A stretch of DNA of 64,000 nucleotides, from contig DATBAK010000010.1 in the NCBI GenBank assembly GCA_036271555.1, positions 124,001-188,000 on the forward strand, in the 5' to 3' direction. A program made the position numbers and the translations under genes. Source of the stretch: Acidimicrobiia bacterium. Its GTDB lineage: Bacteria; Actinomycetota; Acidimicrobiia; IMCC26256; PALSA-610. Shown piece after piece: positions 1-64,000 of this stretch. Position 1 is the first letter of the stretch. The number at the start of each line of letters is the position of its first letter. The notes under the pieces were generated by a model, which was given only the letters and a program-made list of their open reading frames with translations, searched no databases and was not told the DNA's origin.

Positions 1-1
1 T

Positions 2-382
2 TACGTGCTCACCGCGCGCGCCGAGAACTACCTACGCGGCAATCCGAGCCTCGACGACACGATCACGCGCCTGCAGCGTTATCAAGAAGCCGGAGCCGAC
101 GTGCTGTTCGCGCCGGGCATCCGCGACGCGGCCGATATCAAGCGCGTCGTCGAGTCGGTCGATCTTCCCGTGAACGTCATCGCGGTTCCCGGTGCGCCGA
201 CGATCGCGGAGCTCGGCGCGCTCGGCGTCGGACGCGTGTCGGTCGGCGGCACGTTCGCGGCCGTCGCCGCCGGCGCGGTCGCGCAGGCCGCGCGCGAGCT
301 GCTCGAACAGGGCACGTACGGATTCGGTGCGCTCGCGAACGAGGGGCGCACGGTGATGCGGGCCGCGTTCACGAGCGACTGA
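2..382 (+). CDS. Isocitrate lyase/PEP mutase family protein, C-terminal part
   Basis: Only the last ~127 codons are present; the gene enters from outside the window, so no start can be assigned. The visible half of a TIM barrel carries the family pattern of a conserved arginine (LTARAENYL), then AGADVLFAPGI, then PVNVIAVPGAPTIAELGALG, then RVSVGG near the end. This matches the 2-methylisocitrate lyase / oxaloacetate-acetylhydrolase / PEP phosphonomutase superfamily, which makes or breaks C-C or P-C bonds in 2-oxo acids. The catalytic KKCGH-type loop lies upstream of the window, so the exact reaction cannot be assigned. Its 3' end overlaps the convergent lipoprotein gene by 14 bases. Confidence 0.8.
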   Translation, partial: YVLTARAENYLRGNPSLDDTITRLQRYQEAGADVLFAPGIRDAADIKRVVESVDLPVNVIAVPGAPTIAELGALGVGRVSVGGTFAAVAAGAVAQAARELLEQGTYGFGALANEGRTVMRAAFTSD

Positions 383-1433
383 TCGCGTAGACCTTTCCGG
401 TCGCCCAGTCGCCGACGAACACCGTGGAGCCGTGCCGGATCACCGGTACCGGGCGCTTCAGCCCGGTGACGAATGCATGCACCGTGCCCGCATACGTCGA
501 GCCGTTCTTTCGCAGCGCGACGCGCAGCACCTTGCCGTCCGCCCATTCCGCGACGAGCGCGGCGGTGCCGACGCTCGCGCCGAGCTCTCCGGTGACGATC
601 GCGACCCCGCTCGCCGCGGCGTGCTCGTCGAGCTCGGCGACGGGGCGCGGCTCCGACTCGTAGGTCGCACTGGTCTGCCCGTAGTACGAGGGGAACTGCC
701 AGTCGTCGCCGTCCTTCACGACCGAGAGCCAGTCACCGGGCGTGTTCGAGCCCAGATCGTCGCGCTGGTTCATCGTCACGAAGAGGTCGCTCGTGCCGGG
801 GAAGAAGGTCAGACCGACCGCGGCACGGATGCGGCTCGCGTAGACGCGCAGATCGGAGCCGTCGGGACGGAACGAGAGGATCGCGGCGGAGTCCGCGACC
901 TTCACGGTGCAGTGGTCGCACGCGGCCGAGACGCCGAGCAGCAAGCGGCCGTTCGGCGCGAGCACGAGCTCGTTCACCTCGCCGACACCGCTCGGCAACG
1001 TGAGGATCGTCGAATGACTCGCGAACCGCGTGCCGTCGAAGCCGCGGTACACGTCGACCCGCCGCTTCGACGCGACGTACAGCGCGCCTTCGTACCAGAG
1101 CAGCCCGAGCGGCGTGTGCTGCGACGCGATCACCTTGCGCGGTGTTGCACCGCTCGCACCGACGACGTACACCGCGTCGGTGCCGTCGTCGTCGTAGCCC
1201 GCGGTCGCGACCCACAAGCGATTCGAGTCGTCGAACGCGAGCGCGGCGACGTGCGTGAGGCCCGTCGCGTACGCCGAGGCCGTCGTGCCCGACGGACCCT
1301 GCAACCCCGCGCCGATCGAGACGAGGTCGTCGGCACTCGTGTTACCGGCGGTCGACGTCGCGCTCGCGCCCGCGCACGCGCCGAGCAGCAACGCGGTGGC
1401 GATGACGAGGCTGACGAGCCGGTGGGCACGCAC
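369..1433 (-). CDS. Secreted lipoprotein, sorbosone/glucose dehydrogenase-like beta-propeller
   Basis: The GTG start at 1433 is chosen because a GGAAGG ribosome site lies 7 bases upstream and the N-terminus becomes a clean lipoprotein signal (RLVSLVIATALLLGAC, lipobox LLGAC, lipidated Cys near residue 20). The mature ~335 residues show propeller-blade phrases (LAFDDSNRLWVATAG, NELVLAPNGRLLLGVS, FFPGTSDLFVTMNQRDDLG) and a final blade ending VFVGDWATGKVYAI. These resemble PQQ-dependent sugar/L-sorbosone dehydrogenases. It would act outside the membrane. Substrate and cofactor are not visible, so the enzymatic label is tentative while the fold is fairly secure. Confidence 0.75.
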   Translation of the reverse strand: MRAHRLVSLVIATALLLGACAGASATSTAGNTSADDLVSIGAGLQGPSGTTASAYATGLTHVAALAFDDSNRLWVATAGYDDDGTDAVYVVGASGATPRKVIASQHTPLGLLWYEGALYVASKRRVDVYRGFDGTRFASHSTILTLPSGVGEVNELVLAPNGRLLLGVSAACDHCTVKVADSAAILSFRPDGSDLRVYASRIRAAVGLTFFPGTSDLFVTMNQRDDLGSNTPGDWLSVVKDGDDWQFPSYYGQTSATYESEPRPVAELDEHAAASGVAIVTGELGASVGTAALVAEWADGKVLRVALRKNGSTYAGTVHAFVTGLKRPVPVIRHGSTVFVGDWATGKVYAISRS

Positions 1434-1443
1434 GGTCGATCCT

Positions 1444-1525
1444 TCCGGAGTGAGCGTTCTGGCAAGAACGGGCGGGTCGCTTTGCGGCCAGGAGCGGCCA
1501 GCGAAGCGAGTGCGACCAGAAAGCG
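1444..1525 (-). repeat. Dispersed ~80-bp GC-rich repeat (family 2), degenerate copy
   Basis: On the minus strand this reads TTTCTGGTCGCACTCGCTTC at one end and CCGCCCGTTCTTG at the other, the same ends as the copies at 12831-13072 and 38881-39085. It lies in the noncoding gap between two minus-strand genes. Confidence 0.6.
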
Positions 1526-1526
1526 C

Positions 1527-1560
1527 AGACGGCTCCCGGCCGGAGCACCGGAAGCCGTCT
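1527..1560 (-). terminator. Hairpin downstream of the small secreted peptide gene
   Basis: A perfect 8-bp stem (AGACGGCT at 1527-1534 with AGCCGTCT at 1553-1560) encloses a loop that can form a second CCGG stem. It lies 26 bases past the stop codon of the 1587-1781 gene. There is no T-run, as is common for actinobacterial terminators. Confidence 0.5.
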
Positions 1561-1586
1561 CGCAAGGTGGGACGAGCGCCGAAGCG

Positions 1587-1781
1587 CTACATGTTCGGGC
1601 AGTTCGCCTTGGCCGCGCTGCCACTCGGAGCCGTCGACGAGCCGCTCGAGCTGGAGCTCGAGGTCGACGTCGTCGGCGTCTTCGTCGTGGTGGTCGTCGC
1701 CGCATGAGCGGCGGCCGCCCCGCCGAAGACGAGGGCACCGGTGACAGCCGTCGCCGCGATGGCTTTTCGGATGTGGTGCAT
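1587..1781 (-). CDS. Small secreted Ser/Thr-rich peptide ending in Cys-Pro-Asn-Met
   Basis: This 64-residue ORF has a near-perfect AAGGAGGTG ribosome site. Two in-frame ATGs exist (1787 and 1781); the second is 8 bases from the site and is preferred, while the first is only 2 bases away. Residues 1-27 form a signal peptide (HIRKAIAATAVTGALVFGGA, cleavage near AHAA). The mature ~37 residues are almost only Thr, Ser, Pro and Ala, then end KANCPNM. The function is unknown. The lone Cys with a terminal Met suggests metal binding or thiol chemistry at the cell surface, but this is speculation. A hairpin terminator follows, so it is probably monocistronic. Confidence 0.75.
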   Translation of the reverse strand: MHHIRKAIAATAVTGALVFGGAAAAHAATTTTTKTPTTSTSSSSSSGSSTAPSGSAAKANCPNM

Positions 1782-1929
1782 GTTCATCACCTCCTTCCGT
1801 GATCGTCGGTGCCCATTCAAGAGAACGCGCCTGAGGATGAGCGGGGAGGCGCGGGTGAACGCGCAAAGACTTCGAACGTGCCCGCCGGCGCGACGGTCGA
1901 GACGCGGACGCGCCCGTACGATGGTCCGC

Positions 1930-2208
1930 ATGTGCCGAAACATCACTGAGCTCCGAGGCCTCGAGCCGCCCGCGACCCGCGAGGAGATCGACGCGGCCGC
2001 CCTGCAGTACGTGCGGAAGGTGTCGGGCATCCGGCACCCGAACCCACTGCTCGCACCCGCGTTCGAGCAGGCCGCAGCCGACATCGCGGCGATCACCGAG
2101 CGACTGCTCGGCGTGGTGCCCACGCGCCGGACTCCGCCGAAGAGCCTGCCGCCGCTGCGGCGCCCCGAGGTGCGGGCGCGGATGGGCCTGTCGGCCGAGA
2201 TCGGTTAG
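1930..2208 (+). CDS. DUF2277 family conserved protein
   Basis: The 92-residue product begins MCRNITELRGLEPPATREEI, the diagnostic start of DUF2277, followed by AALQYVRKVSGI and a helical AAADIAAITERLLG. An ATG nine bases upstream (1921) would add MVR, but the family begins at MCRN, so 1930 is chosen. The biochemical role is unknown. The gene stands alone, divergent from the small secreted peptide gene across ~148 bases that hold both promoters, and convergent with the PhyH gene eight bases downstream. The C-terminal ~25 residues are Pro/Arg-rich and probably disordered. Confidence 0.85.
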   Translation: MCRNITELRGLEPPATREEIDAAALQYVRKVSGIRHPNPLLAPAFEQAAADIAAITERLLGVVPTRRTPPKSLPPLRRPEVRARMGLSAEIG

Positions 2209-2216
2209 CGGCCGAC

Positions 2217-3440
2217 CTACGCGGTTGGCGCGGGCGGCTGCGAGACCTTCTTGTAAGACGACTCGCGCACCGCGGAGATCGACGCGAGCACGCGCGTGCG
2301 CGCCTCGGACGGCGGCGCGAGGGGTGGCAGTCCGAAGCCCGTGTACATCACCCTGCGCTCGCGCTCGGTCGGCGGCTGTGCCATGTGCAACGTGCAGCTG
2401 CAGTGCACGGTCACGTCACCGGTCTCGGTTGCGAGGTCGATCACCGGCAGCGCGCTCTCGCGCCGCACGAACGCGGTCTGCACGAGCGCGCGGTGCGAAC
2501 CCGCGACGACGCGCAACTGACCCGACACCGCGTCGGCACCCGTGACCGACACACCGACCGTGAGGCCGCAGCAGTTGTACGAATGCATGCCGAGCGAGCA
2601 GTCCTTGTGCCACGGCACGTCGGAGATGCCCTCGACGACACCGATCGGCTTCACCAGCGCCTCGATGCGGTTGCCGAGTCGGCGGGGCGTGTAGCCATCG
2701 CCGGTCAGCGCGCCGATACGCGCGAGGGCGTCGCTCTCGAGCAGCGCGACGGTCGCCAGCGAGTGCTCCTGGAACGACTGCATGCGCACGCATCGGTCGC
2801 GCCCGTCGGCGGTCTTCGCCCACCACGACTGGCCGTCGTCGCGCGCGTACGTCGGGAGCGCGGCGTCCATGTCGCCGGCGATCTGCTCCATGGCGGAGGG
2901 GTCGAACCAGCCCTTCAGGTGGAGGAAGCCGGCCTCGGCAAGGAAGTACGCGATGTCGATGTCGTCGTCGGCGGGCGTGAACGAGCGGTGCAGGTCGAGC
3001 TCGCCGCCGTCGCGATCGCGGAACGTCACCGCGCCCGCGGTGTGCACGGCGCGGTCATCGAGCAGTGAGCGCAGCACGACCCACCAGTCGAGGAAGTCGC
3101 CGAGGTTGCCCTGCTCCATCTTCAGTGTTCCCGCGGTGACGTACGTCATCGGTGTCGTGAGGTCGTTCGCGAGGTTCGACACGTCTTCGTCGGAGAGTCG
3201 CACGCGCGCGGTGCCCGAGTCGCCGGGCACAATGCGGATCGCGTCGTCCTCGAGGGTCATCGTCCATGCGCCCGACGGCGTCGCGAACGTGAACGGCTCC
3301 ACGTGCAACTCGCGCGCGCCGGGGACCGCGAGGTGCGAGCGCTCCGCGGCGAGTGCAGGAAGTTGCTCGTCGAAGAGCTCCGACGGCGTGATCGCGTGGA
3401 TGTCGTCGTCGGAGCGGGTGCGCAGATCGAGCGAGATCAT
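2217..3440 (-). CDS. Phytanoyl-CoA dioxygenase (PhyH)-like Fe(II)/2-oxoglutarate oxygenase
   Basis: A 407-residue protein starting at the ATG at 3440. The N-terminal ~130 residues (LRTRSDDDIHAITPSELF... onward) resemble no catalytic domain and may be a sterol-carrier-like or lid region. The C-terminal ~270 residues form the oxygenase. WHKDCS near residue 276 gives the HxD iron ligands, the distal His is in LHMAQPP (~351), and Arg in ERRVMYTGF (~361) would bind 2-oxoglutarate. The reading frame stays open far upstream, but that is GC-rich antisense to other genes. The hydroxylated substrate is unknown. It is convergent with DUF2277, eight bases away. Confidence 0.8.
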   Translation of the reverse strand: MISLDLRTRSDDDIHAITPSELFDEQLPALAAERSHLAVPGARELHVEPFTFATPSGAWTMTLEDDAIRIVPGDSGTARVRLSDEDVSNLANDLTTPMTYVTAGTLKMEQGNLGDFLDWWVVLRSLLDDRAVHTAGAVTFRDRDGGELDLHRSFTPADDDIDIAYFLAEAGFLHLKGWFDPSAMEQIAGDMDAALPTYARDDGQSWWAKTADGRDRCVRMQSFQEHSLATVALLESDALARIGALTGDGYTPRRLGNRIEALVKPIGVVEGISDVPWHKDCSLGMHSYNCCGLTVGVSVTGADAVSGQLRVVAGSHRALVQTAFVRRESALPVIDLATETGDVTVHCSCTLHMAQPPTERERRVMYTGFGLPPLAPPSEARTRVLASISAVRESSYKKVSQPPAPTA

Positions 3441-3517
3441 GGCGTCATGGTGCCATGTTGATGGTCGCGCTCGCTGCTCCATGACGTGAGACGGGAGCGC
3501 GCGATGTCGCTCGCCCC

Positions 3518-4780
3518 TCAGCCGTGGCCGTCGTCCGGCTCGCGCACGATCACGCGGTTGCCGCGATCCCATCGCAAGTAGTTCCACGCCCAGTTCACGA
3601 ACACGATCACCCGGTTGCGGAACCCCACGAGGAACACGAGGTGGAGGCCGAGCCAACTCAGCCAACCCAGCGTGCCGCCGAAGCGGATCCGCAACGGAAG
3701 CTCGGCGACGGCCGAACGCCGCCCGATCGTCGCCATGTTGCCCTTGTCGAAGTAGCGGAACGGCGGGGTCCGCTTGCCGCGACTCCGGCGGTCGATGACC
3801 TTGGCGACGTACCGCGCCTGCTGCATTGCGACCGGCGCGAGCTGCGAATAGAAGGCGCCCTTGCGATCGCGCGCGGCCGCGAGGTCGCCGACCACGAACA
3901 CCTCGGGATGGCCGGGCACGGTCAGGTCGTCGCCCACCACGATCTCGCCGCGGCGCGTCTGCTCGAGCCCGAGCGCGTCTGCGAGCGGGTTGGCCTTCAC
4001 GCCCGCGGTCCACACGACGGTGCGCGTCGGGATCGTCGTGCCGTCGTCGAGCTTCACCGCGTTCGTGTCGACCGCGACGATCGAGCGTCCGGTCTCGACG
4101 ACGACACCGCGCAGGCGAAGCTCGCGCCGCGCCTCTTCGCTCGACGCCGCGGAGAAGGTGCCGAGCACGCGGTCGGTCATCTCGACGAGGACGACGCGCG
4201 CGCGGTCGACGGCGAGCTTCTTGAAGTCCTTGGCGAGCACGTTCGTGATGAGCTCCGACAGCGCGCCGCAGAGCTCGACGCCCGTCGGACCACCGCCCGC
4301 GACGACGAACGTGAGCAGGCCGTCGTCGAGCAGCGTCGGATCGGTGTTCGCCTCCTCGAAGTGGCGCAGGATCCGACTGCGGATTCGAATCGCGTCGTCG
4401 AGCGCCTTGAGCTGGATCGCGTGCTCGCGCACACCGGGCACACCGAAGTCGCTGCTGACGGTGCCCGCGGCGAGGATCAACACGTCGTAGGGGAGCGCGT
4501 GACCGGGGTCGACGAGCACCTCGTGGCGATCGAAGTCGACACCGTGCACCTCGGCCATGCGCGCGTCGACGTTGGGATGCGATTGCACGATGCCGCGCAG
4601 GCTCGGCGCGATGTCGTCGGGCGCGAGGCCGGAGGTCGCGACCTGGTAGAGCAGCGGCGAGAACGTGTGGAAGTTGTGCCGGTCGACCAGCGTCACGTCG
4701 ACGGGCTGTTTCGCGAGGGCCTTCGCGGCGGTGATCCCACCGAAGCCACCGCCCACCACGACGACACGCAATCGATCCAC
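3518..4780 (-). CDS. ndh: Type II NADH dehydrogenase (NDH-2)
   Basis: The GTG at 4780 is chosen because GGGAGG lies 6 bases upstream and the first FAD-binding motif (VVVVGGGFGGITAAKALA) then starts at residue 5. A second Rossmann motif, VVAGGGPTGVELCGALSELI, near residue 160 binds NADH. TVVWTAGVKANPLA and VFVVGDLAA are typical NDH-2 signatures. The last ~45 residues (WLSWLGLHLVFLVGFRNRVI and following) are the hydrophobic membrane-anchoring tail. At 420 residues it has normal length. It would oxidise NADH and pass electrons to menaquinone without pumping protons. It is divergent from the delta-60 repeat gene, with ~97 bases between starts. Confidence 0.9.
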   Translation of the reverse strand: MDRLRVVVVGGGFGGITAAKALAKQPVDVTLVDRHNFHTFSPLLYQVATSGLAPDDIAPSLRGIVQSHPNVDARMAEVHGVDFDRHEVLVDPGHALPYDVLILAAGTVSSDFGVPGVREHAIQLKALDDAIRIRSRILRHFEEANTDPTLLDDGLLTFVVAGGGPTGVELCGALSELITNVLAKDFKKLAVDRARVVLVEMTDRVLGTFSAASSEEARRELRLRGVVVETGRSIVAVDTNAVKLDDGTTIPTRTVVWTAGVKANPLADALGLEQTRRGEIVVGDDLTVPGHPEVFVVGDLAAARDRKGAFYSQLAPVAMQQARYVAKVIDRRSRGKRTPPFRYFDKGNMATIGRRSAVAELPLRIRFGGTLGWLSWLGLHLVFLVGFRNRVIVFVNWAWNYLRWDRGNRVIVREPDDGHG

Positions 4781-4877
4781 GGTCCACCTCCCGTGCGTCC
4801 ATCTTCGCGGCCCCGACGGGCCCGTCCCGCACTCGGTAGCCTTTCCCACGCGGCGGGGGCGGCGACGGGGAGGCGAT

Positions 4878-6134
4878 GTGGGGCGGCGGACGACTCGACG
4901 GATCGCGGTGCTCGCGACCGTGCTCATCGGAGCGATCGCGCCCGCGACGCTCGCGCGTGCCGACGCGCCCGCACCCGGCTCGTTCGATCCGACGTTCGGC
5001 ACCAACGGCGTCGTCACCAACGTCGACGCCAACCTGTCGTTCGACGTGCGCGCCCAGGGCATCGACAAGGACGGGATCTGGACCGCCGGCGGGATGTTCA
5101 ACGCCGCCAGGCCGCGGCACATGGGTGGCCAGCCGTTCCTGCGCCGCTACCACTCGAACGGCCAACCGGATCGCAGCTTCGGACACCGAGGCACGCTCGT
5201 CCTGCCCTTCGCGGGGTTCATCGCCTCCGGTTTCGACGACTCGCAGGGTCGACTGGTCGCGGTGGTCGACAACGACGACGCCGGCACGCAGCGCGCCTGC
5301 CGCTTCCTGCAGGACGGGGAGATCGACACCGACTTCGGCGGCGGCTGCGTCGGCTCCGGCGCGATCAAGGTCTTCCCGCGCGACAACGACGAGGTCCTCG
5401 TGCAAGAGGCGCTGAGTCCGACGTTGCGCGCGGTGCACCTGGCCGCGTACCTGCCGGAGGGCACGCTCGCCGCGTCGTTCGCGAACGGCGCGGGCGAGGC
5501 GACGGTCGCGCCGCCGCCGCACACGCACCGCTCGGGGGCGACCGTCACACAGCTCTCGAACGGCGAGCTCGTCGTCGCGTGGACGCAGTCGCGCCTCACC
5601 GGCAGCACCACGACGCGCGCCGAGCTCTTCGACTCGAACCTGGGCCGCTTCACGGGGTGGGCCCACGACGGCGTGTTCGTGTCGACCGACGCGGTGTACT
5701 CGTGGACCGTCGCCGGCAAGTGGATCGACGCGATCTCGACTCCGCTGCACGGCCCCGAGTCGCTCGTCCGGCTGACTCGGGAGGGCCGGATCGACCGGTC
5801 GTTCGGCACGAACGGCCGCATCGACCTCGCCGCGACCCTCGGCGACGCGCAGTATCAACTGCTCGGCGCGAACGGGCAGTCGCTGTACTTCGGCGTCACG
5901 CCGCCGAGCGGTGAAGGCGGCGGTGCGATCGAGCGACTCGATCTCGACGGCACACCCGACCCGACCTTCGGCTCCGGCGGCCTGACCCAGCTGGTGCAAC
6001 CGGCAGGCACCGACACGGTCGAGCCGCAGACGGTCTCGTTCGTGCGCGGCCGCCTCACCGTGTTCGTGACGCACGTGCTGTTCCCGCACGAGACCACGCA
6101 GTACGCCTCGTCGATCCAGCGTTTCTACCGCTGA
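4878..6134 (+). CDS. Secreted delta-60 repeat protein
   Basis: GTG at 4878 gives a 418-residue protein with a signal peptide (RRIAVLATVLIGAIAPATLA, cleavage after ARA). At least five delta-60 repeat cores can be read: GSFDPTFGTNGVV (~34), GQPDRSFGHRGTL (~94), GEIDTDFGGG (~147), GRIDRSFGTNGRI (~304) and GTPDPTFGSGGL (~357). These repeats build an extracellular beta-propeller-like surface. The molecular role is unknown. An overlapping ATG at 4876 is in a different frame and is rejected. No partner gene is evident. Confidence 0.8.
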   Translation: MGRRTTRRIAVLATVLIGAIAPATLARADAPAPGSFDPTFGTNGVVTNVDANLSFDVRAQGIDKDGIWTAGGMFNAARPRHMGGQPFLRRYHSNGQPDRSFGHRGTLVLPFAGFIASGFDDSQGRLVAVVDNDDAGTQRACRFLQDGEIDTDFGGGCVGSGAIKVFPRDNDEVLVQEALSPTLRAVHLAAYLPEGTLAASFANGAGEATVAPPPHTHRSGATVTQLSNGELVVAWTQSRLTGSTTTRAELFDSNLGRFTGWAHDGVFVSTDAVYSWTVAGKWIDAISTPLHGPESLVRLTREGRIDRSFGTNGRIDLAATLGDAQYQLLGANGQSLYFGVTPPSGEGGGAIERLDLDGTPDPTFGSGGLTQLVQPAGTDTVEPQTVSFVRGRLTVFVTHVLFPHETTQYASSIQRFYR

Positions 6135-6306
6135 CACCCGGCCCAGCAGCTCAGCGTGAGCGACCGGACCCAGACCGCGCTGTGGGCCCCAGAGCACCTG
6201 CGCTGATTGGTCGGGCTCGGACGCTTCGCCCTCTGTCGTCGGCGCCGTCCGGTCGGCGTCTCCAGTGGTCGATGGTGCTACGGCCACGCGCGGCGCGATC
6301 GGCGGA

Positions 6307-7125
6307 TCAGCGCCCTTCGAAGGCAGGTTCCCGACCCTCGACGAAGGCCCGGCCGGCCTCGACGAAATCGTTCGACGTGAGGCACCGCAGCTGGGCCTCG
6401 GCCGCGGCCAGCATGCCCGCGTCGGTCGACTGGCCCCAGCCGCCGCGCACCGCGTACTTCGCGCCCTGGAGCGCGAGCGGCGGCCGCCGGAGCAACTCGG
6501 CGACGAGGTCGTCGATGGTGCGATCGAGCTCGGCACGCGGCACGACGCGGTTGACGATGCCGAGCGTGAGCAGCTCGTCGGCCGCCAGCTTCGTCGCGGT
6601 GAGCATGAGCTCGAGCGCCTTCGCCGGGCCGACGAGGCGCGGCAGCCAGACCGTGCCGCCGAGGTCGGGCATCAGGCCCCAGTTCGTCTCGAGCAGGCCC
6701 ATGCGCGCGTCGTCGGCCGCGATGCGCAGATCGCACGCGAGCGCGAGCTGCATGCCGGCGCCGTACGCGTGGCCCTGCACCTTCGCGATCGTGGGGTAGG
6801 GCGCGGCTTCGAGCCAGCTGAACGCCTTCTGGATCGCGAGGATGCCGTCGACGTCGGAGCGCACCGGCGGTTCGCCGGCGTCGCCGTTCGCGCGTGCTCC
6901 GTCGCGCGCGGGCGGCGCGGTGAACGTCGTGATGTCGATGCCCGCGGAGAACGCACGGCCCTCGCCGGCGACGACGAGCACGCGGATCGAATCGTCGGTC
7001 GCGAGGTCGGCGCCCACCTTGGCGAGGTGATGCCACATCTCGACCGTCTGCGCGTTGAGCTTGTCGGGACGGTTCAGCGTGACCCGCACCACACCGCCGT
7101 CCCGTTCGATCCGGATCTCGTCCAT
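6307..7125 (-). CDS. Enoyl-CoA hydratase/isomerase (crotonase) family protein
   Basis: 272 residues, normal for the crotonase fold. The CoA-binding/oxyanion segments are GRAFSAGIDITTF (~55) and HAYGAGMQLALACDLRIAAD (~120). The active-site loop reads LLETNWGLMPDLGGTVWLPR, with an acid before GG as in many hydratase/isomerase paralogs. A polar insertion (PPARDGARANGDAGEPPVRS) follows the first oxyanion loop. It probably acts in fatty-acid or related acyl-CoA breakdown. It is divergent from the DinB gene with ~68 bases between starts. Substrate is not assignable. Confidence 0.85.
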   Translation of the reverse strand: MDEIRIERDGGVVRVTLNRPDKLNAQTVEMWHHLAKVGADLATDDSIRVLVVAGEGRAFSAGIDITTFTAPPARDGARANGDAGEPPVRSDVDGILAIQKAFSWLEAAPYPTIAKVQGHAYGAGMQLALACDLRIAADDARMGLLETNWGLMPDLGGTVWLPRLVGPAKALELMLTATKLAADELLTLGIVNRVVPRAELDRTIDDLVAELLRRPPLALQGAKYAVRGGWGQSTDAGMLAAAEAQLRCLTSNDFVEAGRAFVEGREPAFEGR

Positions 7126-7193
7126 CGCCGCAGTGTTGCAGGAGCCCCGCGCGCGGGCGAGCGGGCGCGCGAGCGTCGGCGTAGCGTGACCGC

Positions 7194-7703
7194 ATGGACC
7201 CCCGTGTCGATCCCGAGCCCAACGCCGGCGAGCGGATCACGCTCACCGAATTCCTCGACTGGTACCGGCAGACGATGGCGGTGAAGGTCGACGGGCTCAC
7301 CGACGAGCAGGCCCGGGCGAAGCTCGTGGGCACCGACACCAACCTGCTCGGCCTGATCCGTCACCTCACCGAGGTCGAGCGCAACTGGTTCCGCCGTCGG
7401 TTCCGCGGCGAGGACGTCGCGCCGCGCTATTACAGCGACGCGGACCCCGACGGAGACTTCCGCGTCGGTCCTTCCGACACGATCGCCGACGCGCTCGCCG
7501 CGTACGACGCGGAGTGCGCGATCTCGCGCACGATCACGGCCGACACCGCGAGCCTCGACGAGCTCACGGCCGTCCCGATCAAGGGTTACGACGCGCCGGT
7601 GAGCATGCGATGGATCCTCGTGCACATGATCGAGGAGACCGCGCGCCACGCCGGCCACGCCGACATCATTCGCGAGCTGATCGACGGAGAGACCGGTGAC
7701 TGA
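7194..7703 (+). CDS. DinB-family (DUF664) protein
   Basis: A 169-residue four-helix-bundle protein. Signature positions are an early Trp/Tyr segment (TLTEFLDWYRQTMAVKVDGL), LIRHLTEVERNWFRRR with the first metal-ligand His, and the C-terminal LVHMIEETARHAGHADIIRE, which supplies two further His ligands. DUF664/DinB proteins are metal-dependent and often use low-molecular-weight thiols such as mycothiol. Its stop overlaps the start of the downstream amidase by 8 bases, so the two are co-transcribed and probably translationally coupled. The reaction is unknown. Confidence 0.85.
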   Translation: MDPRVDPEPNAGERITLTEFLDWYRQTMAVKVDGLTDEQARAKLVGTDTNLLGLIRHLTEVERNWFRRRFRGEDVAPRYYSDADPDGDFRVGPSDTIADALAAYDAECAISRTITADTASLDELTAVPIKGYDAPVSMRWILVHMIEETARHAGHADIIRELIDGETGD

Positions 7704-9102
7704 ACAACGTTCCGCCATCGAGACGGCCGATGCCATTCGCACGCGCGCGACGAGCGCGGTCGACGTCACGACGCAGTGCCTCGACGCGATCGGGCGCCGC
7801 AACCCCGAGCTGAACGCGTTCGTGCACCTCGACGGCGATCGCGCGCTCGCGGCCGCGGCCGCGGTCGACCGACGCGTCGCCGCGGGCGACGACCCCGGCC
7901 CGCTCGCGGGCGTGCCGTTCGGCGTGAAGGACCTCGACGACTGCGCGGGCATGCCGACGACCCACGGCTCGCGCTGGTACCTCGGTCGCCCCCCGGTCGC
8001 GAGCGACGCGCTGCACGTCGGTCGGCTCCGTGCCGTGGGCGCGATCCCACTCGGCAAGACCGCGGCCCCCGAGTTCGGCACGTTCGCGTACACCGCGAGT
8101 CCCGCGCTCGGCGTCACCCGCAACCCGTGGAACCCGGAGCGCACGCCGGGCGGGTCGTCGGGTGGCTCGGCCGCGGCGATCGCGGCGGACATGGTGCCGT
8201 TCGCCACGTCGAGCGACGGCGGCGGATCGACGCGTACCCCGGCGGGCTTCACCGGACTCGTCGGGCTCAAGTGCTCGTACGGCCGCATCCCCGACGCCGA
8301 CGCGGGCCGCTACGCACAGACCGCGGTGCCCGGCGCGCTCGCGACGACCGTCGCCGACAGCGCGCGCCTGCTCGACATCATGGCCGGCCCGCACCGGCGC
8401 GACCGCAGCTCCCTGCCCGCGCCGACCGTTCGCTACGAGGACGCCATCGAGACCCTCGACGTCGAGGGCTTGCGCATCGCGTGGTCGTCGGACCTCGGCT
8501 TCGCGATCGTCGACCCCGAGGTCGAGGCCATCGCGCACGACGCGTTCGCAGCGCTCGTGAAGGCGGGCTCGCTCGCGCTCGACCCGCGCCGGATCGAGTT
8601 CAAGGACCCGATTCCCGTGTGGGCGCGCATCAGCGGCGTCGACATGTGGGTGCACATCCCCGACGGCTGCTGGCCCGACCGCGCCGACGACCTCGATCCG
8701 CGCGTGCGTCCGGGGTTCGACTCGGCGGCGCGGGTGATGCTTCCGAAGTTCGGCGCGCTGGCGCGGCAGCGGCTCGCGATCGAGGACGCGATGGCGGACC
8801 TGTTCGACACGGTCGACGTGCTCGCGACGCCCATGACCGCGATCACCGCCTTCGCGGCCGAGGGTCCGATGCCGACGGAGATCCTCGGTCAGCGCGTGCA
8901 CGCGGGTATGTCGGTGCCGTTCGCGATGCTTTCCAACCTGTGGGGCTCACCCGCGATCTCGGTACCCGCGGGCGTGAGCGCGGCCGGCATGCCCGTCGGA
9001 TTGCATCTGATGGCCGACCGTCACCGCGACGACGTCTGCCTCCGCCTCGCACGCGTGCTCGAGCAGGCGCGCCCCTGGCCCCGCCACGCTCCGATTCGCT
9101 GA
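7696..9102 (+). CDS. Amidase (amidase signature family)
   Basis: 468 residues from the GTG at 7696, overlapping the DinB gene. The Ser-cis-Ser-Lys triad is complete: Lys in PFGVKDLDD (~78), the cis-Ser in GGSSGGSAAAIAAD (~153) and the nucleophile Ser in SSDGGGSTRTPAG (~178). These enzymes hydrolyse amides such as acylamides, glutamyl-tRNA amides or aryl-amides; the lack of GatB/GatC neighbours argues against GatA. The C-terminus (WGSPAISVPAGVSAAGMPVG) is typical. The gene is followed 10 bases later by a 44-bp palindrome shared with two other convergent gene ends. Confidence 0.9.
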   Translation: MTEQRSAIETADAIRTRATSAVDVTTQCLDAIGRRNPELNAFVHLDGDRALAAAAAVDRRVAAGDDPGPLAGVPFGVKDLDDCAGMPTTHGSRWYLGRPPVASDALHVGRLRAVGAIPLGKTAAPEFGTFAYTASPALGVTRNPWNPERTPGGSSGGSAAAIAADMVPFATSSDGGGSTRTPAGFTGLVGLKCSYGRIPDADAGRYAQTAVPGALATTVADSARLLDIMAGPHRRDRSSLPAPTVRYEDAIETLDVEGLRIAWSSDLGFAIVDPEVEAIAHDAFAALVKAGSLALDPRRIEFKDPIPVWARISGVDMWVHIPDGCWPDRADDLDPRVRPGFDSAARVMLPKFGALARQRLAIEDAMADLFDTVDVLATPMTAITAFAAEGPMPTEILGQRVHAGMSVPFAMLSNLWGSPAISVPAGVSAAGMPVGLHLMADRHRDDVCLRLARVLEQARPWPRHAPIR

Positions 9103-9112
9103 CCGCGTTCCC

Positions 9113-9156
9113 GTGGTACTGCGTTATCGGCGTATTGCCGCCGAACGCAGTACCAC
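9113..9156. repeat. 44-bp palindrome, copy 1 (family 1), between convergent genes
   Basis: Outer arms GTGGTACTGCGTT (9113-9125) and AACGCAGTACCAC (9144-9156) are exact reverse complements. The inner 18 bases form a shorter CGGC/GCCG stem with a TAT loop. Identical outer arms recur at 34027 and 50350. This copy overlaps the 3' end of the minus-strand DUF5317 gene and provides its last codons and TAA stop. It probably works as a bidirectional terminator. Confidence 0.9.
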
Positions 9157-9720
9157 CGGACGGCGGCGGCCGGAGAGGAGCCGGTCGAGCGCGGGCCAGC
9201 GCGGCACACCGCAGATCCCGGCGAGCATCGCGGCCGCGCCCAGCAGGAGCAGCAGGTCACCGACGCTGAACACGTTCGCGAGCGGGAACCACTTCGGGAA
9301 CGAGAACACGTCGCCGAGGAACGCGAGCTTCGCGTGCGCGACCGCGGCCGAGTTGTCGAAGCCGCCCTTCTCCTGAATGCCCGCGGCGGCGAGCGCGGTG
9401 CGCGACGCCGGCATGGTGCCGCCGTTCGCCGCGATCGCCGCGAAGTTGCACGCGCCGCCGAGCGCCGCGATCCAGAGGTTCGGCAGATTCCGATTCGTGT
9501 ACAGGAACAGGATCGCGAGCCCGTACGACGCGAGGTGGATGCCCGACGCGACGCGATGCGAGAACGTGTTCGGCGCGATCGTCACGATCACCAGCTGCAG
9601 CACGAACGCGCCGATGATGAGCGGCTTGCCGTGGAGCTGGATCGATCCGATCTTCCGAAGGTCGCCGCCGAGCGCGAGCACGAGCACCACTGCGAGGGCG
9701 AGCCCGACGAAGATCGTCAC
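9124..9720 (-). CDS. DUF5317 family membrane protein
   Basis: A GTG at 9720 overlaps the stop of the upstream GGDEF-EAL gene in a GTGA, giving 198 residues. It has about five hydrophobic segments starting IFVGLALAVVLVLALGGDLR. The DUF5317 hallmarks are present: NLWIAALGGACNFAAIAANG, TMPASRTALAAAGIQEKGG, then LAFLGDVFSFPKWFPLANVF and SVGDLLLLLGAA. The function is unknown. The last ten or so codons, encoding VVLRSAAIRR, lie inside the palindrome, so the C-terminus was apparently rewritten by the repeat. Confidence 0.85.
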   Translation of the reverse strand: MTIFVGLALAVVLVLALGGDLRKIGSIQLHGKPLIIGAFVLQLVIVTIAPNTFSHRVASGIHLASYGLAILFLYTNRNLPNLWIAALGGACNFAAIAANGGTMPASRTALAAAGIQEKGGFDNSAAVAHAKLAFLGDVFSFPKWFPLANVFSVGDLLLLLGAAAMLAGICGVPRWPALDRLLSGRRRPVVLRSAAIRR

Positions 9721-11783
9721 CGGAGCTCCTGAGCGAGCGACGCCTCCGCCACGAGCGACCGCTGCGCGACGGGCCAGCGCTTCGAGTGCAGCCACGCGGT
9801 GATCTCGTCCGCCGATCCCGGCGGTTTGATCCAGTAGCCCTGCGCAAGGTTGCACCCGAGCTCGATGAGGCGGTGGTACACGTCGGCGGTCTCGACGCCC
9901 TCCGCGATCGACGCGATCCCGAGCTTTCCGGCCAGGTCGATCGTCGACGTCACGATCCACGCGTCGGCGGGATTGGCGATCATCTCGGTGACGAACGAGC
10001 GGTCGATCTTCAAGTGGTTCACCGGAAGGTCACGCAGGTTCGACAACGACGCGTAGCCCGTACCGAAGTCGTCGATCGCGATCTCGACACCGATGCCGCG
10101 CAGGGTGCTGAGGACCTCCATCGCGCGGGTGCGGTCGACGAGCAGCGCGTTCTCGGTGAGCTCCAGCTCGAGCAAGGCCGGCGCGAGCTCGGTGCGCGCG
10201 AGGAGCTCGGCGACCATGTTCGGGAAGTCGCGGTCCTGCAGGTTGCGCGCCGATACATTCACGGCCACCGAGAGGTCGAAGCCGTCCTGCTGCCAGCGCG
10301 CGCACTGCGCCAGCGATTCCGAGAGCATGCGCGCGGTGAAGGGGGCCATGAGCTCGGTCTGCTCCGCGAGCGCGACGAACTGCTCGGGCATGATCATCCC
10401 GAGCCGCGGGTGGTTCCAGCGGGCGAGCGCCTCGACACCGACGACCGTTCCCGACACGAGGTCGACCTTGGGTTGGTAGTGCACGCCGAGCTCGCACTGG
10501 ACGATCGCGCGCTCGAGCTCACCGAGCAGCGCGAGCCGCCCGTGGCTCATCGGACGCGAGGTGCTGTAGCGGCGTACCGAGTCGTCGGCGACCTTGGCGT
10601 CGTACATCGCCTCGTCGGCATGCTGCAGGAGCAGCTCGATGCTCGAACCGTGGTCGGGGTAGACGGCGACACCGATGCTGCCGTCGATCTTGATCGGGAA
10701 CCCGCCGACGACGCACGGCTGCGAGAGCACATCGTGCACGCGGTGAACGGCCGCGAGTGCGCCGTCGATGTTGTCGACGTCGACGAGCAGGAGCGCGAAC
10801 TCGTCGCCACCGAGCCGGGCCGCGACGTCGGAGCCGCGGCGGGCGACCCGGAGTCGGAGCGCGACCTCTTGGAGGACGAGGTCGCCGATCTGGTGGCCGA
10901 GCCGGTCGTTGATCTCCTTGAAGCCGTCGAGGTCGAGCACCGCGACCGCGAACGAGCGGCCCGAGCGCATCGAGTGCGCGTGCGTCATGCTCGCGATGTC
11001 GAAGAACTGCCGGCGGTTCGGGAGGTCGGTGAGCGCGTCGTGCGTGGCCTCGTGCTGGCGGCGCAGCGCGAGGCTCGCGGCGCGGTAGACGTTCCACACC
11101 GCGACGACGAGCAGCGGCACGAGGAACGGGCTCTGGGTCGCGGTGATCGCGAACACCGGTCCGAGCGCGAGGAGCATGCCGTCGGTCGAGAGGTTCGACG
11201 CGACCGCCTTGCGCATGATCGGGATCGGGCTGACGCCCTCGTCGAGCGCGAACACCGTCGTCGTGAGGATGATGTTCGTCGCGAACGCGACCGCAGCCGC
11301 GGTGAGGATCACCGCGAGCCACTGCAACCCCGGCTCACGACCCGACAGCAGATCGTGGCCGTGGGGGATCGCCACGATCGCGACCGCGACGGTGAGCGAG
11401 AGCACCATCTGCGCGACGTTGAAGGCCATGCGCAGTGGCCGTTTGCGGCCGAGCGCGTCGCCCATCGCGCTCGCGAGCGCCATCGCGCACAGCGCCCCGG
11501 CCGGGGAGAGGAGGACCAGCGCGAAGGCGAAGGTCCAGGAGATCGTGATGTCGGATTCCTCGTGGAGATGGAGGAACGACATCGGGCGGCCCTCGCTCAG
11601 GAGGAGCAGCGCCGCCAGGATGATGAAGCCCGAGGGCCGAGGTCCCCAGAACTCGTGCAGGCGCGAGTGGACGCCCTCGAACACGAGGGCGCCTGCACCC
11701 GCCAGGATGACGCCCCCGACATAGACCCTGACCAGTCTCGTCCGGCGCCGCGCGTGTTCCACCACTGTCGTTTGTCGCCGCAC
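9717..11783 (-). CDS. Membrane-bound GGDEF-EAL cyclic-di-GMP enzyme
   Basis: 688 residues. The first ~210 contain six or more hydrophobic helices (VYVGGVILAGAGALVFEGV, SGFIILAALLLLSEG and later segments), a MASE-like sensor. Next comes a diguanylate cyclase with intact signature RLGGDEFALLL (~324), then a phosphodiesterase domain with VEALARWNHP (~448), DDFGTGYASLSNL and IAEGVET. Both catalytic motifs look complete, so synthesis and breakdown of c-di-GMP are both possible; which dominates cannot be told. It is translationally coupled to DUF5317. A 30-codon ORF with a strong ribosome site lies 29 bases upstream, apparently on the same transcript. Confidence 0.92.
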   Translation of the reverse strand: MRRQTTVVEHARRRTRLVRVYVGGVILAGAGALVFEGVHSRLHEFWGPRPSGFIILAALLLLSEGRPMSFLHLHEESDITISWTFAFALVLLSPAGALCAMALASAMGDALGRKRPLRMAFNVAQMVLSLTVAVAIVAIPHGHDLLSGREPGLQWLAVILTAAAVAFATNIILTTTVFALDEGVSPIPIMRKAVASNLSTDGMLLALGPVFAITATQSPFLVPLLVVAVWNVYRAASLALRRQHEATHDALTDLPNRRQFFDIASMTHAHSMRSGRSFAVAVLDLDGFKEINDRLGHQIGDLVLQEVALRLRVARRGSDVAARLGGDEFALLLVDVDNIDGALAAVHRVHDVLSQPCVVGGFPIKIDGSIGVAVYPDHGSSIELLLQHADEAMYDAKVADDSVRRYSTSRPMSHGRLALLGELERAIVQCELGVHYQPKVDLVSGTVVGVEALARWNHPRLGMIMPEQFVALAEQTELMAPFTARMLSESLAQCARWQQDGFDLSVAVNVSARNLQDRDFPNMVAELLARTELAPALLELELTENALLVDRTRAMEVLSTLRGIGVEIAIDDFGTGYASLSNLRDLPVNHLKIDRSFVTEMIANPADAWIVTSTIDLAGKLGIASIAEGVETADVYHRLIELGCNLAQGYWIKPPGSADEITAWLHSKRWPVAQRSLVAEASLAQELR

Positions 11784-11812
11784 CGGCCGTCTGGCTTAAG
11801 GAAAGTGGCGAT

Positions 11813-11905
11813 CTACCGCCACTTCACCGGCGCCGCGAGAACCGTGTAGACGGCCGTGAGCGCCGCAATCACGCCGGCGTTGGCGAGGGGCTTCCACTTG
11901 AGCAT
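11813..11905 (-). CDS. 30-residue single-helix membrane microprotein or leader peptide
   Basis: ATG at 11905 is preceded by AAGGAGG with six bases between them, one of the best ribosome sites in the window. The product starts MLKWKPLANAGVIAALTAVY, carries one ~18-residue hydrophobic stretch, and ends APVKWR before TAG. Charged ends (Lys/Trp/Lys at the start, Lys-Trp-Arg at the end) flank the helix. It sits 29 bases upstream of the GGDEF-EAL gene on the same strand, with a 7-bp hairpin (11944-11960) in its own 5' region. Either a regulatory membrane microprotein or a translated leader is possible. Confidence 0.6.
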   Translation of the reverse strand: MLKWKPLANAGVIAALTAVYTVLAAPVKWR

Positions 11906-11993
11906 CGATTTCCTCCTTGTACACCCGAGGCGGGTGGGCTGGTAGCCACGGAGCGTGGCTGGGAGGACTATGCGATTCACCCTCCGTCACAGC

Positions 11994-12013
11994 AATGGGC
12001 CGACCGGCCCATT
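11994..12013 (-). terminator. Perfect 8-bp hairpin after the DnaJ-domain gene
   Basis: AATGGGCC (11994-12001) pairs with GGCCCATT (12006-12013) around GACC, starting 4 bases past the TAA stop of the minus-strand DnaJ-domain gene. It lacks a T-run. Confidence 0.55.
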
Positions 12014-12017
12014 TGCG

Positions 12018-12818
12018 TTATGCGACTGTCGCGGGCCGGTCGGAACCGAGTCGCCGCAAGCGCCGCACGCCCACGACGAGGAAGACCGTGCCGCCGATCA
12101 GGAGCTTCACGGCGACGATCCAGAGCGTGATGTCGCGGGCGGTCGTGCTCTCGTCGGCGATCACGTCGGACGGGTGGTCGGGGCGATAGAGGATGCCGAG
12201 CCGCGAGCCCGCGGCGTCGGTCCCGGGATTGATCCGGTTCGGCTCGGCGACCTGGATGGTCGCGCCGGCCGCGGTCGAGAAGCGCACGTCGGTGTGGCCG
12301 GCCACCGCGACGATCACGGCGTCGGCGTGCTCGCGGCCGGCGCGGCGGGCCCGGTCGTGAGCCTGGAGCCGGACGATCACGACCGCGACCACGATGCCGG
12401 CGAGGAGCACCGCGACGCCGCCCGTGATCCAGCGGTGCGCGTGCCGCCGGACGACAACGGGATCGACGGGCGGGGCCGCCTCGACCCTCGTTGCGGCAGA
12501 TGGCGGTGCGCTCGGCACCGGCGCCGCGGTCGCGGGAGCTCCGGCCGGGCGGCGGTCGAGGCGCCTCTGGGCACGGACGTCGTCGTACGCGCGCCGCAGT
12601 CGCTTGTCGCCGAGGACCTCGTAGGCGGAGACGACGGTCGTGAACCGTTCGGCGTCCTCCACAGTCGAGTCGCCCCGGTCGGGGTGCAGCTGCTTGGCGA
12701 GCCCGCGGAAGGCGACCGCGATGTCCGCGACCGGCGCGGTCGGGTCGACGCCGAGCACGGCGTAGAAATCGATCTCCGCCCAGTCGCGGGTCCGCACGCC
12801 TCCGACTCTAGGGACCAT
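12018..12818 (-). CDS. Membrane protein with N-terminal DnaJ (J) domain
   Basis: 266 residues from ATG 12818; a GTG at 12797 seven codons later is also possible, as neither has a good ribosome site. Residues ~15-85 are a J domain: DFYAVLGVDPTAPVADIAVA, then the HPD motif in LAKQLHPDRGDS (~45), then VVSAYEVLGDKRLRRAYDDV. A Pro/Ala-rich linker leads to a transmembrane helix (ITGGVAVLLAGIVVAVVIV), an extracytoplasmic segment of ~75 residues and a second helix (LWIVAVKLLIGGTVFLVVGV). It would recruit DnaK-type chaperones to the membrane. The outer domain resembles nothing I recognise. Confidence 0.8.
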   Translation of the reverse strand: MVPRVGGVRTRDWAEIDFYAVLGVDPTAPVADIAVAFRGLAKQLHPDRGDSTVEDAERFTTVVSAYEVLGDKRLRRAYDDVRAQRRLDRRPAGAPATAAPVPSAPPSAATRVEAAPPVDPVVVRRHAHRWITGGVAVLLAGIVVAVVIVRLQAHDRARRAGREHADAVIVAVAGHTDVRFSTAAGATIQVAEPNRINPGTDAAGSRLGILYRPDHPSDVIADESTTARDITLWIVAVKLLIGGTVFLVVGVRRLRRLGSDRPATVA

Positions 12819-12830
12819 TCGTCGCGGGGA

Positions 12831-13072
12831 AGGCGTCGGGAGCGGCGAGCGCAGCGAGTGCGACAGGACAAAGCGTCGGTTCCCGCAACGACGGGCGGGT
12901 CGCTGGGCGGCCCGTCCGAGCCTGCGGCTGAGGCGTCAGGAGCGGCGAGCCCAGCGAGTGCGACAGGGCAAAGCGTCGGTTCCCGCAACGACGGGCGGGT
13001 CGCTGGGCGGCCCGTCCGAGCCTGCGGCTGAGGCGTCAGGAGCGGCGAGCCCAGCGAGTGCGACCAGAAAGC
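12831..13072 (-). repeat. Tandem repeat, 100-bp unit, 2.4 copies (family 2)
   Basis: AGGCGTC(A/G)GGAGCGGCGAGC recurs at 12831, 12931 and 13031, an exact 100-bp period. The two full units are nearly identical and the third stops at GCGACCAGAAA just before a minus-strand stop codon. The unit shares its GGTCGC-CTCGC end (minus strand) with repeats elsewhere in the window. No CDS is seen in this stretch. Confidence 0.9.
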
Positions 13073-13240
13073 TCAGTCGAGATCGGCCTCCTCGACGACG
13101 AGGTCCCAGCGGTCGGCGCAGTCCTCGCAGCGGTAGGTGACGATGTCGCCCGGCTGCGGCGGATCCTCGGGATCGATCAGCTGCACGAGGTGCGCCCGCC
13201 CACCGCAGTCGACGCACACGATCACCGTCGCAATGCTCAT
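13073..13240 (-). CDS. Small zinc-ribbon-like protein
   Basis: The 55-residue product starts at ATG 13240 (MSIATVIVCVDCGGRAHLVQ). Two CxxC pairs (CVDC near residue 9, CEDC near 38) spaced ~27 residues form a classic four-cysteine zinc knuckle. The acidic tail (VVEEADLD) is typical of small actinobacterial zinc-ribbon proteins. Role unknown; nucleic-acid or protein binding is plausible. An upstream in-frame ATG at 13273 would add eleven basic residues and is less likely. The 3' end runs straight into the 100-bp tandem repeat. Confidence 0.75.
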   Translation of the reverse strand: MSIATVIVCVDCGGRAHLVQLIDPEDPPQPGDIVTYRCEDCADRWDLVVEEADLD

Positions 13241-13322
13241 GCGGCTTCGCCCTCGAAGCCTCGATCCGGACACCTTCGGCCCACCGACACGCCCTCCGGC
13301 TCCGACGACTGCGCCTCGCTGC

Positions 13323-13949
13323 TCATGCGACCGTCACCTCATGCGCCCACACCGCGTAGAGCGGATCGCCGCCCGGAGGAGTGGGGCAGCGGCGGCTGTC
13401 CGACGGACCGAAGCCGCCGGCCAACTCGAAGTAGTGCTTCACGATCTCGACGTGGCCCGCGTCGTCGGTCATCAGCCAGCCGTGAATCGCCTTCGTGGGG
13501 AAGAGGCGATTCGAGAACGTGCAGCAGAGCACGCCGCCCGGCCGCAGCACGCGCGCCGCGGAACGGAACACTTCGACCGGACGCACGAGGTAGTCGACCG
13601 ACACGCAGCACACCACCGCGTCGAACGACGCGTCCGCGAACGGGAGCTCGGGCTGCGCGTTGAGGTCGTGGACGACGCGTTCCGCGGCCATCGGGTTGTG
13701 CGCGAGCTCCGATTCGTTCATGCCGAGCACGGTGAGCCGGCGCGGTGGCGCGCGAAAGTGCGAGACCCACGACGACATGACGTCGAGCACGTCACCGTCG
13801 AAGCCGAGCTCCGCGTACAGCGTGCCGACCGCGGCGATCGCGCCCGCATCGATGTGGGTGACGAGGCGCAGCGGCGCGTAGAACTGCGCGTCGGGCGCGT
13901 CGTCGGCACGGTCGAAGAAACCGTCGGGAAACGGGGGCGCGTCGCTCAC
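13323..13949 (-). CDS. Class I SAM-dependent methyltransferase
   Basis: 208 residues from a GTG. VLDVMSSWVSHF is a variant of motif I (the glycine-rich loop is weak), followed by LTVLGMNESELAHNPMA. DLNAQPELPFADASFDAVVC is motif II/III, and VLRPGGVLCCTFSNRLFPTKA is the conserved motif IV/V region typical of UbiE/Methyltransf_11 proteins. The substrate is unknown. It is divergent from the cyclase gene with 48 bases between start codons, a compact bidirectional promoter region. Confidence 0.8.
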   Translation of the reverse strand: MSDAPPFPDGFFDRADDAPDAQFYAPLRLVTHIDAGAIAAVGTLYAELGFDGDVLDVMSSWVSHFRAPPRRLTVLGMNESELAHNPMAAERVVHDLNAQPELPFADASFDAVVCCVSVDYLVRPVEVFRSAARVLRPGGVLCCTFSNRLFPTKAIHGWLMTDDAGHVEIVKHYFELAGGFGPSDSRRCPTPPGGDPLYAVWAHEVTVA

Positions 13950-13997
13950 CGAGGGTCACGTTACGCTGCGCCCCGCCCGTTCCTCGAAGGAGTCACG

Positions 13998-14930
13998 ATG
14001 CCGCTTCCCGACCCGCTGCGCGAGCTCTCGGCCCGGGTGTCGAACTGGGGACGTTGGGGCACCGACGACGAACGGGGCACGCTCAACCTCATCACGAGCG
14101 ACGCGGTGCAACGGGGTGCCGCGGCCGTGCGCCAGGGACGCGTCTTCTCGCTCGCGATCCCGTTCGCTTCCGACGGTCCGCAGTGGGACAGCGTGAACAT
14201 GCCGCTGCGTGCGAACCCGAAGCTCAACACCTACGCCGTGAACGTGAGCTTCACGGGCGACAGGGCCGACTTCACGACGAGCGACGACGCGTTCTCCATG
14301 GGTTCGCAGGCCGCGACGCACTGGGACGCGCTCGCGCACGTCGGCTACGAAGGCAAGCTCTACAACGACACCGACGACTCGGTGGTATCCGCCGGCGGCG
14401 CGTCGCAACTCGGGGTGCAGAGCATCGGTGCGGTCGCGACGCGAGGCGTGCTCCTCGACGTCGCGCGCGTGCACGACGTCGACCACTTCGACCACAACTA
14501 CGCGATCACCGCCGACGATCTCGACCGCGCCGTCGAGGCCACGCGCGTCACGATCGAATCCGGTGACGCCGTGCTCGTGCGTACCGGCCAGATGCACTTC
14601 CTGCGTACCGGCGACCGGCCGCGCTACTCGCATCCGTCGCCCGGGCTCTCCACTGACACGATCGCGTGGCTGCGCGATCACGACGTCGCCGCGGTCGCGA
14701 CCGACACGTTGACGTTCGAGGTTTATCCGTGCGAGGACCCGGCCGTCTTCATGCCGGTCCACATGATCCACTTGCGCGACATGGGTCTGCTGCAGGGACA
14801 GGTGTGGGCGCTCGACGACCTCGCGGCCGACTGCGCGACCGACGGGCAGTACGACTTCCTACTCTGCGCGACGCCGTTGCCGTTGACCGGCGCGGTGGGC
14901 GCGCCGGTCGCGCCGACCGCGATCAAATAG
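13998..14930 (+). CDS. Cyclase family metal-dependent hydrolase (kynurenine formamidase-like)
   Basis: 310 residues; GAAGGAG lies five bases before the ATG. The family metal-binding pattern is seen as ATHWDALAHVGYEG (~112), followed by TRGVLLDVAR and, near the C-terminus, VHMIHLRDMGLLQGQVWALD. Members hydrolyse N-formylkynurenine or cyclic amides or act in ring closures. The longer N-terminal region with DERGTLNLIT is typical of the ~310-residue actinobacterial subgroup whose substrate is not established. It is convergent with the SDR gene, six bases away. Confidence 0.85.
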   Translation: MPLPDPLRELSARVSNWGRWGTDDERGTLNLITSDAVQRGAAAVRQGRVFSLAIPFASDGPQWDSVNMPLRANPKLNTYAVNVSFTGDRADFTTSDDAFSMGSQAATHWDALAHVGYEGKLYNDTDDSVVSAGGASQLGVQSIGAVATRGVLLDVARVHDVDHFDHNYAITADDLDRAVEATRVTIESGDAVLVRTGQMHFLRTGDRPRYSHPSPGLSTDTIAWLRDHDVAAVATDTLTFEVYPCEDPAVFMPVHMIHLRDMGLLQGQVWALDDLAADCATDGQYDFLLCATPLPLTGAVGAPVAPTAIK

Positions 14931-14936
14931 GAAAGA

Positions 14937-15710
14937 TCACTCCACCGGCGGTGTCGGCTGCACCTCGAGCACGGAGATCGTGCTGCCGCGCTCGAGGGTC
15001 ACGACCGACACGACCGCGCGCGCGACGGTCGCGGCGTCGTTCGTGTGCCAGTGGCGCTGGAGCCCGAAGCGCTGCCACTGCGGGATGAGCGTGTCGAAGA
15101 CATCGGGATCCCACTCGTCGCCGAAGCCCGTGAGCGTCGGGCCCACGCGCACGACGCTCGTGCGGATCGCGGTGCCTTCGAGCTCCAACGCGAGGGTCGT
15201 CGCGAGGTGCTCCACACCGGCCTTCGTCGCGCCGTACGCGGGCATCTTCGGGCGCGGGTGCACGGTGACGTCGGACGAGATGAAGACCAGATCGCCCGCA
15301 CCGCCGCGCTCGAGCATCGATCGGATCGCGCGGCGCGAAAGATAGATGGGACCCAACAGGTTCGTCTCGACGATCCGCCGGTGGACGTCGTCGTCGACCT
15401 CGTGCAGCGCGCCGGGCCGCGCGACACCCGCGTTGTTCACCAGCACGTCGACGGGTCCGAGCGCGGATTCCGCGGCGCGGAAGAACTCGTCGACGGACGC
15501 GGTGTCGCGCACGTCGAGCGGATGCGCGAAGGCGCGGCCACCCGCCGCGTTGATCGCTCGCGCGGTCTCGTCGAGCGCGTCCGCGCCGCGCGCGCCGATG
15601 CCGACGCGCCATCCCAGATCGCCGAACGCACGCGCGATCGCCGACCCGATGCCCGACGACGCGCCGGTGACGAACGCGGTGCGCGGGCCGCCGGAATCGT
15701 CAGTGGCCAC
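14937..15710 (-). CDS. Short-chain dehydrogenase/reductase
   Basis: A GTG at 15710, overlapping the MBL-fold gene's stop by 11 bases, gives 257 residues. The NAD(P) site is TGASSGIGSAIARAFG; the acidic residue ending the second strand is replaced by GARGAD, hinting at NADP. Catalytic Ser is in LVFISSDV and YGATK supplies Tyr/Lys. The C-terminal ~60 residues (QWQRFGLQRHWHTNDAATVA) resemble SDRs with an extended substrate lid. It appears to be the last gene of a minus-strand cluster with the MBL hydrolase and mscR, which suggests aldehyde metabolism, but the substrate is unknown. Confidence 0.88.
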   Translation of the reverse strand: MATDDSGGPRTAFVTGASSGIGSAIARAFGDLGWRVGIGARGADALDETARAINAAGGRAFAHPLDVRDTASVDEFFRAAESALGPVDVLVNNAGVARPGALHEVDDDVHRRIVETNLLGPIYLSRRAIRSMLERGGAGDLVFISSDVTVHPRPKMPAYGATKAGVEHLATTLALELEGTAIRTSVVRVGPTLTGFGDEWDPDVFDTLIPQWQRFGLQRHWHTNDAATVARAVVSVVTLERGSTISVLEVQPTPPVE

Positions 15711-16326
15711 GCGCGACCCAATCGTCGAGGTGGGGGGCCTCCGCGCCGATCGTCGTGGAGTCGCCGTGGCCCGTGTGCACGACCGTCGCGTCGGGAAGCG
15801 TGAGCAGCTGCGCGCGGATCGACTCGATGATCGTGGGGAAATCGGATCCGGTGCGACCCCCGGTCGCGCCGGGACCGCCGCGGAACAGCGTGTCGCCACC
15901 GAACACGTAGCCGTCGGGCAGCAGCAGGCAGACGCCGCCGGGGGAGTGGCCGGGCGTGTGCAGCACGCGCAGCGTGCTTCCCGCGACGTCGAGCTCTTCA
16001 CCATGGCGCAACGCACCGTCCGGCGCGCGGTCGGGATAGATCGTGTCCCAGAGGTTGCGATCGGCCTCGTGGATGAGCACGGGCGCGCGCTTCGTGCGGC
16101 GCGCGAGGTCGTCGGCCGCGTTGATGTGGTCGTTGTGCCCGTGCGTGCACACGATCGCGCGCACGCGGCGGTCGCCGACCGCGTCCGCAATGGGTGCTGC
16201 GTCGTGCGCGGCGTCGACGACCAGCACCTCGTGATCGTCGCCGATCAGCCAGATGTTGTTCTCGACCTCGTAGTCCTCACCGTCGATCGAGAAGATCCCG
16301 TTCGTGCGTACCCGCTCGATCCTCAT
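15700..16326 (-). CDS. Metallo-beta-lactamase-fold hydrolase, MscR-associated
   Basis: 208 residues from ATG 16326 (MRIERVRTNGIFSIDGEDYE). The binuclear metal site is complete: THGHNDHINAADDL (~56), then HTPGHSPGG (~120), the bridging Asp in VFGGDTLFRGG, and HTGHGDST near the end. MBL proteins next to mscR are known in mycobacteria and are thought to hydrolyse mycothiol thioesters such as S-formylmycothiol, the analogue of glyoxalase II. The position here, 115 bases after mscR on the same strand, supports that role by inference. Confidence 0.88.
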   Translation of the reverse strand: MRIERVRTNGIFSIDGEDYEVENNIWLIGDDHEVLVVDAAHDAAPIADAVGDRRVRAIVCTHGHNDHINAADDLARRTKRAPVLIHEADRNLWDTIYPDRAPDGALRHGEELDVAGSTLRVLHTPGHSPGGVCLLLPDGYVFGGDTLFRGGPGATGGRTGSDFPTIIESIRAQLLTLPDATVVHTGHGDSTTIGAEAPHLDDWVARGH

Positions 16327-16441
16327 GCGCTCGCTCCTTCGCCGGTTCCCCTTCGGGTCGCCGACTCGCACGCTTGCTGGCGAGCCTCGACGCTCGCTTC
16401 GCTCTCGCCTTCGGCGGCGCGCACGATCACCGCCCAGGAAC

Positions 16442-17530
16442 TCAAAGGATTACGACCGAGCGCAGCACTTCACCGCGCTCCATCTTGTGGAACGCCTCCT
16501 CGACCTCGTCGAGCTTGATCGTCTCGGAGACGAAGCGGTCGAGGTCGAAGCGGCCCTGCAGGTAGAGGTCGATGAGCATCGGGAAGTCGCGCGACGGGAG
16601 GCAGTCGCCATACCACGACGGCTTGAGCGCGCCGCCCCGCCCGAAGAACTCGATCATCGAGATGTCCGGGAACGTCATCTGCGGGTTCGGCACACCGACC
16701 TGCACGACCGTGCCCGCGAGGTCGCGTGCGAAGAACGCCTGCCGAAGCACCTCCGGATTGCCGACCGCTTCGATGCACACGTCGGCGCCGTTGCCTTCGG
16801 TGAGCGCGCGGATCGCCTCGACCGGATCGTCCTTCGACGCGTTGACCGTGTGCGTCGCGCCGAACTCCAGCGCCCACTCGAGCTTCTTCGGATCGCGGTC
16901 GACGGCGATGATCGTGCGCGCACCCGCGAGCCGCGACGCCGCGATCGCGGCGTCGCCCACACCGCCGCAGCCGAACACCGCGACCGTGTCACCGCGCGCC
17001 ACGCCGCCGGTATAGGTGGCCGCACCGAAGCCGGCCATCACACCGCAGCCGAGGAGACCGGCCGCGGCCGGGTTCGCGCTCGCGTCGACCTTCGTCGCCT
17101 GCCCCGCGGCGACGAGCGTCTTCTCCGCGAACGCCCCGATGCCGAGTGCCGGGGAGAGCACCGTGCCGTCGGTGAGGGTCATCTTCTGCGTCGCGTTGTG
17201 CGTCGAGAAGCAGAGCCACGGACGACCGCGCCGGCAGGCACGGCACTCGCCGCACACGGCCCGCCAGTTGAGGACGACGAAGTCGCCCTCGGCGACCGAC
17301 GTGACGCCCGACCCGATCGCGTCGACGATGCCCGCGGCCTCGTGGCCGAGCAGGAACGGGAAGTCGTCGTTGATGCCGCCCTCGCGGTAGTGGAGGTCGG
17401 TGTGGCACACGCCGCACGCCTGCACGCGCACGACGACCTCGCCGGGTCCGGGATCGGGCACCACGATCGTCTCGACGCTGACCGGCTTGCCTTTTCCGGC
17501 GGCGACGACCCCGCGCACCTGCTGCGCCAT
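16442..17530 (-). CDS. mscR: S-(hydroxymethyl)mycothiol dehydrogenase
   Basis: 362 residues, highly characteristic of MscR. The catalytic zinc site begins [20 protein letters not shown] and continues [17 protein letters not shown]. The structural-zinc lobe reads [15 protein letters not shown] (~93). [20 protein letters not shown] and [19 protein letters not shown] (~187) bind [23 protein letters not shown] is the MscR-specific region. It oxidises the mycothiol adduct of formaldehyde and can also reduce S-nitrosomycothiol. Its presence implies the organism makes mycothiol. It leads a cluster with the MBL hydrolase and an SDR. Confidence 0.93.
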
Positions 17531-17584
17531 GAGAAAACCCCTGCTCGTCCGACGGCTGCTCCGCGGAGACTACCGAGACTCTTC

Positions 17585-17640
17585 GTGGCAGACGCGAGCC
17601 GCGGGCCGCGAGCAGAGCGAGCCTGCGAGGCCGACCAGCG
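17585..17640 (-). repeat. Family 2 repeat, divergent copy, after the SDR gene stop
   Basis: Read on the minus strand, GGTCGGCCTCGCAGGCTCGC follows the TGA at 17644 by about nine bases, the same placement as other family 2 copies, but similarity is limited to the first ~35 bases. Confidence 0.4.
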
Positions 17641-17643
17641 AGG

Positions 17644-18435
17644 TCAGCCGAGCCACTCGCCGCCGTTGACGTCGAGCGTCTGGCCCGTGATGACGCGCGA
17701 CCAGGGTGACGCGAAGAAGACGACCGAGTGCGCGATGTCGTCCTGGGGCGGGATCTGTCGCAGCGGGATCTCGGCTTCGATCTCGGCGCGCACGTCGTCG
17801 ACCGTGATGCCGCGAGCATCGGACTGCCAACCCAGATAGACGTCGACCGACGGTCCGCCGATCCACCCCGGTGCGACCGCGTTCACGCGCACGCGCGACG
17901 GGCCCAGCTCGATCGCGAGCGTCTGCATCGCGGTGTGGAGCGCGCCCTTCGACGTCGAGTACCCGCCCTCGCCGGCGCGGATCTTGCGCATGCTCATCGA
18001 GAGGATGAACACGATCGACGCGTCGCCGCGCGCGCTCGCCGATTCCTGCAACGCGGGGATGCACGCTTGCGTCAGGCCGAGCGCGCCCCAGACGTTCACC
18101 TCGTAGACCTTGCGCCACTTCACGAGGTCGACCTGCTCGAACGGTTGGTACGGATCCATGCGGAACGCGTTGTTCACGAGGATGTCGATGTGGCCGACCT
18201 CGTCGACCGTGCGCGCGACCAACGCGTCGACCTGGTCGCGCTCGACGAGGTTCGTCGGTATCGCGATCGCGCGCCCGCCTGCGGACTCGATCTCGGCGCG
18301 CACGCTCTCGAGATAGTCGGCGGAACGCGCCGCGAGGACGACGGTCGCGCCCTCGCGCGCGAGCGCGTGCGCGTTCGCCTGCCCGAGCCCGGGACCGACA
18401 CCCGAGACGATTGCCACCTTGCCGTCGAGCAGCAT
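17644..18435 (-). CDS. Short-chain dehydrogenase/reductase
   Basis: 263 residues; GGGGGAGG lies five bases before the ATG at 18435. The cofactor loop is SGVGPGLGQANAHALA rather than the usual TGxxxGIG, followed by VLAARSADYLE. DILVNNAFRMDP, ILSMSMRKIRAGEGGYSTSK (Ser/Tyr/Lys) and RVNAVAPGWIGGPSVDVYLG complete the classical SDR core. The C-terminus QTLDVNGGEWLG is standard. It is divergent from the DUF2207 gene, 46 bases between starts. Substrate unknown; the unusual loop suggests a subfamily acting on bulky or CoA-linked substrates, but this is a guess. Confidence 0.88.
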   Translation of the reverse strand: MLLDGKVAIVSGVGPGLGQANAHALAREGATVVLAARSADYLESVRAEIESAGGRAIAIPTNLVERDQVDALVARTVDEVGHIDILVNNAFRMDPYQPFEQVDLVKWRKVYEVNVWGALGLTQACIPALQESASARGDASIVFILSMSMRKIRAGEGGYSTSKGALHTAMQTLAIELGPSRVRVNAVAPGWIGGPSVDVYLGWQSDARGITVDDVRAEIEAEIPLRQIPPQDDIAHSVVFFASPWSRVITGQTLDVNGGEWLG

Positions 18436-18481
18436 GCCGACCTCCCCCGGACGCGAGGCGCGGGAGCCTACGATGCCGCCC

Positions 18482-20359
18482 ATGGTGGGGGCACACCTGG
18501 GGCGCAGTCTGCGCACGCTTCGTCGAATCCGACGCGACCACCGAGCCCGGCGCGCCGCCGCGCTGCTCGGCGTGATCGCGGTCGCGAACCTCGCGCTCGC
18601 CATGACCGCGGCGCCACCCGCGTCCGCGGCCTTCGGCTTCGAGGGCATCCGGCACTACGGCGTCGACCTCACCGCGCGCCCCGACGGCACGCTCGCGGTC
18701 GTCGAGACGATCGTGTACGACTTCGGCACGCCGACCGTGCCGAAGCACGGGATCATCCGCCAGATCCCGGACCGGAAGCGCTGGGACGCGCACCACGACC
18801 GTCGGTACCCGATCACCGTCACCGAGGTGACCGCGAGCGGCGGCGCATCCGCGAAGCGGTCGGTCTCGGTCCACGGCGCGGAGCTCGACATCAAGATCGG
18901 CGACAAGAACAAGACCGTCTCCGGCGTGCACACCTACGTGATCCGCTACACGGTCGCGGGCGCGTTCGACCGCTTCGCCGACCACGACGAGCTGTTCTGG
19001 AACGCGATCGGGAACGCGTGGGACGTCTCGATCGACGACGTCGTCGTGCGGCTGCACGCGCCCGCGCCCATCGGCCGTGTCGCGTGTCTCGAAGGCTTCG
19101 TCAACTCGCAGCTCGCGTGCACACGGGCGCGCGTGCTCGAGAGCGGCACGGACGCGGTGTTCAACCATGCCGACCTCGGTAGCAACGAGGGCGTGAGCAT
19201 CGTCGCCGCCATGCCGCGCGGCACGTTCGCGAGCGTCGGACCCATCCTCGGCAAGCACTGGACGTTCGACCAGGGCTTCGCGCTCAACCGGGAGACGGTC
19301 GGCGTCGCGGGCGGAGTCGCGGTCGTCCTCGTCGGCGTGACCCTGATCCTCGTGTGGATGGTCGGGCGCGACCGGCGTTTCATCGGCGGCGCGACCGACG
19401 TCGTGTTCGGCAACCCCACAGGCGCGGATCAACGCGTCGGCGTGTTCGACGACCACACGACGCCCGTCGAGTACACGCCACCCGACGACCTGCGCCCCGG
19501 CCAGGTCGGCACGCTCGTCGACGAGGTCGCGGGCCCGCTCGACGTCAGCGCGACGATCATCGACCTCGCGGTCCGCAAGTACCTGACGATCGAGGAGATC
19601 CCGAAGCAGCACTGGTGGGGTCACGTCGACTGGAAGATCACTCGCCTCGACAAGAACGACCCGCTGCTCGCGTACGAGCGCATGCTGCTCGACGCGCTGT
19701 GCGCGGGACCGGGCGTCAGCGTGCAGCTCTCGGAGCTGAAGAACCACTTCCACACGAAGCTCGTGAACGTGGAGTCCGCGCTCTACGACGACGCGGTGCG
19801 ACAGGGGTGGTTCCTCCGTCGCCCCGACCGGGCGCGCCAGTTCTGGCACGGCATGGGGACGCTCGCGATCCTCGCCGGCGTCGGTCTCACGATCCTGCTC
19901 GCGTGGCGCACCACGTTCGGCCTGCTCGGGCTCGCGTTCGTGCTCGCCGGATTCGTGCTCTCGACGTGCGCGCACCTGATGCCGCGCCGGACGCCGAAGG
20001 GCACCGGCATCACGCATCGCGTGCTGGGCTTCCGCCGCTTCATCGTCGAGTCCGAGAAGGACCGCGCCAAGTTCGCGGAGCAGGCGAACCTGTTCTCGGA
20101 GTATCTGCCCTACGCGATCGTGTTCGGCGTCGTCGAGAAGTGGGCGCGCACGTTCGAGGGCCTCGCCAACCAGCCCGACACCGGGTGGTACGTGTCGAGC
20201 CACCCGTTCAACGCGATCCTGTTCAGCCAGTCGGTGAACAGCTTCGCTACGTCGTCGGTCGGCACGCTGCAATCGATGCCCGCAGGATCCGGCGGCAGCG
20301 GTTTCTCCGGCGGTGGTGTCGGAGGCGGCGGTGGAGGCGGGGGCGGAGGCTCCTGGTGA
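18482..20359 (+). CDS. DUF2207 family membrane protein
   Basis: 625 residues from ATG 18482 (an ATG at 18473 is also possible). A signal or anchor segment (AAALLGVIAVANLALAM) precedes the extracellular DUF2207 domain, with the conserved opening YGVDLTARPDGTLAVVETIV, IPDRKRWDAHHDRRYPITV and YVIRYTVAGAF. A transmembrane helix (VAVVLVGVTLILVWMVG), a cytoplasmic winged-helix-like region, two more helices near residue 470, and a C-terminal tail of almost pure Gly and Ser ending GGGGSW follow. The architecture and Gly-rich tail are hallmarks of this family, whose function is unknown. Confidence 0.88.
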   Translation: MVGAHLGRSLRTLRRIRRDHRARRAAALLGVIAVANLALAMTAAPPASAAFGFEGIRHYGVDLTARPDGTLAVVETIVYDFGTPTVPKHGIIRQIPDRKRWDAHHDRRYPITVTEVTASGGASAKRSVSVHGAELDIKIGDKNKTVSGVHTYVIRYTVAGAFDRFADHDELFWNAIGNAWDVSIDDVVVRLHAPAPIGRVACLEGFVNSQLACTRARVLESGTDAVFNHADLGSNEGVSIVAAMPRGTFASVGPILGKHWTFDQGFALNRETVGVAGGVAVVLVGVTLILVWMVGRDRRFIGGATDVVFGNPTGADQRVGVFDDHTTPVEYTPPDDLRPGQVGTLVDEVAGPLDVSATIIDLAVRKYLTIEEIPKQHWWGHVDWKITRLDKNDPLLAYERMLLDALCAGPGVSVQLSELKNHFHTKLVNVESALYDDAVRQGWFLRRPDRARQFWHGMGTLAILAGVGLTILLAWRTTFGLLGLAFVLAGFVLSTCAHLMPRRTPKGTGITHRVLGFRRFIVESEKDRAKFAEQANLFSEYLPYAIVFGVVEKWARTFEGLANQPDTGWYVSSHPFNAILFSQSVNSFATSSVGTLQSMPAGSGGSGFSGGGVGGGGGGGGGGSW

Positions 20360-20380
20360 GCGCGGCGCGGTCGCGTGTGC

Positions 20381-21820
20381 TCAGGAAGCCGGCGGTTGCG
20401 CCTCGTACGCCATGATCTTCCCGCGACCGGTCGCGAGGATCAGGTAGTCGTCCGCGAACACCGGTGACGACGCCGAGCGCTTGTTGCCGTTCTTGAGCAC
20501 GACGAACGATCCCGTCTGCGCGTCGACGAGGAACGCGGAGTTCGGAACCCCCTCATACGTCTCGAAGCTCTGCATCGCGATCGCGCCCGCGCCGTCGGCC
20601 GTCGGCGACGTCATCACTCCCGACGGCAGGCCCGTCTCCCAGATCGGCGTACCGGTCGCGGGGTCGAGCTTGCGGATCGAGCCGCGGTAGTCGGTCTCGC
20701 CGATCGTCGTCTTCGTGCCCACGACGTAGAGCGCGGAGCCGTCCCAGATCGCGCCCGCGAGGCAGACACCCGATGCTTCCGCGAGGCCCGTGCGCGCGAC
20801 GTGGTACTTCCACACCGGTCCCGCCTTGAGATCGTCGAGACGGAACGCGTAGTACCAGCCGTTCTTGTTGCAGTCACCGACCATCGGTGTCGACACCCCG
20901 CCGAGCGTCGCCTCGAAGATCGTGGGCGCGGCGCCGAAGTCGAAGTCGCCGTGCGTCTTGAGCTGCCAGTGATCGAGCCGCTTCAGGGTGTTGCCGTCGA
21001 GCCGCTCGATCGACAGCGAGTTCGGGATGGTCGCGCCGCCGTCGGCGTTGCCGGTGCCGATGACGACCGATCCGTCGGGCGCCACGGCCGGGCTCGCCCA
21101 CACGCTCGCACCGAGCTCGCCGTTCTTCGCGCTGAAGTAGCGCGCGACGCGCACGCCGGTCGTTTGATCGAGTGCGACGATCCCGCCGCGCACGAACGGT
21201 TCGTCACAGAACGACGAGACGCCCACGTAGATCTTGCCGTTCGCGATCTCGGGCGACGACCAGGCGTAGAAGTCGTTCACGCCCGGAGTCGGGACGTTCA
21301 CCGGAGTCTTCCAGAGCGTGGTGCCGTCGGCCGCGTTCAGCGCGTACACGTAGCCGTCGCCCGACGCGGCGTAGATCGCGAGCTCGCCGGTCGTCGGATC
21401 GATGCCGGACGCCGCGGTCGCGTTGAAGCCGCGCGCGTACCCGCACGTCGCCTTCGGCTCGTAGCCGAGGAACACCTTCCAGAGCACGGTGCCCGTCGCT
21501 TCGTCGACGGCGTAGAAGTCACCGGAGTTCGACCCGACGTAGACGACGTGATCGAGGACGATCGGCGTCGCGAAGAAGCCGGCCGGCGGGAGCCCGTCCT
21601 CCTTCGGCGTCGTCAGGGTCCACGCGAGCTTCAACTTCGTGGTCGGTGTGATCGCGGTCGCGTCGGGGCTGTACGCGCTGTGCCCGGCGTCGTGCATGTA
21701 CGCGGGGAAGTCGACTTCCGTGCCGGTCGCGACCGCGGTCGCGCTCATCGTCGCGAGCGTCGCGGCGACGGTGACGACCACGGCCGCCAGGGATCGCGCG
21801 CGCCGGGATCGATGCATCAT
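20381..21820 (-). CDS. Secreted PQQ-binding-like beta-propeller protein
   Basis: 479 residues; GGGAAGG is seven bases before a double ATG at 21820. A signal peptide (RARSLAAVVVTVAATLATMS) precedes eight or so PQQ-like blades, each with the YVGSNSGDFYAVDEATGTVL or YALNAADGTTLWKTPV pattern (Trp-docking motif A-x-D-xx-TG-xx-W). FDFGAAPTIF and DCNKNGWYYAFRLDDLKAG resemble quinoprotein alcohol dehydrogenases, but no Cys-Cys disulfide or full metal triad was recognised, so it may be non-catalytic. It lies 23 bases after the phosphoesterase gene on the same strand and is probably co-transcribed and co-secreted. Confidence 0.82.
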   Translation of the reverse strand: MMHRSRRARSLAAVVVTVAATLATMSATAVATGTEVDFPAYMHDAGHSAYSPDATAITPTTKLKLAWTLTTPKEDGLPPAGFFATPIVLDHVVYVGSNSGDFYAVDEATGTVLWKVFLGYEPKATCGYARGFNATAASGIDPTTGELAIYAASGDGYVYALNAADGTTLWKTPVNVPTPGVNDFYAWSSPEIANGKIYVGVSSFCDEPFVRGGIVALDQTTGVRVARYFSAKNGELGASVWASPAVAPDGSVVIGTGNADGGATIPNSLSIERLDGNTLKRLDHWQLKTHGDFDFGAAPTIFEATLGGVSTPMVGDCNKNGWYYAFRLDDLKAGPVWKYHVARTGLAEASGVCLAGAIWDGSALYVVGTKTTIGETDYRGSIRKLDPATGTPIWETGLPSGVMTSPTADGAGAIAMQSFETYEGVPNSAFLVDAQTGSFVVLKNGNKRSASSPVFADDYLILATGRGKIMAYEAQPPAS

Positions 21821-21843
21821 CGGACCGCCTTCCCTGTGCCCGA

Positions 21844-24537
21844 CTACCGGCGCGTCGACGCGCTCGCCGCCGTCGTGAACGTCCCGGTCCTCTTCGATTG
21901 CGCCTGACCCACCGCGTTCTCCGCGACGAGCCGGTAGAAGTACGTCGTACCCGGGTGCAAGCCGGTCACGTCGGTGTCGACCAGCTGCTTGTACGCAACC
22001 GCACCGATGTCCTGCGGTGCCGTCGTCTGACCGAAGTGCCGGGTCGTGCCGTACTCCCAGAAGACCTGCGTGTCGCTGTTGTTCGGGTTCACGAGCCCGG
22101 TGAGCTTCACCGTCGTGGCGGTGACGTCGCTCGAGCTGATCGTGAACACGAGCGGACCGCTCCCGGGCTCGAAGCTCAGCGTCTCGCCGATCGTCGTGCC
22201 GACCGCGTTCGTCGCGACGATGCGGAAGTAGTACGTCGTGCCGCCCTGCAACCCGGTGATGTTCTGGTTCGGGCTCGCAGGCCCGAGGCCCTGCACCGGT
22301 CGCTCCGGCGTGAGGTTGACGAGCTGGGTCGGGCTCGTGCCCCACTCGAAGTGGTAGGTCGTCTCCTTGCCATTCGGCCAGATGTCGGCGCCGAGCGCGG
22401 CGGTCGTCGCGGTCACGTTCGGATCGCGCGTCTGCGCGGTCGGCGGCCGGCTCGCGTTCACGGTGCTGATCGCGCGCGACACGCTCGACAGTCCGGTCGT
22501 CGGATCGGTCACCGTGAGCGTGGTCGTGTAGATGCCGTCGACCGTGAAGTCGTGGTCGACCCGCGCGGGCGGCACGCCGGTGCCGCTCGCGTTCGGTGTG
22601 CCGTCACCGAAGTCGATGGTCCAGTTGCCGGAACTGCTGTTCGACGCGTCGAACCGCTCGTCGAGTCCGTCGAAGCCGAGGGGCTGATCACCGCTGATCC
22701 ACGCAGTCGGGGGCGCGGGCGCCACGACCACGCGCACGCGCGCAACTGCGGACGCCTTCGTCTTGTCGAACACCGTGAGGGACGCGTGATACGTGCCCGC
22801 GGCGGCATAGGTGTGGCTGACGACGCCCGGCGAGCCGGTGCCCTTCGTCGTCGTGCCGTCACCGAAGCGCATCGTCCAGCGCGAGATCGTGCTCCCGGTG
22901 TCGCTCGATCCCGACCCGTCGAACACCGCGCCGAATGGCGCGACGCCGCGCGCCAGCTTCGCGACGACTGCGCGCGACGCGCCGGCGTCCGACACCGCGG
23001 CCGTCGTCGGAGCATCGGCGAACAACGAACCCGACACCGGAGTCGCGGCGCGCGCCTTCGGGATCGTCGACGCGTGGATCGCGGCGGGTGTCGGATGCAC
23101 CGGCGGGTTGATCGCGCTCGCGTCCTGGTTGCCGATGATCAGCGGCGGCCGGGGTGCCTGGGTGAAGTCGAAGTCGTCGTCGAGGCTCGCGAGTTGTGGC
23201 GCGCTCTCGCGCACGTCGGGCCGCGTGTCGGGACGGCCGTCGGTCGTGGGATCGAGCCGCTGCCCGCCGAGGAACACGTCCTCGATGAAGCGCTCGTACG
23301 AATCGAACGTGTGCGCGTCGTGGTCGATGAAGCCCTTCTTCGCGTACGGGCTGATGACGATGCCCGGCACGCGGATGCCGAGTCCGTTCGCATCGATCTC
23401 GGGCGGGACGACGTGGTCGTAGAAGCCGCCCCACTCGTCCCAGCTCAGGAAGATCGCGCTCGAGTCCCAGTCCGGGCCCTGCATGACCTGGTTGATCATG
23501 TACGTCATGTACTTGCGCGCATCGGTGAGGCGCGCGGGTGGGTGCTCGCTCACCGACGACGTCGGCAGCACCCACGACACCGCGGGCAGCGTGCCCGCGC
23601 GCGCGGCCGCGGCGAAGTTGTCGACGGTCTGCACGTTGCCGGCCGTGCCGTCCTGCTTCACGTCGGTGAAGTAGGGGAGCGGGTTCCAGATGCTCCCGGT
23701 CTTCGCCGACTGCGGCACCGGGATGCACGACACGTCGTCGGGATCCTCGCAGTCGGGCTCGGAACCGTCGAACACGTAGTAGCCCCACGACACGTGCCGG
23801 CGATCGAGCAATGTCGCGATGCTCGTCCACGCGTAGTTCTCGGTGGTCTCGAAGCGGGGGTCGTCCGGATTCGCGAGCTCGTTCTCGCAGCTCATCGGAT
23901 CGTCGATGATGTAGCAGCGCGCCGACCAGTCCGACACCAACGACATGTGCTCGGGCAGCGACCAGCTGCGACCGGAGCCGAACATGTGGTCCTGCAGCAC
24001 GTAGTTGTCGGCGTACTCCCAGTACTCGGGGATGTCGGAGCGCAGCTTGTACGACATCACGTCCGGATACGGCTTCGGATAGCCGCAGCCACCCGGCTGC
24101 TTGCATTTCGTCGCGTTCTCGTACTGCGCGATGAAGCCGTCCATCTTGCCGCCGTCGATGTCGGCACCGGCGGGCCCGACCCCGTGCGGACCGCCGTTCT
24201 CGATGTCGTCCGTGTCGTGCCACGGGTACACGCACTCGCCGGTCTGCGGATCGTTCACGCACACGGTCGGGTTGCCGTCGGCGTCGACCGGGATGCCGTC
24301 GGCGCCGGGATACATCCCGAAGTAGTTGTCGAAGGAGTGGTTCTCCTGCATGAGGATGATCACGTGCTTGATCTTCTTCAAGCCGGCCGACGCGGGCGTG
24401 ACGCTCAACGACGGCACGAGGCCCGATGCGGAGGCGCGGGCATTCGCCGTCACCGCCGACGCCACGAAGGCTCCGAGCGCGACGAGAACGAGGAACATCC
24501 CCGCCGCTCGACTCCGCACTCCGCGGCCCGACCTCAC
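21844..24537 (-). CDS. Secreted phosphoesterase (phospholipase C/acid phosphatase family) with PKD and FN3-like repeats
   Basis: 897 residues from a GTG with GGAAGG eight bases upstream. A signal peptide ([18 protein letters not shown]) is followed by a phosphoesterase domain: [20 protein letters not shown] (~58, metal ligands Glu/Asn), [37 protein letters not shown] (~365) and [12 protein letters not shown]-type end. C-terminally there are two PKD domains (~525-700, [20 protein letters not shown] and [14 protein letters not shown]) and two FN3-like modules (~700-896, each with [13 protein letters not shown] or [14 protein letters not shown]-like ends). It likely hydrolyses phosphate esters or phospholipids outside the cell and anchors to polymer surfaces. 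Confidence 0.88.
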
Positions 24538-24627
24538 GCCCCCGCCCTTCCCCAGGCGACGGCGCGCATCGTATGGGAGCCCGGCGCTCCTGAACAGTTG
24601 AGCGCCGGAGGCGCCGCGGCGCAGGCC

Positions 24628-25442
<815 letters not shown>

Positions 25443-25478
25443 GCGGGGAAGTCTTCCACGCCGTGCGGTCCCGCTCGA

Positions 25479-26174
25479 TCAGAGCAGGTCGCGGCCCCGG
25501 CGGAAGAACGCCAACGCGGCGGCTTCGGCGTCGGGGGCCGCGATGACGGCTGCGTAGGAGAGCGAAGCGCCGAACGACTCGTTCCAGAACTCATCCGACG
25601 GTTTCGCGCCCCACGGCCCCACGTACAGATACGGCTCCGGGTGCTCGGCGTCGCCCGGCGACGCGCCGAAGTTCGCGCGGACCCCGGACCCACTGAGGTC
25701 GGTCGCGAGGTCGAAGTGCTCGGGCCACAGCTGCGCGACCGACGGCGGATCCGCGCTCGCGGGGTTCGACTCGGCATCCGCGCGCAGCTGCGCGAGCGCC
25801 GTGTCACCGAGCTCGAACCACCAGCCGATCACGCGCGCGGACGCGGGATCGAGCTCGAGCGGACGGTCGAGGTCGAGCGGAGTGCTCGCGGTGTAGACGG
25901 GCGGCGCGCCCGGCTCGACACCGATCGCCGCCGCCGCGGCGCGCAGCGTTGTGAACGCGTGCCGCGTCTCGCGCCCGCCGACCGTGTGCACGAGCATCGT
26001 GCCGTCGACGCGCACCTGCTGCTCGTCGTCACCGAATCGCGGCGTGCCGAACCCGCCGCTGGTCGCCCGCAATCCGATCTTCCCGATCGCCTCGAACAGT
26101 GCCGTTGCGAGCACGTGCTCCGCGACCGCGTGCAACGACGCGCGCGTGCGCACGAGCGTGTCGACGGAGCTCAC
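25479..26174 (-). CDS. Conserved hypothetical protein
   Basis: 231 residues from a GTG at 26174 that overlaps the upstream hydrolase stop as GTGA. I do not recognise a named family. Visible features are a helical N-terminus (HAVAEHVLATALFEAIGKIG), VRVDGTMLVHTVGGRETRHA, SAQLWPEHFD-type phrase (VAQLWPEHFDLATDLSG), and EPYLYVGPWGAKPSDEFWNE toward the C-terminus. No signal peptide or membrane segment. Translational coupling with the alpha/beta hydrolase suggests joint function. The regular composition and coupling make a real gene near certain. Confidence 0.75.
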   Translation of the reverse strand: MSSVDTLVRTRASLHAVAEHVLATALFEAIGKIGLRATSGGFGTPRFGDDEQQVRVDGTMLVHTVGGRETRHAFTTLRAAAAAIGVEPGAPPVYTASTPLDLDRPLELDPASARVIGWWFELGDTALAQLRADAESNPASADPPSVAQLWPEHFDLATDLSGSGVRANFGASPGDAEHPEPYLYVGPWGAKPSDEFWNESFGASLSYAAVIAAPDAEAAALAFFRRGRDLL

Positions 26175-27055
26175 GCGAGCGCGTCGGCGAGGATCTTCGC
26201 CAGCTCGAGCGGCTGGTCGCCCTGCACGCTGTGGCCCGCACCCTCGACGACGATGACGCGTGCGTCCGGCCGCCGGCGCCGTAGCTCGTCGACGTCCTCG
26301 TCGGCGACGACCGGCGACGCCGCACCGCGCACGAGCGTGAGCGGCCCGCGGTACGCGGAGAGGTCGTCCCAGAGCGAGCTCCAGTCCGGCCGCTCGTTCT
26401 CGCCGATGCGCGGGAGGTCGTAGCGCCAACGCCACGTGCCATCGCCCTGCTCGACCGCGTTGTGCAGCACACCTCGCCGCAGCGACGACTCCGTGCGCGT
26501 CGGGTTGAACGCGATCGTGCGTTCGAGGATCTCGTCGAGGCTCGCGAAGCTCTCCGGTCCGTTCACGAACTGCACGATCGACGACGCCTTCTCGGAGTTC
26601 ACGCCCGGCGTCACATCGACGAGCACGAGCGCACGCACGATGTCGGGCGCACGCGCCGCGAGCGCGATCGACGTCAGCCCACCGAGCGACATGCCGACGA
26701 CGAGCCGCGCGTCGGGCGCGAGGGCGCGCACCGCCGTCTCGACCGCGGCCGCGTTCTCACGGGGCCAGTAGCCGTGATCGGTGCGATGTGTCGAGTGCCC
26801 GTGGCCCGGCATGTCGATCGCGACGAGCGGCCGCTGCAGCGCGAGGTTCACGGTGTCCCACGTGTGCGCGTTCTGCGCACCGCCGTGCAACAGCACGAGC
26901 TCCGGTGCCGCGGTGCCCCACTTGAGGGCGCTCAGCGCGCCGTCGCCCGCGAGCGGAACCGACTCGCGCGTCACGTGGGGCGCATCGGAGTAGGGGAGTC
27001 CGACCTCCGATGCGTTGTCGGCGAACATCCCGAACTCGTCGTAGTCGACCGCCAT
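26171..27055 (-). CDS. Alpha/beta hydrolase
   Basis: 294 residues from ATG 27055. LVLLHGGAQNAHTWD is the oxyanion HG motif, AIDMPGHGHSTH follows, VVGMSLGGLTSIALAARAPD (~121) is the nucleophile elbow (G-M-S-L-G) and the catalytic His is in VVEGAGHSVQGDQP (~272); the acid is probably the Asp in LRRRRPDARVIV. Substrate unknown, typically an ester or C-C bond. It overlaps the next gene by four bases and is divergent from ctaA with 92 bases between starts. Confidence 0.87.
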   Translation of the reverse strand: MAVDYDEFGMFADNASEVGLPYSDAPHVTRESVPLAGDGALSALKWGTAAPELVLLHGGAQNAHTWDTVNLALQRPLVAIDMPGHGHSTHRTDHGYWPRENAAAVETAVRALAPDARLVVGMSLGGLTSIALAARAPDIVRALVLVDVTPGVNSEKASSIVQFVNGPESFASLDEILERTIAFNPTRTESSLRRGVLHNAVEQGDGTWRWRYDLPRIGENERPDWSSLWDDLSAYRGPLTLVRGAASPVVADEDVDELRRRRPDARVIVVEGAGHSVQGDQPLELAKILADALA

Positions 27056-27147
27056 GGCGGGGATCGTAGCGACGCGGTCGCCGCCGCTCCCGAGCCCGAC
27101 GAACGCTGATGGGATCGGCACCGGGTGCGGTCCGTACACTCCGATCG

Positions 27148-28137
27148 ATGCGGCTCCGCGAGCTCTCGCCGCGCGCGTACCGGCGCCTGACCTTCGTCGC
27201 ACTGCTGCTGCTCGGCACGATCATCATCACGGGCGCCGCGGTCCGACTCTCGGGCTCCGGGCTCGGCTGTCGCGACTGGCCGAACTGCTCTCCGCACGAG
27301 CTCATCGGAACGTCGAACAAGAACCAGCTGATCGAGCAGCTGAACCGGATGTTCACGGGGCTCGTGTGCGTCGGCGTCGCGCTCGCGGTCCTCGGCTCCC
27401 GCCGGCGCGTGCCCCGGCGCTCCGACCTCACGGCGTTGTCGTGGGTGCTCGTCGTCGGCGTGATCTTCCAGGCCGTGCTCGGCGGCATCTCGGTGAAGGT
27501 CAAGCTCGCGCCGGTCAGCGTGATGAGCCACTTCCTCGCGTCGATCGTGCTCGTCGGCGTCGCCCTCGTGCTGCATCACCGCGCCGCGACCCCCGAGAAA
27601 CCGGCGCGCATGGTGGCCGTGGTGTCGGAGCCGACGCGGTGGCTCGCACGCGCGGTCTTCGTGCTCACGGTGTGGGTGCTGATCGCGGGCACGCTCGTCA
27701 CCGCCGCGGGTCCGCACGGCGGCGACGCGACGGCGAAGCGACTCTCGTGGCCGATCCCCGACGCGGCGCGCCTGCACGGTGGTTCGGTCGACACGCTGCT
27801 CGTGCTCATCGTGATCCTCGCGTGGCGACTGCAACGCGACCGGGCGCCGCGTCGCGTGCTCACGATCGTCAGCGTCTATCTCGCGATCGCGTGCGCGCAG
27901 GCCGCGCTCGGATACATCCAGTACTTCAACGCGATCCCCGTGGTCCTCGTCGAGTTCCACGTGCTCGGCGCGCTGCTCGTGTTCTGCGCCGCGCTGCAGC
28001 TCCAGCTCGAGCTGACGGTGCCCGCCGGTGCCGAGGCGGCGGTGGCGCGCGAGGCTTCGCGGCGGTGGTCGCCCCGTTTCGCTACGACCGGACCTTCGAC
28101 TTCGACGTCGAGCGCGACGTCCTCTGGGACGCGCTGA
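27148..28137 (+). CDS. ctaA: Heme A synthase (COX15/CtaA family)
   Basis: 329 residues from ATG 27148. Eight hydrophobic helices with the family signatures GAAVRLSGSGLGCRDWPNCS, the conserved Cys in loop 1, LNRMFTGLVCVG, HFLASIVLVGVALVLHHRA, AGPHGGDATAKRL, RLHGGSVDTLLVLIV and EFHVLGALLVF; the paired His residues ligate heme. It converts heme O to heme A for aa3-type cytochrome oxidase. The last ~25 residues run into the following SRPBCC gene, overlapping ~73 bases. CtaB lies separately at ~48 kb in this window. Confidence 0.9.
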   Translation: MRLRELSPRAYRRLTFVALLLLGTIIITGAAVRLSGSGLGCRDWPNCSPHELIGTSNKNQLIEQLNRMFTGLVCVGVALAVLGSRRRVPRRSDLTALSWVLVVGVIFQAVLGGISVKVKLAPVSVMSHFLASIVLVGVALVLHHRAATPEKPARMVAVVSEPTRWLARAVFVLTVWVLIAGTLVTAAGPHGGDATAKRLSWPIPDAARLHGGSVDTLLVLIVILAWRLQRDRAPRRVLTIVSVYLAIACAQAALGYIQYFNAIPVVLVEFHVLGALLVFCAALQLQLELTVPAGAEAAVAREASRRWSPRFATTGPSTSTSSATSSGTR

Positions 28138-28538
28138 ACGACACCGACCGTTATCCGAGCTTCTGGCCGTGGCTCCGCAGGTTCGACGCGCCGGGGCTCA
28201 TCGAGGGAGCCGTCGCGCACTGCGCGGTCCGCGCGCCGCTCCCGTACACACTCGAGTTCTCGGTGCACGTCCAGTCGGTCGAGCCCGGTCGCGCCGTCGA
28301 CACCGAGGTACGCGGCGACCTTGCCGGTCCGGCTCGGCTCTTCGTCGCCGCCGACGGTCGCGACCGCTCGACCGCCCGCCTCGCATGGGAGGTCGAGCTG
28401 CGGCTGCCGATGCTGTCGCTCGCGTCGCGGGTCGCCCGGCCCGTCCTCGTGTGGGCCCACGACCAGGTCGTGGCCACCGGCGTCGAGGGCTTCCGCCGCG
28501 GCGCCTTCGGGCCGGGCTCGCACGCTCGGCCTCACTGA
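28065..28538 (+). CDS. SRPBCC (START-like) family protein
   Basis: 157 residues from a GTG at 28065 inside the end of ctaA; the homologous region begins at once with FRYDRTFDFDVERDVLWDAL, NDTDRYPSFWPWLRRFDAPG and ends VATGVEGFRRGAFG, the usual polyketide-cyclase/coenzyme-Q-binding helix-grip fold. No catalytic residues are evident. Overlap with ctaA implies coupling, and a lipid or heme-binding role is an inference only. A 12-bp hairpin follows. Confidence 0.75.
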   Translation: MVAPFRYDRTFDFDVERDVLWDALNDTDRYPSFWPWLRRFDAPGLIEGAVAHCAVRAPLPYTLEFSVHVQSVEPGRAVDTEVRGDLAGPARLFVAADGRDRSTARLAWEVELRLPMLSLASRVARPVLVWAHDQVVATGVEGFRRGAFGPGSHARPH

Positions 28539-28554
28539 CTCCTCGGCCTCGTCA

Positions 28555-28594
28555 GCCTGGGAGCTGACTGCCGGCCGTTTGCCAGCTCCCAGGC
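28555..28594 (+). terminator. 12-bp perfect stem terminator-like hairpin
   Basis: GCCTGGGAGCTG (28555-28566) pairs exactly with CAGCTCCCAGGC (28583-28594) around a 16-base loop, between the SRPBCC stop and the response regulator start. It lacks a T-run. Confidence 0.65.
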
Positions 28595-28636
28595 CGGTCT
28601 CAGCGAACCCACAGGCAGAGGTGCGATATTGCCTGC

Positions 28637-29320
28637 GTGGCCGGTGAACGACTCCTCCTCGTCGACGACGAGGACAACCTCCGTTCGATGCTCGAGGCGG
28701 CGCTCCGCCACCTCGGCTTCGACGTCCATCCGGTGGCCAACGGCCGCGATGCGCTCGCAGCCGTGCCGACCGTCCAGCCCGACCTGATCGTCCTCGACGT
28801 GATGCTTCCGGACCTCGACGGCTTCGAGGTCTGCCGGCGACTGCGCACCGAGGGCCGGCGGGTGCCGGTCCTGTTCCTCACCGCGAAGGACGCGACCGAG
28901 GACAAGGTCCGCGGCCTCACGCTCGGCGGCGACGACTACCTCGTGAAGCCGTTCAGCCTCGAAGAGCTCGTCGCGCGCGTGAACGCGGTGCTGCGACGCT
29001 CGGGGCTCGCGCAGCCGGGCAGCGTGCTGCGCTGCGCCGACCTCGAGATGGACGACGAAGCGCACCGCGTCGAGCGCGGCGGCAAGGACGTCTCGCTCTC
29101 GCCGACCGAGTACAACCTCCTGCACTACCTGCTCGTGAACCAGGGCAAGGTCGTGTCGAAGGCGCAGATCCTCGACCACGTCTGGCAGTACGACTTCGGC
29201 GGCGACGGTGGCGTCGTCGAGACGTACATCGGCTACCTGCGCCGCAAGATGGACAACGCGGGCTCGCGCCTCATCCACACGATCCGAGGCGTCGGCTACA
29301 CGTTGCGCGAGGAACGGTAA
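28637..29320 (+). CDS. OmpR/PhoB-family response regulator
   Basis: 227 residues from a GTG. Receiver: LLLVDDEDNLRSMLE with the acidic pair, phospho-acceptor Asp in LIVLDVMLPDLDGFEV (~54), Thr in VLFLTAKD and Lys in YLVKPFSLEEL (~103). The winged-helix output has VSLSPTEYNLLHYLLVNQGK and YIGYLRRKMDNAGSRLIHTI. It pairs with the histidine kinase that begins seven bases downstream. A likely target is the secreted DUF2680-like gene that follows. Confidence 0.93.
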   Translation: MAGERLLLVDDEDNLRSMLEAALRHLGFDVHPVANGRDALAAVPTVQPDLIVLDVMLPDLDGFEVCRRLRTEGRRVPVLFLTAKDATEDKVRGLTLGGDDYLVKPFSLEELVARVNAVLRRSGLAQPGSVLRCADLEMDDEAHRVERGGKDVSLSPTEYNLLHYLLVNQGKVVSKAQILDHVWQYDFGGDGGVVETYIGYLRRKMDNAGSRLIHTIRGVGYTLREER

Positions 29321-29327
29321 CGGCGCG

Positions 29328-30743
29328 ATGTCGTTGCGCGTCCGCCTGCTCGCGGGCATGGCCGTCGTCGCGATCGTGCTCGTCGGCGCGTCGGTGCTCA
29401 TTTCCAACAACGCGCGCTCGGCGCTGGTGTCGCGCGTCGACGCGCAGCTCACGTCGGCGAACATCGACATCACCGGCGCCGGTTTCGACGGCGGTCCGCC
29501 CCAGCACTTCACCAACTTCTACGTCGGTCAGGTCGACTCGAGCGGCGCGGTGCACACGGCGCTGACACCCGGCCTCGGCGACGGCGATCGGCCGCTCCCG
29601 AAGATCTCCTCGAAGCAGGCGCTCGCCGCGTTCGCGCAACGACACGCCCATCCGTTCACCGTCGGCAGCGTCTCCGGCGGCGGGCACTGGCGCGTCATCG
29701 CCGCGAGCGGTCCCGGCGGCTCGCACTTCTTCATCGCACTCTCGTTGCACGACGTCTCGACGTCGCTCTCACGCATCGAGCGGGTCGAGATCGCGGTCAC
29801 CGCCGTGATCCTCGCGATCCTCGCCCTCGTCACGTGGTTCGTGTTGCACCTCGGCCTGCGGCCCATCAAGAAGATGACCGAGACCGCGACCGCGATCGCG
29901 GTCGGCGATCTCTCGCACCGCGTCCCCGACGTCGATCCGCGCACCGAAGCCGGCGAGCTCGGCGCCGCGCTCAACACGATGATGACCAAGATCGAAGACG
30001 CATTCGACCAACGCACCGCGTCCGAAGCGCGCCTGCGACAGTTCGTCGCCGACGCGTCGCACGAGCTGCGCACGCCGGTGACGACGATCCGCGGCTACGC
30101 CGAGCTGTACCGAGGCGGCGGGCTCCGCGATCCCGACGAGCTCACCCAAGCGATGCGCCGCACCGAGCAGGAGTCGATCCGCATGGGATCGCTCGTCGAG
30201 GATCTCCTGCTGCTCGCGCGCCTCGACCAGAACCCGAAGCTCCAGGAAGGCGCGGTCGACCTCGGTGTGCTCGCGGTCGACGCGGTCGCCGACGCGCGTG
30301 CCGTCGATCCGGAACGCCCGATCACCGCGTCGGTCGCCGAGGGCGTCGCGGTCGACGGCGACGAGGACCGGCTCCGGCAGGTCGTCGCCAACCTGGTCGG
30401 GAACGCCCTCGTGCACACGCCGCCGGGCACGCCGGTGCAGGTCCGGGTCGATCGCGACGACGGACAGGCGCGGCTCGAGGTCCACGACGACGGCCCCGGC
30501 ATGCCGGAGCCGGTCTCCCAGCGGGTCTTCGAGCGCTTCTACCGGGCCGATCCCGCCCGGTCCCGGCACGCCGGCGGCTCCGGGCTGGGCCTGTCGATCG
30601 TGAAGGCGATCGTCGAGGCGCACCACGGCGAGGTCACGATCGCGAGTGCGCCCGGAGAAGGTACGACCGCCCGCGTCACCCTCCCGCTCATCGCAGATTC
30701 AGGGCCCGATCCCACCACTCACAGCGTCCGTTCAGGTTCATGA
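29328..30743 (+). CDS. Sensor histidine kinase
   Basis: 471 residues. TM1 (LLAGMAVVAIVLVGASVLIS), an extracellular sensor of ~125 residues, TM2 (VTAVILAILALVTWFVLHLG, ~160), HAMP to ~229, HisKA with ADASHELRTPVTTIRGYAEL (His ~243), then an ATPase with N box VVANLVGNALVHT (~352), G1 HDDGPGMPE (~386) and G2 GGSGLGLSIVKAIV (~415). All catalytic boxes are intact. The extracellular part contains PGGSHFFIALSLHDV but no known ligand-binding fold. It forms a bicistronic operon with the regulator. Confidence 0.93.
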   Translation: MSLRVRLLAGMAVVAIVLVGASVLISNNARSALVSRVDAQLTSANIDITGAGFDGGPPQHFTNFYVGQVDSSGAVHTALTPGLGDGDRPLPKISSKQALAAFAQRHAHPFTVGSVSGGGHWRVIAASGPGGSHFFIALSLHDVSTSLSRIERVEIAVTAVILAILALVTWFVLHLGLRPIKKMTETATAIAVGDLSHRVPDVDPRTEAGELGAALNTMMTKIEDAFDQRTASEARLRQFVADASHELRTPVTTIRGYAELYRGGGLRDPDELTQAMRRTEQESIRMGSLVEDLLLLARLDQNPKLQEGAVDLGVLAVDAVADARAVDPERPITASVAEGVAVDGDEDRLRQVVANLVGNALVHTPPGTPVQVRVDRDDGQARLEVHDDGPGMPEPVSQRVFERFYRADPARSRHAGGSGLGLSIVKAIVEAHHGEVTIASAPGEGTTARVTLPLIADSGPDPTTHSVRSGS

Positions 30744-30799
30744 GATTCACTGACCGATCACTTCGTAAGCTTTTTGGACTCTGAGCAGGAGCTTCGGCA

Positions 30800-31678
30800 A
30801 TGGAGCGCAGGAAGATCATCAGTGTCGCCTTCTTCTCGGCGGCGATCGCGGGCGGCGGGGTCGCGGGCGTCATCCTCGGCAGTCCCGCATCGGTCTCGGC
30901 GGCCACGGCGGCGCCGACGACGAGCACACCGAAGGGGGCGCACCGCTTCGGCTCGGGTCGCGGCATGGGCGACGGCCCCGTGCTCGACGCCGCGGCCAAG
31001 GCGATCGGCGTGAGCACCGACACGCTGCGCACCGACCTGAAGAACGGTCAGACGATCGCGCAGGTCGCCAAGAGCAAGAACGTTGCGACCCAGACCGTGA
31101 TCGACGCGATGGTCGCCGCCGCGAAGAAGCAGCTCGCCAGTGAAGAGGCGACCCTCGAGTCGCATCTCACCGACATGATCACCAACGAGGTGAACGGCAC
31201 GCTCAAGCGTCCGGACGCACCCAACGGTGAGAACGGACCGCAACGCGGGTTCGGCTTTCGCGGCGGTTTCGGGCTCGACGCGGCGGCGAAGGCGATCGGC
31301 GTGAGCGAGCAGACGCTCCAGACCGACCTCAAGAACGGTCAGACGATCGCGCAGGTCGCGAAGAGCAAGAACGTGTCGACGCAGAAGGTGATCGACGCGA
31401 TGGTCGCCTCCGCGAAGTCACAGCTCGAGTCGCAGGTGAAGGCCGGTCATCTCTCCAGCGACATGGAGAAGAAGATCGAGTCGCAGCTGCCCAAGATGAT
31501 CACCAACCAGGTGAACGGCACGTTCGCGCGGCCGAGCTTCCGCGGCGCGCCGGGCTACGGCTGGCACGGGCAGGGCGGCGGCGGTCGCGGCGGACCCGGC
31601 GGCTACGGCCCGCCGGGCGGCACCGGCAACTCCAACGGCAGCGGCTCGACGACGCAGAGCTCGGCACCAGCGATCTAA
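30800..31678 (+). CDS. Secreted DUF2680-like protein with internal duplication
   Basis: 292 residues; AGGAG lies nine bases before ATG. Signal peptide (IISVAFFSAAIAGGGVAGVI). Two ~50-residue modules (residues ~62-113 and ~158-208) begin LDAAAKAIGVS and share TLxTDLKNGQTIAQVAKSKN, VIDAMVA and SAK/AAKxQL almost exactly, each followed by LxxMITNxVNGT. The tail is Gly/Ser-rich and disordered. The modules match helical repeats known from DUF2680-type exported proteins. The DNA of the two modules is also similar, so duplication looks recent. It lies 56 bases downstream of the two-component operon, perhaps as its output. Confidence 0.82.
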   Translation: MERRKIISVAFFSAAIAGGGVAGVILGSPASVSAATAAPTTSTPKGAHRFGSGRGMGDGPVLDAAAKAIGVSTDTLRTDLKNGQTIAQVAKSKNVATQTVIDAMVAAAKKQLASEEATLESHLTDMITNEVNGTLKRPDAPNGENGPQRGFGFRGGFGLDAAAKAIGVSEQTLQTDLKNGQTIAQVAKSKNVSTQKVIDAMVASAKSQLESQVKAGHLSSDMEKKIESQLPKMITNQVNGTFARPSFRGAPGYGWHGQGGGGRGGPGGYGPPGGTGNSNGSGSTTQSSAPAI

Positions 31679-31731
31679 CGTCGCAGGCCGTGAGGCCGAG
31701 CGGCGAGCGAAGCGAACGAGCGACCTCGCCG

Positions 31732-31812
31732 GTTCCCATCGCGCGCCACAGATCGGCGAGCGGCGGCGAAGCCGAGGGGGCCGGGTCTCGCGGCCCGCAG
31801 CGAGCGCGACCG
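31732..31812 (-). repeat. 81-bp family 2 repeat, left inverted copy
   Basis: Starts GTTCCCATCGCGCGCC and ends AGCGAGCGCGACCG five bases before an ATG. Its reverse complement is at 33458-33538 with roughly 85% identity by eye. It contains a GGGCCG/CGGCCC hairpin that is kept in the other copy with compensating changes. Upstream, 31690-31731 holds more of the same GAGCGAAGCGA-rich sequence and no gene. Confidence 0.8.
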
Positions 31813-31817
31813 TAGTC

Positions 31818-32702
31818 ATGGACGTCCATCTCGTCGACGGCACGTACGAGCTGTTCCGCTCGTTCTACGCGAAGGTCCCCGGTCACCTCGATCCGTCCGG
31901 CGTCGAAGTCGGCGCGGCGCGCGGCGTCGTGTCGTCGATGGTGATGATGCTCGAGGAAGGCGCGACGCACGTCGGCGTCGCGACCGACCAGGTCATCGAG
32001 TCGTTCCGCAACGATCTCTGGGAGACCTACAAGACCGGCGCCGGCATCGACCCCGTGCTGAGGAGTCAGTTCCCACTGCTCGAAGAGTCGCTCGCCGCGT
32101 TCGGGATCAAGGTCTGGCCGATGGTCGCGCAGGAGGCCGACGACGCGCTCGCGGCCGCGGCGCGCGTCGGTGTGGCCGACCCGCGCGTGGAGCGGGTCGT
32201 GATCTGCACGCCCGACAAGGACCTCGGTCAGTGCGTCGGGGGCAAGGTCGTGCAGCTCGACCGGCGCAATCGGAAGCTGCTCGATGTCGACGCGGTGCGC
32301 GAGAAGTTCGGTGTCGGGCCCGAGTCGATCCCCGACTACCTCGCGCTCGTCGGCGACAGCGCCGACGGCTTCCCCGGCCTCCCGGGTTGGGGCGCCAAGT
32401 CGGCGGCCGCGGTGCTCGCGCGCTTCGTCCACATCGAGCAGATCCCCGACGACGTGCACGACTGGAAGCTCGACGTCCGCAACGCGCCGACGCTCGCGGC
32501 CACGCTGAAACGCGATCGTGAGCTCGCGATGCGCTTCAAGGACATCGCGACGCTGCGCGACGACGCCGACGTCGGGACCGTCGACGAGTGGCGCTGGTCG
32601 GGTCCCGGACCCGATTTCGACGCGTGGTCCGCGCGCTTCGGTCGTCCCGAGCTCGCCAAGCGGGTCGCGAAGCTGCACGTCGATCGGAAGGCCACCGAAT
32701 GA
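31818..32702 (+). CDS. 5'-3' exonuclease/flap endonuclease domain protein
   Basis: 294 residues. The N-terminus VHLVDGTYELFRSFYA and ATDQVIESFRNDLWETYKTG supply the first acidic ligands; EADDALAAAARVG and VICTPDKDLGQCV are the central acid cluster; YLALVGDSADGFPGLPGWGAKSA is the H3TH helix-hairpin DNA-binding segment with its two Asp. This is the exonuclease half of DNA polymerase I as a stand-alone protein, as in many actinobacteria, and would remove RNA primers or flaps. It overlaps the SDR start by four bases (ATGA), and the pair lies between inverted repeats. Confidence 0.9.
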   Translation: MDVHLVDGTYELFRSFYAKVPGHLDPSGVEVGAARGVVSSMVMMLEEGATHVGVATDQVIESFRNDLWETYKTGAGIDPVLRSQFPLLEESLAAFGIKVWPMVAQEADDALAAAARVGVADPRVERVVICTPDKDLGQCVGGKVVQLDRRNRKLLDVDAVREKFGVGPESIPDYLALVGDSADGFPGLPGWGAKSAAAVLARFVHIEQIPDDVHDWKLDVRNAPTLAATLKRDRELAMRFKDIATLRDDADVGTVDEWRWSGPGPDFDAWSARFGRPELAKRVAKLHVDRKATE

Positions 32703-33457
32703 CTCTCGACGGACGCGTCGCGCTCGTCACCGGCGGTGGACGAGGGATCGGGCGCGCGATCGCGATCGGCCTTGCCGCGGACGGCGCCGCGGTCGCGGTG
32801 AACTTCCGGCGCGACGCGGAGGCCGCGACTGCGACCGTCGACGAGATCGTCGCTGCGGGCGGACGCGCGGTGCTCGCGCCAGGATCGATCGACGACTACG
32901 AGCACGACGAACGCATCGTCGACGACGTGCGCGAACAGCTCGGACCCATCGATCTGCTCGTCAACAACGCGGGCATGGCGAGTCGCGGGCAGAACGTCGC
33001 CGACACCGACCCGGCCGAACCCGATCGCTTGTGGCGCACGCACGTGTTCGGCGCGTGGGCACTGTCGAAGCTCGTGATCCCCGATATGCGCGACGCGCCG
33101 CGCGGCGACATCGTGATGATCTCGAGCGCGGCGACGCTCTACATGGCGGGCTGGTCGGCGCCGTACAACATGGCGAAGGCCGGCGCCGAGGCCCTCGCGC
33201 TCACGCTCGCGAAGGAGGAGCGCAAGCACGGCATCCACGTCAACATCGTGGCGCCGGGCCTCGTCGACACCGAGATGGGACGGCGCCTCGTCAAGGGCGC
33301 GCAGGGCGTCGACGACATCCGCACGCTCGACGACCGCAGCGCCTTCGGGCACGTGTGCTCGCCCGAGGAGGTCGCGGCGGTGGTGCGCTTCGTCGTCTCC
33401 GACGCTGCGAGCTACGTCACCGGCCAGCGGCTGGGTGTCGACGGCGGCGCGTTCTGA
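32699..33457 (+). CDS. Short-chain dehydrogenase/reductase
   Basis: 252 residues; ATG overlaps the exonuclease TGA. Cofactor loop VALVTGGGRGIGRAIAIGLA, then VNFRRDAEAATATVDEIV (Arg pair favours NADP), LVNNAGMASRG, ISSAATLYMAGWSAPYNMAK and VNIVAPGLVDTEMGRRL complete the classical SDR set. The C-terminus YVTGQRLGVDGGAF is standard, as in FabG-like enzymes. The link to the exonuclease is not obvious functionally. The family 2 repeat begins on the very next base after the stop codon. Confidence 0.9.
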   Translation: MTLDGRVALVTGGGRGIGRAIAIGLAADGAAVAVNFRRDAEAATATVDEIVAAGGRAVLAPGSIDDYEHDERIVDDVREQLGPIDLLVNNAGMASRGQNVADTDPAEPDRLWRTHVFGAWALSKLVIPDMRDAPRGDIVMISSAATLYMAGWSAPYNMAKAGAEALALTLAKEERKHGIHVNIVAPGLVDTEMGRRLVKGAQGVDDIRTLDDRSAFGHVCSPEEVAAVVRFVVSDAASYVTGQRLGVDGGAF

Positions 33458-33538
33458 CGGTCGCGCTCGCTGCGGGCCGGGGATACCCGGCCCGCTCGGC
33501 TTCGCCGCCACTCGCCGCTCCGCACGCGGGATGGGAAC
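33458..33538 (+). repeat. 81-bp family 2 repeat, right inverted copy
   Basis: Begins immediately after the TGA at 33455-33457 (CGGTCGCGCTCGCTGCGGGC) and ends GATGGGAAC. It is the inverted partner of 31732-31812. The inner hairpin here is GGGCCGGG/CCCGGCCC. Confidence 0.8.
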
Positions 33539-33600
33539 GAGCCATCCTCGTGACTCACGCGGCGTGAATCGACGCGGGGTGGGCGCGTTACGGTGAGCCG

Positions 33601-34017
33601 GTGGCGTTCCTTGCGCTGATCGTCGTCGTCATCGTCGTCGAGATCGCGGTCATCATCCAGGTCGCGCACGCGATCGGCGCGCTGAACACGATCGCGCTGC
33701 TGATCCTCGTGTCCGTCGCCGGCGCGTACCTCACGAAGCACGAAGGCTTCGTCGTGCTCCGACGCGTGCGCGCGCAGCTCGACGCGGGACACATGCCCGC
33801 CGCCGAGCTCGTCGACGGTCTGCTCGTGCTCGCCGCGGGTGTGCTCCTGTTCGTCCCGGGCTTCGTCACCGCGGGTATCGGGCTGCTGATCCTGTTCCCG
33901 CCGACGCGCGCGCTGTTCCGCACGTTCCTGAGGCGACGGTTCGACGTGCGCGTGTACCGCGGCGGTGGACGCGACGGTCGCGGCCCCGACGACCACGGCG
34001 GCGCCATCGACGTCTGA
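33601..34017 (+). CDS. fxsA: FxsA-family membrane protein
   Basis: 138 residues from GTG. Family pattern: an N-terminal helix (FLALIVVVIVVEIAVIIQVA), AIGALNTIALLILVSVAGAY with the conserved Gly, a cytoplasmic loop (LTKHEGFVVLRRVRAQLDAG), then ELVDGLLVLAAGVLLFVPGF and TAGIGLLILFPPTRAL. FxsA is a small inner-membrane protein named for relieving phage exclusion in E. coli; its role in actinobacteria is unknown. It is convergent with the next gene across a 44-bp palindrome. Confidence 0.88.
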   Translation: MAFLALIVVVIVVEIAVIIQVAHAIGALNTIALLILVSVAGAYLTKHEGFVVLRRVRAQLDAGHMPAAELVDGLLVLAAGVLLFVPGFVTAGIGLLILFPPTRALFRTFLRRRFDVRVYRGGGRDGRGPDDHGGAIDV

Positions 34018-34026
34018 GCCCGTCCC

Positions 34027-34070
34027 GTGGTACTGCGTTGCCGGCATATCGCCGGCGAACGCAGTACCAC
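34027..34070. repeat. 44-bp palindrome, copy 2 (family 1), between convergent genes
   Basis: Same outer arms as copy 1. The inner stem is GCCGGC/GCCGGC with loop ATATC. It starts 9 bases after the fxsA stop and its last base is the first base of the TAG (read as CTA) of the minus-strand gene. Confidence 0.92.
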
Positions 34071-34879
34071 TAGAAGGGGCGGAGGAGCTCCGGCGCGACG
34101 GGGGCGTCGGGTTGCGCGTCGCCGTCTGCGCTCGGCACGAGCCCGCGCGGACCGGCGACGCGGTCGAAGCGCTCGAGCGACACGACTTCGAGGCCGACGT
34201 CGTCGTCGTTGTCGAGAGCGTCGGTGGCCGCGAGCGCGCCGGCTTCGACGGCCTCGAACAAACGGCGGGGGAGCACGCGACCGACGCCGCCGACGAGCCA
34301 CGTGCCGGCTGCCGGGCGCGCGGTGCCGAGCACGTCGGCGGTGCCCTCGGGCACGAGCGCACGGCCCGCGCCGATGGCCGACGCGCTGACCAACAGGTGC
34401 GACACCTCGAGTTCGGCCAGCATCCACGAGTCGACGAGCCGGACCGGTTGGGGCGCGGACCGGCGGCGCAGCAGCGCGGTCAGCCCCGACGCTTCGGTGC
34501 GCACCGCGATCGCCGCGAGGTCGGCGCGTTCGGCCAGCGCACGGTCGACGGCGCGCGGCCAGCCGACGACGGCGAGCACCTCGTCGTCGCTCGACTGCAG
34601 GGGCAGGCTCGCGGCGAGCCGGTCTGCGGTGCGGTCGCCGTCGAGACGCGCGATCGCCTCGCGACATGCCTCTGCCGGATCCGGCGCCGCGAGGATCCGC
34701 GCGCAGAGCCACCAGAGCGGTCCGTTCCCGACATGGTGGGCGAGCAGACGACGGCACGAGACGACGAGCCCTGCGGGATCGAATGCGAAGGCCGCGAGCG
34801 CCTCGGCGGCCTCGACCGCGAGCGCGTCGTCGTCGACCGCCCACCGACTGACCGAGCGGAGCCGTTCGACCGGATGCAT
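34070..34879 (-). CDS. Conserved hypothetical protein (possible eIF2B-like fold)
   Basis: 269 residues from ATG 34879 (MHPVERLRSVSRWAVDDDAL). I do not recognise it with confidence. An all-helical N-terminal half (AEALAAFAFDPAGLVVSCRR) is followed by alternating strands: EVLAVVGWPRAVDRALAERA, VRTEASGLTALLRRR, VRLVDSWMLAELEVSHLLVS and IGAGRALVPEGTADVLGTA. The order resembles eIF2B-alpha/MTRI-type Rossmann proteins, which also show a short HLLV-G-A-N-G run, but catalytic residues are not evident. An upstream ATG at 34933 adds basic residues and is unlikely. Confidence 0.65.
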   Translation of the reverse strand: MHPVERLRSVSRWAVDDDALAVEAAEALAAFAFDPAGLVVSCRRLLAHHVGNGPLWWLCARILAAPDPAEACREAIARLDGDRTADRLAASLPLQSSDDEVLAVVGWPRAVDRALAERADLAAIAVRTEASGLTALLRRRSAPQPVRLVDSWMLAELEVSHLLVSASAIGAGRALVPEGTADVLGTARPAAGTWLVGGVGRVLPRRLFEAVEAGALAATDALDNDDDVGLEVVSLERFDRVAGPRGLVPSADGDAQPDAPVAPELLRPF

Positions 34880-34983
34880 CGCGTCCGAGGCTACCGGCAC
34901 GATCGCGCCGCTCCGACGGCGGCACCGTCGCACTGCGATGAGATTGCGATGAACGGAACGGCCGCGACGAACGTGTGCCGTTC

Positions 34984-35460
34984 ATGACCCGTTCCCGGCG
35001 CTCGGCCTCGGCACTCCTCCTGCTGATCCTCGCGTCGGTCGCGAGCTGCCGCGCCCCGTCGCACGCCGCGTCTCGGGCGAGCACTGCCGCCCCGACCGCG
35101 CCGGCGTCGGCACGACCCGCAACCGCGACACACTCGTTCGATGCGGTCGAGAGCCACTTCACCGTCGACCGGCCGATGCATCGCGACCACCCGACCCTGT
35201 CGGTGTTCGTCGTAGCACCCGTCGGCCGCCGGCCGTTCCCGTTGATCGTGTTCAGCCACGGCTTCCAGAGCATCGCCGAGCTGCACGCGCCGACGCTGAC
35301 GGGATTCGCGCGAAACGGTTACGTCGTCCTCGCACCGAACTATCCCGACGCGGACTACCGCACGCATCCCGCCGACATCAGCCTGGTACTGAACCGCGTC
35401 ACGGGTGAACGGAGTCCGCTGCGCGAGGGCTTTCACGCCGCCCTGAGCGGCACCCTCCTC
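34984..35460 (+). pseudogene. Truncated secreted alpha/beta hydrolase
   Basis: The frame from ATG 34984 encodes a lipoprotein-type signal (RSASALLLLILASVASC) and the N-terminal part of a chlorophyllase/lipase-like hydrolase: FPLIVFSHGFQSIAELHAPT (oxyanion HG loop), NGYVVLAPNYPDADYRTHPA and DISLVLNRV. Homology stops near 35450, before the expected GHSxG nucleophile, acid and His. The frame then runs into the convergent SCP2 gene and ends at 35556. The catalytic core is missing in all plus frames, so this looks like a 3'-deleted remnant rather than an active enzyme. Confidence 0.6.
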
Positions 35461-35503
35461 GGCACGCCGAGAACGCGCTCGAGGGCCGCGATCATCGGAG
35501 GCC

Positions 35504-35875
35504 TCAGAACGACGTCGCGGTCCGCAGCTCCGCCAACACGTCGCCGAGCGCGGTGAGCGCGTCCGCGGCGGCACCGAGGCGGTCGATGTCGCCGCGCAGT
35601 TTGAGCCGGCCCGAGGTGAGCGCGCGCTGCGCGTTGAGCTCGCCGCGCGCGAGCGCGGCCGCGGTCTCACGGTCGCAGGCGAACGTCACGTCGGCCGACG
35701 TGTCGCCCCGCTCGAGGCGCCCACCGCTCTCATCGAGCACGACGACGTAGCGCACGGTCCCGACCTCCTGTGCGATGGCGATCGGGTTGGCCGCGAAGCG
35801 GGTTGCGACCGTCGAGTCCGCGCGCAGCGCGCCGTCGAAATCTTCGAGCCACTCGTGAGACAAGAAGTCCGGCAC
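35504..35875 (-). CDS. SCP2 sterol-transfer-like protein
   Basis: 123 residues from a GTG at 35875 (PDFLSHEWLEDFDGALRADS). Pattern TVRYVVVLDESGGRLERGDT, SADVTFACDRETAAALARGE and RALTSGRLKLRGDIDRLGAA is the SCP2 fold, which holds a lipid in a hydrophobic tunnel. The longer upstream frame is an antisense extension. Its 3' end overlaps the tail of the truncated hydrolase, consistent with deletion of the hydrolase end. It is divergent from the polyprenyl synthase with 62 bases between starts. Confidence 0.82.
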   Translation of the reverse strand: MPDFLSHEWLEDFDGALRADSTVATRFAANPIAIAQEVGTVRYVVVLDESGGRLERGDTSADVTFACDRETAAALARGELNAQRALTSGRLKLRGDIDRLGAAADALTALGDVLAELRTATSF

Positions 35876-35937
35876 GGCCGCAATGTACCGGCGCGAACGA
35901 TGACAGCCGCGAGGGGATGGCGACGTAGCCTGGCCCG

Positions 35938-37008
35938 ATGAGCTCGAGCACGGTCGGGGCGATCTTCCCACCCGCCCTGTCCGACATCGCCGAGCGCGCC
36001 GAGGAGCGCGTCGACGCGCTGCTCGCCACCGAGATCGCGCGCTGGAGCACGGTCGACGAACGCTTGGAAGCGCCGCTCGTCGCGCTGCGCGAGCTCGTGC
36101 TCGCGGGCGGCAAGCGCCTGCGTCCCGCGTTCTGCTACTGCGCGTTCGTCGGCGCGGGCGGATCACCCGACGACCCGCGCATCGTCGATGCGGGCGCCGC
36201 GCTCGAGTTGCTGCACACGTTCGCGCTCGTGCACGACGACGTCATGGACGGCTCGTCGACGCGCCGCGGTCTCGACGCGGTGCACGAGCGGTTCATCCGC
36301 GCGCACGACGCCGGCGACTGGCGCGGCGAGTCGCGACGGTTCGGCGAGGGCATCGCGATCCTGGTCGGCGACTTCGCGTGCACGTACGCCGATCTCCTCA
36401 TGCGCAACGCGCCCCCAGCTGCGCTCGACGTCTACGACGAGCTGCGCATCGAGCTGTGCGTCGGGCAGTCGCTCGACCTCGTCGGCACCGCGCTCCGCAG
36501 CACCGACCTCGACGACGCGCGCTGCATCGCGACGTACAAGTCCGCGAAGTACACGGTCGAGCGCCCCCTGCATCTCGGCGCCGCGCTCACGGGGCGCGGG
36601 CCGGAGCTCGCACCGGCGCTCAGTGCGATCGGTCTTCCGCTCGGCGAGGCGTTCCAGCTGCGCGACGACCTGCTCGGCGTGTTCGGCGAAGAGCGCGTCA
36701 CCGGCAAGCCGGTCGGCGACGACCTGCGCGAAGGCAAGCCGACGCCGTTGCTCGCGATCGCATCGAGCCGGGCCGACGCCGACGGTCAACAGCTGCTCGG
36801 ACGGGTCGGCGCCGGCGACCTCGATCCGCTCGAGATCCGCGCGCTCCAGCAGCTCTTCGTCGATTGCGGCGCAGTCGAGGAGGTCGAGATGACCATCGAC
36901 CTCCTCGTCGACCGGGCCCGCCGGGCGCTGGCCGAGGCGCCGCTCACGCCGTCCGCGACCGCGCTGCTCGAGGAGCTCGCCGTCTACGTCGCGTGGCGGG
37001 ATCATTGA
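35938..37008 (+). CDS. Polyprenyl diphosphate synthase (GGPP synthase-like)
   Basis: 356 residues. The first Asp-rich motif is HDDVMDGSSTRRG (~100), with GGKRLRPAFCYCAFVGAG (KR substrate pair) before it, GDFACTYADLLM following, and the second motif altered to LRDDLLGVFGEERVTGKPVG (~241), typical of actinobacterial IdsA-type enzymes. It condenses isopentenyl units into C15-C20+ diphosphates for menaquinone, carotenoid or membrane lipids. Its stop overlaps the TTG start of the ABC ATPase gene (TTGA), so an operon with an exporter is likely. Confidence 0.9.
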   Translation: MSSSTVGAIFPPALSDIAERAEERVDALLATEIARWSTVDERLEAPLVALRELVLAGGKRLRPAFCYCAFVGAGGSPDDPRIVDAGAALELLHTFALVHDDVMDGSSTRRGLDAVHERFIRAHDAGDWRGESRRFGEGIAILVGDFACTYADLLMRNAPPAALDVYDELRIELCVGQSLDLVGTALRSTDLDDARCIATYKSAKYTVERPLHLGAALTGRGPELAPALSAIGLPLGEAFQLRDDLLGVFGEERVTGKPVGDDLREGKPTPLLAIASSRADADGQQLLGRVGAGDLDPLEIRALQQLFVDCGAVEEVEMTIDLLVDRARRALAEAPLTPSATALLEELAVYVAWRDH

Positions 37009-38141
37009 GCGACGAGGGGCATCCGCAGGCGCCCCGAGCGCGACCGGAGTCATCGAGCGACGAGGGGCCGATCCCACACGACTCGACATCGCATCCGCAG
37101 GCGCCCCGAGCGCGACCGGAGGCATCGAGCGACGAGGGGCCGATCCCACACGACTCGACATCGCATCCGCAGGCGCCCCGAGCGCGACCGGAGGCGTCGA
37201 GCGACGGCGTCGGTGGAGCGATCCGGGTCTCAGCGCTGGAGAAGCGCTATGGCGCGACCGTCGCGCTCGCGGGCCTCGACTTCACGGTCGAGCGGGGCGA
37301 GGTGTTCGGGCTGCTCGGTCCGAACGGTGCCGGCAAGACCACGACCGTCGAGATCCTCGAGGGCTACCGCACGCCCGACGGCGGGTCCGTATCGGTGCTC
37401 GGTCTCGACCCGGTGGCGGACGGCCCGAAGCTCCGGCCTCGCATCGGGGTCATGCTCCAGGAAGGCGGCCTGTACCCGGGCCTGCGCCCGCTCGAGCTGC
37501 TGAAGCTGTTCGCGGCGTACTACGACGACCCTGCGGACCCCGACGAGCTGCTCGACCTCGTCGGGTTGCGCGACTCGGTTCGCACTTACGTACGCCGGCT
37601 CTCAGGCGGCCAGGCCCAACGGCTCTCGCTCGCGTGCGCGCTCGTCGGCCGGCCGGAGGTCTTGTTCCTCGACGAGCCCACCGCGGGAATGGACCCCCAC
37701 GCACGGGCGACGACGTGGCAGCTCGTGCGGGACCTGCGCCGGCGCGGCACGACCATCCTGCTCACCACCCACGCGATGGACGAGGCCGAGCAGCTGTGTG
37801 ACCGCGTCGCGATCATCGCCGCGGGCCGACTCGCCGCGATCGGCTCACCGGCCGAGCTCATGGCCGGCGAGGACGATCGCGAGCTGCGCTTCACGGTCGA
37901 CACCGAGCTCGACGTCACCGCGCTCGCGACCGCACTCGGCGTCGCGGTCAACGAGATCGTCGTCGACGCGGCGGGGGCGGGAGGGCACGAGTACCTCGTG
38001 CGCGTGCCCGGCACGCCGAAGCTCGTCGCCGAGCTCGCATGCCACCTGCGCGACCGCGACGTGCTGCTGCAGTCGCTGCACACCGGACGCCGCTCGCTCG
38101 AGGAAGTCTTCCTCGCGCTCACCTCGCAGGCGCGCACGTGA
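37005..38141 (+). CDS. ABC transporter ATP-binding protein with translated N-terminal repeats
   Basis: The conserved domain (IRVSALEKRYGATVALAGLD) begins near residue 70, and no ATG, GTG or TTG occurs in frame between it and 37005, where TTG overlaps the previous TGA. Translation therefore seems to include about 2.7 copies of a 24-residue repeat (SSDEGPIPHDSTSHPQAPRA then RPEA). Walker A GPNGAGKTT (~105), signature LSGGQAQRLS (~199), Walker B VLFLDEPTAGMDP (~220) and an H-loop TTHAMDEA are intact. It is a drug-export/ABC-2 type ATPase. Total 378 residues, ~65 more than normal. Confidence 0.88.
   Translation: MSDEGHPQAPRARPESSSDEGPIPHDSTSHPQAPRARPEASSDEGPIPHDSTSHPQAPRARPEASSDGVGGAIRVSALEKRYGATVALAGLDFTVERGEVFGLLGPNGAGKTTTVEILEGYRTPDGGSVSVLGLDPVADGPKLRPRIGVMLQEGGLYPGLRPLELLKLFAAYYDDPADPDELLDLVGLRDSVRTYVRRLSGGQAQRLSLACALVGRPEVLFLDEPTAGMDPHARATTWQLVRDLRRRGTTILLTTHAMDEAEQLCDRVAIIAAGRLAAIGSPAELMAGEDDRELRFTVDTELDVTALATALGVAVNEIVVDAAGAGGHEYLVRVPGTPKLVAELACHLRDRDVLLQSLHTGRRSLEEVFLALTSQART
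37021..37216 (+). repeat. Tandem repeat, 72-bp unit, ~2.7 copies, in frame
   Basis: ATCCGCAGGCGCCCCGAGCG recurs at 37021, 37093 and 37165, an exact 72-bp (24-codon) period with one or two substitutions. It has no stop codon in the ABC gene frame. The reverse complement shows GGTCGCGCTCG, the family 2 signature. Confidence 0.92.
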
Positions 38142-38869
38142 ACACCCGCGCCGTGCTCGCCCAGACGCGCGCCGAGCTCGCGCTCACGTTGCGACGGGGC
38201 GAGAGCCTCATCGTCACGCTCGTGATCCCGCTCGGCATCCTCGTGTTCTTCGCGAAGGTCGACACGATCGCGACCGACTACAAGGACCCGGTCGACTTCC
38301 TCGTGCCCGGAGTGCTCGCGCTCGCGGTGATGTCGGCCGCGATGGTGAGCCTCGGGATCGCGACCGGCTTCGAGCGTCGCTACGGCGTGCTGAAGCGCTT
38401 GGGCTCCACGCCGCTGAGCCGCAGCGGCCTGCTCGTCGCGAAGACGGTCACGATCCTGCTGCTCGAGGCGGTGCAGGCGGTCGCGATCATCGCGGTCGGC
38501 GCCGCGCTCGGATGGCACGTACCCGGGAGCGTGGGCGCGGCGCTGCTGCTGCTGCTCGTCGGCACGGTCGCGTTCGCAGGCGTCGGCCTGCTGTTCGCGG
38601 GCACGCTGCGCGCCGAGGCGAACCTCGCGTTCGCCAACGGGATGTTCCTCGTGCTGCTGTTCCTCGGCGGTATGGCGTACCCGCTGTCGAAGCTCCCCGG
38701 CCCGCTCGAGGCGGTCGCGCGCCTGCTTCCTGCCGCGGCGTTGTCGGAGTGCGTGCGGGGCGTCCTCGCGTCCGGTCACGCGTTCCCGGTCGGGAGCTTC
38801 GTCGTCCTCCTCGTGTGGGCGATCGCGGCGCCGCTCGCCGCCGTGCGCTGCTTCCGCTGGGAGGAGTGA
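38138..38869 (+). CDS. ABC-2 type transporter permease
   Basis: 243 residues from a GTG overlapping the ATPase stop (GTGA). Six hydrophobic segments: IVTLVIPLGILVFF, LVPGVLALAVMSAAMVSLG, a cytoplasmic turn ATGFERRYGVLKRLGSTPLS that contacts the ATPase, AVQAVAIIAVGAALG, LLLLLVGTVAFAGVGLLFAG, MFLVLLFLGGMAYPLSKL and VVLLVWAIAAPLAAV. This is the DrrB/ABC-2 fold. With the ATPase it forms an exporter, perhaps of an isoprenoid or lipid, given the linked polyprenyl synthase; no export substrate is evident from sequence. Confidence 0.88.
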   Translation: MNTRAVLAQTRAELALTLRRGESLIVTLVIPLGILVFFAKVDTIATDYKDPVDFLVPGVLALAVMSAAMVSLGIATGFERRYGVLKRLGSTPLSRSGLLVAKTVTILLLEAVQAVAIIAVGAALGWHVPGSVGAALLLLLVGTVAFAGVGLLFAGTLRAEANLAFANGMFLVLLFLGGMAYPLSKLPGPLEAVARLLPAAALSECVRGVLASGHAFPVGSFVVLLVWAIAAPLAAVRCFRWEE

Positions 38870-38880
38870 GCGAACCCCTC

Positions 38881-39085
38881 AGGCAACGAGTCGGGCGGGC
38901 CGCACAGCGACCTGCGCTTCCGGGTCGGGCTCGCGAGCTTCGCCCTCCACGACGCCTCAGGCAACAAGTCGGGCGGGCCGCACAGCGACCCTGCGCTTCC
39001 GGGTCGGGCTCGCGAGCTTCGCCCTCCACGACGCCTCAGGCAACGAGTCGGGCGGGCCGCACAGCGACCCGCCCGTTCTCGTGCT
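38881..39085 (+). repeat. Tandem repeat, 78-79-bp unit, ~2.6 copies (family 2)
   Basis: AGGCAAC(G/A)AGTCGGGCGGGC recurs at 38881, 38959 and 39038. Each full unit also contains GGGTCGGGCTCGCGAGCTTC and GCCCTCCACGACGCCTCAGG. It lies just after the permease stop. 39086-39142 holds no gene. Confidence 0.9.
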
Positions 39086-39142
39086 TGCGTTGCCGGACGG
39101 TCGATCGCGCCACCCGAAGGGCTTCGCGGTCAACCCGCCCGA

Positions 39143-40390
39143 TCAGGTGGAGTGAATCGATGCCTCGGCGACGCCGATGCGGATGTCGGTGCCCACCGGG
39201 AGCGTCCCCGTGTCCACCGTCACGACGAGCTCCACCATCCGGACCTCGATCTTGTGATCCGTCTGGATGATCCGGTGCAGGTACAGCGTGCCGACACCCT
39301 GGATCGGATACGTCGTGTTCGGCTTCACGTTGTCGGGGATCGTCGGGATACCGAGCACCGAGATGCCCGCCGAGCTCGAACCCGTGTCATTGAAGGTGCG
39401 GGTCTTGCCGATGCTCTGCGCGCTGGCGACCGCCTTCACGCTGTCGATGCTGATCAGGTTGATGAGTGTGATGTTCTGCACCGACTCCGTCGACGTCGAC
39501 GTCGCGAATCCCTTCGAGCCGACTCCGGTCACGGTCGACTTCTGCGTCCCGATGCTGATCACGTTCGGGACCGTCGTCGTCTGCAGTGAGTGCGTCTTGG
39601 TCCTGCCGTTGGTGCCGTCGCACGGCAGGAAGACCAGCGCGCTGCGCCCGGCGTTGATGCCGGTGCCCTGCACCTGCGAGCCGTAGGCCTGGCCGTCGAC
39701 GTACCGGCTCGGCACCGTCGTGAGCGACGCCTGCGCGTGCCCGACGACGATGTTCGCACCGACCGGGAAGTTGAACGCGTTCGTCGCGAGCACCTCGAGG
39801 TGGAAGGCGTTCTCGATGATCGTGGCGGTCGTCTTGGTGTGCGAGGTGATCTGCTCGTTGACCGTGAGGTTGCCGAGGCCCGGGATCGGGATGACCGTGT
39901 TCGGTGCCGGCACCGTCATCGGGCTGCCGTTGATCACCAGGTTCTCGGCCTGCGTGTCACCGGTGAAGGTGAAGCCCGAATCGTCGTGCGACACCGAGGC
40001 GGTGACGGTGACGGTGTCGGAGTGGAGCTCATCGGAGAACAGGCTCACCGTGGCGATCTGCGACTCCGCGCTCGTGCTGCTGCCCTTCGTGGACACCGTG
40101 TCGTTCACCGCGCCGACGAAGCCGGCGGTGAGGAAGCCGCCACCCACCACCGTGTTGCTGTTCTGCAGCCCGCTGGTGTTCGTGCAGCCGAGGGCGGCGA
40201 GGCCGCTCGGGCTGGACGTGAACACCGAGCTGACCTTGGCACTGGTGCCGAACGCGTTCGCGTTGTGGCCCATCCGGACCGGTTTCGCCGCCGCCGCGAC
40301 CGGTGCGGCGACCGCGGTCACCGCGATCAGAGAGCTGAGCGCGCCCACACTCACGAATCGGAGCGCGCGTCCAAACGAATGCCGACGCAT
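39143..40390 (-). CDS. Secreted choice-of-anchor P-type protein
   Basis: 415 residues from ATG 40390, with AGGGGG five bases upstream; an ATG at 40411 is less likely. Signal peptide (VSVGALSSLIAVTAVAAPVA, cleavage near AAAKP). The mature protein is beta-rich and contains two halves with the phrase GLGNLTVNEQITSHTKTTAT and GVGTLYLHRIIQTDHKIEVR, each followed by EVLATNAFNFPVGANIVVGH or ELVVTVDTGTLPVGTDIRIG. This doubled pattern fits choice-of-anchor P secreted proteins, thought to be displayed on the surface. No known enzymatic site. It is preceded by a 364-base noncoding region with strong hairpins. Confidence 0.8.
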   Translation of the reverse strand: MRRHSFGRALRFVSVGALSSLIAVTAVAAPVAAAAKPVRMGHNANAFGTSAKVSSVFTSSPSGLAALGCTNTSGLQNSNTVVGGGFLTAGFVGAVNDTVSTKGSSTSAESQIATVSLFSDELHSDTVTVTASVSHDDSGFTFTGDTQAENLVINGSPMTVPAPNTVIPIPGLGNLTVNEQITSHTKTTATIIENAFHLEVLATNAFNFPVGANIVVGHAQASLTTVPSRYVDGQAYGSQVQGTGINAGRSALVFLPCDGTNGRTKTHSLQTTTVPNVISIGTQKSTVTGVGSKGFATSTSTESVQNITLINLISIDSVKAVASAQSIGKTRTFNDTGSSSAGISVLGIPTIPDNVKPNTTYPIQGVGTLYLHRIIQTDHKIEVRMVELVVTVDTGTLPVGTDIRIGVAEASIHST

Positions 40391-40510
40391 GTGATCCCCC
40401 TTGTCCGCCACCAGGGCGGTCCCGCTGGTGCGGGCGTATTACCCGCGGCCCGCGACGGCCATGCACCGATTCGAACATTTCTGGCGCGACGGCGACCGTC
40501 GGCGAACGCG
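40391..40510. other. 5' region of the secreted protein gene
   Basis: 120 bases upstream of the choice-of-anchor gene. On the minus strand a small hairpin CACCAG...CTGGTG lies just before the ribosome site. No convincing promoter was seen. The rest of the 40391-40754 gap (the hairpins and a 146-base A/T-richer stretch to 40754) is described in the next entries and holds no CDS. Confidence 0.4.
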
Positions 40511-40541
40511 ACAGAGGGCCGCCTCGTGGGCGGCCCTCTGT
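40511..40541. terminator. 13-bp perfect hairpin
   Basis: ACAGAGGGCCGCC (40511-40523) pairs exactly with GGCGGCCCTCTGT (40529-40541) around TCGTG. On the minus strand it follows the sigma/anti-sigma operon; on the plus strand it precedes a T-tailed hairpin. Confidence 0.65.
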
Positions 40542-40547
40542 GAGAAG

Positions 40548-40608
40548 AAGCCGGCGGAACCCCCGGGGCTGGGTGGGGGGCCTGCAACTGGAGTCCCGCC
40601 GGCTTTTT
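40548..40608 (+). terminator. Large intrinsic-terminator-like hairpin with T-run
   Basis: AAGCCGGCGG (40548-40557) pairs with CCGCCGGCTT (40596-40605); the loop can form an inner CCCCC/GGGGG stem. On the plus strand the stem ends in TTTTT (40604-40608). No plus-strand CDS ends here, so it may end an unannotated RNA, or act on minus-strand transcripts where the tail is only TTCTTCTC. Confidence 0.7.
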
Positions 40609-40754
40609 GGTCCTGAGGGGGCGGGGTGTCCTCGGACCGTCTGCGAGAACGGTGCTTCCCCGAGGCGCGCGAGACCAAACAAGATTTTCCCGGAATTTCC
40701 GGCACCGTCACCGGGCCGTCGTACCACCGTCGCGCGATGGCTAATCCTTCTGAT

Positions 40755-41087
40755 TCACGCTTTTTGGAAATGGTCGCTCAGACCCGTGATCGTCAGGAGG
40801 CGGGCAACGGGGTCGCTCGGGTTCTGGAGGACCAGACGCCCGGAGCCGGCGGCCAAGTCGTTGTGCAGCGCGAGCAGGATCCGCAGGCCGGAGGAGTCGA
40901 CGAACGTGGTCTGCGAGAGGTCCAACGTCAGATCCGTGCACCCGTCGGCCCGCAGACCGCCGGTGAGCTCCTCCAACGCGGGCGCCGAATAGGCGTCGAG
41001 CTCGCCGATGACGCCGACGACGGCGGCGCCGCCGTCGCGATCGGTCGTGAGCACGAGGTCGGCCCGTTCTGCCGAGTCGTCCGCCAC
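40755..41087 (-). CDS. STAS-domain anti-sigma factor antagonist
   Basis: 110 residues from a GTG at 41087 with GGAGGAG five bases upstream (VADDSAERADLVLTTDRDGG). STAS core: VVGVIGELDAYSAPALEEL, LTLDLSQTTFVDSSGLRILL with the phosphorylatable Ser of the DSSG loop, and DPVARLLTITGLSDHFQ. When unphosphorylated it would bind the RsbW-type kinase and free the sigma factor. It lies 87 bases downstream of the sigma gene on the same strand and is one of three STAS proteins in this module. Confidence 0.9.
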   Translation of the reverse strand: MADDSAERADLVLTTDRDGGAAVVGVIGELDAYSAPALEELTGGLRADGCTDLTLDLSQTTFVDSSGLRILLALHNDLAAGSGRLVLQNPSDPVARLLTITGLSDHFQKA

Positions 41088-41174
41088 CAAGGCTCCTCCG
41101 CGGTCACACCGCCATCTCGCGTATTCGGACGGCGTGATGGTAGCCACCACCCGGGGAGCGGGGTTCGTCGGCGC

Positions 41175-41933
41175 TCAGCGCTCGGCGGTCTGCAGCTGCT
41201 GGCGGAGGTTGGCGAGGCTGCGAGCGAGCAGACGCGAGACGTGCATCTGGCTCACACCGACCTGGTCGGCGATCTCGGTCTGCGTGAGGTCCTCGAAGAA
41301 CCGCAGCCGCAGGATGACCTGCTCGCGCTCCGGGAGGGTCGCGAGCGCGCGCTCGATGAGCGCACGGTGCTCGACGAGGTCGAAGTTCGCATCGAGCGTG
41401 CCGAGCCGTTCCGCGAGCCCGACCGACTCGCGCCCCTCGCCCGACGCGGCGTCGAGCGACGCGGAACGGTACGCGCCGCCGACCTCCATCGCCTCGAGCA
41501 CGTCGTCGACGCGGATGCCGAGCTCCTCGGCGATCTCCGGGATGCGCGGCGCGCGACCGAGTCGTTGCGTGAGCTCCGCGATCGTCGGCCCGAGCCGCAG
41601 ATGCAGCTCCTGCGAGCGCCGGGGCACGCGAACCGACCACGTCTTGTCCCGGAAGTGACGCTTGAGCTCGCCTTCGATCGTCGCGGTCGCGAACGTCGAG
41701 AACTCGAGACCGCGGTCGGGGTCGAAGCGCTCGACGGCCTTCAACATGCCGACGAACGCGACCTGCACGAGATCGTCGAGCGGCTCGCCACGGTTCGCGT
41801 ACCGACGCGCGAGGTGCGTCGCGAGCGCACGGTGCGCCTCGATGAGCTGATTGCGCGTCCTGCGGTCCCGGGTTCGGCTGAACTCCTCGAACTTGGTCCG
41901 CAGCTCTTCGCGCGAGGGCCGTTCCGAGCTCAT
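41175..41933 (-). CDS. SigB/SigF/SigG-family RNA polymerase sigma factor
   Basis: 252 residues from ATG 41933, overlapping the RsbW stop (ATGA). Region 2: AHLARRYANRGEPLDDLVQV and FVGMLKAVERFDPDRGLEFS with FSTFATATIEGELKRHFRDK; region 3: RVPRRSQELHLRLGPTIAEL; region 4: LPEREQVILRLRFFEDLTQT and the recognition helix VGVSQMHVSRLLARSLANLR. This is the stress/sporulation type controlled by partner switching. Translational coupling to the anti-sigma gene keeps the two in balance. Confidence 0.93.
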   Translation of the reverse strand: MSSERPSREELRTKFEEFSRTRDRRTRNQLIEAHRALATHLARRYANRGEPLDDLVQVAFVGMLKAVERFDPDRGLEFSTFATATIEGELKRHFRDKTWSVRVPRRSQELHLRLGPTIAELTQRLGRAPRIPEIAEELGIRVDDVLEAMEVGGAYRSASLDAASGEGRESVGLAERLGTLDANFDLVEHRALIERALATLPEREQVILRLRFFEDLTQTEIADQVGVSQMHVSRLLARSLANLRQQLQTAER

Positions 41934-42328
41934 TCCGTCGGCGCCGGCCGCTTGGCCGCTCGGAACTCGGCAAAACCGTCCATCGTGCTCAGGTCGAACT
42001 CGTCGACGACGACGCTCAGGATCTGCTGCGTCAGCTCGTCGAACTGCGGTGCGGCGACGACCGGCGCGCGACCTTCGATGACGAAGCGCCCGCCGAGGTC
42101 GGAGAAGGAGATGCTGAGCTCGCCGCCGTCGCCGGCTTCGATCACCACACTCGCGAGCTCGTCGACGGCGACGCGCACGTCCTCGATCTCCTCGACATCG
42201 AAGCCGAGACGCGCCGCGACCGCCGAGGCGGTCATGCGGGCCACGCGGACGTACTCGAGCGAGCCCGGGAACGAGAGCCGCACGACGTCGGCCACGCGCG
42301 TGCCGCTTGGTGCGGACTCGTCTGCCAT
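41930..42328 (-). CDS. rsbW: RsbW-type anti-sigma factor/serine kinase
   Basis: 132 residues; GAGGAG lies five bases before ATG 42328. HATPase_c fold: RLSFPGSLEYVRVARMTASA, then N box DVRVAVDELASVVIEAGDGG with the Glu/Asn-type ATP-metal site partly altered (E-L-A-S in place of E-A-x-x-N), then ISFSDLGGRFVIEGR. The usual G1 motif (D-x-G-x-G) is weak, so kinase activity might be lost while sigma binding is kept. The position, coupled to the sigma gene, makes the pairing secure. Confidence 0.85.
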   Translation of the reverse strand: MADESAPSGTRVADVVRLSFPGSLEYVRVARMTASAVAARLGFDVEEIEDVRVAVDELASVVIEAGDGGELSISFSDLGGRFVIEGRAPVVAAPQFDELTQQILSVVVDEFDLSTMDGFAEFRAAKRPAPTE

Positions 42329-42402
42329 GGGTACTCCTCGCCGTGCTGCCGGGTGGGCTGGTCCGCGCGGGCCGGCACGAACACGCGGCGCGGGCTCCGA
42401 AC

Positions 42403-42428
42403 CTACCCCCCGCCGCTCGCAACGAGAC
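42403..42428 (-). promoter_or_regulatory. Possible SigB/SigF-type promoter for the rsbW-sigma operon
   Basis: On the minus strand GTCT, 16 bases, GGGTAG, 75 bases before the rsbW start. The -35 is imperfect. Confidence 0.3.
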
Positions 42429-42430
42429 AC

Positions 42431-42456
42431 GTTTCGTGCCGCAACGGCGCGGGTAC
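42431..42456 (+). promoter_or_regulatory. SigB/SigF-type promoter candidate for the divergent STAS gene
   Basis: GTTT (42431-42434), a 16-base spacer, then GGGTAC (42451-42456) matches the GTTT-N15/17-GGGTAT consensus of SigF/SigB-type factors. The start codon is 15 bases beyond the -10, giving an almost leaderless mRNA. Confidence 0.5.
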
Positions 42457-42471
42457 TCCGCTCGCCGACGC

Positions 42472-42831
42472 ATGACCACTCCAGGTGAAGTGTTGGACGA
42501 CGAGCTCTCGGGGGACCGCGACCTGCTCCTGGAAGTGGAGCGTCGAGGTGCCGCGGTCACGGTGAGCGTGCGGGGCGAGCTCGACGCGGCGACCGCTCCC
42601 GACCTCGCCGTGGTGTGCCACTCGGTGCACGCCGACGGCGCCCGCGACCTCGTGATCGATCTGACCGACACGAGCTTTCTCGACTCGTCGGGTCTCCGCG
42701 TGCTGATCGATGCGCACCGGCTCTTCAGCGAAGGCGGCAACCTCGCGCTCGCCCACGCGAGCGAGCCGGTCCGGCGGCTGCTCGAGATCACCGGTCTCGA
42801 CGACTACTTCACCCTCGACGCCGGCGGCTGA
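42472..42831 (+). CDS. STAS-domain anti-sigma factor antagonist
   Basis: 119 residues from ATG 42472. STAS core: AVTVSVRGELDAATAPDLAV, LVIDLTDTSFLDSSGLRVLI with the phospho-Ser site, and EPVRRLLEITGLDDYFTLDA. It is a paralog of the 40755-41087 protein (shared ITGLDDYF/ITGLSDHF ends). It is divergent from rsbW, with both starts within 143 bases, and heads the operon with the phosphatase. It would act as the input partner that the PP2C dephosphorylates. Confidence 0.9.
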   Translation: MTTPGEVLDDELSGDRDLLLEVERRGAAVTVSVRGELDAATAPDLAVVCHSVHADGARDLVIDLTDTSFLDSSGLRVLIDAHRLFSEGGNLALAHASEPVRRLLEITGLDDYFTLDAGG

Positions 42832-42925
42832 TGCCGGGCCCGCCGTCGTGCGAGCCCCTTGGTGGGTGCGCGGCGGGCCGCGAGCCCGAGCGGGCAGCCC
42901 GCCTCGGTCGCTGCCGATTCTCGTC

Positions 42926-45900
42926 ATGGAGCCTGAGCACGGCAGGGGCGACCAAGATATGACCGTGCAGCAGCAGCCCGAGCTGAACCAGCGGTTCGCC
43001 CTCGCGATGCGCGCGGCCCGCATGGGCAGCTGGTCGTGGCGGGTCGAGACGGGGCGGCTCGAGTGGGACGTGCACACCTCGGAGCTCTTCGGCATGCCGG
43101 CCGAGCCGTTCGTCGGAACGCTCGAGGACTGGGAGGCGCGGCTGCACCCCGAAGAGCGCGAGTGGGTCGCGGACGAGATCCTGCACGCGGTCGAGGACCA
43201 CCGCGCGTTCCGCTTCGACCATCGCTGCGTCTGGCCCGACGGATCGGTGCACTGGCTCGAGGCCGTCGGCGAGATCATCGTCGACGACTCCGGCGAGCTC
43301 ATCGGTGCCGCGGGCGTGACCCTCGACGTCGACGCGCGCAAGCACGCGCAGGCCGAGCGCGAGGCGCTGCTCGAGGCCGAGCGCGCGGCGAGGCGTGAAT
43401 CGGAAGAGGCCCGAGCGCGCGCCGAGCGGCTGCAGCGGATCAGCGCGGGACTCGCGCGCGCGGCGACGCGCGGCGAGGTCGGGCGGGTCGTCATCGGGCA
43501 GCTGGTTCCGACCATGCACGCGATGTCGGGTGGCGTGTCGCAGCTCGACGCCTCGGGCGAGCGGCTCATGTTCGTCGCGAGCACCGGTGACGAGACGACG
43601 TTCCCCTTCGTGCCGCTCGACGAGGCGGTGCTCAGCCGCGACGTCATCCGGACGCAGCAGGCGATCTTCATCGGGGAACCGGAGGAGTTCCGTCGGCGCT
43701 ATCCGCAGCTCGCCGCGCTCCAGCAGGCCGGCGGCTTCCAGTCGCTCGCGACGCTGCCCCTGTTGGTCGACGGCCGGCCGATCGGCTCGCTCGCACTCAT
43801 CTTCGGCGAGCCCCGTGAGTTCGCCCCGTCGGAGCAGCAATACCTCGAGATCGTGGCCGGCCTCTGCGCGCAGGCGCTGCGGCGCGCGCAGGCGCTCGAG
43901 GCCGAGCAGGCCCTCGCCGCCCGGCTGGCTCGACTGCAGGAGATCAGCGATCTCGCGCTCGCGCGGCTCCCGCTCGACGAGCTCCTCGCCGAGATCCCCG
44001 GCCGCATCGGATCAATGCTCCAGTGCGATGCGGTGCGTGTGCTGTTGCTCGACGACACGGGCCGCGAGCTCGTCGAGCGCGTCGGCACCCACTTCGATGC
44101 GACGGTGCCCCCGCTGCGCGTGCCGGTCGGACGCGGGTTCGCGGGTCGGGTCGCCGAGCTCGGCGACGCGATCGTCGTCGACGACCTGACCGAGATCGAC
44201 GTCATCGGGGAGACGCTGGGGGAGGGCGTCAGCAGCGCGGCGGGCGTCCCGCTCCAAGCGGAGACGCTGCTCGGCGTGCTCGACGTCGGGAGCAAGGGCT
44301 CGCGCCGGTTCACCGAAGAGGACCTCGACCTGCTCCGACTCGCGGCCGATCGCGTCGCGCGCGCGATCGAACGGGCACGGGTGTTCGAGCTCGAACGGTC
44401 GGCGCGCGAGCGCGCGGAGTTCCTCGAGCGCATGAACGCGGTGCTCACCCGGTCGCTCGAGATCCCCGACATCGTGCGGCGTGTGGCCCAAGCCGCGGTG
44501 CCACGGCTCGGTGACTGGTGCCAGCTCGCGGTGTTCATCGACGAGCAGGCGGTGGTGCCGCGCGTCGAGATCGCGCACAGCGATCCGGAGCAGCTCGCAT
44601 GGGCGCGCGAGCTCCAGGATCGGTTCCCGTACAACCCCGATTCGATGACCGGCATCCCCGCCGCGGTCCGCACGGGAACCACGCAGTACTACCCCGAGAT
44701 CAACGACGAGCTCATCGACTTCGCGACGCCCGACCGCGAGGCCCGCAAGATGCTGCGGCGCATGCGCGTGCGGTCGATGATCGTGGTGCCGTTGCGCGGT
44801 CGGCGCGGAATCCTGGGCGCCCTCGCGCTCGTGCAGGCCGAGTCGGACCGTCGCTACGCGCCCGCCGACGTGCAACTCGCGGAGGCGGTCGCGGCGCGCA
44901 TCGCGATCGCGCTCGAGAACGCACGGTTGTACGAGCGCGAGCGCTCGATCGCGGGCACATTGCAGCAGAGCCTGCTGCCGCCGCACCTGCCGGACGTCCC
45001 CGGCATGGAGATCGCGATGCGGTACTGGACCGCGAACGACACCGCGCTCGTCGGCGGCGACTTCTACGACGTCGTCACCGTCGCGCCCGACTGTTGGGGC
45101 GTGCTCGTCGGCGACGTCTCGGGCAAGGGCATCAGCGCGGCCGCGCTCACCGGTGTCGCGCGCCAGACGGCTCGCGCCGCGGCGCGCCACGCCGTCGGCC
45201 CGCGCGAGGTACTGCAGTGGCTCGACGACGCGGTGAAGGATCAATCCGACCAGTTCGGCGGGCAGTACTGCACCGCCGTGTACGGCCAGCTCGAACGCAG
45301 CGACGGCTGGAAGTTCCGGTTCGTGCTCGGTGGCCACCCGCGGCCGGTGCTCGTGCCCGCGGGCGGCGCGCCCCGACTCGTCGGCCGGCCCGGCAGCGTG
45401 CTCGGCTTGCTCGACGAGCCGCAGTTCCACGAGACCGAGGTGCCGCTGGGCCCCGGCGACACGCTGCTGCTCTACACCGACGGCGTCACCGACGTCGCCG
45501 GCCCCTCGGCGCTCGACGACGCCGGCCTGCTCGCGGTCGTCGCCGACGCGATGCGCGAGTCGTCGGACGCGACCGTGAACGCGCTGTACCAAGCGCTGGA
45601 GGCGCGCCACGCCCGCGTCGCCCGCCGCGACGACACCGCGATCATGGTGCTCCAGTGCCCGGGCACGATCGCCGCGTCGGCGACGCGCCGCGAGATCGAT
45701 CTACCCGCGCTCTCGTCGAGCCCGCGCCGGGCGCGCCGGTTCGTGCGCGAGATCCTCGCGCCGCTCGGCGTCCCCGATCCCGCGATCGACGACGTCGAGC
45801 TCGTCGCGACGGAGCTCGTCACGAACTCGGTGATGCACGCGCGCTCCGACGTGCGGCTATCGGTCGAGTGCGCGAACCACACGGTGCGGCTGCGCGTCGA

Positions 45901-46051
45901 GGACCACTCCGCGGTGCGGCCGGTCGTGCGGACCGCGGCACCCGACGCCGCGACCGGGCGCGGCCTGTTCATCGTCGAGCAGCTCACGTCGCGGTGGGGC
46001 GTCGAGCTCAACCGCGACGGCAAAGCAGTGTGGGTCGAGCTCGACGTCTGA
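42926..46051 (+). CDS. PAS-GAF-GAF-GAF-PP2C-HATPase multidomain sensor phosphatase
   Basis: 1041 residues from ATG 42926; ATG 42959 is equally possible. Domains: PAS (~20-140, ARMGSWSWRVETGRLEWDVH), coiled linker, GAF1 (~165-330), GAF2 (~345-485, AAGVPLQAETLLGVLDVGSK), GAF3 (~500-670), SpoIIE-type PP2C (~682-910: VGGDFYDVVTV, GDVSGKGISAAALTG, LLLYTDGVTDVAGPSA, RRDDTAIMV) and a C-terminal RsbW-like HATPase (~930-1040: VATELVTNSVMHARSDVRLS, GRGLFIVEQL). It can both dephosphorylate STAS proteins and perhaps phosphorylate them, so it is a self-contained switch responding to several ligands or light/redox. Confidence 0.92.
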   Translation: MEPEHGRGDQDMTVQQQPELNQRFALAMRAARMGSWSWRVETGRLEWDVHTSELFGMPAEPFVGTLEDWEARLHPEEREWVADEILHAVEDHRAFRFDHRCVWPDGSVHWLEAVGEIIVDDSGELIGAAGVTLDVDARKHAQAEREALLEAERAARRESEEARARAERLQRISAGLARAATRGEVGRVVIGQLVPTMHAMSGGVSQLDASGERLMFVASTGDETTFPFVPLDEAVLSRDVIRTQQAIFIGEPEEFRRRYPQLAALQQAGGFQSLATLPLLVDGRPIGSLALIFGEPREFAPSEQQYLEIVAGLCAQALRRAQALEAEQALAARLARLQEISDLALARLPLDELLAEIPGRIGSMLQCDAVRVLLLDDTGRELVERVGTHFDATVPPLRVPVGRGFAGRVAELGDAIVVDDLTEIDVIGETLGEGVSSAAGVPLQAETLLGVLDVGSKGSRRFTEEDLDLLRLAADRVARAIERARVFELERSARERAEFLERMNAVLTRSLEIPDIVRRVAQAAVPRLGDWCQLAVFIDEQAVVPRVEIAHSDPEQLAWARELQDRFPYNPDSMTGIPAAVRTGTTQYYPEINDELIDFATPDREARKMLRRMRVRSMIVVPLRGRRGILGALALVQAESDRRYAPADVQLAEAVAARIAIALENARLYERERSIAGTLQQSLLPPHLPDVPGMEIAMRYWTANDTALVGGDFYDVVTVAPDCWGVLVGDVSGKGISAAALTGVARQTARAAARHAVGPREVLQWLDDAVKDQSDQFGGQYCTAVYGQLERSDGWKFRFVLGGHPRPVLVPAGGAPRLVGRPGSVLGLLDEPQFHETEVPLGPGDTLLLYTDGVTDVAGPSALDDAGLLAVVADAMRESSDATVNALYQALEARHARVARRDDTAIMVLQCPGTIAASATRREIDLPALSSSPRRARRFVREILAPLGVPDPAIDDVELVATELVTNSVMHARSDVRLSVECANHTVRLRVEDHSAVRPVVRTAAPDAATGRGLFIVEQLTSRWGVELNRDGKAVWVELDV

Positions 46052-46067
46052 ACGCGCGCGTTCCCAC

Positions 46068-46150
46068 CTGAGCGCGCGAGCGGAGCGAGCGGCGCGGCCG
46101 AACTCGGCGGCTGAGGCGTCGGGCTGGGCGAAGCTTGCGAGCCCGACCCA
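46068..46150 (-). repeat. Family 2 repeat after the GNAT-STAS gene
   Basis: On the minus strand TGGGTCGGGCTCGCAAGCTT begins four bases after the TAA at 46155, followed by GACGCCTCAG and a GTGGGAACGCGC end. It fills most of the gap between convergent genes. Confidence 0.7.
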
Positions 46151-46154
46151 AGAG

Positions 46155-47024
46155 TTAGGCCTCGATCCGCACGACTTCTTCGATGCCGGCGATCTCGAGG
46201 ATGCGGCGGATGCGCGAGTTCGGCCCGCGGATCACGAGCTCGCGCTCGGTCGTCCGGAGCCGTTGCCACGCCTGCAGCAGCACACCGATCGCGATCGAGT
46301 CGAGGAAGTCGGTGCCGCTGAAGTCGACGACGACGTCGCCGGCGGAATCCTGCGCGACCGTCATGAGCGCGGCGCGCAGGCGTTCCGACGAATCGAAGTC
46401 GAACTCGCCGACCGCGGTGATCACCGCGGGATCGGAGCCGCTCGTCGTCACGGTCGCGCGGGGCGTCTCGACCCGCGTCGTGTGCATCGCGATGCGGAAC
46501 AGCACGTGCGGGCGGAGCGCATGCCCGATCGGCAGGTTCGGATGCTCGAAGTCGTCCCGCGCGTGATGGATCATGCCGAGCCGGCGCATCACGCGCTGTG
46601 AGCGCAGGTTGAGCTTCGCCGTCATCGACACGAACTCGGTGATGCCGAACGTGTCGGTGCCGCAACGAAGCACCGCGTGCGCGCCCTCGGTCGCGTAGCC
46701 GAGCCCCCAGGACGCGTGCGCGAGCCGCCAGCCCACCTCGACCGCAGGCCCGAACGGGTACTCCGGCCCTTGCAGCGCGAGGCCGACGAATCCCACGAAC
46801 GGCGCGACGCCCGGCACCTCGACCGCCCAGAGTCCGTAGCCGAGCTCGTCGAAGCGGGCCTCGATGCGCTCGACCATCGCGTCGCTCTCGGCGCGGCTGA
46901 GCGCCTTGGGGAAGAACTCCATGACGCGCGGATCGGCGTTCAGGTCGGCGAACGGCGCCCGGTCCTCGGCCCGCCAGCGGCGCAGCAGCAGCCGCTCGGT
47001 GCGCAGCTCGGGGGAGTCGTTCAC
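46155..47024 (-). CDS. GNAT acetyltransferase fused to a STAS domain
   Basis: 289 residues from a GTG at 47024. Residues ~1-178 are a RimJ/RimL-type GNAT: LRTERLLLRRWRAEDRAPFA, VGFVGLALQGPEYPFGPAVE, ASWGLGYATEGAHAVLR (acetyl-CoA loop) and LNLRSQRVMRRLGMIHH. With no stop the frame continues into a STAS domain (~185-289): AVITAVGEFDFDSSERLRAA, VVVDFSGTDFLDSIAIGVLL, RILEIAGIEEVVRIEA. The usual phosphorylatable Ser is replaced: FLDSIAIGVL has DSI instead of DSSG, so the site shifts or is lost. An internal ATG at 46487 could also make STAS alone. Confidence 0.85.
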   Translation of the reverse strand: MNDSPELRTERLLLRRWRAEDRAPFADLNADPRVMEFFPKALSRAESDAMVERIEARFDELGYGLWAVEVPGVAPFVGFVGLALQGPEYPFGPAVEVGWRLAHASWGLGYATEGAHAVLRCGTDTFGITEFVSMTAKLNLRSQRVMRRLGMIHHARDDFEHPNLPIGHALRPHVLFRIAMHTTRVETPRATVTTSGSDPAVITAVGEFDFDSSERLRAALMTVAQDSAGDVVVDFSGTDFLDSIAIGVLLQAWQRLRTTERELVIRGPNSRIRRILEIAGIEEVVRIEA

Positions 47025-47071
47025 CCCGGAATCATCGCCGACGCGCCCGGCGGGTGTCGCCCACCGTGCGA

Positions 47072-47659
47072 TCAGGCCGCCGCGAGCAACGTGTTCAGGG
47101 GCCCGTCGAGGGCCTTGTGGCTCGTGATCCCGTAGACCCGCGCCTGGATCGTGCCGTCCTTCGTGATGAAGAAGGTCTGCGGGATGCCGTTCACCCCGTA
47201 GGCCTTCGAGATCGCGTTCGACTCGTCGTTGATGGCCGGCCAATCGGCGTGGTACTTGGCGACGAATTGCCTCGCGTCCGACGGCAGGTCGTCGTGCATC
47301 ACCGACAGCACCGCGAGGTCGTGGTGCTGCGCGGCGGCCTCCACGAGCAACGGGTACTCCTGGTTGCAGGGATGGCACCACGAGGCGCCGAACGACACGA
47401 GCACCGGACGCCCGCGGTACGACGCGAGCGAGACCGACTTGCCGTCGAGGTCGGTCGCGGTGAACCGCGGCGCGAGCGAGTGGACGGCGGCGATGCCCTT
47501 CACCGACACGTCGGGCGGCACCGCATCCGATTTGGAACGCGAGTGCAGCGACACCGCGAGCAGCACGCCGACCACGACGATGATGACGACGCCGAGCGCG
47601 GCGACCCGGAGTCGGCGGCGGCGGCCGTCAGTGCCGGTTGATGAAGGCGTCGGCGGCAA
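47072..47659 (-). CDS. TlpA/ResA-like membrane-anchored thioredoxin
   Basis: 195 residues from a TTG at 47659 overlapping the ctaB end by 32 bases; no ATG or GTG is available in this frame near the start, so initiation is uncertain. A membrane helix (VAALGVVIIVVVGVLLAVSL) is followed by the extracytoplasmic domain: APRFTATDLDGKSVSLASYR, LVSFGASWCHPCNQEYPLLV (active-site CHPC, ~94) and AYGVNGIPQTFFITKDGTIQ with the cis-Pro. It likely reduces disulfides for cytochrome c or CuA maturation; gene order with ctaB and a cupredoxin supports this. Confidence 0.82.
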   Translation of the reverse strand: MPPTPSSTGTDGRRRRLRVAALGVVIIVVVGVLLAVSLHSRSKSDAVPPDVSVKGIAAVHSLAPRFTATDLDGKSVSLASYRGRPVLVSFGASWCHPCNQEYPLLVEAAAQHHDLAVLSVMHDDLPSDARQFVAKYHADWPAINDESNAISKAYGVNGIPQTFFITKDGTIQARVYGITSHKALDGPLNTLLAAA

Positions 47660-48614
47660 CGGCGGCGAAGACCAGCAGGAGATAGATGTTCGAGAACCCG
47701 AAGAACTTGATCGCCGCGTTCGGCGACAGGTTCTTCGTGAGGCGCACCGCCTGGCCGACGAACAGCACGCCGAGCGCGGCCGCGGCAACGACGTACGCGA
47801 TGCTCACCGACACCACGAGCCCGAGCGTGAGCGTGACCGCGGCGGTCACCACCGCGTACGCGGTGATCTGCAGGCTCGTCTCGCGCGGGCTCTTCAGCAC
47901 GGGCAGCATCGGGATGCCGGCGCGCGCGTAGTCGTCCCGGTACTTGAACGCGAGTGCCCAGAAGTGCGCAGGCGTCCAGAAGAACACGACCGCGAACAAG
48001 ATCCACGCGGGCGCGGCCACGTCGCCGCGCACCGCGGCCCAACCGACGAGCACGGGAACCGCGCCCGCCGCGCCGCCGATGACGATGTTCTGCGCGGTGC
48101 GGGGCTTCAACCAGATCGTGTACACGAACACGTAGAACAGCGTTGCGCTGATCGTGAGGCACGCCGCGAGCAGGTTCGCCGCGAGCGCGAGGTACACGAA
48201 CGCGATCACGTTCAGCGCGATGCCGAACACGAGCGCGCGCGCCGGTACGACTTCACCCGAGGGCAGCGGCCGGCGCTCGGTGCGGTGCATGAGCTGATCG
48301 CGGTCGCGCTCGACCCAGCAGTTGATCGTGTTCGCGCCGCCGGCCGCGAGCGCGCCACCGACGAGCACCGCGACGAGCAGACGCGCGGCCGGCATGCCGT
48401 GCGCCGCGAGCAGCATCGGCGGCACCGACGTGACCAGCAGCAGCTCGATGACCCGCGGCTTGGTCAGCCGGACGTACGCACCCAGCGATGCCCGCCAGTC
48501 GAGCGTGGACACTCGTTCGGAGGCGGGCTGTAGCACGGGCAACGGCTCCAGACGGATTGCGGGCGAGCCGATCGAATGTAACTCAGGGCGTTCGCCGGCG
48601 ACGAAGCGCTCCAT
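47628..48614 (-). CDS. ctaB: Protoheme IX farnesyltransferase (heme O synthase)
   Basis: 328 residues from ATG 48614; GTG 48512 would give a more usual 294. UbiA family: the first Asp-rich motif GANTINCWVERDRDQLMHRT (N-x-x-x-D and the adjacent RT), LPSGEVVPARALVFG, then the second loop YTIWLKPRTAQNIVIGGAAG and WTPAHFWALAFKYRDDYARA. Eight or nine membrane helices. It attaches farnesyl to heme b to make heme O for CtaA. It lies between cupredoxin and TlpA genes, with ctaA elsewhere in the window. Confidence 0.92.
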   Translation of the reverse strand: MERFVAGERPELHSIGSPAIRLEPLPVLQPASERVSTLDWRASLGAYVRLTKPRVIELLLVTSVPPMLLAAHGMPAARLLVAVLVGGALAAGGANTINCWVERDRDQLMHRTERRPLPSGEVVPARALVFGIALNVIAFVYLALAANLLAACLTISATLFYVFVYTIWLKPRTAQNIVIGGAAGAVPVLVGWAAVRGDVAAPAWILFAVVFFWTPAHFWALAFKYRDDYARAGIPMLPVLKSPRETSLQITAYAVVTAAVTLTLGLVVSVSIAYVVAAAALGVLFVGQAVRLTKNLSPNAAIKFFGFSNIYLLLVFAAVAADAFINRH

Positions 48615-48635
48615 CCCACGTGAGAGGAAAATCAG

Positions 48636-49040
48636 CTACGAGGAGATGGTGAGGGTGCCCTGCATGCCCTGAGCGCGGTGGCCGGGGATCGTGCAGTAGT
48701 AGGTGTACTCGCCGGGCTGCAGGTCGACGGTGGCGCTGTCGTCCTTCTGGCTTCCCGACACCGTGAGCTTGAAACCCTTCACGCCCTGGATGACGAGCGT
48801 GTGCTGCTGCGAGCCGTCTTCGACGTAGTCGATCTTCAACTTGCCCGCGGGCGCCTTCACGCGGTTCGGCTTGAGGAAGATGTCGTGCGCCTCGATCGTG
48901 ACCGACGGCGTGCCGCCACCCGACGGCGCGGTGACGGTCACCGAGTTGCTCCCGCCCTTGCTCCCGCCACCACACGCACTCGCGACCACCGCGAAGGAGC
49001 CGACGCAGAGCAGGGCGAGAACGGCACGGATCATCGGCAT
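48636..49040 (-). CDS. Lipoprotein cupredoxin (plastocyanin/azurin-like)
   Basis: 134 residues; GGGGAG lies eight bases before ATG 49040. Signal with lipobox (LLCVGSFAVVASACGGG, Cys ~21), Gly/Ser linker, then SVTIEAHDIFLKPNRVKAPA. Type I copper ligands are in SQQHTLVIQG (His) and YTYYCTIPGHRAQGMQGTL (Cys, His, Met with the C-x4-H-x4-M spacing). It would carry electrons or bind copper on the outer face. The 21-base gap to ctaB indicates one operon related to cytochrome oxidase. Confidence 0.9.
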   Translation of the reverse strand: MPMIRAVLALLCVGSFAVVASACGGGSKGGSNSVTVTAPSGGGTPSVTIEAHDIFLKPNRVKAPAGKLKIDYVEDGSQQHTLVIQGVKGFKLTVSGSQKDDSATVDLQPGEYTYYCTIPGHRAQGMQGTLTISS

Positions 49041-49152
49041 TGCAAGCACTCCCCAACGTATGGCTGGCGCGTCGCTCGGCGAGCCTACCGAGCAGAACCC
49101 TCGGTTCCTCGGACCGGAGGCCGCGTCGGCGGGCGGCATAACCTCGGCCCTC

Positions 49153-49488
49153 ATGGCCGGTGACGACGACCCCGACGTCAAGCAATCCGTACGCATGACC
49201 GCCGACCGGCTCCTCGTGACCCAGGGCAAGGAAGCGGGGGAGCGCAAGTCGCGCGCGGGGATCGTGATCCCGGCGACCGCGGCCGTCGACCGGCGGCTCG
49301 TGTGGGCCGAGGTCGTCGCGGTCGGACCGACCGTGCGCAACATCGAGCCCGCCGACCGGGTGTTGTTCTCGCCCGACGCGGGCTTCGAGGTCGAGATTCG
49401 GGCCGAGGAGTACGTGATCCTGCGCGAGCGCGACGTCCATGCGGTCGCCTCGCCGCGGTCCGAGAGCGGAACCGGTCTGTACCTGTAG
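49153..49488 (+). CDS. GroES-like co-chaperonin domain protein
   Basis: 111 residues from ATG 49153. The Cpn10 beta-barrel pattern is MTADRLLVTQGKEAGERKSR, AGIVIPATAAVDRRLVWAEV (mobile loop and roof), VVAVGPTVRNIEPADRVLFS and EVEIRAEEYVILRERDVHAV. It lacks an adjacent groEL and has a divergent mobile loop, as in actinobacterial GroES paralogs of unknown function. It is divergent from the cupredoxin gene (112 bases). A GroEL partner elsewhere is assumed, not shown. Confidence 0.82.
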   Translation: MAGDDDPDVKQSVRMTADRLLVTQGKEAGERKSRAGIVIPATAAVDRRLVWAEVVAVGPTVRNIEPADRVLFSPDAGFEVEIRAEEYVILRERDVHAVASPRSESGTGLYL

Positions 49489-49494
49489 GTAGGT

Positions 49495-49552
49495 GTCGGT
49501 CGCACTCGCTGCGCTCGCCGCTGCGCGGCGACCCGTCCGTTCCCGCGAGACC
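49495..49552 (+). repeat. Family 2 repeat, short copy after the GroES-like gene
   Basis: TCGGTCGCACTCGCTGCGCT is followed by GCCGCTGCGCGGCGACCCGT and a CCGTTCCCGCGAG end, starting ~7 bases after the stop codon. Confidence 0.6.
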
Positions 49553-49565
49553 TAACCTCCCGCCC

Positions 49566-50330
49566 GTGATCGATCCGGGAACCGCGCTGCGTGTCGACGG
49601 GAAGGTCGCGCTCGTCACCGGCGCGACGAAGGGCATCGGCCGGGCGATCGCGGAGGCACTCGCGACCGCGGGCGCGGCCGTGTGCGTCAACGCGCGCAAG
49701 CCCGACGAGCTCGCGGAGACGGCGACGGCACTCGAGGCCCTCGGCGCGCGCGTGACGACGGCTGCGGGCTCCGCGGGCGACCCCGAGGTGATCGAGCACG
49801 CGGTGCAGCACTGCGTCGGCGCGCTCGGCGGGCTCGACATCCTCGTGAACAACGCCGCGACCAACCCGCAGTTCGGCCCGCTCATCGAGGCCGACATGCG
49901 CGCGGTCGAGAAGGTGTGGTCGACGAACCTCGGCGGTCCGCTGCGATTCGCGCAGGCCGCGTGGACCGCGTGGATGCGCGAGCACGGTGGCGTGATCCTC
50001 AACGTCGTGTCGGTCGGCGGGATCCGGCCGGGACCTTCGATCGGCGCGTACAACGTCTCGAAGGCCGGGCTCGCGCACCTCACCCGCCAGCTCGCGCTCG
50101 AGCTCGCACCGGGCGTGCGCGTGAACGCGGTCGCACCCGCGCTCGTGAAGACCGATATGGCGCGCGCGTTGTGGGAGCCGAACGAGGACGCGATGGCGCG
50201 TCTGCACCCGCTCGGGCGCCTCGGCGTGCCCGACGACATCGCGTCGGCCGCGCTCTTCCTGGTCTCGGACGCGTCGTCGTGGATGACGGGCGAGGTCGTG
50301 GTCGTCGACGGCGGCGCGGCCGTCCGCTGA
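49566..50330 (+). CDS. Short-chain dehydrogenase/reductase
   Basis: 254 residues from a GTG at 49566. Cofactor loop VALVTGATKGIGRAIAEALA, then VCVNARKPDELAETATALEA (Arg/Lys favour NADP), LVNNAATNPQFGPL, LNVVSVGGIRPGPSIGAYNV with catalytic Ser and Tyr-Lys, RVNAVAPALVKTDMARALWE. C-terminus GEVVVVDGGAAVR. It resembles FabG-type enzymes and metabolic SDRs; substrate unknown. A 44-bp palindrome follows 19 bases after the stop. Confidence 0.9.
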   Translation: MIDPGTALRVDGKVALVTGATKGIGRAIAEALATAGAAVCVNARKPDELAETATALEALGARVTTAAGSAGDPEVIEHAVQHCVGALGGLDILVNNAATNPQFGPLIEADMRAVEKVWSTNLGGPLRFAQAAWTAWMREHGGVILNVVSVGGIRPGPSIGAYNVSKAGLAHLTRQLALELAPGVRVNAVAPALVKTDMARALWEPNEDAMARLHPLGRLGVPDDIASAALFLVSDASSWMTGEVVVVDGGAAVR

Positions 50331-50349
50331 ACGGCTCGACCCGGGATCA

Positions 50350-50393
50350 GTGGTACTGCGTTGCCCGGCTATATGCCGGCAACGCAGTACCAC
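50350..50393. repeat. 44-bp palindrome, copy 3 (family 1), between convergent genes
   Basis: Outer arms identical to copies 1 and 2. Inner arms GCCCGGC and GCCGGC pair with one bulged C around TATAT. It lies 19 bases past the SDR stop and 16 bases before the stop of the convergent carbonic anhydrase-like gene. Confidence 0.92.
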
Positions 50394-50409
50394 TGGACCG
50401 ACGGAACGC

Positions 50410-50937
50410 TCAGTCGATGCGGGTCAGGCCGTCGAGGTGGCGCTGGGCGAGCTCGGCGTAGGCCGACGGGTTCGCGTCGACCCAGAACTGCGCGGGCGAA
50501 CCGTCGATCGGACGCTTCACGACCGCGGGTGAACCCGCGGCGAGCACACCCGGGGGGATCTCGGTGTTCGCGGCGACGACCGATCCCGCGGCGACGAGCG
50601 AGCGCGCGCCGATGCGCGCCGCGTCGAGCACGATCGAACCGTTCGCGATGAGGCACTCCTCGCCGAGCACCGCGCCGTGCACGACACAGTTGTGCGCGAC
50701 GGTCGCTCCACGGCCGACGTCGGTCGTCAGCCCCGGCGGGCCGTGCAGCACCGCGCCGTCCTGCACGTTGGCGCCGGCGCGCACGATCACCGGCGCGTAG
50801 TCGGCGCGCAGCACTGCGCCGTACCAGATCGACGCGCCGGCTTCGACGATCACGTCGCCCACGAGCGTCGCGGTCGGCGCGACGAACGCGGTCTCGTCGA
50901 CGCGCGGCGCGAGTCCTTCGAACGCGAACAACGGCAC
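50410..50937 (-). CDS. Gamma carbonic anhydrase-like hexapeptide protein
   Basis: 175 residues from GTG 50937. Left-handed beta-helix hexapeptides are plain: PTATLVGDVIVEAGASIWYG, VLRADYAPVIVRAGANVQDG, VLHGPPGLTTDVGRGATVAH and NCVVHGAVLGEECLIANGSI. The three zinc His of the gamma-CA/YrdA family are in VLHGP (first), VAHNCVVHG (second and third). C-terminal helix QFWVDANPSAYAELAQRHLD. It hydrates CO2 or acts as a scaffold. Divergent or coupled partners: it lies 19 bases from the stop of the MPI-type gene upstream. Confidence 0.85.
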   Translation of the reverse strand: MPLFAFEGLAPRVDETAFVAPTATLVGDVIVEAGASIWYGAVLRADYAPVIVRAGANVQDGAVLHGPPGLTTDVGRGATVAHNCVVHGAVLGEECLIANGSIVLDAARIGARSLVAAGSVVAANTEIPPGVLAAGSPAVVKRPIDGSPAQFWVDANPSAYAELAQRHLDGLTRID

Positions 50938-50956
50938 GGCGACCTCCGGGCTCAGA

Positions 50957-51733
50957 TCACAGGAACGCGCGCGCGACGAGCAGGGCTTCGCGCGCACCGG
51001 CGCCGGTTGCAGTGAGGTTCGGCGCGTCGGACAGGAGCAGGCGCTGAACGAACACGCGGCAGTACTCGCTCGCGGGCCCCGTGATGCGGTCGGGCGCGTC
51101 CTCGGGACCGTGCGTCCACCGGCCACCGCTCGGAAGGTCGAGCTCGACCCGCAGGGGCGTGGCCGGGAACGGTCGTCCCGAGTACGAGAACGCATAGGGG
51201 AGCGCGCGCGTCGCGAGGAACGCGATGTGACGCAGACGATCGGTGTCGACCATCGGCGCGCCGACTGCGGTCCGCACGTCGAGTCCGTGCGCCCAGGTCT
51301 CCATCAGCCGCGCGGTGATGAACGCCGGCCGTCCCATGCCGAGACCCCACGGCACCCGCTGCGCGGAGTCGAGCTCGTTCAGGCGCTCGCACTCACGGGT
51401 CGACGTGCGCTCCCACCACGAGAGGACTTCCTCACCCGTGCGGCGCCGGCCCCGCAGCACGCCCCACAGCGTGATGTCCTTGCCGGACGCGAGCACGGTC
51501 ACGAACTTGTTCAACGAGCGCGGACCGTCGTCCATCGTGTCGATCGCGATCTCGTCCGTGTCGGCGAGATGCGAGATCGAGTCGCGCACGTCCCAGCCGC
51601 GCGCCGCGGTGGGCGTGAGCCACTCGTCGGCGGTGAGCGTCGCGCACGCGGCCTGGAGATCCCACTGCTCGTGCTGCAGATCGGAGACCAGGTCGCGAAG
51701 GGTCGTCGTGTCCTGGTCGCCGGTCGCCGCCAT
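50957..51733 (-). CDS. Maleylpyruvate isomerase-family (DinB-fold) protein
   Basis: 258 residues. N-terminal DinB fold: LVSDLQHEQWDLQAACATLT, ARGWDVRDSISHLADTDEIA with metal His, and RLMETWAHGLDVRTAVGAPM with a second His, matching mycothiol-dependent maleylpyruvate isomerases and the TIGR03084 group. The C-terminal half (LRHIAFLATRALPYAFSYSG and later) is the all-alpha/beta SCP2-like end. It would use mycothiol, in line with MscR in this window. The isomerised substrate is unknown. Confidence 0.85.
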   Translation of the reverse strand: MAATGDQDTTTLRDLVSDLQHEQWDLQAACATLTADEWLTPTAARGWDVRDSISHLADTDEIAIDTMDDGPRSLNKFVTVLASGKDITLWGVLRGRRRTGEEVLSWWERTSTRECERLNELDSAQRVPWGLGMGRPAFITARLMETWAHGLDVRTAVGAPMVDTDRLRHIAFLATRALPYAFSYSGRPFPATPLRVELDLPSGGRWTHGPEDAPDRITGPASEYCRVFVQRLLLSDAPNLTATGAGAREALLVARAFL

Positions 51734-51736
51734 GCG

Positions 51737-52522
51737 TCAGCGCTTCCGTGTCCGCCCGAGCGAGATCGGTACCTCGGCCGGATGCCGGATCGGGGGCAGC
51801 GTCATCGCGACGCGTGCGTCGAGGTACGTGCGCAGCTCCTCGTACACCTCGTCGCCCATCATCTCGCGCAGCTCGGCCTCCATCGACTGGTAGACCCGCT
51901 GCGTGCCGGTGAACGCCTCGGGCGCCTCGGTGCACCACCACGCGAACTCTTCGCCGCCCTCGCCCCAGCCGTCGCGCGCGAACTCGCTCAGGACGACGGT
52001 GGTGCTGCCGTCCTCCTGCTCCTCTTCCTCCGCATGGAGCGGGAGCTGCCAACAGACGGTCGGCTTCGTCTTCACGAAGTGGATGCCGCGGTTCAGCGCG
52101 TGCAGGTGCAGCGCGCAACCCGCGCCGGCGGGGAAGTCGGGACGGTTGAGGAACACGCACGCGTGGTCGACGAGACGCGTGCGCCACTCCTGCTTGCCGA
52201 CCTTCGACCAGACGCTCCGCTCGCGCCCCTTCTTGCGGTATTGCCACTCGTCGGCACCCAGCCGGCGGGCCATGCGCTCGACGTGATCACGGTCCTTCTT
52301 GTCGGCCGCGTGGGCGCCGTAGGAGCAGCAGCCCTGCACCAGCTCGGGCGCGGGCTCGGTGAGCACACCTTGGCAGCCCCGACCGAAGATGCACTCCCAC
52401 GACGACGTGAGGAACGTGATGTCGCACTGCCAACGCTTGCGTTCCTTGCCGCGGGCCGGGATCGTCACCCACTCGCGATTCGGTGGAGTCAAGAAGGGCG
52501 TCCTTTGCCGTTTGCGAGCCAA
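51737..52522 (-). CDS. Conserved cysteine-rich hypothetical protein
   Basis: 261 residues from a TTG at 52522; GTG 52468 (res 19) is an alternative. Not recognised by name. A Cys cluster WQCDITFLTSSWECIFGRGC, then LVQGCCSYGAHAADKKDRDH, CVFLNRPDFPAGAGCALHLH and PTVCWQLPLHAEEEEQEDGS suggest a metal or Fe-S site with up to eight Cys. EEFAWWCTEAPEAFTG follows. Cytoplasmic, no membrane segment. It has the look of Fe-S-linked YkgJ/DUF3109-type proteins, but the match is only by eye. Its stop lies 4 bases from the MPI gene start. Confidence 0.7.
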   Translation of the reverse strand: MARKRQRTPFLTPPNREWVTIPARGKERKRWQCDITFLTSSWECIFGRGCQGVLTEPAPELVQGCCSYGAHAADKKDRDHVERMARRLGADEWQYRKKGRERSVWSKVGKQEWRTRLVDHACVFLNRPDFPAGAGCALHLHALNRGIHFVKTKPTVCWQLPLHAEEEEQEDGSTTVVLSEFARDGWGEGGEEFAWWCTEAPEAFTGTQRVYQSMEAELREMMGDEVYEELRTYLDARVAMTLPPIRHPAEVPISLGRTRKR

Positions 52523-52662
52523 CAGACCGAAGTTAGTGCGGTGCGGCGCCGCAGTGATGCCTCGGTAGGCTCGACTTCATCGACTCTTCGCACGCGCTTC
52601 TCGACGATCTCCACGCCGGGCTCGGACCCGACCGGGCCAGCATCGAGCCGCTCGAGCTCACG

Positions 52663-54006
52663 TTGTACGCCCGCGACGCCGGGGTCGCCGAGGGCAGTGC
52701 GGTCGCCGTGTGCTTCCCACGCGCCGCGCACGAGGTCGCGGCGGCGGTGCGGATCGCACGCAAGCACGGGCGGCCCTTCGTCGCGCGCGGGAGCGGCACC
52801 GGGCTCGCGGGTGGCGCGACTCCGGTCGACGATCCGCTCGTCATCGTCACGACCCGGCTGAACCGCGTGCTCGAGGTCGACGCGCACGAGCGCGTCGCGT
52901 GGGTCGAGCCCGGCGTCCTCAACCTCGACCTCTCCCGAGCGGTCGCGCATCTCGGCCTCCATTACGCACCGGACCCGTCGTCCCAGCAGGCCTGCACGAT
53001 CGGCGGCAACGTCGCGACGAACGCCGGCGGCCCGCACTGCCTCGCGTACGGCGTCACCGCGAGCCACGTGCTCGCGGTGGAGACGGTGCTGCCCGACGGA
53101 CGGGTCACGATGCTCGGCGGCCTGGAGCCCGACCAGCCCGGCTTCGACCTCCGCGGCTGCTTCGTCGGGTCGGAAGGCACCATGGGCATCGCGACGCGCA
53201 TCGCGGTGCGGCTGACGCCGAACCCACCGACGATCGCGACGTTGCTGCTCGACTTCACGTCGATCGACGCCGCCGCGGCCACGGTCACCGGCACGATCGC
53301 GCGCGGCATCGTTCCTGCCGCGCTCGAGATGATGGACGGCCAGATCACGCGCGCGGTCGAGGACTTCGTGGGCGCGGGCTACCCGCGCGACGCGGAAGCC
53401 GTGCTGCTCGTCGAGCTCGACGGGCTACCGCACGGCGTCGCCGCGCAGGCCGACGCGATTCGCCGCATCGGCGCGGAGCACGGTGCGCGCACGGTGCGCG
53501 TGGCGAAGGACGAGGCAGAGCGCGCGTTGTTGTGGAAGGGCCGCAAGTCGGCGTTCGGCGCGATCGCGCGCATCGCACCCGACTACTACCTGCACGACGC
53601 GGTCGTCCCGCGCACTCGGCTCGTCGACGTGTTGCGGCGCGTCTACGAGATCGCCGGCGAGCGTGAGCTGACGATGATGAACGTCTTCCACGCGGGCGAC
53701 GGCAACCTCCATCCGCTCATCGCGTTCGACCGTCGCCAACCCGGCGTGTGGGAGCGCGTGCACGCGGCCGGTACCGAGATCCTCGAGACGTGCATCGACG
53801 CGGGCGGCGTGCTGTCCGGCGAGCACGGCGTGGGCCTCGAGAAGCGCGACCTCATGCCGCTCATGTTCACTCCCGACGACCTCTGCGCGCAGGAATGGAT
53901 GCGCGACGCGTTCGACCCGGACGGCGCGGCGAACCCGGGCAAGGTGTTGCCGCGCGGCAGCCGCTGCGGCGAGATCGGCAAGATCCCCGAAGGCGCATGG
54001 GTGTGA
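52663..54006 (+). CDS. glcD: GlcD-type FAD-binding oxidase subunit
   Basis: 447 residues if TTG 52663 is used. FAD-binding PCMH fold: FVARGSGTGLAGGATPVDDP, GVLNLDLSRAVAHLGLHYAP, CTIGGNVATNAGGPHCLAYG and GCFVGSEGTMGIATRIAVRL; the C-terminal FAD-linked oxidase half has VFHAGDGNLHPLIAFD and GGVLSGEHGVGLEKRDLM. It oxidises glycolate or D-lactate, passing electrons to GlcE/GlcF. Upstream in frame (from ~52579) the protein matches the family (LLDDLHAGLGPDRASIEPLE) but has no ATG, GTG or TTG, so a rare start (ATC 52579) or lost start is implied. Confidence 0.87.
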   Translation: MYARDAGVAEGSAVAVCFPRAAHEVAAAVRIARKHGRPFVARGSGTGLAGGATPVDDPLVIVTTRLNRVLEVDAHERVAWVEPGVLNLDLSRAVAHLGLHYAPDPSSQQACTIGGNVATNAGGPHCLAYGVTASHVLAVETVLPDGRVTMLGGLEPDQPGFDLRGCFVGSEGTMGIATRIAVRLTPNPPTIATLLLDFTSIDAAAATVTGTIARGIVPAALEMMDGQITRAVEDFVGAGYPRDAEAVLLVELDGLPHGVAAQADAIRRIGAEHGARTVRVAKDEAERALLWKGRKSAFGAIARIAPDYYLHDAVVPRTRLVDVLRRVYEIAGERELTMMNVFHAGDGNLHPLIAFDRRQPGVWERVHAAGTEILETCIDAGGVLSGEHGVGLEKRDLMPLMFTPDDLCAQEWMRDAFDPDGAANPGKVLPRGSRCGEIGKIPEGAWV

Positions 54007-54088
54007 GCGGCCCGGCGCAGACCGCGGGCGCGGTCTGCCGCGCGACAACGCGACGCCGTCGGGATCGAGCGCCGAAGGTCGGAGCCGC

Positions 54089-55093
54089 ATGAGCGCGGTC
54101 GCGATGGTCGACGATCTCGCGGCTTCGATCGCCGCGGCCGACGCGGTGGTGGCGGTCGGCGCGGGAACGCATCGCGAAGTCGGCGGACCGGTGCCGTCGG
54201 GGCTGGAAGTGCGAGCGCCGGCGGGCGTGGTGGCGTACGACCCCGCCGAGCTGATGATCACCGTGCACGCGGGCACCGCGATCGCCGAGCTCGAGCACGT
54301 GCTCGCGCCGGCCGGACAGATGTGCGCCCTCGACCCGCGTGACTCGGCGGCGACCGTCGGCGGCGTGCTGGCCTCGGGGCTCTCCGGCCCGCGCCGCCTG
54401 CGCTACGGACCCCTGCGGGACGCGGTCCTCGAAGTACGGCTGATCACCGCCGATGGCCGGCGCGTGCGCGGCGGTGCACCGGTCGTGAAGAACGTCACGG
54501 GCTTCGACCTGCCCCGACTCCTCGTCGGCTCGCTCGGCACGCTCGCCGTGATCGTGCAGGCGACGCTTCGGTGCCGGCCCCGCCCGGCCGCGTCGGCGTG
54601 GACGACGACGGACGAGCCGCCCGACTCGGTGCGGGCCCGCGTGCACGCGCCGTCGATGCTGCTCTGGGACGGCTCGCACACGCACGCGCTGCTCGAAGGC
54701 GACCTGCACGACGTGCAGGCACAGCTCGGCGCGATCGACGGGCGCGCCTCCGAGGGCCCGCCCGATCTTCCCGACGGCGTGCATCGCGGCCGCATCTCCG
54801 TGCGGCCGAATGCGATCGTCGACCTCGGTCGCGCGCTCGCCACGATCGCACGCTGCCGGTGGCTCGCCGAAGGCGGCGTCGGCACCGTGCACGTCGCGAC
54901 CGACACCGTCGAGGCCCTCACCGCCGCGCGCGCGGCGGCCCACGCGGCCGGCGGCTGGCTGTTGCGTGAGGCCGGAGGCGGCGCGGGCTTCGACGGCTTC
55001 GGCCGTGAGCTGCCCGACCTCGACGTCGCGCGCCGGCTCAAGCGCGCCTTCGACCCGACCGGCAAGCTCTCGCCCGGCCGGCTCCCGCTGTGA
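54089..55093 (+). CDS. glcE: GlcE-type FAD-binding subunit
   Basis: 334 residues from ATG. PCMH FAD domain: VVAVGAGTHREVGGPVPSGL, LMITVHAGTAIAELEHVLAP, ATVGGVLASGLSGPRRLRYG and VKNVTGFDLPRLLVGSLGTL, with the Phe-Asp-Leu loop of GlcE. The C-terminus (LKRAFDPTGKLSPGRLPL) is the typical GlcE/GlcD end. It lies between glcD and glcF, with 82 and 94 bases of gap, on one strand. It is shorter than GlcD and lacks the large C-terminal cap, as expected for GlcE. Confidence 0.88.
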   Translation: MSAVAMVDDLAASIAAADAVVAVGAGTHREVGGPVPSGLEVRAPAGVVAYDPAELMITVHAGTAIAELEHVLAPAGQMCALDPRDSAATVGGVLASGLSGPRRLRYGPLRDAVLEVRLITADGRRVRGGAPVVKNVTGFDLPRLLVGSLGTLAVIVQATLRCRPRPAASAWTTTDEPPDSVRARVHAPSMLLWDGSHTHALLEGDLHDVQAQLGAIDGRASEGPPDLPDGVHRGRISVRPNAIVDLGRALATIARCRWLAEGGVGTVHVATDTVEALTAARAAAHAAGGWLLREAGGGAGFDGFGRELPDLDVARRLKRAFDPTGKLSPGRLPL

Positions 55094-55187
55094 GCGAGCG
55101 GACGAGCGCGCCCGGCGGGACGGCATGCGATGGGACCGCGAGCGGGGTCCGAGCGGCCCGGCGCGGCAGGCGCCAGGAACGGGCGAC

Positions 55188-56402
55188 GTGAGCGGGCCGC
55201 TACACCTCGACGAGGACGAGCTCGTCGCGTGCGTCGCCTGCGGGCTGTGCCTCCCGCACTGCCCGACGTATCGCGTCACCGGGCTCGAAGCCGCGTCGCC
55301 GCGCGGGCGCATCGCCGCGATGCGTGCGGTCGACCTCCACGGGGCGCCGATCGACGACACGTTCCGCCGCGTCATCGACGAGTGCGTGCAGTGCCGCGGC
55401 TGCGAAGCCGCCTGCCCGTCGTCGGTGCCGTTCGGACACCTCATGGAGGACACGCGCGCCGCGCTGCACACGCTCGACGCGACGACGCCACCGCGCGATC
55501 GCTCGGCGCTCCGCCGCGCGGGCGAGTGGATCGCGTTCCGGGTCGTGCTCGCGCGGCATCGGGTGCTGCTCACGCTCACGTGGCTGATCTGGCTCGCGCA
55601 ACGCCTCCACCTCGCGCCGAAGCGGCTCGGTGTACCAGTGATCGACGCGCGCGAGTTGCGAGAACCGCTCGACCTCCCCGCGGGCGGTCGACCCGACGCG
55701 TGGCTGTTCACCGGGTGCGTCATGGACGCGTGGCAGCGCGACGTCCACCGCGCCACGGCGCGCGTGCTCGCGCGCTGCGGACTCTCGTGCACGCGTCCGG
55801 GTCCGGGCGGCGACTGCTGCGGTGCACTGCACGTGCACGCGGGCCGGGTCGACGAGGCCCGCCGCCTCGCGCGGCGCGTCATCGGGTCGATGCCCGGCGA
55901 CGCGCCGATCGTCGTCGACAGTGCGGGCTGCGGCGCGGCGATGAAGGACTACGGCCGGCTGCTGGGCACAGCCGACGCCGACGCGTTCTCGGCGCGCGTG
56001 CGCGACTTCGCCGAAGCCGTCGCCGAGCACCCGCCGCTGCCGGTCGCGTCGACGGGCACGCGCGTGATCGTGCAAGACCCGTGTCACCTGCGGCACGTGC
56101 AGCACGCGCACCTCCCGGTGCGGACGATCCTGGGTGACGCCTACGACCTCGTCGACACCGACGACGACGGCCTCTGCTGCGGCGCGGGTGGCGCGTACGC
56201 GCTCTGGCAGCCCGACCTCGCCCTCGCGATCCGCGAGCGCAAGGTCGAAGCGCTGGCGCGCGCGGGTCTCGACCGACCGGACACGGTCGTCGCGTCGGCG
56301 AACCCGGGTTGCCTCATGCATCTGCGCGGCGCGGGCGTGCGCGTCGAGCACCCGGCGGTCCTGCTCGACCGCGCACTCACGGAGGATGCACGCGATGGGT
56401 GA
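55188..56402 (+). CDS. glcF: GlcF-type iron-sulfur subunit
   Basis: 404 residues from a GTG at 55188 with AGGAA upstream (an ATG at 55128 would add 20 residues). Two 4Fe-4S ferredoxin motifs: CVACGLCLPHCPTYR (~15) and CVQCRGCEAACPSSVPFGH (~69). Two CCG domains follow: FTGCVMDAW with GGDCCGALHVH, and DPCHLRHVQHAHLPVRTIL with GLCCGAGGAYAL. It completes the three-part glycolate/lactate oxidase that feeds electrons to the quinone pool. The next small ORF overlaps its end by eight bases. Confidence 0.9.
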   Translation: MSGPLHLDEDELVACVACGLCLPHCPTYRVTGLEAASPRGRIAAMRAVDLHGAPIDDTFRRVIDECVQCRGCEAACPSSVPFGHLMEDTRAALHTLDATTPPRDRSALRRAGEWIAFRVVLARHRVLLTLTWLIWLAQRLHLAPKRLGVPVIDARELREPLDLPAGGRPDAWLFTGCVMDAWQRDVHRATARVLARCGLSCTRPGPGGDCCGALHVHAGRVDEARRLARRVIGSMPGDAPIVVDSAGCGAAMKDYGRLLGTADADAFSARVRDFAEAVAEHPPLPVASTGTRVIVQDPCHLRHVQHAHLPVRTILGDAYDLVDTDDDGLCCGAGGAYALWQPDLALAIRERKVEALARAGLDRPDTVVASANPGCLMHLRGAGVRVEHPAVLLDRALTEDARDG

Positions 56403-56607
56403 CTTCGACGACCTCGTCGAGCGGCTGGCCGCGATCGAGGAAGACCTGCGCGACCGCGCCTACGACCGGCTGCGGGATGCCGCCGGTACGAGCGACGAGG
56501 ACGCGCAGGACACGGCGAAGGCCGCGGAGAAGAAGCTGCTGCAAGCCCGCCGCGCCATCGCCCGCGCCATCGGTGCGCTGAGCGACGCGCCGTCGGACGA
56601 CGACTGA
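56395..56607 (+). CDS. Small charged coiled-coil protein
   Basis: 70 residues from ATG 56395, overlapping the glcF stop. The product is highly charged and helical (MGDFDDLVERLAAIEEDLRD, AEKKLLQARRAIARAIGALS) with a Ser/Asp-rich end. Heptads of Leu/Ala/Ile suggest a short coiled coil. Function is unknown; coupling to glcF suggests a regulator or assembly helper, but such ORFs also occur as stand-alone conserved proteins in actinobacteria. Confidence 0.65.
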   Translation: MGDFDDLVERLAAIEEDLRDRAYDRLRDAAGTSDEDAQDTAKAAEKKLLQARRAIARAIGALSDAPSDDD

Positions 56608-56631
56608 TCGCGGCACCGGCACCACATCAGC

Positions 56632-57684
56632 TCAAACCGCGGGCGGTCCGTGCTTGCCGTTCAAGAGGTCGATGAGGCCGCGCAGGCGCGCGTAGCTGTG
56701 CCGGTCGAAGCGGAAGCGGATGCGCGGCAGCTCGGGATGGTCGTGCTCCGCGACCTCGATGCGCGTCGCCTCGATGCGCTCGATCTTGCCCCGAACGACG
56801 ATGTCGGAGAACTCCACGTTCAGCGTCTGCATCAGGTCGTCGTCGGGCTCGTGTTGGAGCCGCAGCACGAGCTCACCGTCGACGTACCGCTGCGAGTGGT
56901 AGTTCGTGTAGAAGCTCGTGAGCTCTTCGAGCGCGACGTTCGTGTCGTCGGTGATGCGGAACAGGGTGGTGTCGCCGGGCGAGATGTACGAACGCTCGAA
57001 CAGCTCGGCGGTGATGAACTCGAGCCAGCGATGCCAGTACGTGCCGCCGGGCACGTCGAGCAGCACGATCGGGTTGATCTGCGCCTTGCCCGTCTGCACC
57101 AGCGTGAGGAGCTCGAACGCCTCGTCGAGGGTGCCGAAGCCGCCGGGCAGCAACACGAACCCGTCGGCCTCCTTCACGAACGTGAGCTTGCGCGTGAAGA
57201 AGTAGCGGAAGTTGATGAGCTTCGGGTCGTCGGCGAGGAACTGTGTGGTCGCCGCTTCGAAGGGCAGCTGGATGCCGACGCCGAACGAGTTCTCGACTCC
57301 CGCGCCCTCGATGCCGGCCTCCATGATCCCCGGACCCGCGCCGGTGATCACCATCCACTCGACCTTCGACAGCGCGCGTGCCAGGCTCACCGTCTGCGTG
57401 TAGAGCGGGTCGACGGTCTGCGTGCGCGCGGAGCCGAAGATCGCAGCCTTGCGCGCCCAGCGGTACGGCGCGAACACGGAGAACGCGTAGCGCATCTCCT
57501 TCAGCGCCGCGTTCGCGATCTTGAGGTCGCCGCGGTCGGCGCTGTCGCGCGCGAGCCGCGCCGCCGACACGATCATCTCGTAGATGAGGTCGGCGTCCTT
57601 CGTCACGCCGATGCGGTCGACGAGCTCGCCGATCGCCGTGTCGAGCTGCGCGTCGCCGGTGCGATAGCGGGGGAGCCGCTGCAT
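56632..57684 (-). CDS. LOG-family (TIGR00730) nucleotide phosphoribohydrolase-like protein
   Basis: 350 residues. The Rossmann LOG core: AAIFGSARTQTVDPLYTQTV, WMVITGAGPGIMEAGIEGAG (PGIMEA) and FVLLPGGFGTLDEAFELLTL (GGFGTxxE), matching the cytokinin riboside-monophosphate phosphoribohydrolase family. An extra C-terminal ~100 residues (ELVLRLQHEPDDDLMQTLNV and following) extends the domain, as in longer actinobacterial members. It probably removes ribose-phosphate from a nucleotide. It lies eight bases from the start of... the PfkB kinase stop upstream, same strand. Confidence 0.88.
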   Translation of the reverse strand: MQRLPRYRTGDAQLDTAIGELVDRIGVTKDADLIYEMIVSAARLARDSADRGDLKIANAALKEMRYAFSVFAPYRWARKAAIFGSARTQTVDPLYTQTVSLARALSKVEWMVITGAGPGIMEAGIEGAGVENSFGVGIQLPFEAATTQFLADDPKLINFRYFFTRKLTFVKEADGFVLLPGGFGTLDEAFELLTLVQTGKAQINPIVLLDVPGGTYWHRWLEFITAELFERSYISPGDTTLFRITDDTNVALEELTSFYTNYHSQRYVDGELVLRLQHEPDDDLMQTLNVEFSDIVVRGKIERIEATRIEVAEHDHPELPRIRFRFDRHSYARLRGLIDLLNGKHGPPAV

Positions 57685-57691
57685 CAGCGCG

Positions 57692-58705
57692 CTAGCTCAC
57701 GTCGCCGGCGAGCGCGTGCAGCGATGTCGCCGGGCGCGCGCCCAGGTGCGAGATCACCTCGGCCGCGGCGATCGATCCCAGCTCACCGCACGTCGGGATC
57801 GGCCGGCCGCGCGTGTATCCGCTCAGGAACCCGGCGGCGTAGAGGTCGCCCGCGCCGGTGGTGTCGACGACGTTCGCGGCGGCGGCCGCGACCGCGTGCC
57901 GCTCGCCGTTGCCGAGGACGACCGATCCGGCGGCGCCACACGTGATCGCCGCGATCGAGCACTGCGCACCCACGATCTCGAGCGCGCGGTCGAGGTCGTC
58001 GACCTCGTAGAGCGAGCAGATCTCGGGCTCGTTCGCGAAGAGGATGTCGACGTGACCGGCGACGAGCTCGCGGAATGCGTCGCGGTGACGCTCCACGCAG
58101 AACGGATCCGACAGCGACAGCGCGACCTCGCGGCCGGCCTGATGCGCGACGTCGGCCGCGTGCAGGAACGCGAGCTTCGCCGACGGCTCGTCCCAGAGGT
58201 AGCCCTCGAGGTACAGGATCTGCGAGGCCGCGACGATCGAGTCGTCGACGACACCGGGGTCGAGGCTGGCGCCCGCACCGAGGAACGTGCACATCGTGCG
58301 CTGCGCGTCGGGCATGACGATGACGAGACAGCGACCCGTCCGCTCGGAGTCGTCGGGTGCGACCGTCGCCGCGAAGTGCACGCCCGCGGTCATGAGATCG
58401 TGCCGGTAGACCTCGCCGAACGCGTCGTCGGCGACGCGGCCGATGAACGCGGCGCGTCCACCGAACGACACGACACCGACGGTCGTGTTCGCAGCCGATC
58501 CGCCCGAGACCTCCACACCCGGTCCCATCGCCTCGTAGATCTCCTCGGCGCGCGCCGCGTCGACGAGGTTCATCGCGCCGAGCTCGAGCCCGAGCTTGTC
58601 GACGAGCTCGAACGACTCGTGCGACAGCACGTCGACGATCGCGTTGCCGATCGCGCAGACGTCGAAGATCGCGTCGTTCGTCGGCTCGTTTCCCGCCGCA
58701 CTCAT
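57692..58705 (-). CDS. PfkB-family sugar/nucleoside kinase (adenosine kinase-like)
   Basis: 337 residues. CAIGNAIVDVLSHESFELVD and VSGGSAANTTVGVVSFGGRA are the substrate-binding N-terminal lobe; the anion hole/catalytic Asp is in VVDTTGAGDLYAAGFLSGYT (DTTGAGD). GAMNLVDAARAEEIYEAMGP matches the adenosine/ribokinase group that includes AdoK-like proteins. It lies seven bases upstream of the LOG gene, so nucleoside or nucleotide salvage in one operon is plausible. FbiC follows upstream with 85 bases between. Confidence 0.88.
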   Translation of the reverse strand: MSAAGNEPTNDAIFDVCAIGNAIVDVLSHESFELVDKLGLELGAMNLVDAARAEEIYEAMGPGVEVSGGSAANTTVGVVSFGGRAAFIGRVADDAFGEVYRHDLMTAGVHFAATVAPDDSERTGRCLVIVMPDAQRTMCTFLGAGASLDPGVVDDSIVAASQILYLEGYLWDEPSAKLAFLHAADVAHQAGREVALSLSDPFCVERHRDAFRELVAGHVDILFANEPEICSLYEVDDLDRALEIVGAQCSIAAITCGAAGSVVLGNGERHAVAAAAANVVDTTGAGDLYAAGFLSGYTRGRPIPTCGELGSIAAAEVISHLGARPATSLHALAGDVS

Positions 58706-58790
58706 GCGGCTCCGACCTCCGGCGCTCGACCCGGACGGTGAACGAGGCGCGCGAGGGTGACCGCGCCTCCGGCCTGCGCCGGGCCCGCGC

Positions 58791-61166
58791 TCATACCGGC
58801 AGCGCCAGCGGCTTGGATCCGAGCGTGACCGCGACCTCGGCCGCGTGGTCCTCGATCGGACGCAACCGGCGACCGACGGTCGTCGTGCGTCCGTAGAGCG
58901 TGGTGCGCTGTTCCAACGACCGTCCGATCGACTCGACGATGGTGCGGAGCTCGGCCTCGTCGAGCTCCTGCCCGTGGCTCGCGCCGGCGGCGCGGGAGAT
59001 GTTCTCGTCCATGAGCGTGCCGCCGAGGTCGTTGGCGCCGGCCTGAAGGATCTGCGCGGCGCCGCCCAATCCGGCCTTCACCCACGACACCTGCACGTTG
59101 TCGATCCAGCCGCGGTACGCGATGCGGCCGACCGCGTGCACCAGGAGGACCTCGCGGAACGTGGGTCCGGGGCGGGCCTTGCGTTGCAGGAAGATCGGCG
59201 TCGCCATGTGCACGAACGGCAGCGGCACGAACTCGGTGAAGCCGCCCGTCTCCTTCTGCAGCGCACGCGTGCGCACGAGGTGGCGCGCGACGTGGACCGG
59301 GCGCTCGACCGTTCCCATCATGATCGTGACGTTCGACTTGAGCCCGACTTCGTGCGCGCAGCGGTGCGCCTCGAGCCATTCCTCGGTGTTCACCTTGTCG
59401 GGGCAGATGACCGCGCGCACCTCGTCGTCGAGGATCTCGGCCGCGGTACCCGGCAGGGTCGCGAGGCCCGCGTCCTTCAGCACGCGCAGGTAGTCGCGCA
59501 GCGGCATGCCGAGCCGCCGCGCGCCTTCGGTGACCTCGAGCGCGGTGAAGCCGTGCACGTGGATCGACGGTGCGACGTCCTTCACCGCGCGCGCGACGTC
59601 GACGTAGTAGTTGCCGTCGAAGTCGGGATGGATCCCGCCCTGGAGGCAGACCTCGGTCGCACCGCACTCGACGGCCTCGACCACTCGCCGCTGGATCTCC
59701 TCGAGGTCGAGCAGGTACGGAGCGCCCCGCAGGTTGAGCGACAGCGGGCCCTTCGAGAACGCGCAGAACCGGCACTTGAAGGTGCAGACGTTCGTGTAGT
59801 TGATGTTCCGGTTGCGGACGAACGTGACGTCGTCGCCGACCGCTTCGCGGCGTAGCTGATCGGCGACCTCGGCGACGCGCGCGAGCTCGCGACCGCGCGC
59901 ACCGAGCAGCGTGACGATCTCGTCGACGCCGACCTCCTCGCCCGCGAGCACGCCGTCGAGCACCTCGCCGACGGGACCACCCGCGCGCGCGGGGCGCGGG
60001 AACGGGAGCAGCACCGGCGGCGGCTCGTCGCCACCTGATACCCACGAGTCGTCGCGCGCGAGACCTTCGCTGTCGGAGCGCTGCATCACCGTGAAGCGCA
60101 GGTCCGGGTCGATCCACGTCGCGTCGTCGCGCGCGAACTCGGGATAGATCGTGAGGCGCGCCGCGAGCACCTTGCCCGCGGCTTCGGTCGCGTCGCGCAG
60201 CCGATCGAGCGCAGGCCACGGCCGCTCCGGGTTCACGTGATCGAGCGTGACGGGGGAGACACCGCCCCAGTCGTCGATACCCGCGGCGAGCAACGGCGCG
60301 AGGTCGTCGCTGAGATTCGGCGGCGCCTGCAGATGGATGCCGGTCGGCAGCAAGAGGCGCGCGGCCGCGATCGTCCAGAGGAACTCGTCGTTCGGGCACG
60401 GGTCGGCGCGGTGCATCGCGGTACCCGGCTTGGGCAGGAAGTTCTGGACGATCACTTCCTGCACGTGACCGTGCCGCTGGTGGCTCGCCGCGATCGCGAG
60501 CAGCGCCTCGACCCGCTCGTCGCGCGTCTCCCCGATGCCGACGAGGATGCCGGTGGTGAACGCGACGTGCGCTCGACCCGCGGCCTCGAGCGTGGCGAGG
60601 CGGCGCTCGGGCGTCTTGTCGGGAGCGCCGAAGTGCGGACCCCCGGCTTCGCCGAGGCGGGCCGCGAGCGTCTCGATCATCATCCCCTGCGACGGCGACC
60701 AGCGCCGCAGCCGTGCCAGCTCGTTTTCGTTCAGCGCGCCCGCGTTCGCGTGGGGCAACAGGCCCGTCTCGGTCGCGACGAGCTCGCACATCGCCGCGAG
60801 GTAGTCGACGGTCGACCCGTAGCCGCGCGCCGCGAGCCACTCGGCGGCCTGCGGGTAGCGCTCCTCGGGAGCCTCACCGAGCGTGAAGAGCGCCTCGTGA
60901 CATCCCGCGGCCGCGCCCTGGCGAGCGATCGCGAGCACCGCATCGGGATCGAGATAGGGCGACTCGAGGCGGGCCGGCGGCTTGGCGAACGTGCAGTAGC
61001 CGCAGCGGTCGCGGCACAGCATCGTGAGCGGGATGAACACCTTGGGCGAGTAGGTGACGCGGTCGCCGTGGGCCGCGTCGCGGACCCGCCCGGCCGCCGT
61101 GATCAGGTCGGGGAGCGGGCCGTCGAGCAGCGGCCGCACCTCGGGCGCCACCGCGGAGATCGTCAT
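58791..61166 (-). CDS. fbiC: FO synthase FbiC (fused CofG/CofH)
   Basis: 791 residues, the usual fused size. Two radical-SAM modules, each with CxxxCxxC: N-terminal CofG CRDRCGYCTF (~51) and C-terminal CofH CTFKCRFCAFSK (~457). Both carry family phrases such as TGILVGIGETRDERVEAL, KPGTAMHRADPCPND, GGIHPDFDGNYYVDVARAVK and MMGTVERPVHVARHLVRTRA. It makes the deazaflavin FO of coenzyme F420 from tyrosine and a flavin precursor. F420-dependent chemistry therefore exists in this organism. It is divergent from the nitrilase gene, with 71 bases between starts. Confidence 0.95.
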   Translation of the reverse strand: MTISAVAPEVRPLLDGPLPDLITAAGRVRDAAHGDRVTYSPKVFIPLTMLCRDRCGYCTFAKPPARLESPYLDPDAVLAIARQGAAAGCHEALFTLGEAPEERYPQAAEWLAARGYGSTVDYLAAMCELVATETGLLPHANAGALNENELARLRRWSPSQGMMIETLAARLGEAGGPHFGAPDKTPERRLATLEAAGRAHVAFTTGILVGIGETRDERVEALLAIAASHQRHGHVQEVIVQNFLPKPGTAMHRADPCPNDEFLWTIAAARLLLPTGIHLQAPPNLSDDLAPLLAAGIDDWGGVSPVTLDHVNPERPWPALDRLRDATEAAGKVLAARLTIYPEFARDDATWIDPDLRFTVMQRSDSEGLARDDSWVSGGDEPPPVLLPFPRPARAGGPVGEVLDGVLAGEEVGVDEIVTLLGARGRELARVAEVADQLRREAVGDDVTFVRNRNINYTNVCTFKCRFCAFSKGPLSLNLRGAPYLLDLEEIQRRVVEAVECGATEVCLQGGIHPDFDGNYYVDVARAVKDVAPSIHVHGFTALEVTEGARRLGMPLRDYLRVLKDAGLATLPGTAAEILDDEVRAVICPDKVNTEEWLEAHRCAHEVGLKSNVTIMMGTVERPVHVARHLVRTRALQKETGGFTEFVPLPFVHMATPIFLQRKARPGPTFREVLLVHAVGRIAYRGWIDNVQVSWVKAGLGGAAQILQAGANDLGGTLMDENISRAAGASHGQELDEAELRTIVESIGRSLEQRTTLYGRTTTVGRRLRPIEDHAAEVAVTLGSKPLALPV

Positions 61167-61237
61167 CGGCCCGTCACGAGCACCGCCGGCATCATGAGGC
61201 GCATGCTACGCGGCCGCCCAGGGTCGACAATGACGGT

Positions 61238-62608
61238 GTGAACCCCGCCGCCACCCGCTTGCGCATCGCCTGTGGTCAGCTCGCGGCGCACGACCTCGAC
61301 GACGCACGCGTGGCGCTCGACGAGGCCGTCGCGATGGTCGAACGGGCGGGCGCCGAGGGGGCGCAGCTCTGTGTGCTGCCCGAGGCGACGTACCCCGCGT
61401 ACGTGCTCGGCTCCGCGGCCGCGGCGCGTGCCGTGATCGCCGCGGGCCCGGATCCCGTGGAGTGCCTCGCGGCGGCGGCACGCGATGCGGGGTGCACGGT
61501 CGTCGCCGGCGTGGTGCTCGAAGCCGACACCGGGCTGGAGAACGCGGCGGTGATGATCGACGCGACCGGCACCGTGCGCGCCCGCGCCGGGAAGCGCTTC
61601 CTCTGGCACTTCGATCGTGAGTGGTTCACCGTCGGTCGCGCCGGCCCGGTCGTCGACGGCATCGGGACGCTCGTGTGCGCAGACGCGCGCCTCCCCGAGA
61701 TCGGCCTCGACCTCGTCGCGCGCGGCGCGCGCGTGATCGCCAACCCGACCGCGTGGGTCACCTCGCAGCCGCCGCCGGCGGGCACGAACTCGCAGGCCGA
61801 GTTCCTGTGGCGGGTGCGCGCGCTCGAGAACCACGTCGTCGCGGTCGCCGCGACCAAGGTCGGTACCGAGGGCGGAACCGTGATCTACTCGGGCGGCTCG
61901 CAGATCGTCGACGCTTCCGGTCGCGTCGTCGCACGCGGTGCCGCGACCGAGCCCGAGCTCGTGATCGCCGACGTCGAGCTGCCGGAGCGTTCTTGGTCGG
62001 GCTCGCAAGCTTCGCCCTCCCCGACGCCTCAGTCTCCGGCTCGGGCGGGCCGCGCCGCGACCAGCCCGCTCGTGCAGGAACAACGCTCACCGACCGATGC
62101 CGCGCCGGCGCCGGCACCGCGCCGGCCGCCGCTGCGCGAGGGCTACGTGCAGGTCGCGATCCTTTCCGACGACGACCTGCTCGACCGGATCGACGGCCAC
62201 GGCGTCGACCTCGTCGTCGGCCCGCGCGGTGTGGTGCGCAACGCGCGCGCCGACTTGGCGGTCGCGACGTTCGCCGACGACGAACTCGTCGACCCGCGCC
62301 CGGCGCGCGCCGCCGCGCTCGACGGTGTCGAGTGCATCGTGTGGCTCGCGCATCGAGTGCGCACACCACTGGTCGAGGAGATCGCGCGCACGCGCGCGCT
62401 GGAGAACCGCGTGTTCGTGCTCGTGTGGCGCGCCGCGACCGACGGAGGACCGCTCGTCGCCGATCCCTCGGGCGCGGTGATCGCACGGGCCGCGGCGGCG
62501 CGCTTCGTCGTGCAGACCGCGTGCCTGCGCGCGGCGACCGCGACCAAGGTCATGGCGCCCGGCACCGACGCCTGGGACGCGGTGCTCGCGCTGGGACGCG
62601 AACCGTGA
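61238..62608 (+). CDS. Double nitrilase-fold hydrolase with in-frame repeat insertion
   Basis: 456 residues from a GTG. Residues 1-250 form a carbon-nitrogen hydrolase: catalytic Glu in LPEATYPAYV (~48), Lys in AGKRFLWHFDREWF (~119) and Cys in GTLVCADARLPEIG (~147). Residues ~285-456 look like a second, degenerate nitrilase fold (VDLVVGPRGVVRNARADLAV, RTRALENRVFVLVWRAATDG) lacking clear Glu-Lys-Cys. Between them residues ~253-279 (SGSQASPSPTPQSPARAGRA) are encoded by an 81-bp copy of repeat family 2. It hydrolyses an amide or nitrile; substrate unknown. Confidence 0.85.
   Translation: MNPAATRLRIACGQLAAHDLDDARVALDEAVAMVERAGAEGAQLCVLPEATYPAYVLGSAAAARAVIAAGPDPVECLAAAARDAGCTVVAGVVLEADTGLENAAVMIDATGTVRARAGKRFLWHFDREWFTVGRAGPVVDGIGTLVCADARLPEIGLDLVARGARVIANPTAWVTSQPPPAGTNSQAEFLWRVRALENHVVAVAATKVGTEGGTVIYSGGSQIVDASGRVVARGAATEPELVIADVELPERSWSGSQASPSPTPQSPARAGRAATSPLVQEQRSPTDAAPAPAPRRPPLREGYVQVAILSDDDLLDRIDGHGVDLVVGPRGVVRNARADLAVATFADDELVDPRPARAAALDGVECIVWLAHRVRTPLVEEIARTRALENRVFVLVWRAATDGGPLVADPSGAVIARAAAARFVVQTACLRAATATKVMAPGTDAWDAVLALGREP
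61995..62075 (+). repeat. 81-bp family 2 repeat inserted in frame inside the nitrilase gene
   Basis: GGTCGGGCTCGCAAGCTTCG then CCGACGCCTCAG, GGCGGGCCGCGCCGCGACC and CGTGC. It is close to the array unit at 38881-39085 and to the copy at 46068. At 81 bp it adds exactly 27 codons and no stop. Confidence 0.82.
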
Positions 62609-62611
62609 CGC

Positions 62612-62706
62612 GCGCTCCCACCGCCGCGCTCGAGCGGAGCGAGCGGCGCGCCCTCGGCCGTCGCGTGAGGCGTCAGGAGCGGCGCGCGCAGCGAGCGCGA
62701 CCAGAA
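62612..62706 (-). repeat. Family 2 repeat after the zwf stop
   Basis: On the minus strand TTTCTGGTCGCGCTCGCTGC starts next to the TGA at 62708-62710, then GACGCCTCA, ending near a GGTGGGAGCGCGC at 62612. It lies between the convergent nitrilase and zwf genes. Confidence 0.7.
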
Positions 62707-62707
62707 A

Positions 62708-64000
62708 TCAGCCGTTGCGCCAGGTGTCGCCGACGCCCAGGATCGCGTCGGCCGCGGCGGGGCCCCAGGTGCCGGCGGGATAGCGGCGCACCGGGATCAA
62801 CCCGTCGGCGATGCCGTCGAGCACGGGCTGCACGAGCTGCCACGCGGCGTCGACCTCGTCTTCGCGGATGAACAGCGTCGCGTCGCCGACCATCACGTCG
62901 AGCAGCAGCCGTTCGTACGCCTCGGGTGCGGCCTCGGTGAAACCGGAGCGGAAGTTGAAGTCGAGCCCGACCGTGCGCACCGACCACGTCGATCCCGGCA
63001 CTTTTGCCCCGAACTCGAGCCGCACACCTTCGTCGGGCTGGATGCGCAGCACCATCGTGTTCGGCTCGACCGACTCGACCGCGCGCGCCGGGAGCGGCGA
63101 GTGCGGCACCGGCTTGAACTGCAGCACCACCTCGGTCGTGCGCTGCGCGAGGCGCTTGCCGGTGCGCAGGTAGAAGGGCACGCCTTCCCAGCGCCAGTTG
63201 TCGATCTCGAAGCGCAGCGCGACGTACGTCTCGGTCTGGCTGTCGGCGGCGACGCCCTCTTCGTCGCGGTAGCCGACGACCGCCTCGGCCTCCACCGTGC
63301 CCGCGGTGTACTGCCCGCGCACGACGGCCGACCCGACCTCGCCGGCCGACAACGGCTTCACCGCGCGCAGCACCTTCACCTTCTCGTCGCGCACTGGATT
63401 CGCGGCGAACGACGCCGGTGCCTCCATCGCGATCAGCGACAGCACCTGCATGCAATGGTTCTGCACGATGTCGCGCAGCGCGCCCGCGCCCTCGTAGAAC
63501 GAGCCGCGGTGCTCGACACCGAGCGGCTCCGCCACCGTGATCTGCACGTGGTCGACGTAGCGGCGGTTCCAGACCGGCTCGAAGATCGCGTTCGCGAAGC
63601 GCAGGGCGAGGATGTTCTGGACCGTCTCCTTGCCGAGGTAGTGGTCGATGCGGAACACCTGGTGTTCGTCGAAGCACCCGTGCAGGAGGTTGTTCAGGTC
63701 GCGCGCGCTGGCGAGATCGTGACCGAAGGGCTTCTCGATCACGATGCGGCTGAAGCCGCCTTCGCTCTCGACCGCGAGCCCGGAGTCGCCGAGACCGGTG
63801 ATCGCAGCCTCGAACAGCTGCGGCACCGTCGAGAGGTAGAAGATCCGCCGGCCACCGAGGTTGAGCTTCTCGTCGAGCTCGTCGAGCACGGTTCCGAGCC
63901 GCTTGAACGTGCCGGGATCGTCGAAGCTGCCGGCGACATAGCGGCACTCGAACTCGCGCTGGTCGAGCGGGTCGGCGGCGTCGGGATGCACCTTCCGCAC
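62708..64000 (-). CDS. zwf: Glucose-6-phosphate 1-dehydrogenase, 5' end outside the window
   Basis: 430 residues are visible of the usual ~490-510; the N-terminal Rossmann GxSGDL motif lies beyond base 64000. Present are [20 protein letters not shown], the active-site [60 protein letters not shown] and [20 protein letters not shown]. It makes 6-phosphogluconolactone and NADPH, or reduced F420 if the F420-dependent route is not used; the classical enzyme type here is NAD(P)-linked. It is convergent with the nitrilase gene. Confidence 0.93.

Follow-up and report, generated by a model that had tools for sequence, protein, structure and literature searches.

The gene at positions 46155..47024 (minus strand) of the window (the whole stretch of DNA that was analysed, 64,000 nucleotides) encodes a protein of 289 aa, in which a GNAT acetyltransferase of the PA3944 type is joined in frame to an RsbV-like STAS domain. 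The STAS half is related to STAS genes that lie tail to tail with HATPase genes, and a HATPase of the same group is encoded by the gene convergent with the fusion. The acetyltransferase may be tethered to the STAS domain of a partner switch, which perhaps also gates it, a reading that is judged to be about evenly balanced.

Structure of the fusion gene

The frame was followed from a GTG start at 47024 to 46155 on the minus strand and contains 289 codons with zero internal stops. Two complete domains were found in it with Pfam, namely Acetyltransf_3 (residues 11-151, E 3.8e-32) and STAS (residues 199-288, E 1.4e-16). The GNAT domain was assigned to residues 1-179 (46488..47024, minus strand), and the STAS domain (46158..46487, minus strand) was taken to extend from Met180, the start of the former standalone gene. 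The third-position G+C content was 0.87-1.0 in all 30-codon stretches, including codons 161-210 over the junction; therefore, GNAT, STAS and junction read as coding in a single frame. The open frame, the Pfam domains and the third-position G+C bear out the original prediction that an acetyltransferase and an anti-sigma-antagonist domain share one frame without a stop.

The junction is nearly linkerless: the GNAT ends with ...LFRIA and is followed by Met180. The GNAT end (HVLFRI) is the point at which GNAT relatives end, and Met180 lies approximately where standalone STAS proteins start. Structure prediction of the full protein, as proposed at the outset, was performed with AlphaFold on a four-row input, with the STAS part represented by a single row, and gave two folded domains with a flexible, low-confidence linker (residues 182-188).

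Because no evident Shine-Dalgarno sequence precedes the GTG at 47024 or the ATG at 46487, a short separate STAS product starting at 46487 may be formed. Sole use of the ATG at 46487, which had been named as a finding that would speak against the fusion, is unlikely since the coding frame of the GNAT half is conserved and has no stop of its own.

Distribution of the fusion

At about 30 loci, GNAT relatives (42-63% identity) were followed to the stop codon, which lies 3-41 residues past the homologous part; 0 of them continue into a STAS domain. With the whole fusion as query, no other match covering both domains was obtained in 58 genomes of the order, 395 of the class and 396 of the phylum; alignments running beyond the GNAT crossed stop codons or ended short of the STAS core. 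A second GNAT-STAS fusion was not detected in plasmids and phages. One Streptomyces plasmid match (H1, 78% of the query) was rejected, as the GNAT reading frame ends at 175 aa and the alignment beyond it is spurious. A pattern scan of one genome per species (about 85,000 species) returned only GNAT-only relatives. STAS homologues in long frames (L097, L103, L104, L105, L108, L109, L112, L113, and L121) were without a second domain, and in the genome of the fusion itself PF13466 (14 matches) and PF13302 (14 matches) coincide only at this gene. These rarity searches are blind to a STAS domain fused to another kind of GNAT, the class and phylum lists were taken at strict E-values, and none of the genomes compared is of the same genus as the fusion carrier. 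A search of the open literature (limited coverage) yielded nothing relevant linking GNAT with STAS.

As the homologues whose ends were read all stand alone, the fusion is, on sequence comparison, lineage-specific and confined to a single genome among those searched; looking for it elsewhere, as had been suggested, gave no second case in these genomes. Separate GNAT and STAS genes among the homologues, with the missing stop as a sequencing artefact, had been named as a refutation. The first part of this holds for every homologue with its end read, and the artefact was not demonstrated. A sequencing or assembly error that joined two separate, overlapping genes is regarded as improbable. It would fit the separate homologues, a comparison set without a same-genus genome and the source, a draft genome in 104 contigs with 95.8% completeness, and one base less before Met180 would bring the GNAT to a stop 12-14 residues on. 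However, GNAT and STAS share their reading frame as far as the junction itself, the STAS-leader homology begins within a few residues of Met180, and the usual short stop/start overlap would take a two-base error.

Acetyltransferase domain

Among solved proteins, the one most closely related to the GNAT domain is PA3944 of Pseudomonas aeruginosa (PDB 6edd, 7kps, 7kyj), which was recovered with phmmer at E 4.8e-49 (residues 6-178 against 14-186). The homology is full-length, including the C-terminal FxHP...HxLYR part, and the AlphaFold model matches PA3944 with approximately 48% identity and an rmsd of 1.5 A over the GNAT part. PA3944 uses polymyxin B and a small analogue as acetyl acceptors and requires Ser148; E102, F44, H167, and H179 are located at its acceptor site (PMC8072286). 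The corresponding residues S142, E96, F38, H161, and H173 are all kept in the fusion and are invariant in an alignment with three homologues. The offset to the PA3944 numbering was set by the E102A entry 7kpp, which has Ala at the expected column. Sequence, fold, catalytic Ser and acceptor-site residues are thus shared with PA3944, which is a single-domain protein without STAS, whereas the present GNAT is fused to one.

The GNAT domain looks catalytically able. By homology, its substrate is probably a small amine or a peptide, in keeping with the in vitro activity of PA3944, rather than a sigma or anti-sigma factor. The initial assignment to the RimJ/RimL type was not retained: RimJ of M. smegmatis (6c30) is a much weaker fold match, ranking 30th with 18% identity, compared with E 4.8e-49 for PA3944.

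STAS domain and the convergent SpoIIE-HATPase gene

The STAS domain scores 57.8 bits against TIGR00377, the anti-sigma-antagonist family of NCBIfam (curated cut-off 53.45). Its predicted phosphorylation site, Ser243 (codon 46296..46298, minus strand) of the motif DSIAIG, aligns with Ser58 of SpoIIAA (alignment with 1th8 and 1tid). The SpoIIAA chain in 1tid/1til has Ala exactly at the Ser243 column; these entries represent the S58A mutant. Control other than by phosphorylation had been suggested because the motif reads DSIAIG instead of DSSG. Loss of the phospho-serine was rejected, as Ser243 occupies the SpoIIAA Ser58 column and a phosphorylatable residue is retained. The sister STAS genes read DSIGMS, DSAGIS, DSTGLS, and DSSGLS in this region, differing past the Ser, and such variation is therefore ordinary in this STAS group. 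In comparison to SpoIIAA, RsbV, and RsfB (PDB 1th8, 1tid, 8ih8), the fused STAS is likewise complete with a phosphorylatable Ser, but it has DSIAIG in place of DSSG..G, is joined to an enzyme and is without an indicated sigma partner of its own.

The fusion adjoins partner-switching genes, as originally described, and is convergent with a PAS-GAF-SpoIIE(PP2C)-HATPase gene (42959..46051, plus strand, 1030 aa; Pfam). The PP2C motifs GGDFYD and GDVSGKG are present in the SpoIIE domain, and the C-terminal HATPase_c_2 domain (45674..46048, plus strand) has intact N-box, G1 and G2 motifs. The five loci with the closest STAS genes (L074, L075, L076, L077, and L081) were picked by STAS similarity, and gene order or convergence played no part in the choice. 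At all five, the STAS gene lies tail to tail with an RsbW-type HATPase gene. Searching 296 genomes of the class separately gave a sixth convergent STAS/HATPase pair at a locus of another family (L095) and no convergent pair among the more distant STAS loci read.

Domain trees, built on about 95-120 columns, placed the fused STAS with the STAS proteins of the five loci (support 94/96), and the window's two remaining STAS genes with a SigF-operon STAS (support 90/86). The HATPase domain of the SpoIIE protein grouped with the same five loci (support 100/100), and two same-strand HATPases fell outside this group. By tree and gene order, the arrangement in the window is therefore that of the conserved pair; here, a phosphatase is joined to the HATPase and a GNAT to the STAS. 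At the sister loci, the STAS is standalone with no nearby GNAT, and neither a sigma gene nor an RsbW-like gene was present in the stretches read at the six loci (L074-L077, L081, L095).

Neighbouring SigF-type genes and flanks

A SigB/F/G-family sigma gene, an RsbW-like gene and two canonical DSSG STAS genes are located at 40755-42831. One STAS gene (40755-41150, minus strand) follows the sigma gene and the other (42472-42831, plus strand) lies ahead of the SpoIIE-HATPase gene. The product of the RsbW-like gene (41930-42328, minus strand) is without the N-box Asn, the G1 Asp and the G2 Gly-x-Gly, which are also missing from most class relatives beside sigma genes (L082, L083, L084, L100, L109, L111, L119, and L120). 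These motif-poor proteins are probably anti-sigma factors and not kinases, as judged from their residues. Since the RsbW-like protein is without the ATP motifs and the HATPase domain at 45674-46048 has them, the SpoIIE-HATPase protein is the candidate for an ATP-competent kinase. A second partner-switch cluster was noted in the same genome (locus L084, G000:C59); its SpoIIE, HATPase, RsbW-like and two STAS genes all lie on the same strand.

It had been proposed that acetylation by the GNAT is linked to the freeing of a sigma factor, here the SigF-type one encoded nearby, from the RsbW-like protein. The sigma, RsbW-like and two DSSG STAS genes 3-6 kb away speak for this idea, but it is unsupported by the analysis and is considered very improbable. 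The fused STAS falls outside the SigF-linked group in the domain tree and groups with proteins paired to another HATPase, and its sisters are neighbours of HATPase genes, the stretches read there containing neither a sigma nor an RsbW-like gene. Pairing of the fused STAS with the SigF/RsbW set was accordingly rejected on the STAS and HATPase trees and on gene order, by which the SpoIIE-HATPase protein is indicated as the partner. PA3944 acts on polymyxin B and an analogue (PMC8072286), and a link between acetylation and sigma release was not found in the open literature within the limited coverage.

On the other flank, a CtaB gene and a TlpA/redoxin-like gene (47072-48614, minus strand) form a pair that is kept in most relatives. 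The fusion begins 47 bases past TlpA on the same strand, and a common transcript may exist. In the stretches read, a GNAT is absent within 8 kb of the relatives' CtaB-TlpA block, and STAS, SpoIIE and the sigma set are absent beside their TlpA. The conservation of CtaB-TlpA without these genes beside it argues that the set is a lineage-specific insertion or rearrangement.

Proposed mechanism

A PA3944-type acetyltransferase gene would have been fused in frame, nearly without linker, to a standalone RsbV-like STAS gene, the latter derived from a conserved convergent STAS/HATPase pair. In the convergent PAS-GAF-SpoIIE-HATPase protein, the C-terminal HATPase domain would phosphorylate Ser243 and the SpoIIE (PP2C) domain would remove the phosphate. 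The unphosphorylated STAS would bind the HATPase domain, and a signal received by PAS/GAF would set, through this switch, the tethering and perhaps the gating of the acetyltransferase; this is the least certain step. If the unphosphorylated STAS sits on the HATPase domain, the acetyltransferase would be tethered to the switch.

The SpoIIE-HATPase protein is likely both kinase and phosphatase of Ser243. In Rv1364c of Mycobacterium tuberculosis, the kinase and phosphatase domains act on the STAS serine of the same protein (PMC10950880, PMC9138534), and by this analogy the phosphorylation state of Ser243 should be under the control of the SpoIIE-HATPase protein. PAS, PP2C and HATPase kinase are combined in one protein in both cases, with a STAS serine as target. 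Rv1364c is a PAS-PP2C-kinase-STAS protein in one polypeptide, an architecture that was not found here, where the STAS is encoded with the GNAT by a separate convergent gene and, unlike in Rv1364c, the sensor part has GAF domains besides PAS.

The switch might go further and set the activity or the location of the acetyltransferase through Ser243, with an enzyme reaction in place of a sigma factor as output. SiaC is a phosphorylated STAS-like protein. In Pseudomonas aeruginosa, this switch partner activates an enzyme, SiaD, and not a sigma factor (PMC8457831), and the output of such a switch can therefore be an enzyme. SiaD is a diguanylate cyclase bound in trans, whereas here the enzyme is an acetyltransferase and is fused. 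Control of the GNAT in this form is doubtful, and the flexible linker in the AlphaFold model was counted against an effect of the STAS state on the GNAT.

The same linker would fit a recent neutral fusion, in which the stop separating two neighbouring genes on the same strand was lost and the domains keep their old jobs, PA3944-like acetylation and RsbV-like switching, uncoupled. So would the occurrence in this genome only among those searched, the complete partners meeting end to end (...LFRIA, then Met180) and the absence, from the stretches read, of partner-switch genes near the GNAT relatives. An open, coding frame and the retained active-site and phospho residues might count against neutrality, but the same is equally expected of merely joined domains. 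A neutral fusion is a real possibility, though with somewhat less than an even chance.

Implications

The convergent STAS/HATPase pair, for which the stretches read contain no sigma gene, is a separate lead. To our knowledge, no natural output of this conserved pair has been described, and the fusion hints at one. If the STAS state controls the GNAT, the protein would represent partner switching with a built-in acetyltransferase output, and would provide a small, testable case of a phospho-switch wired to an enzyme.
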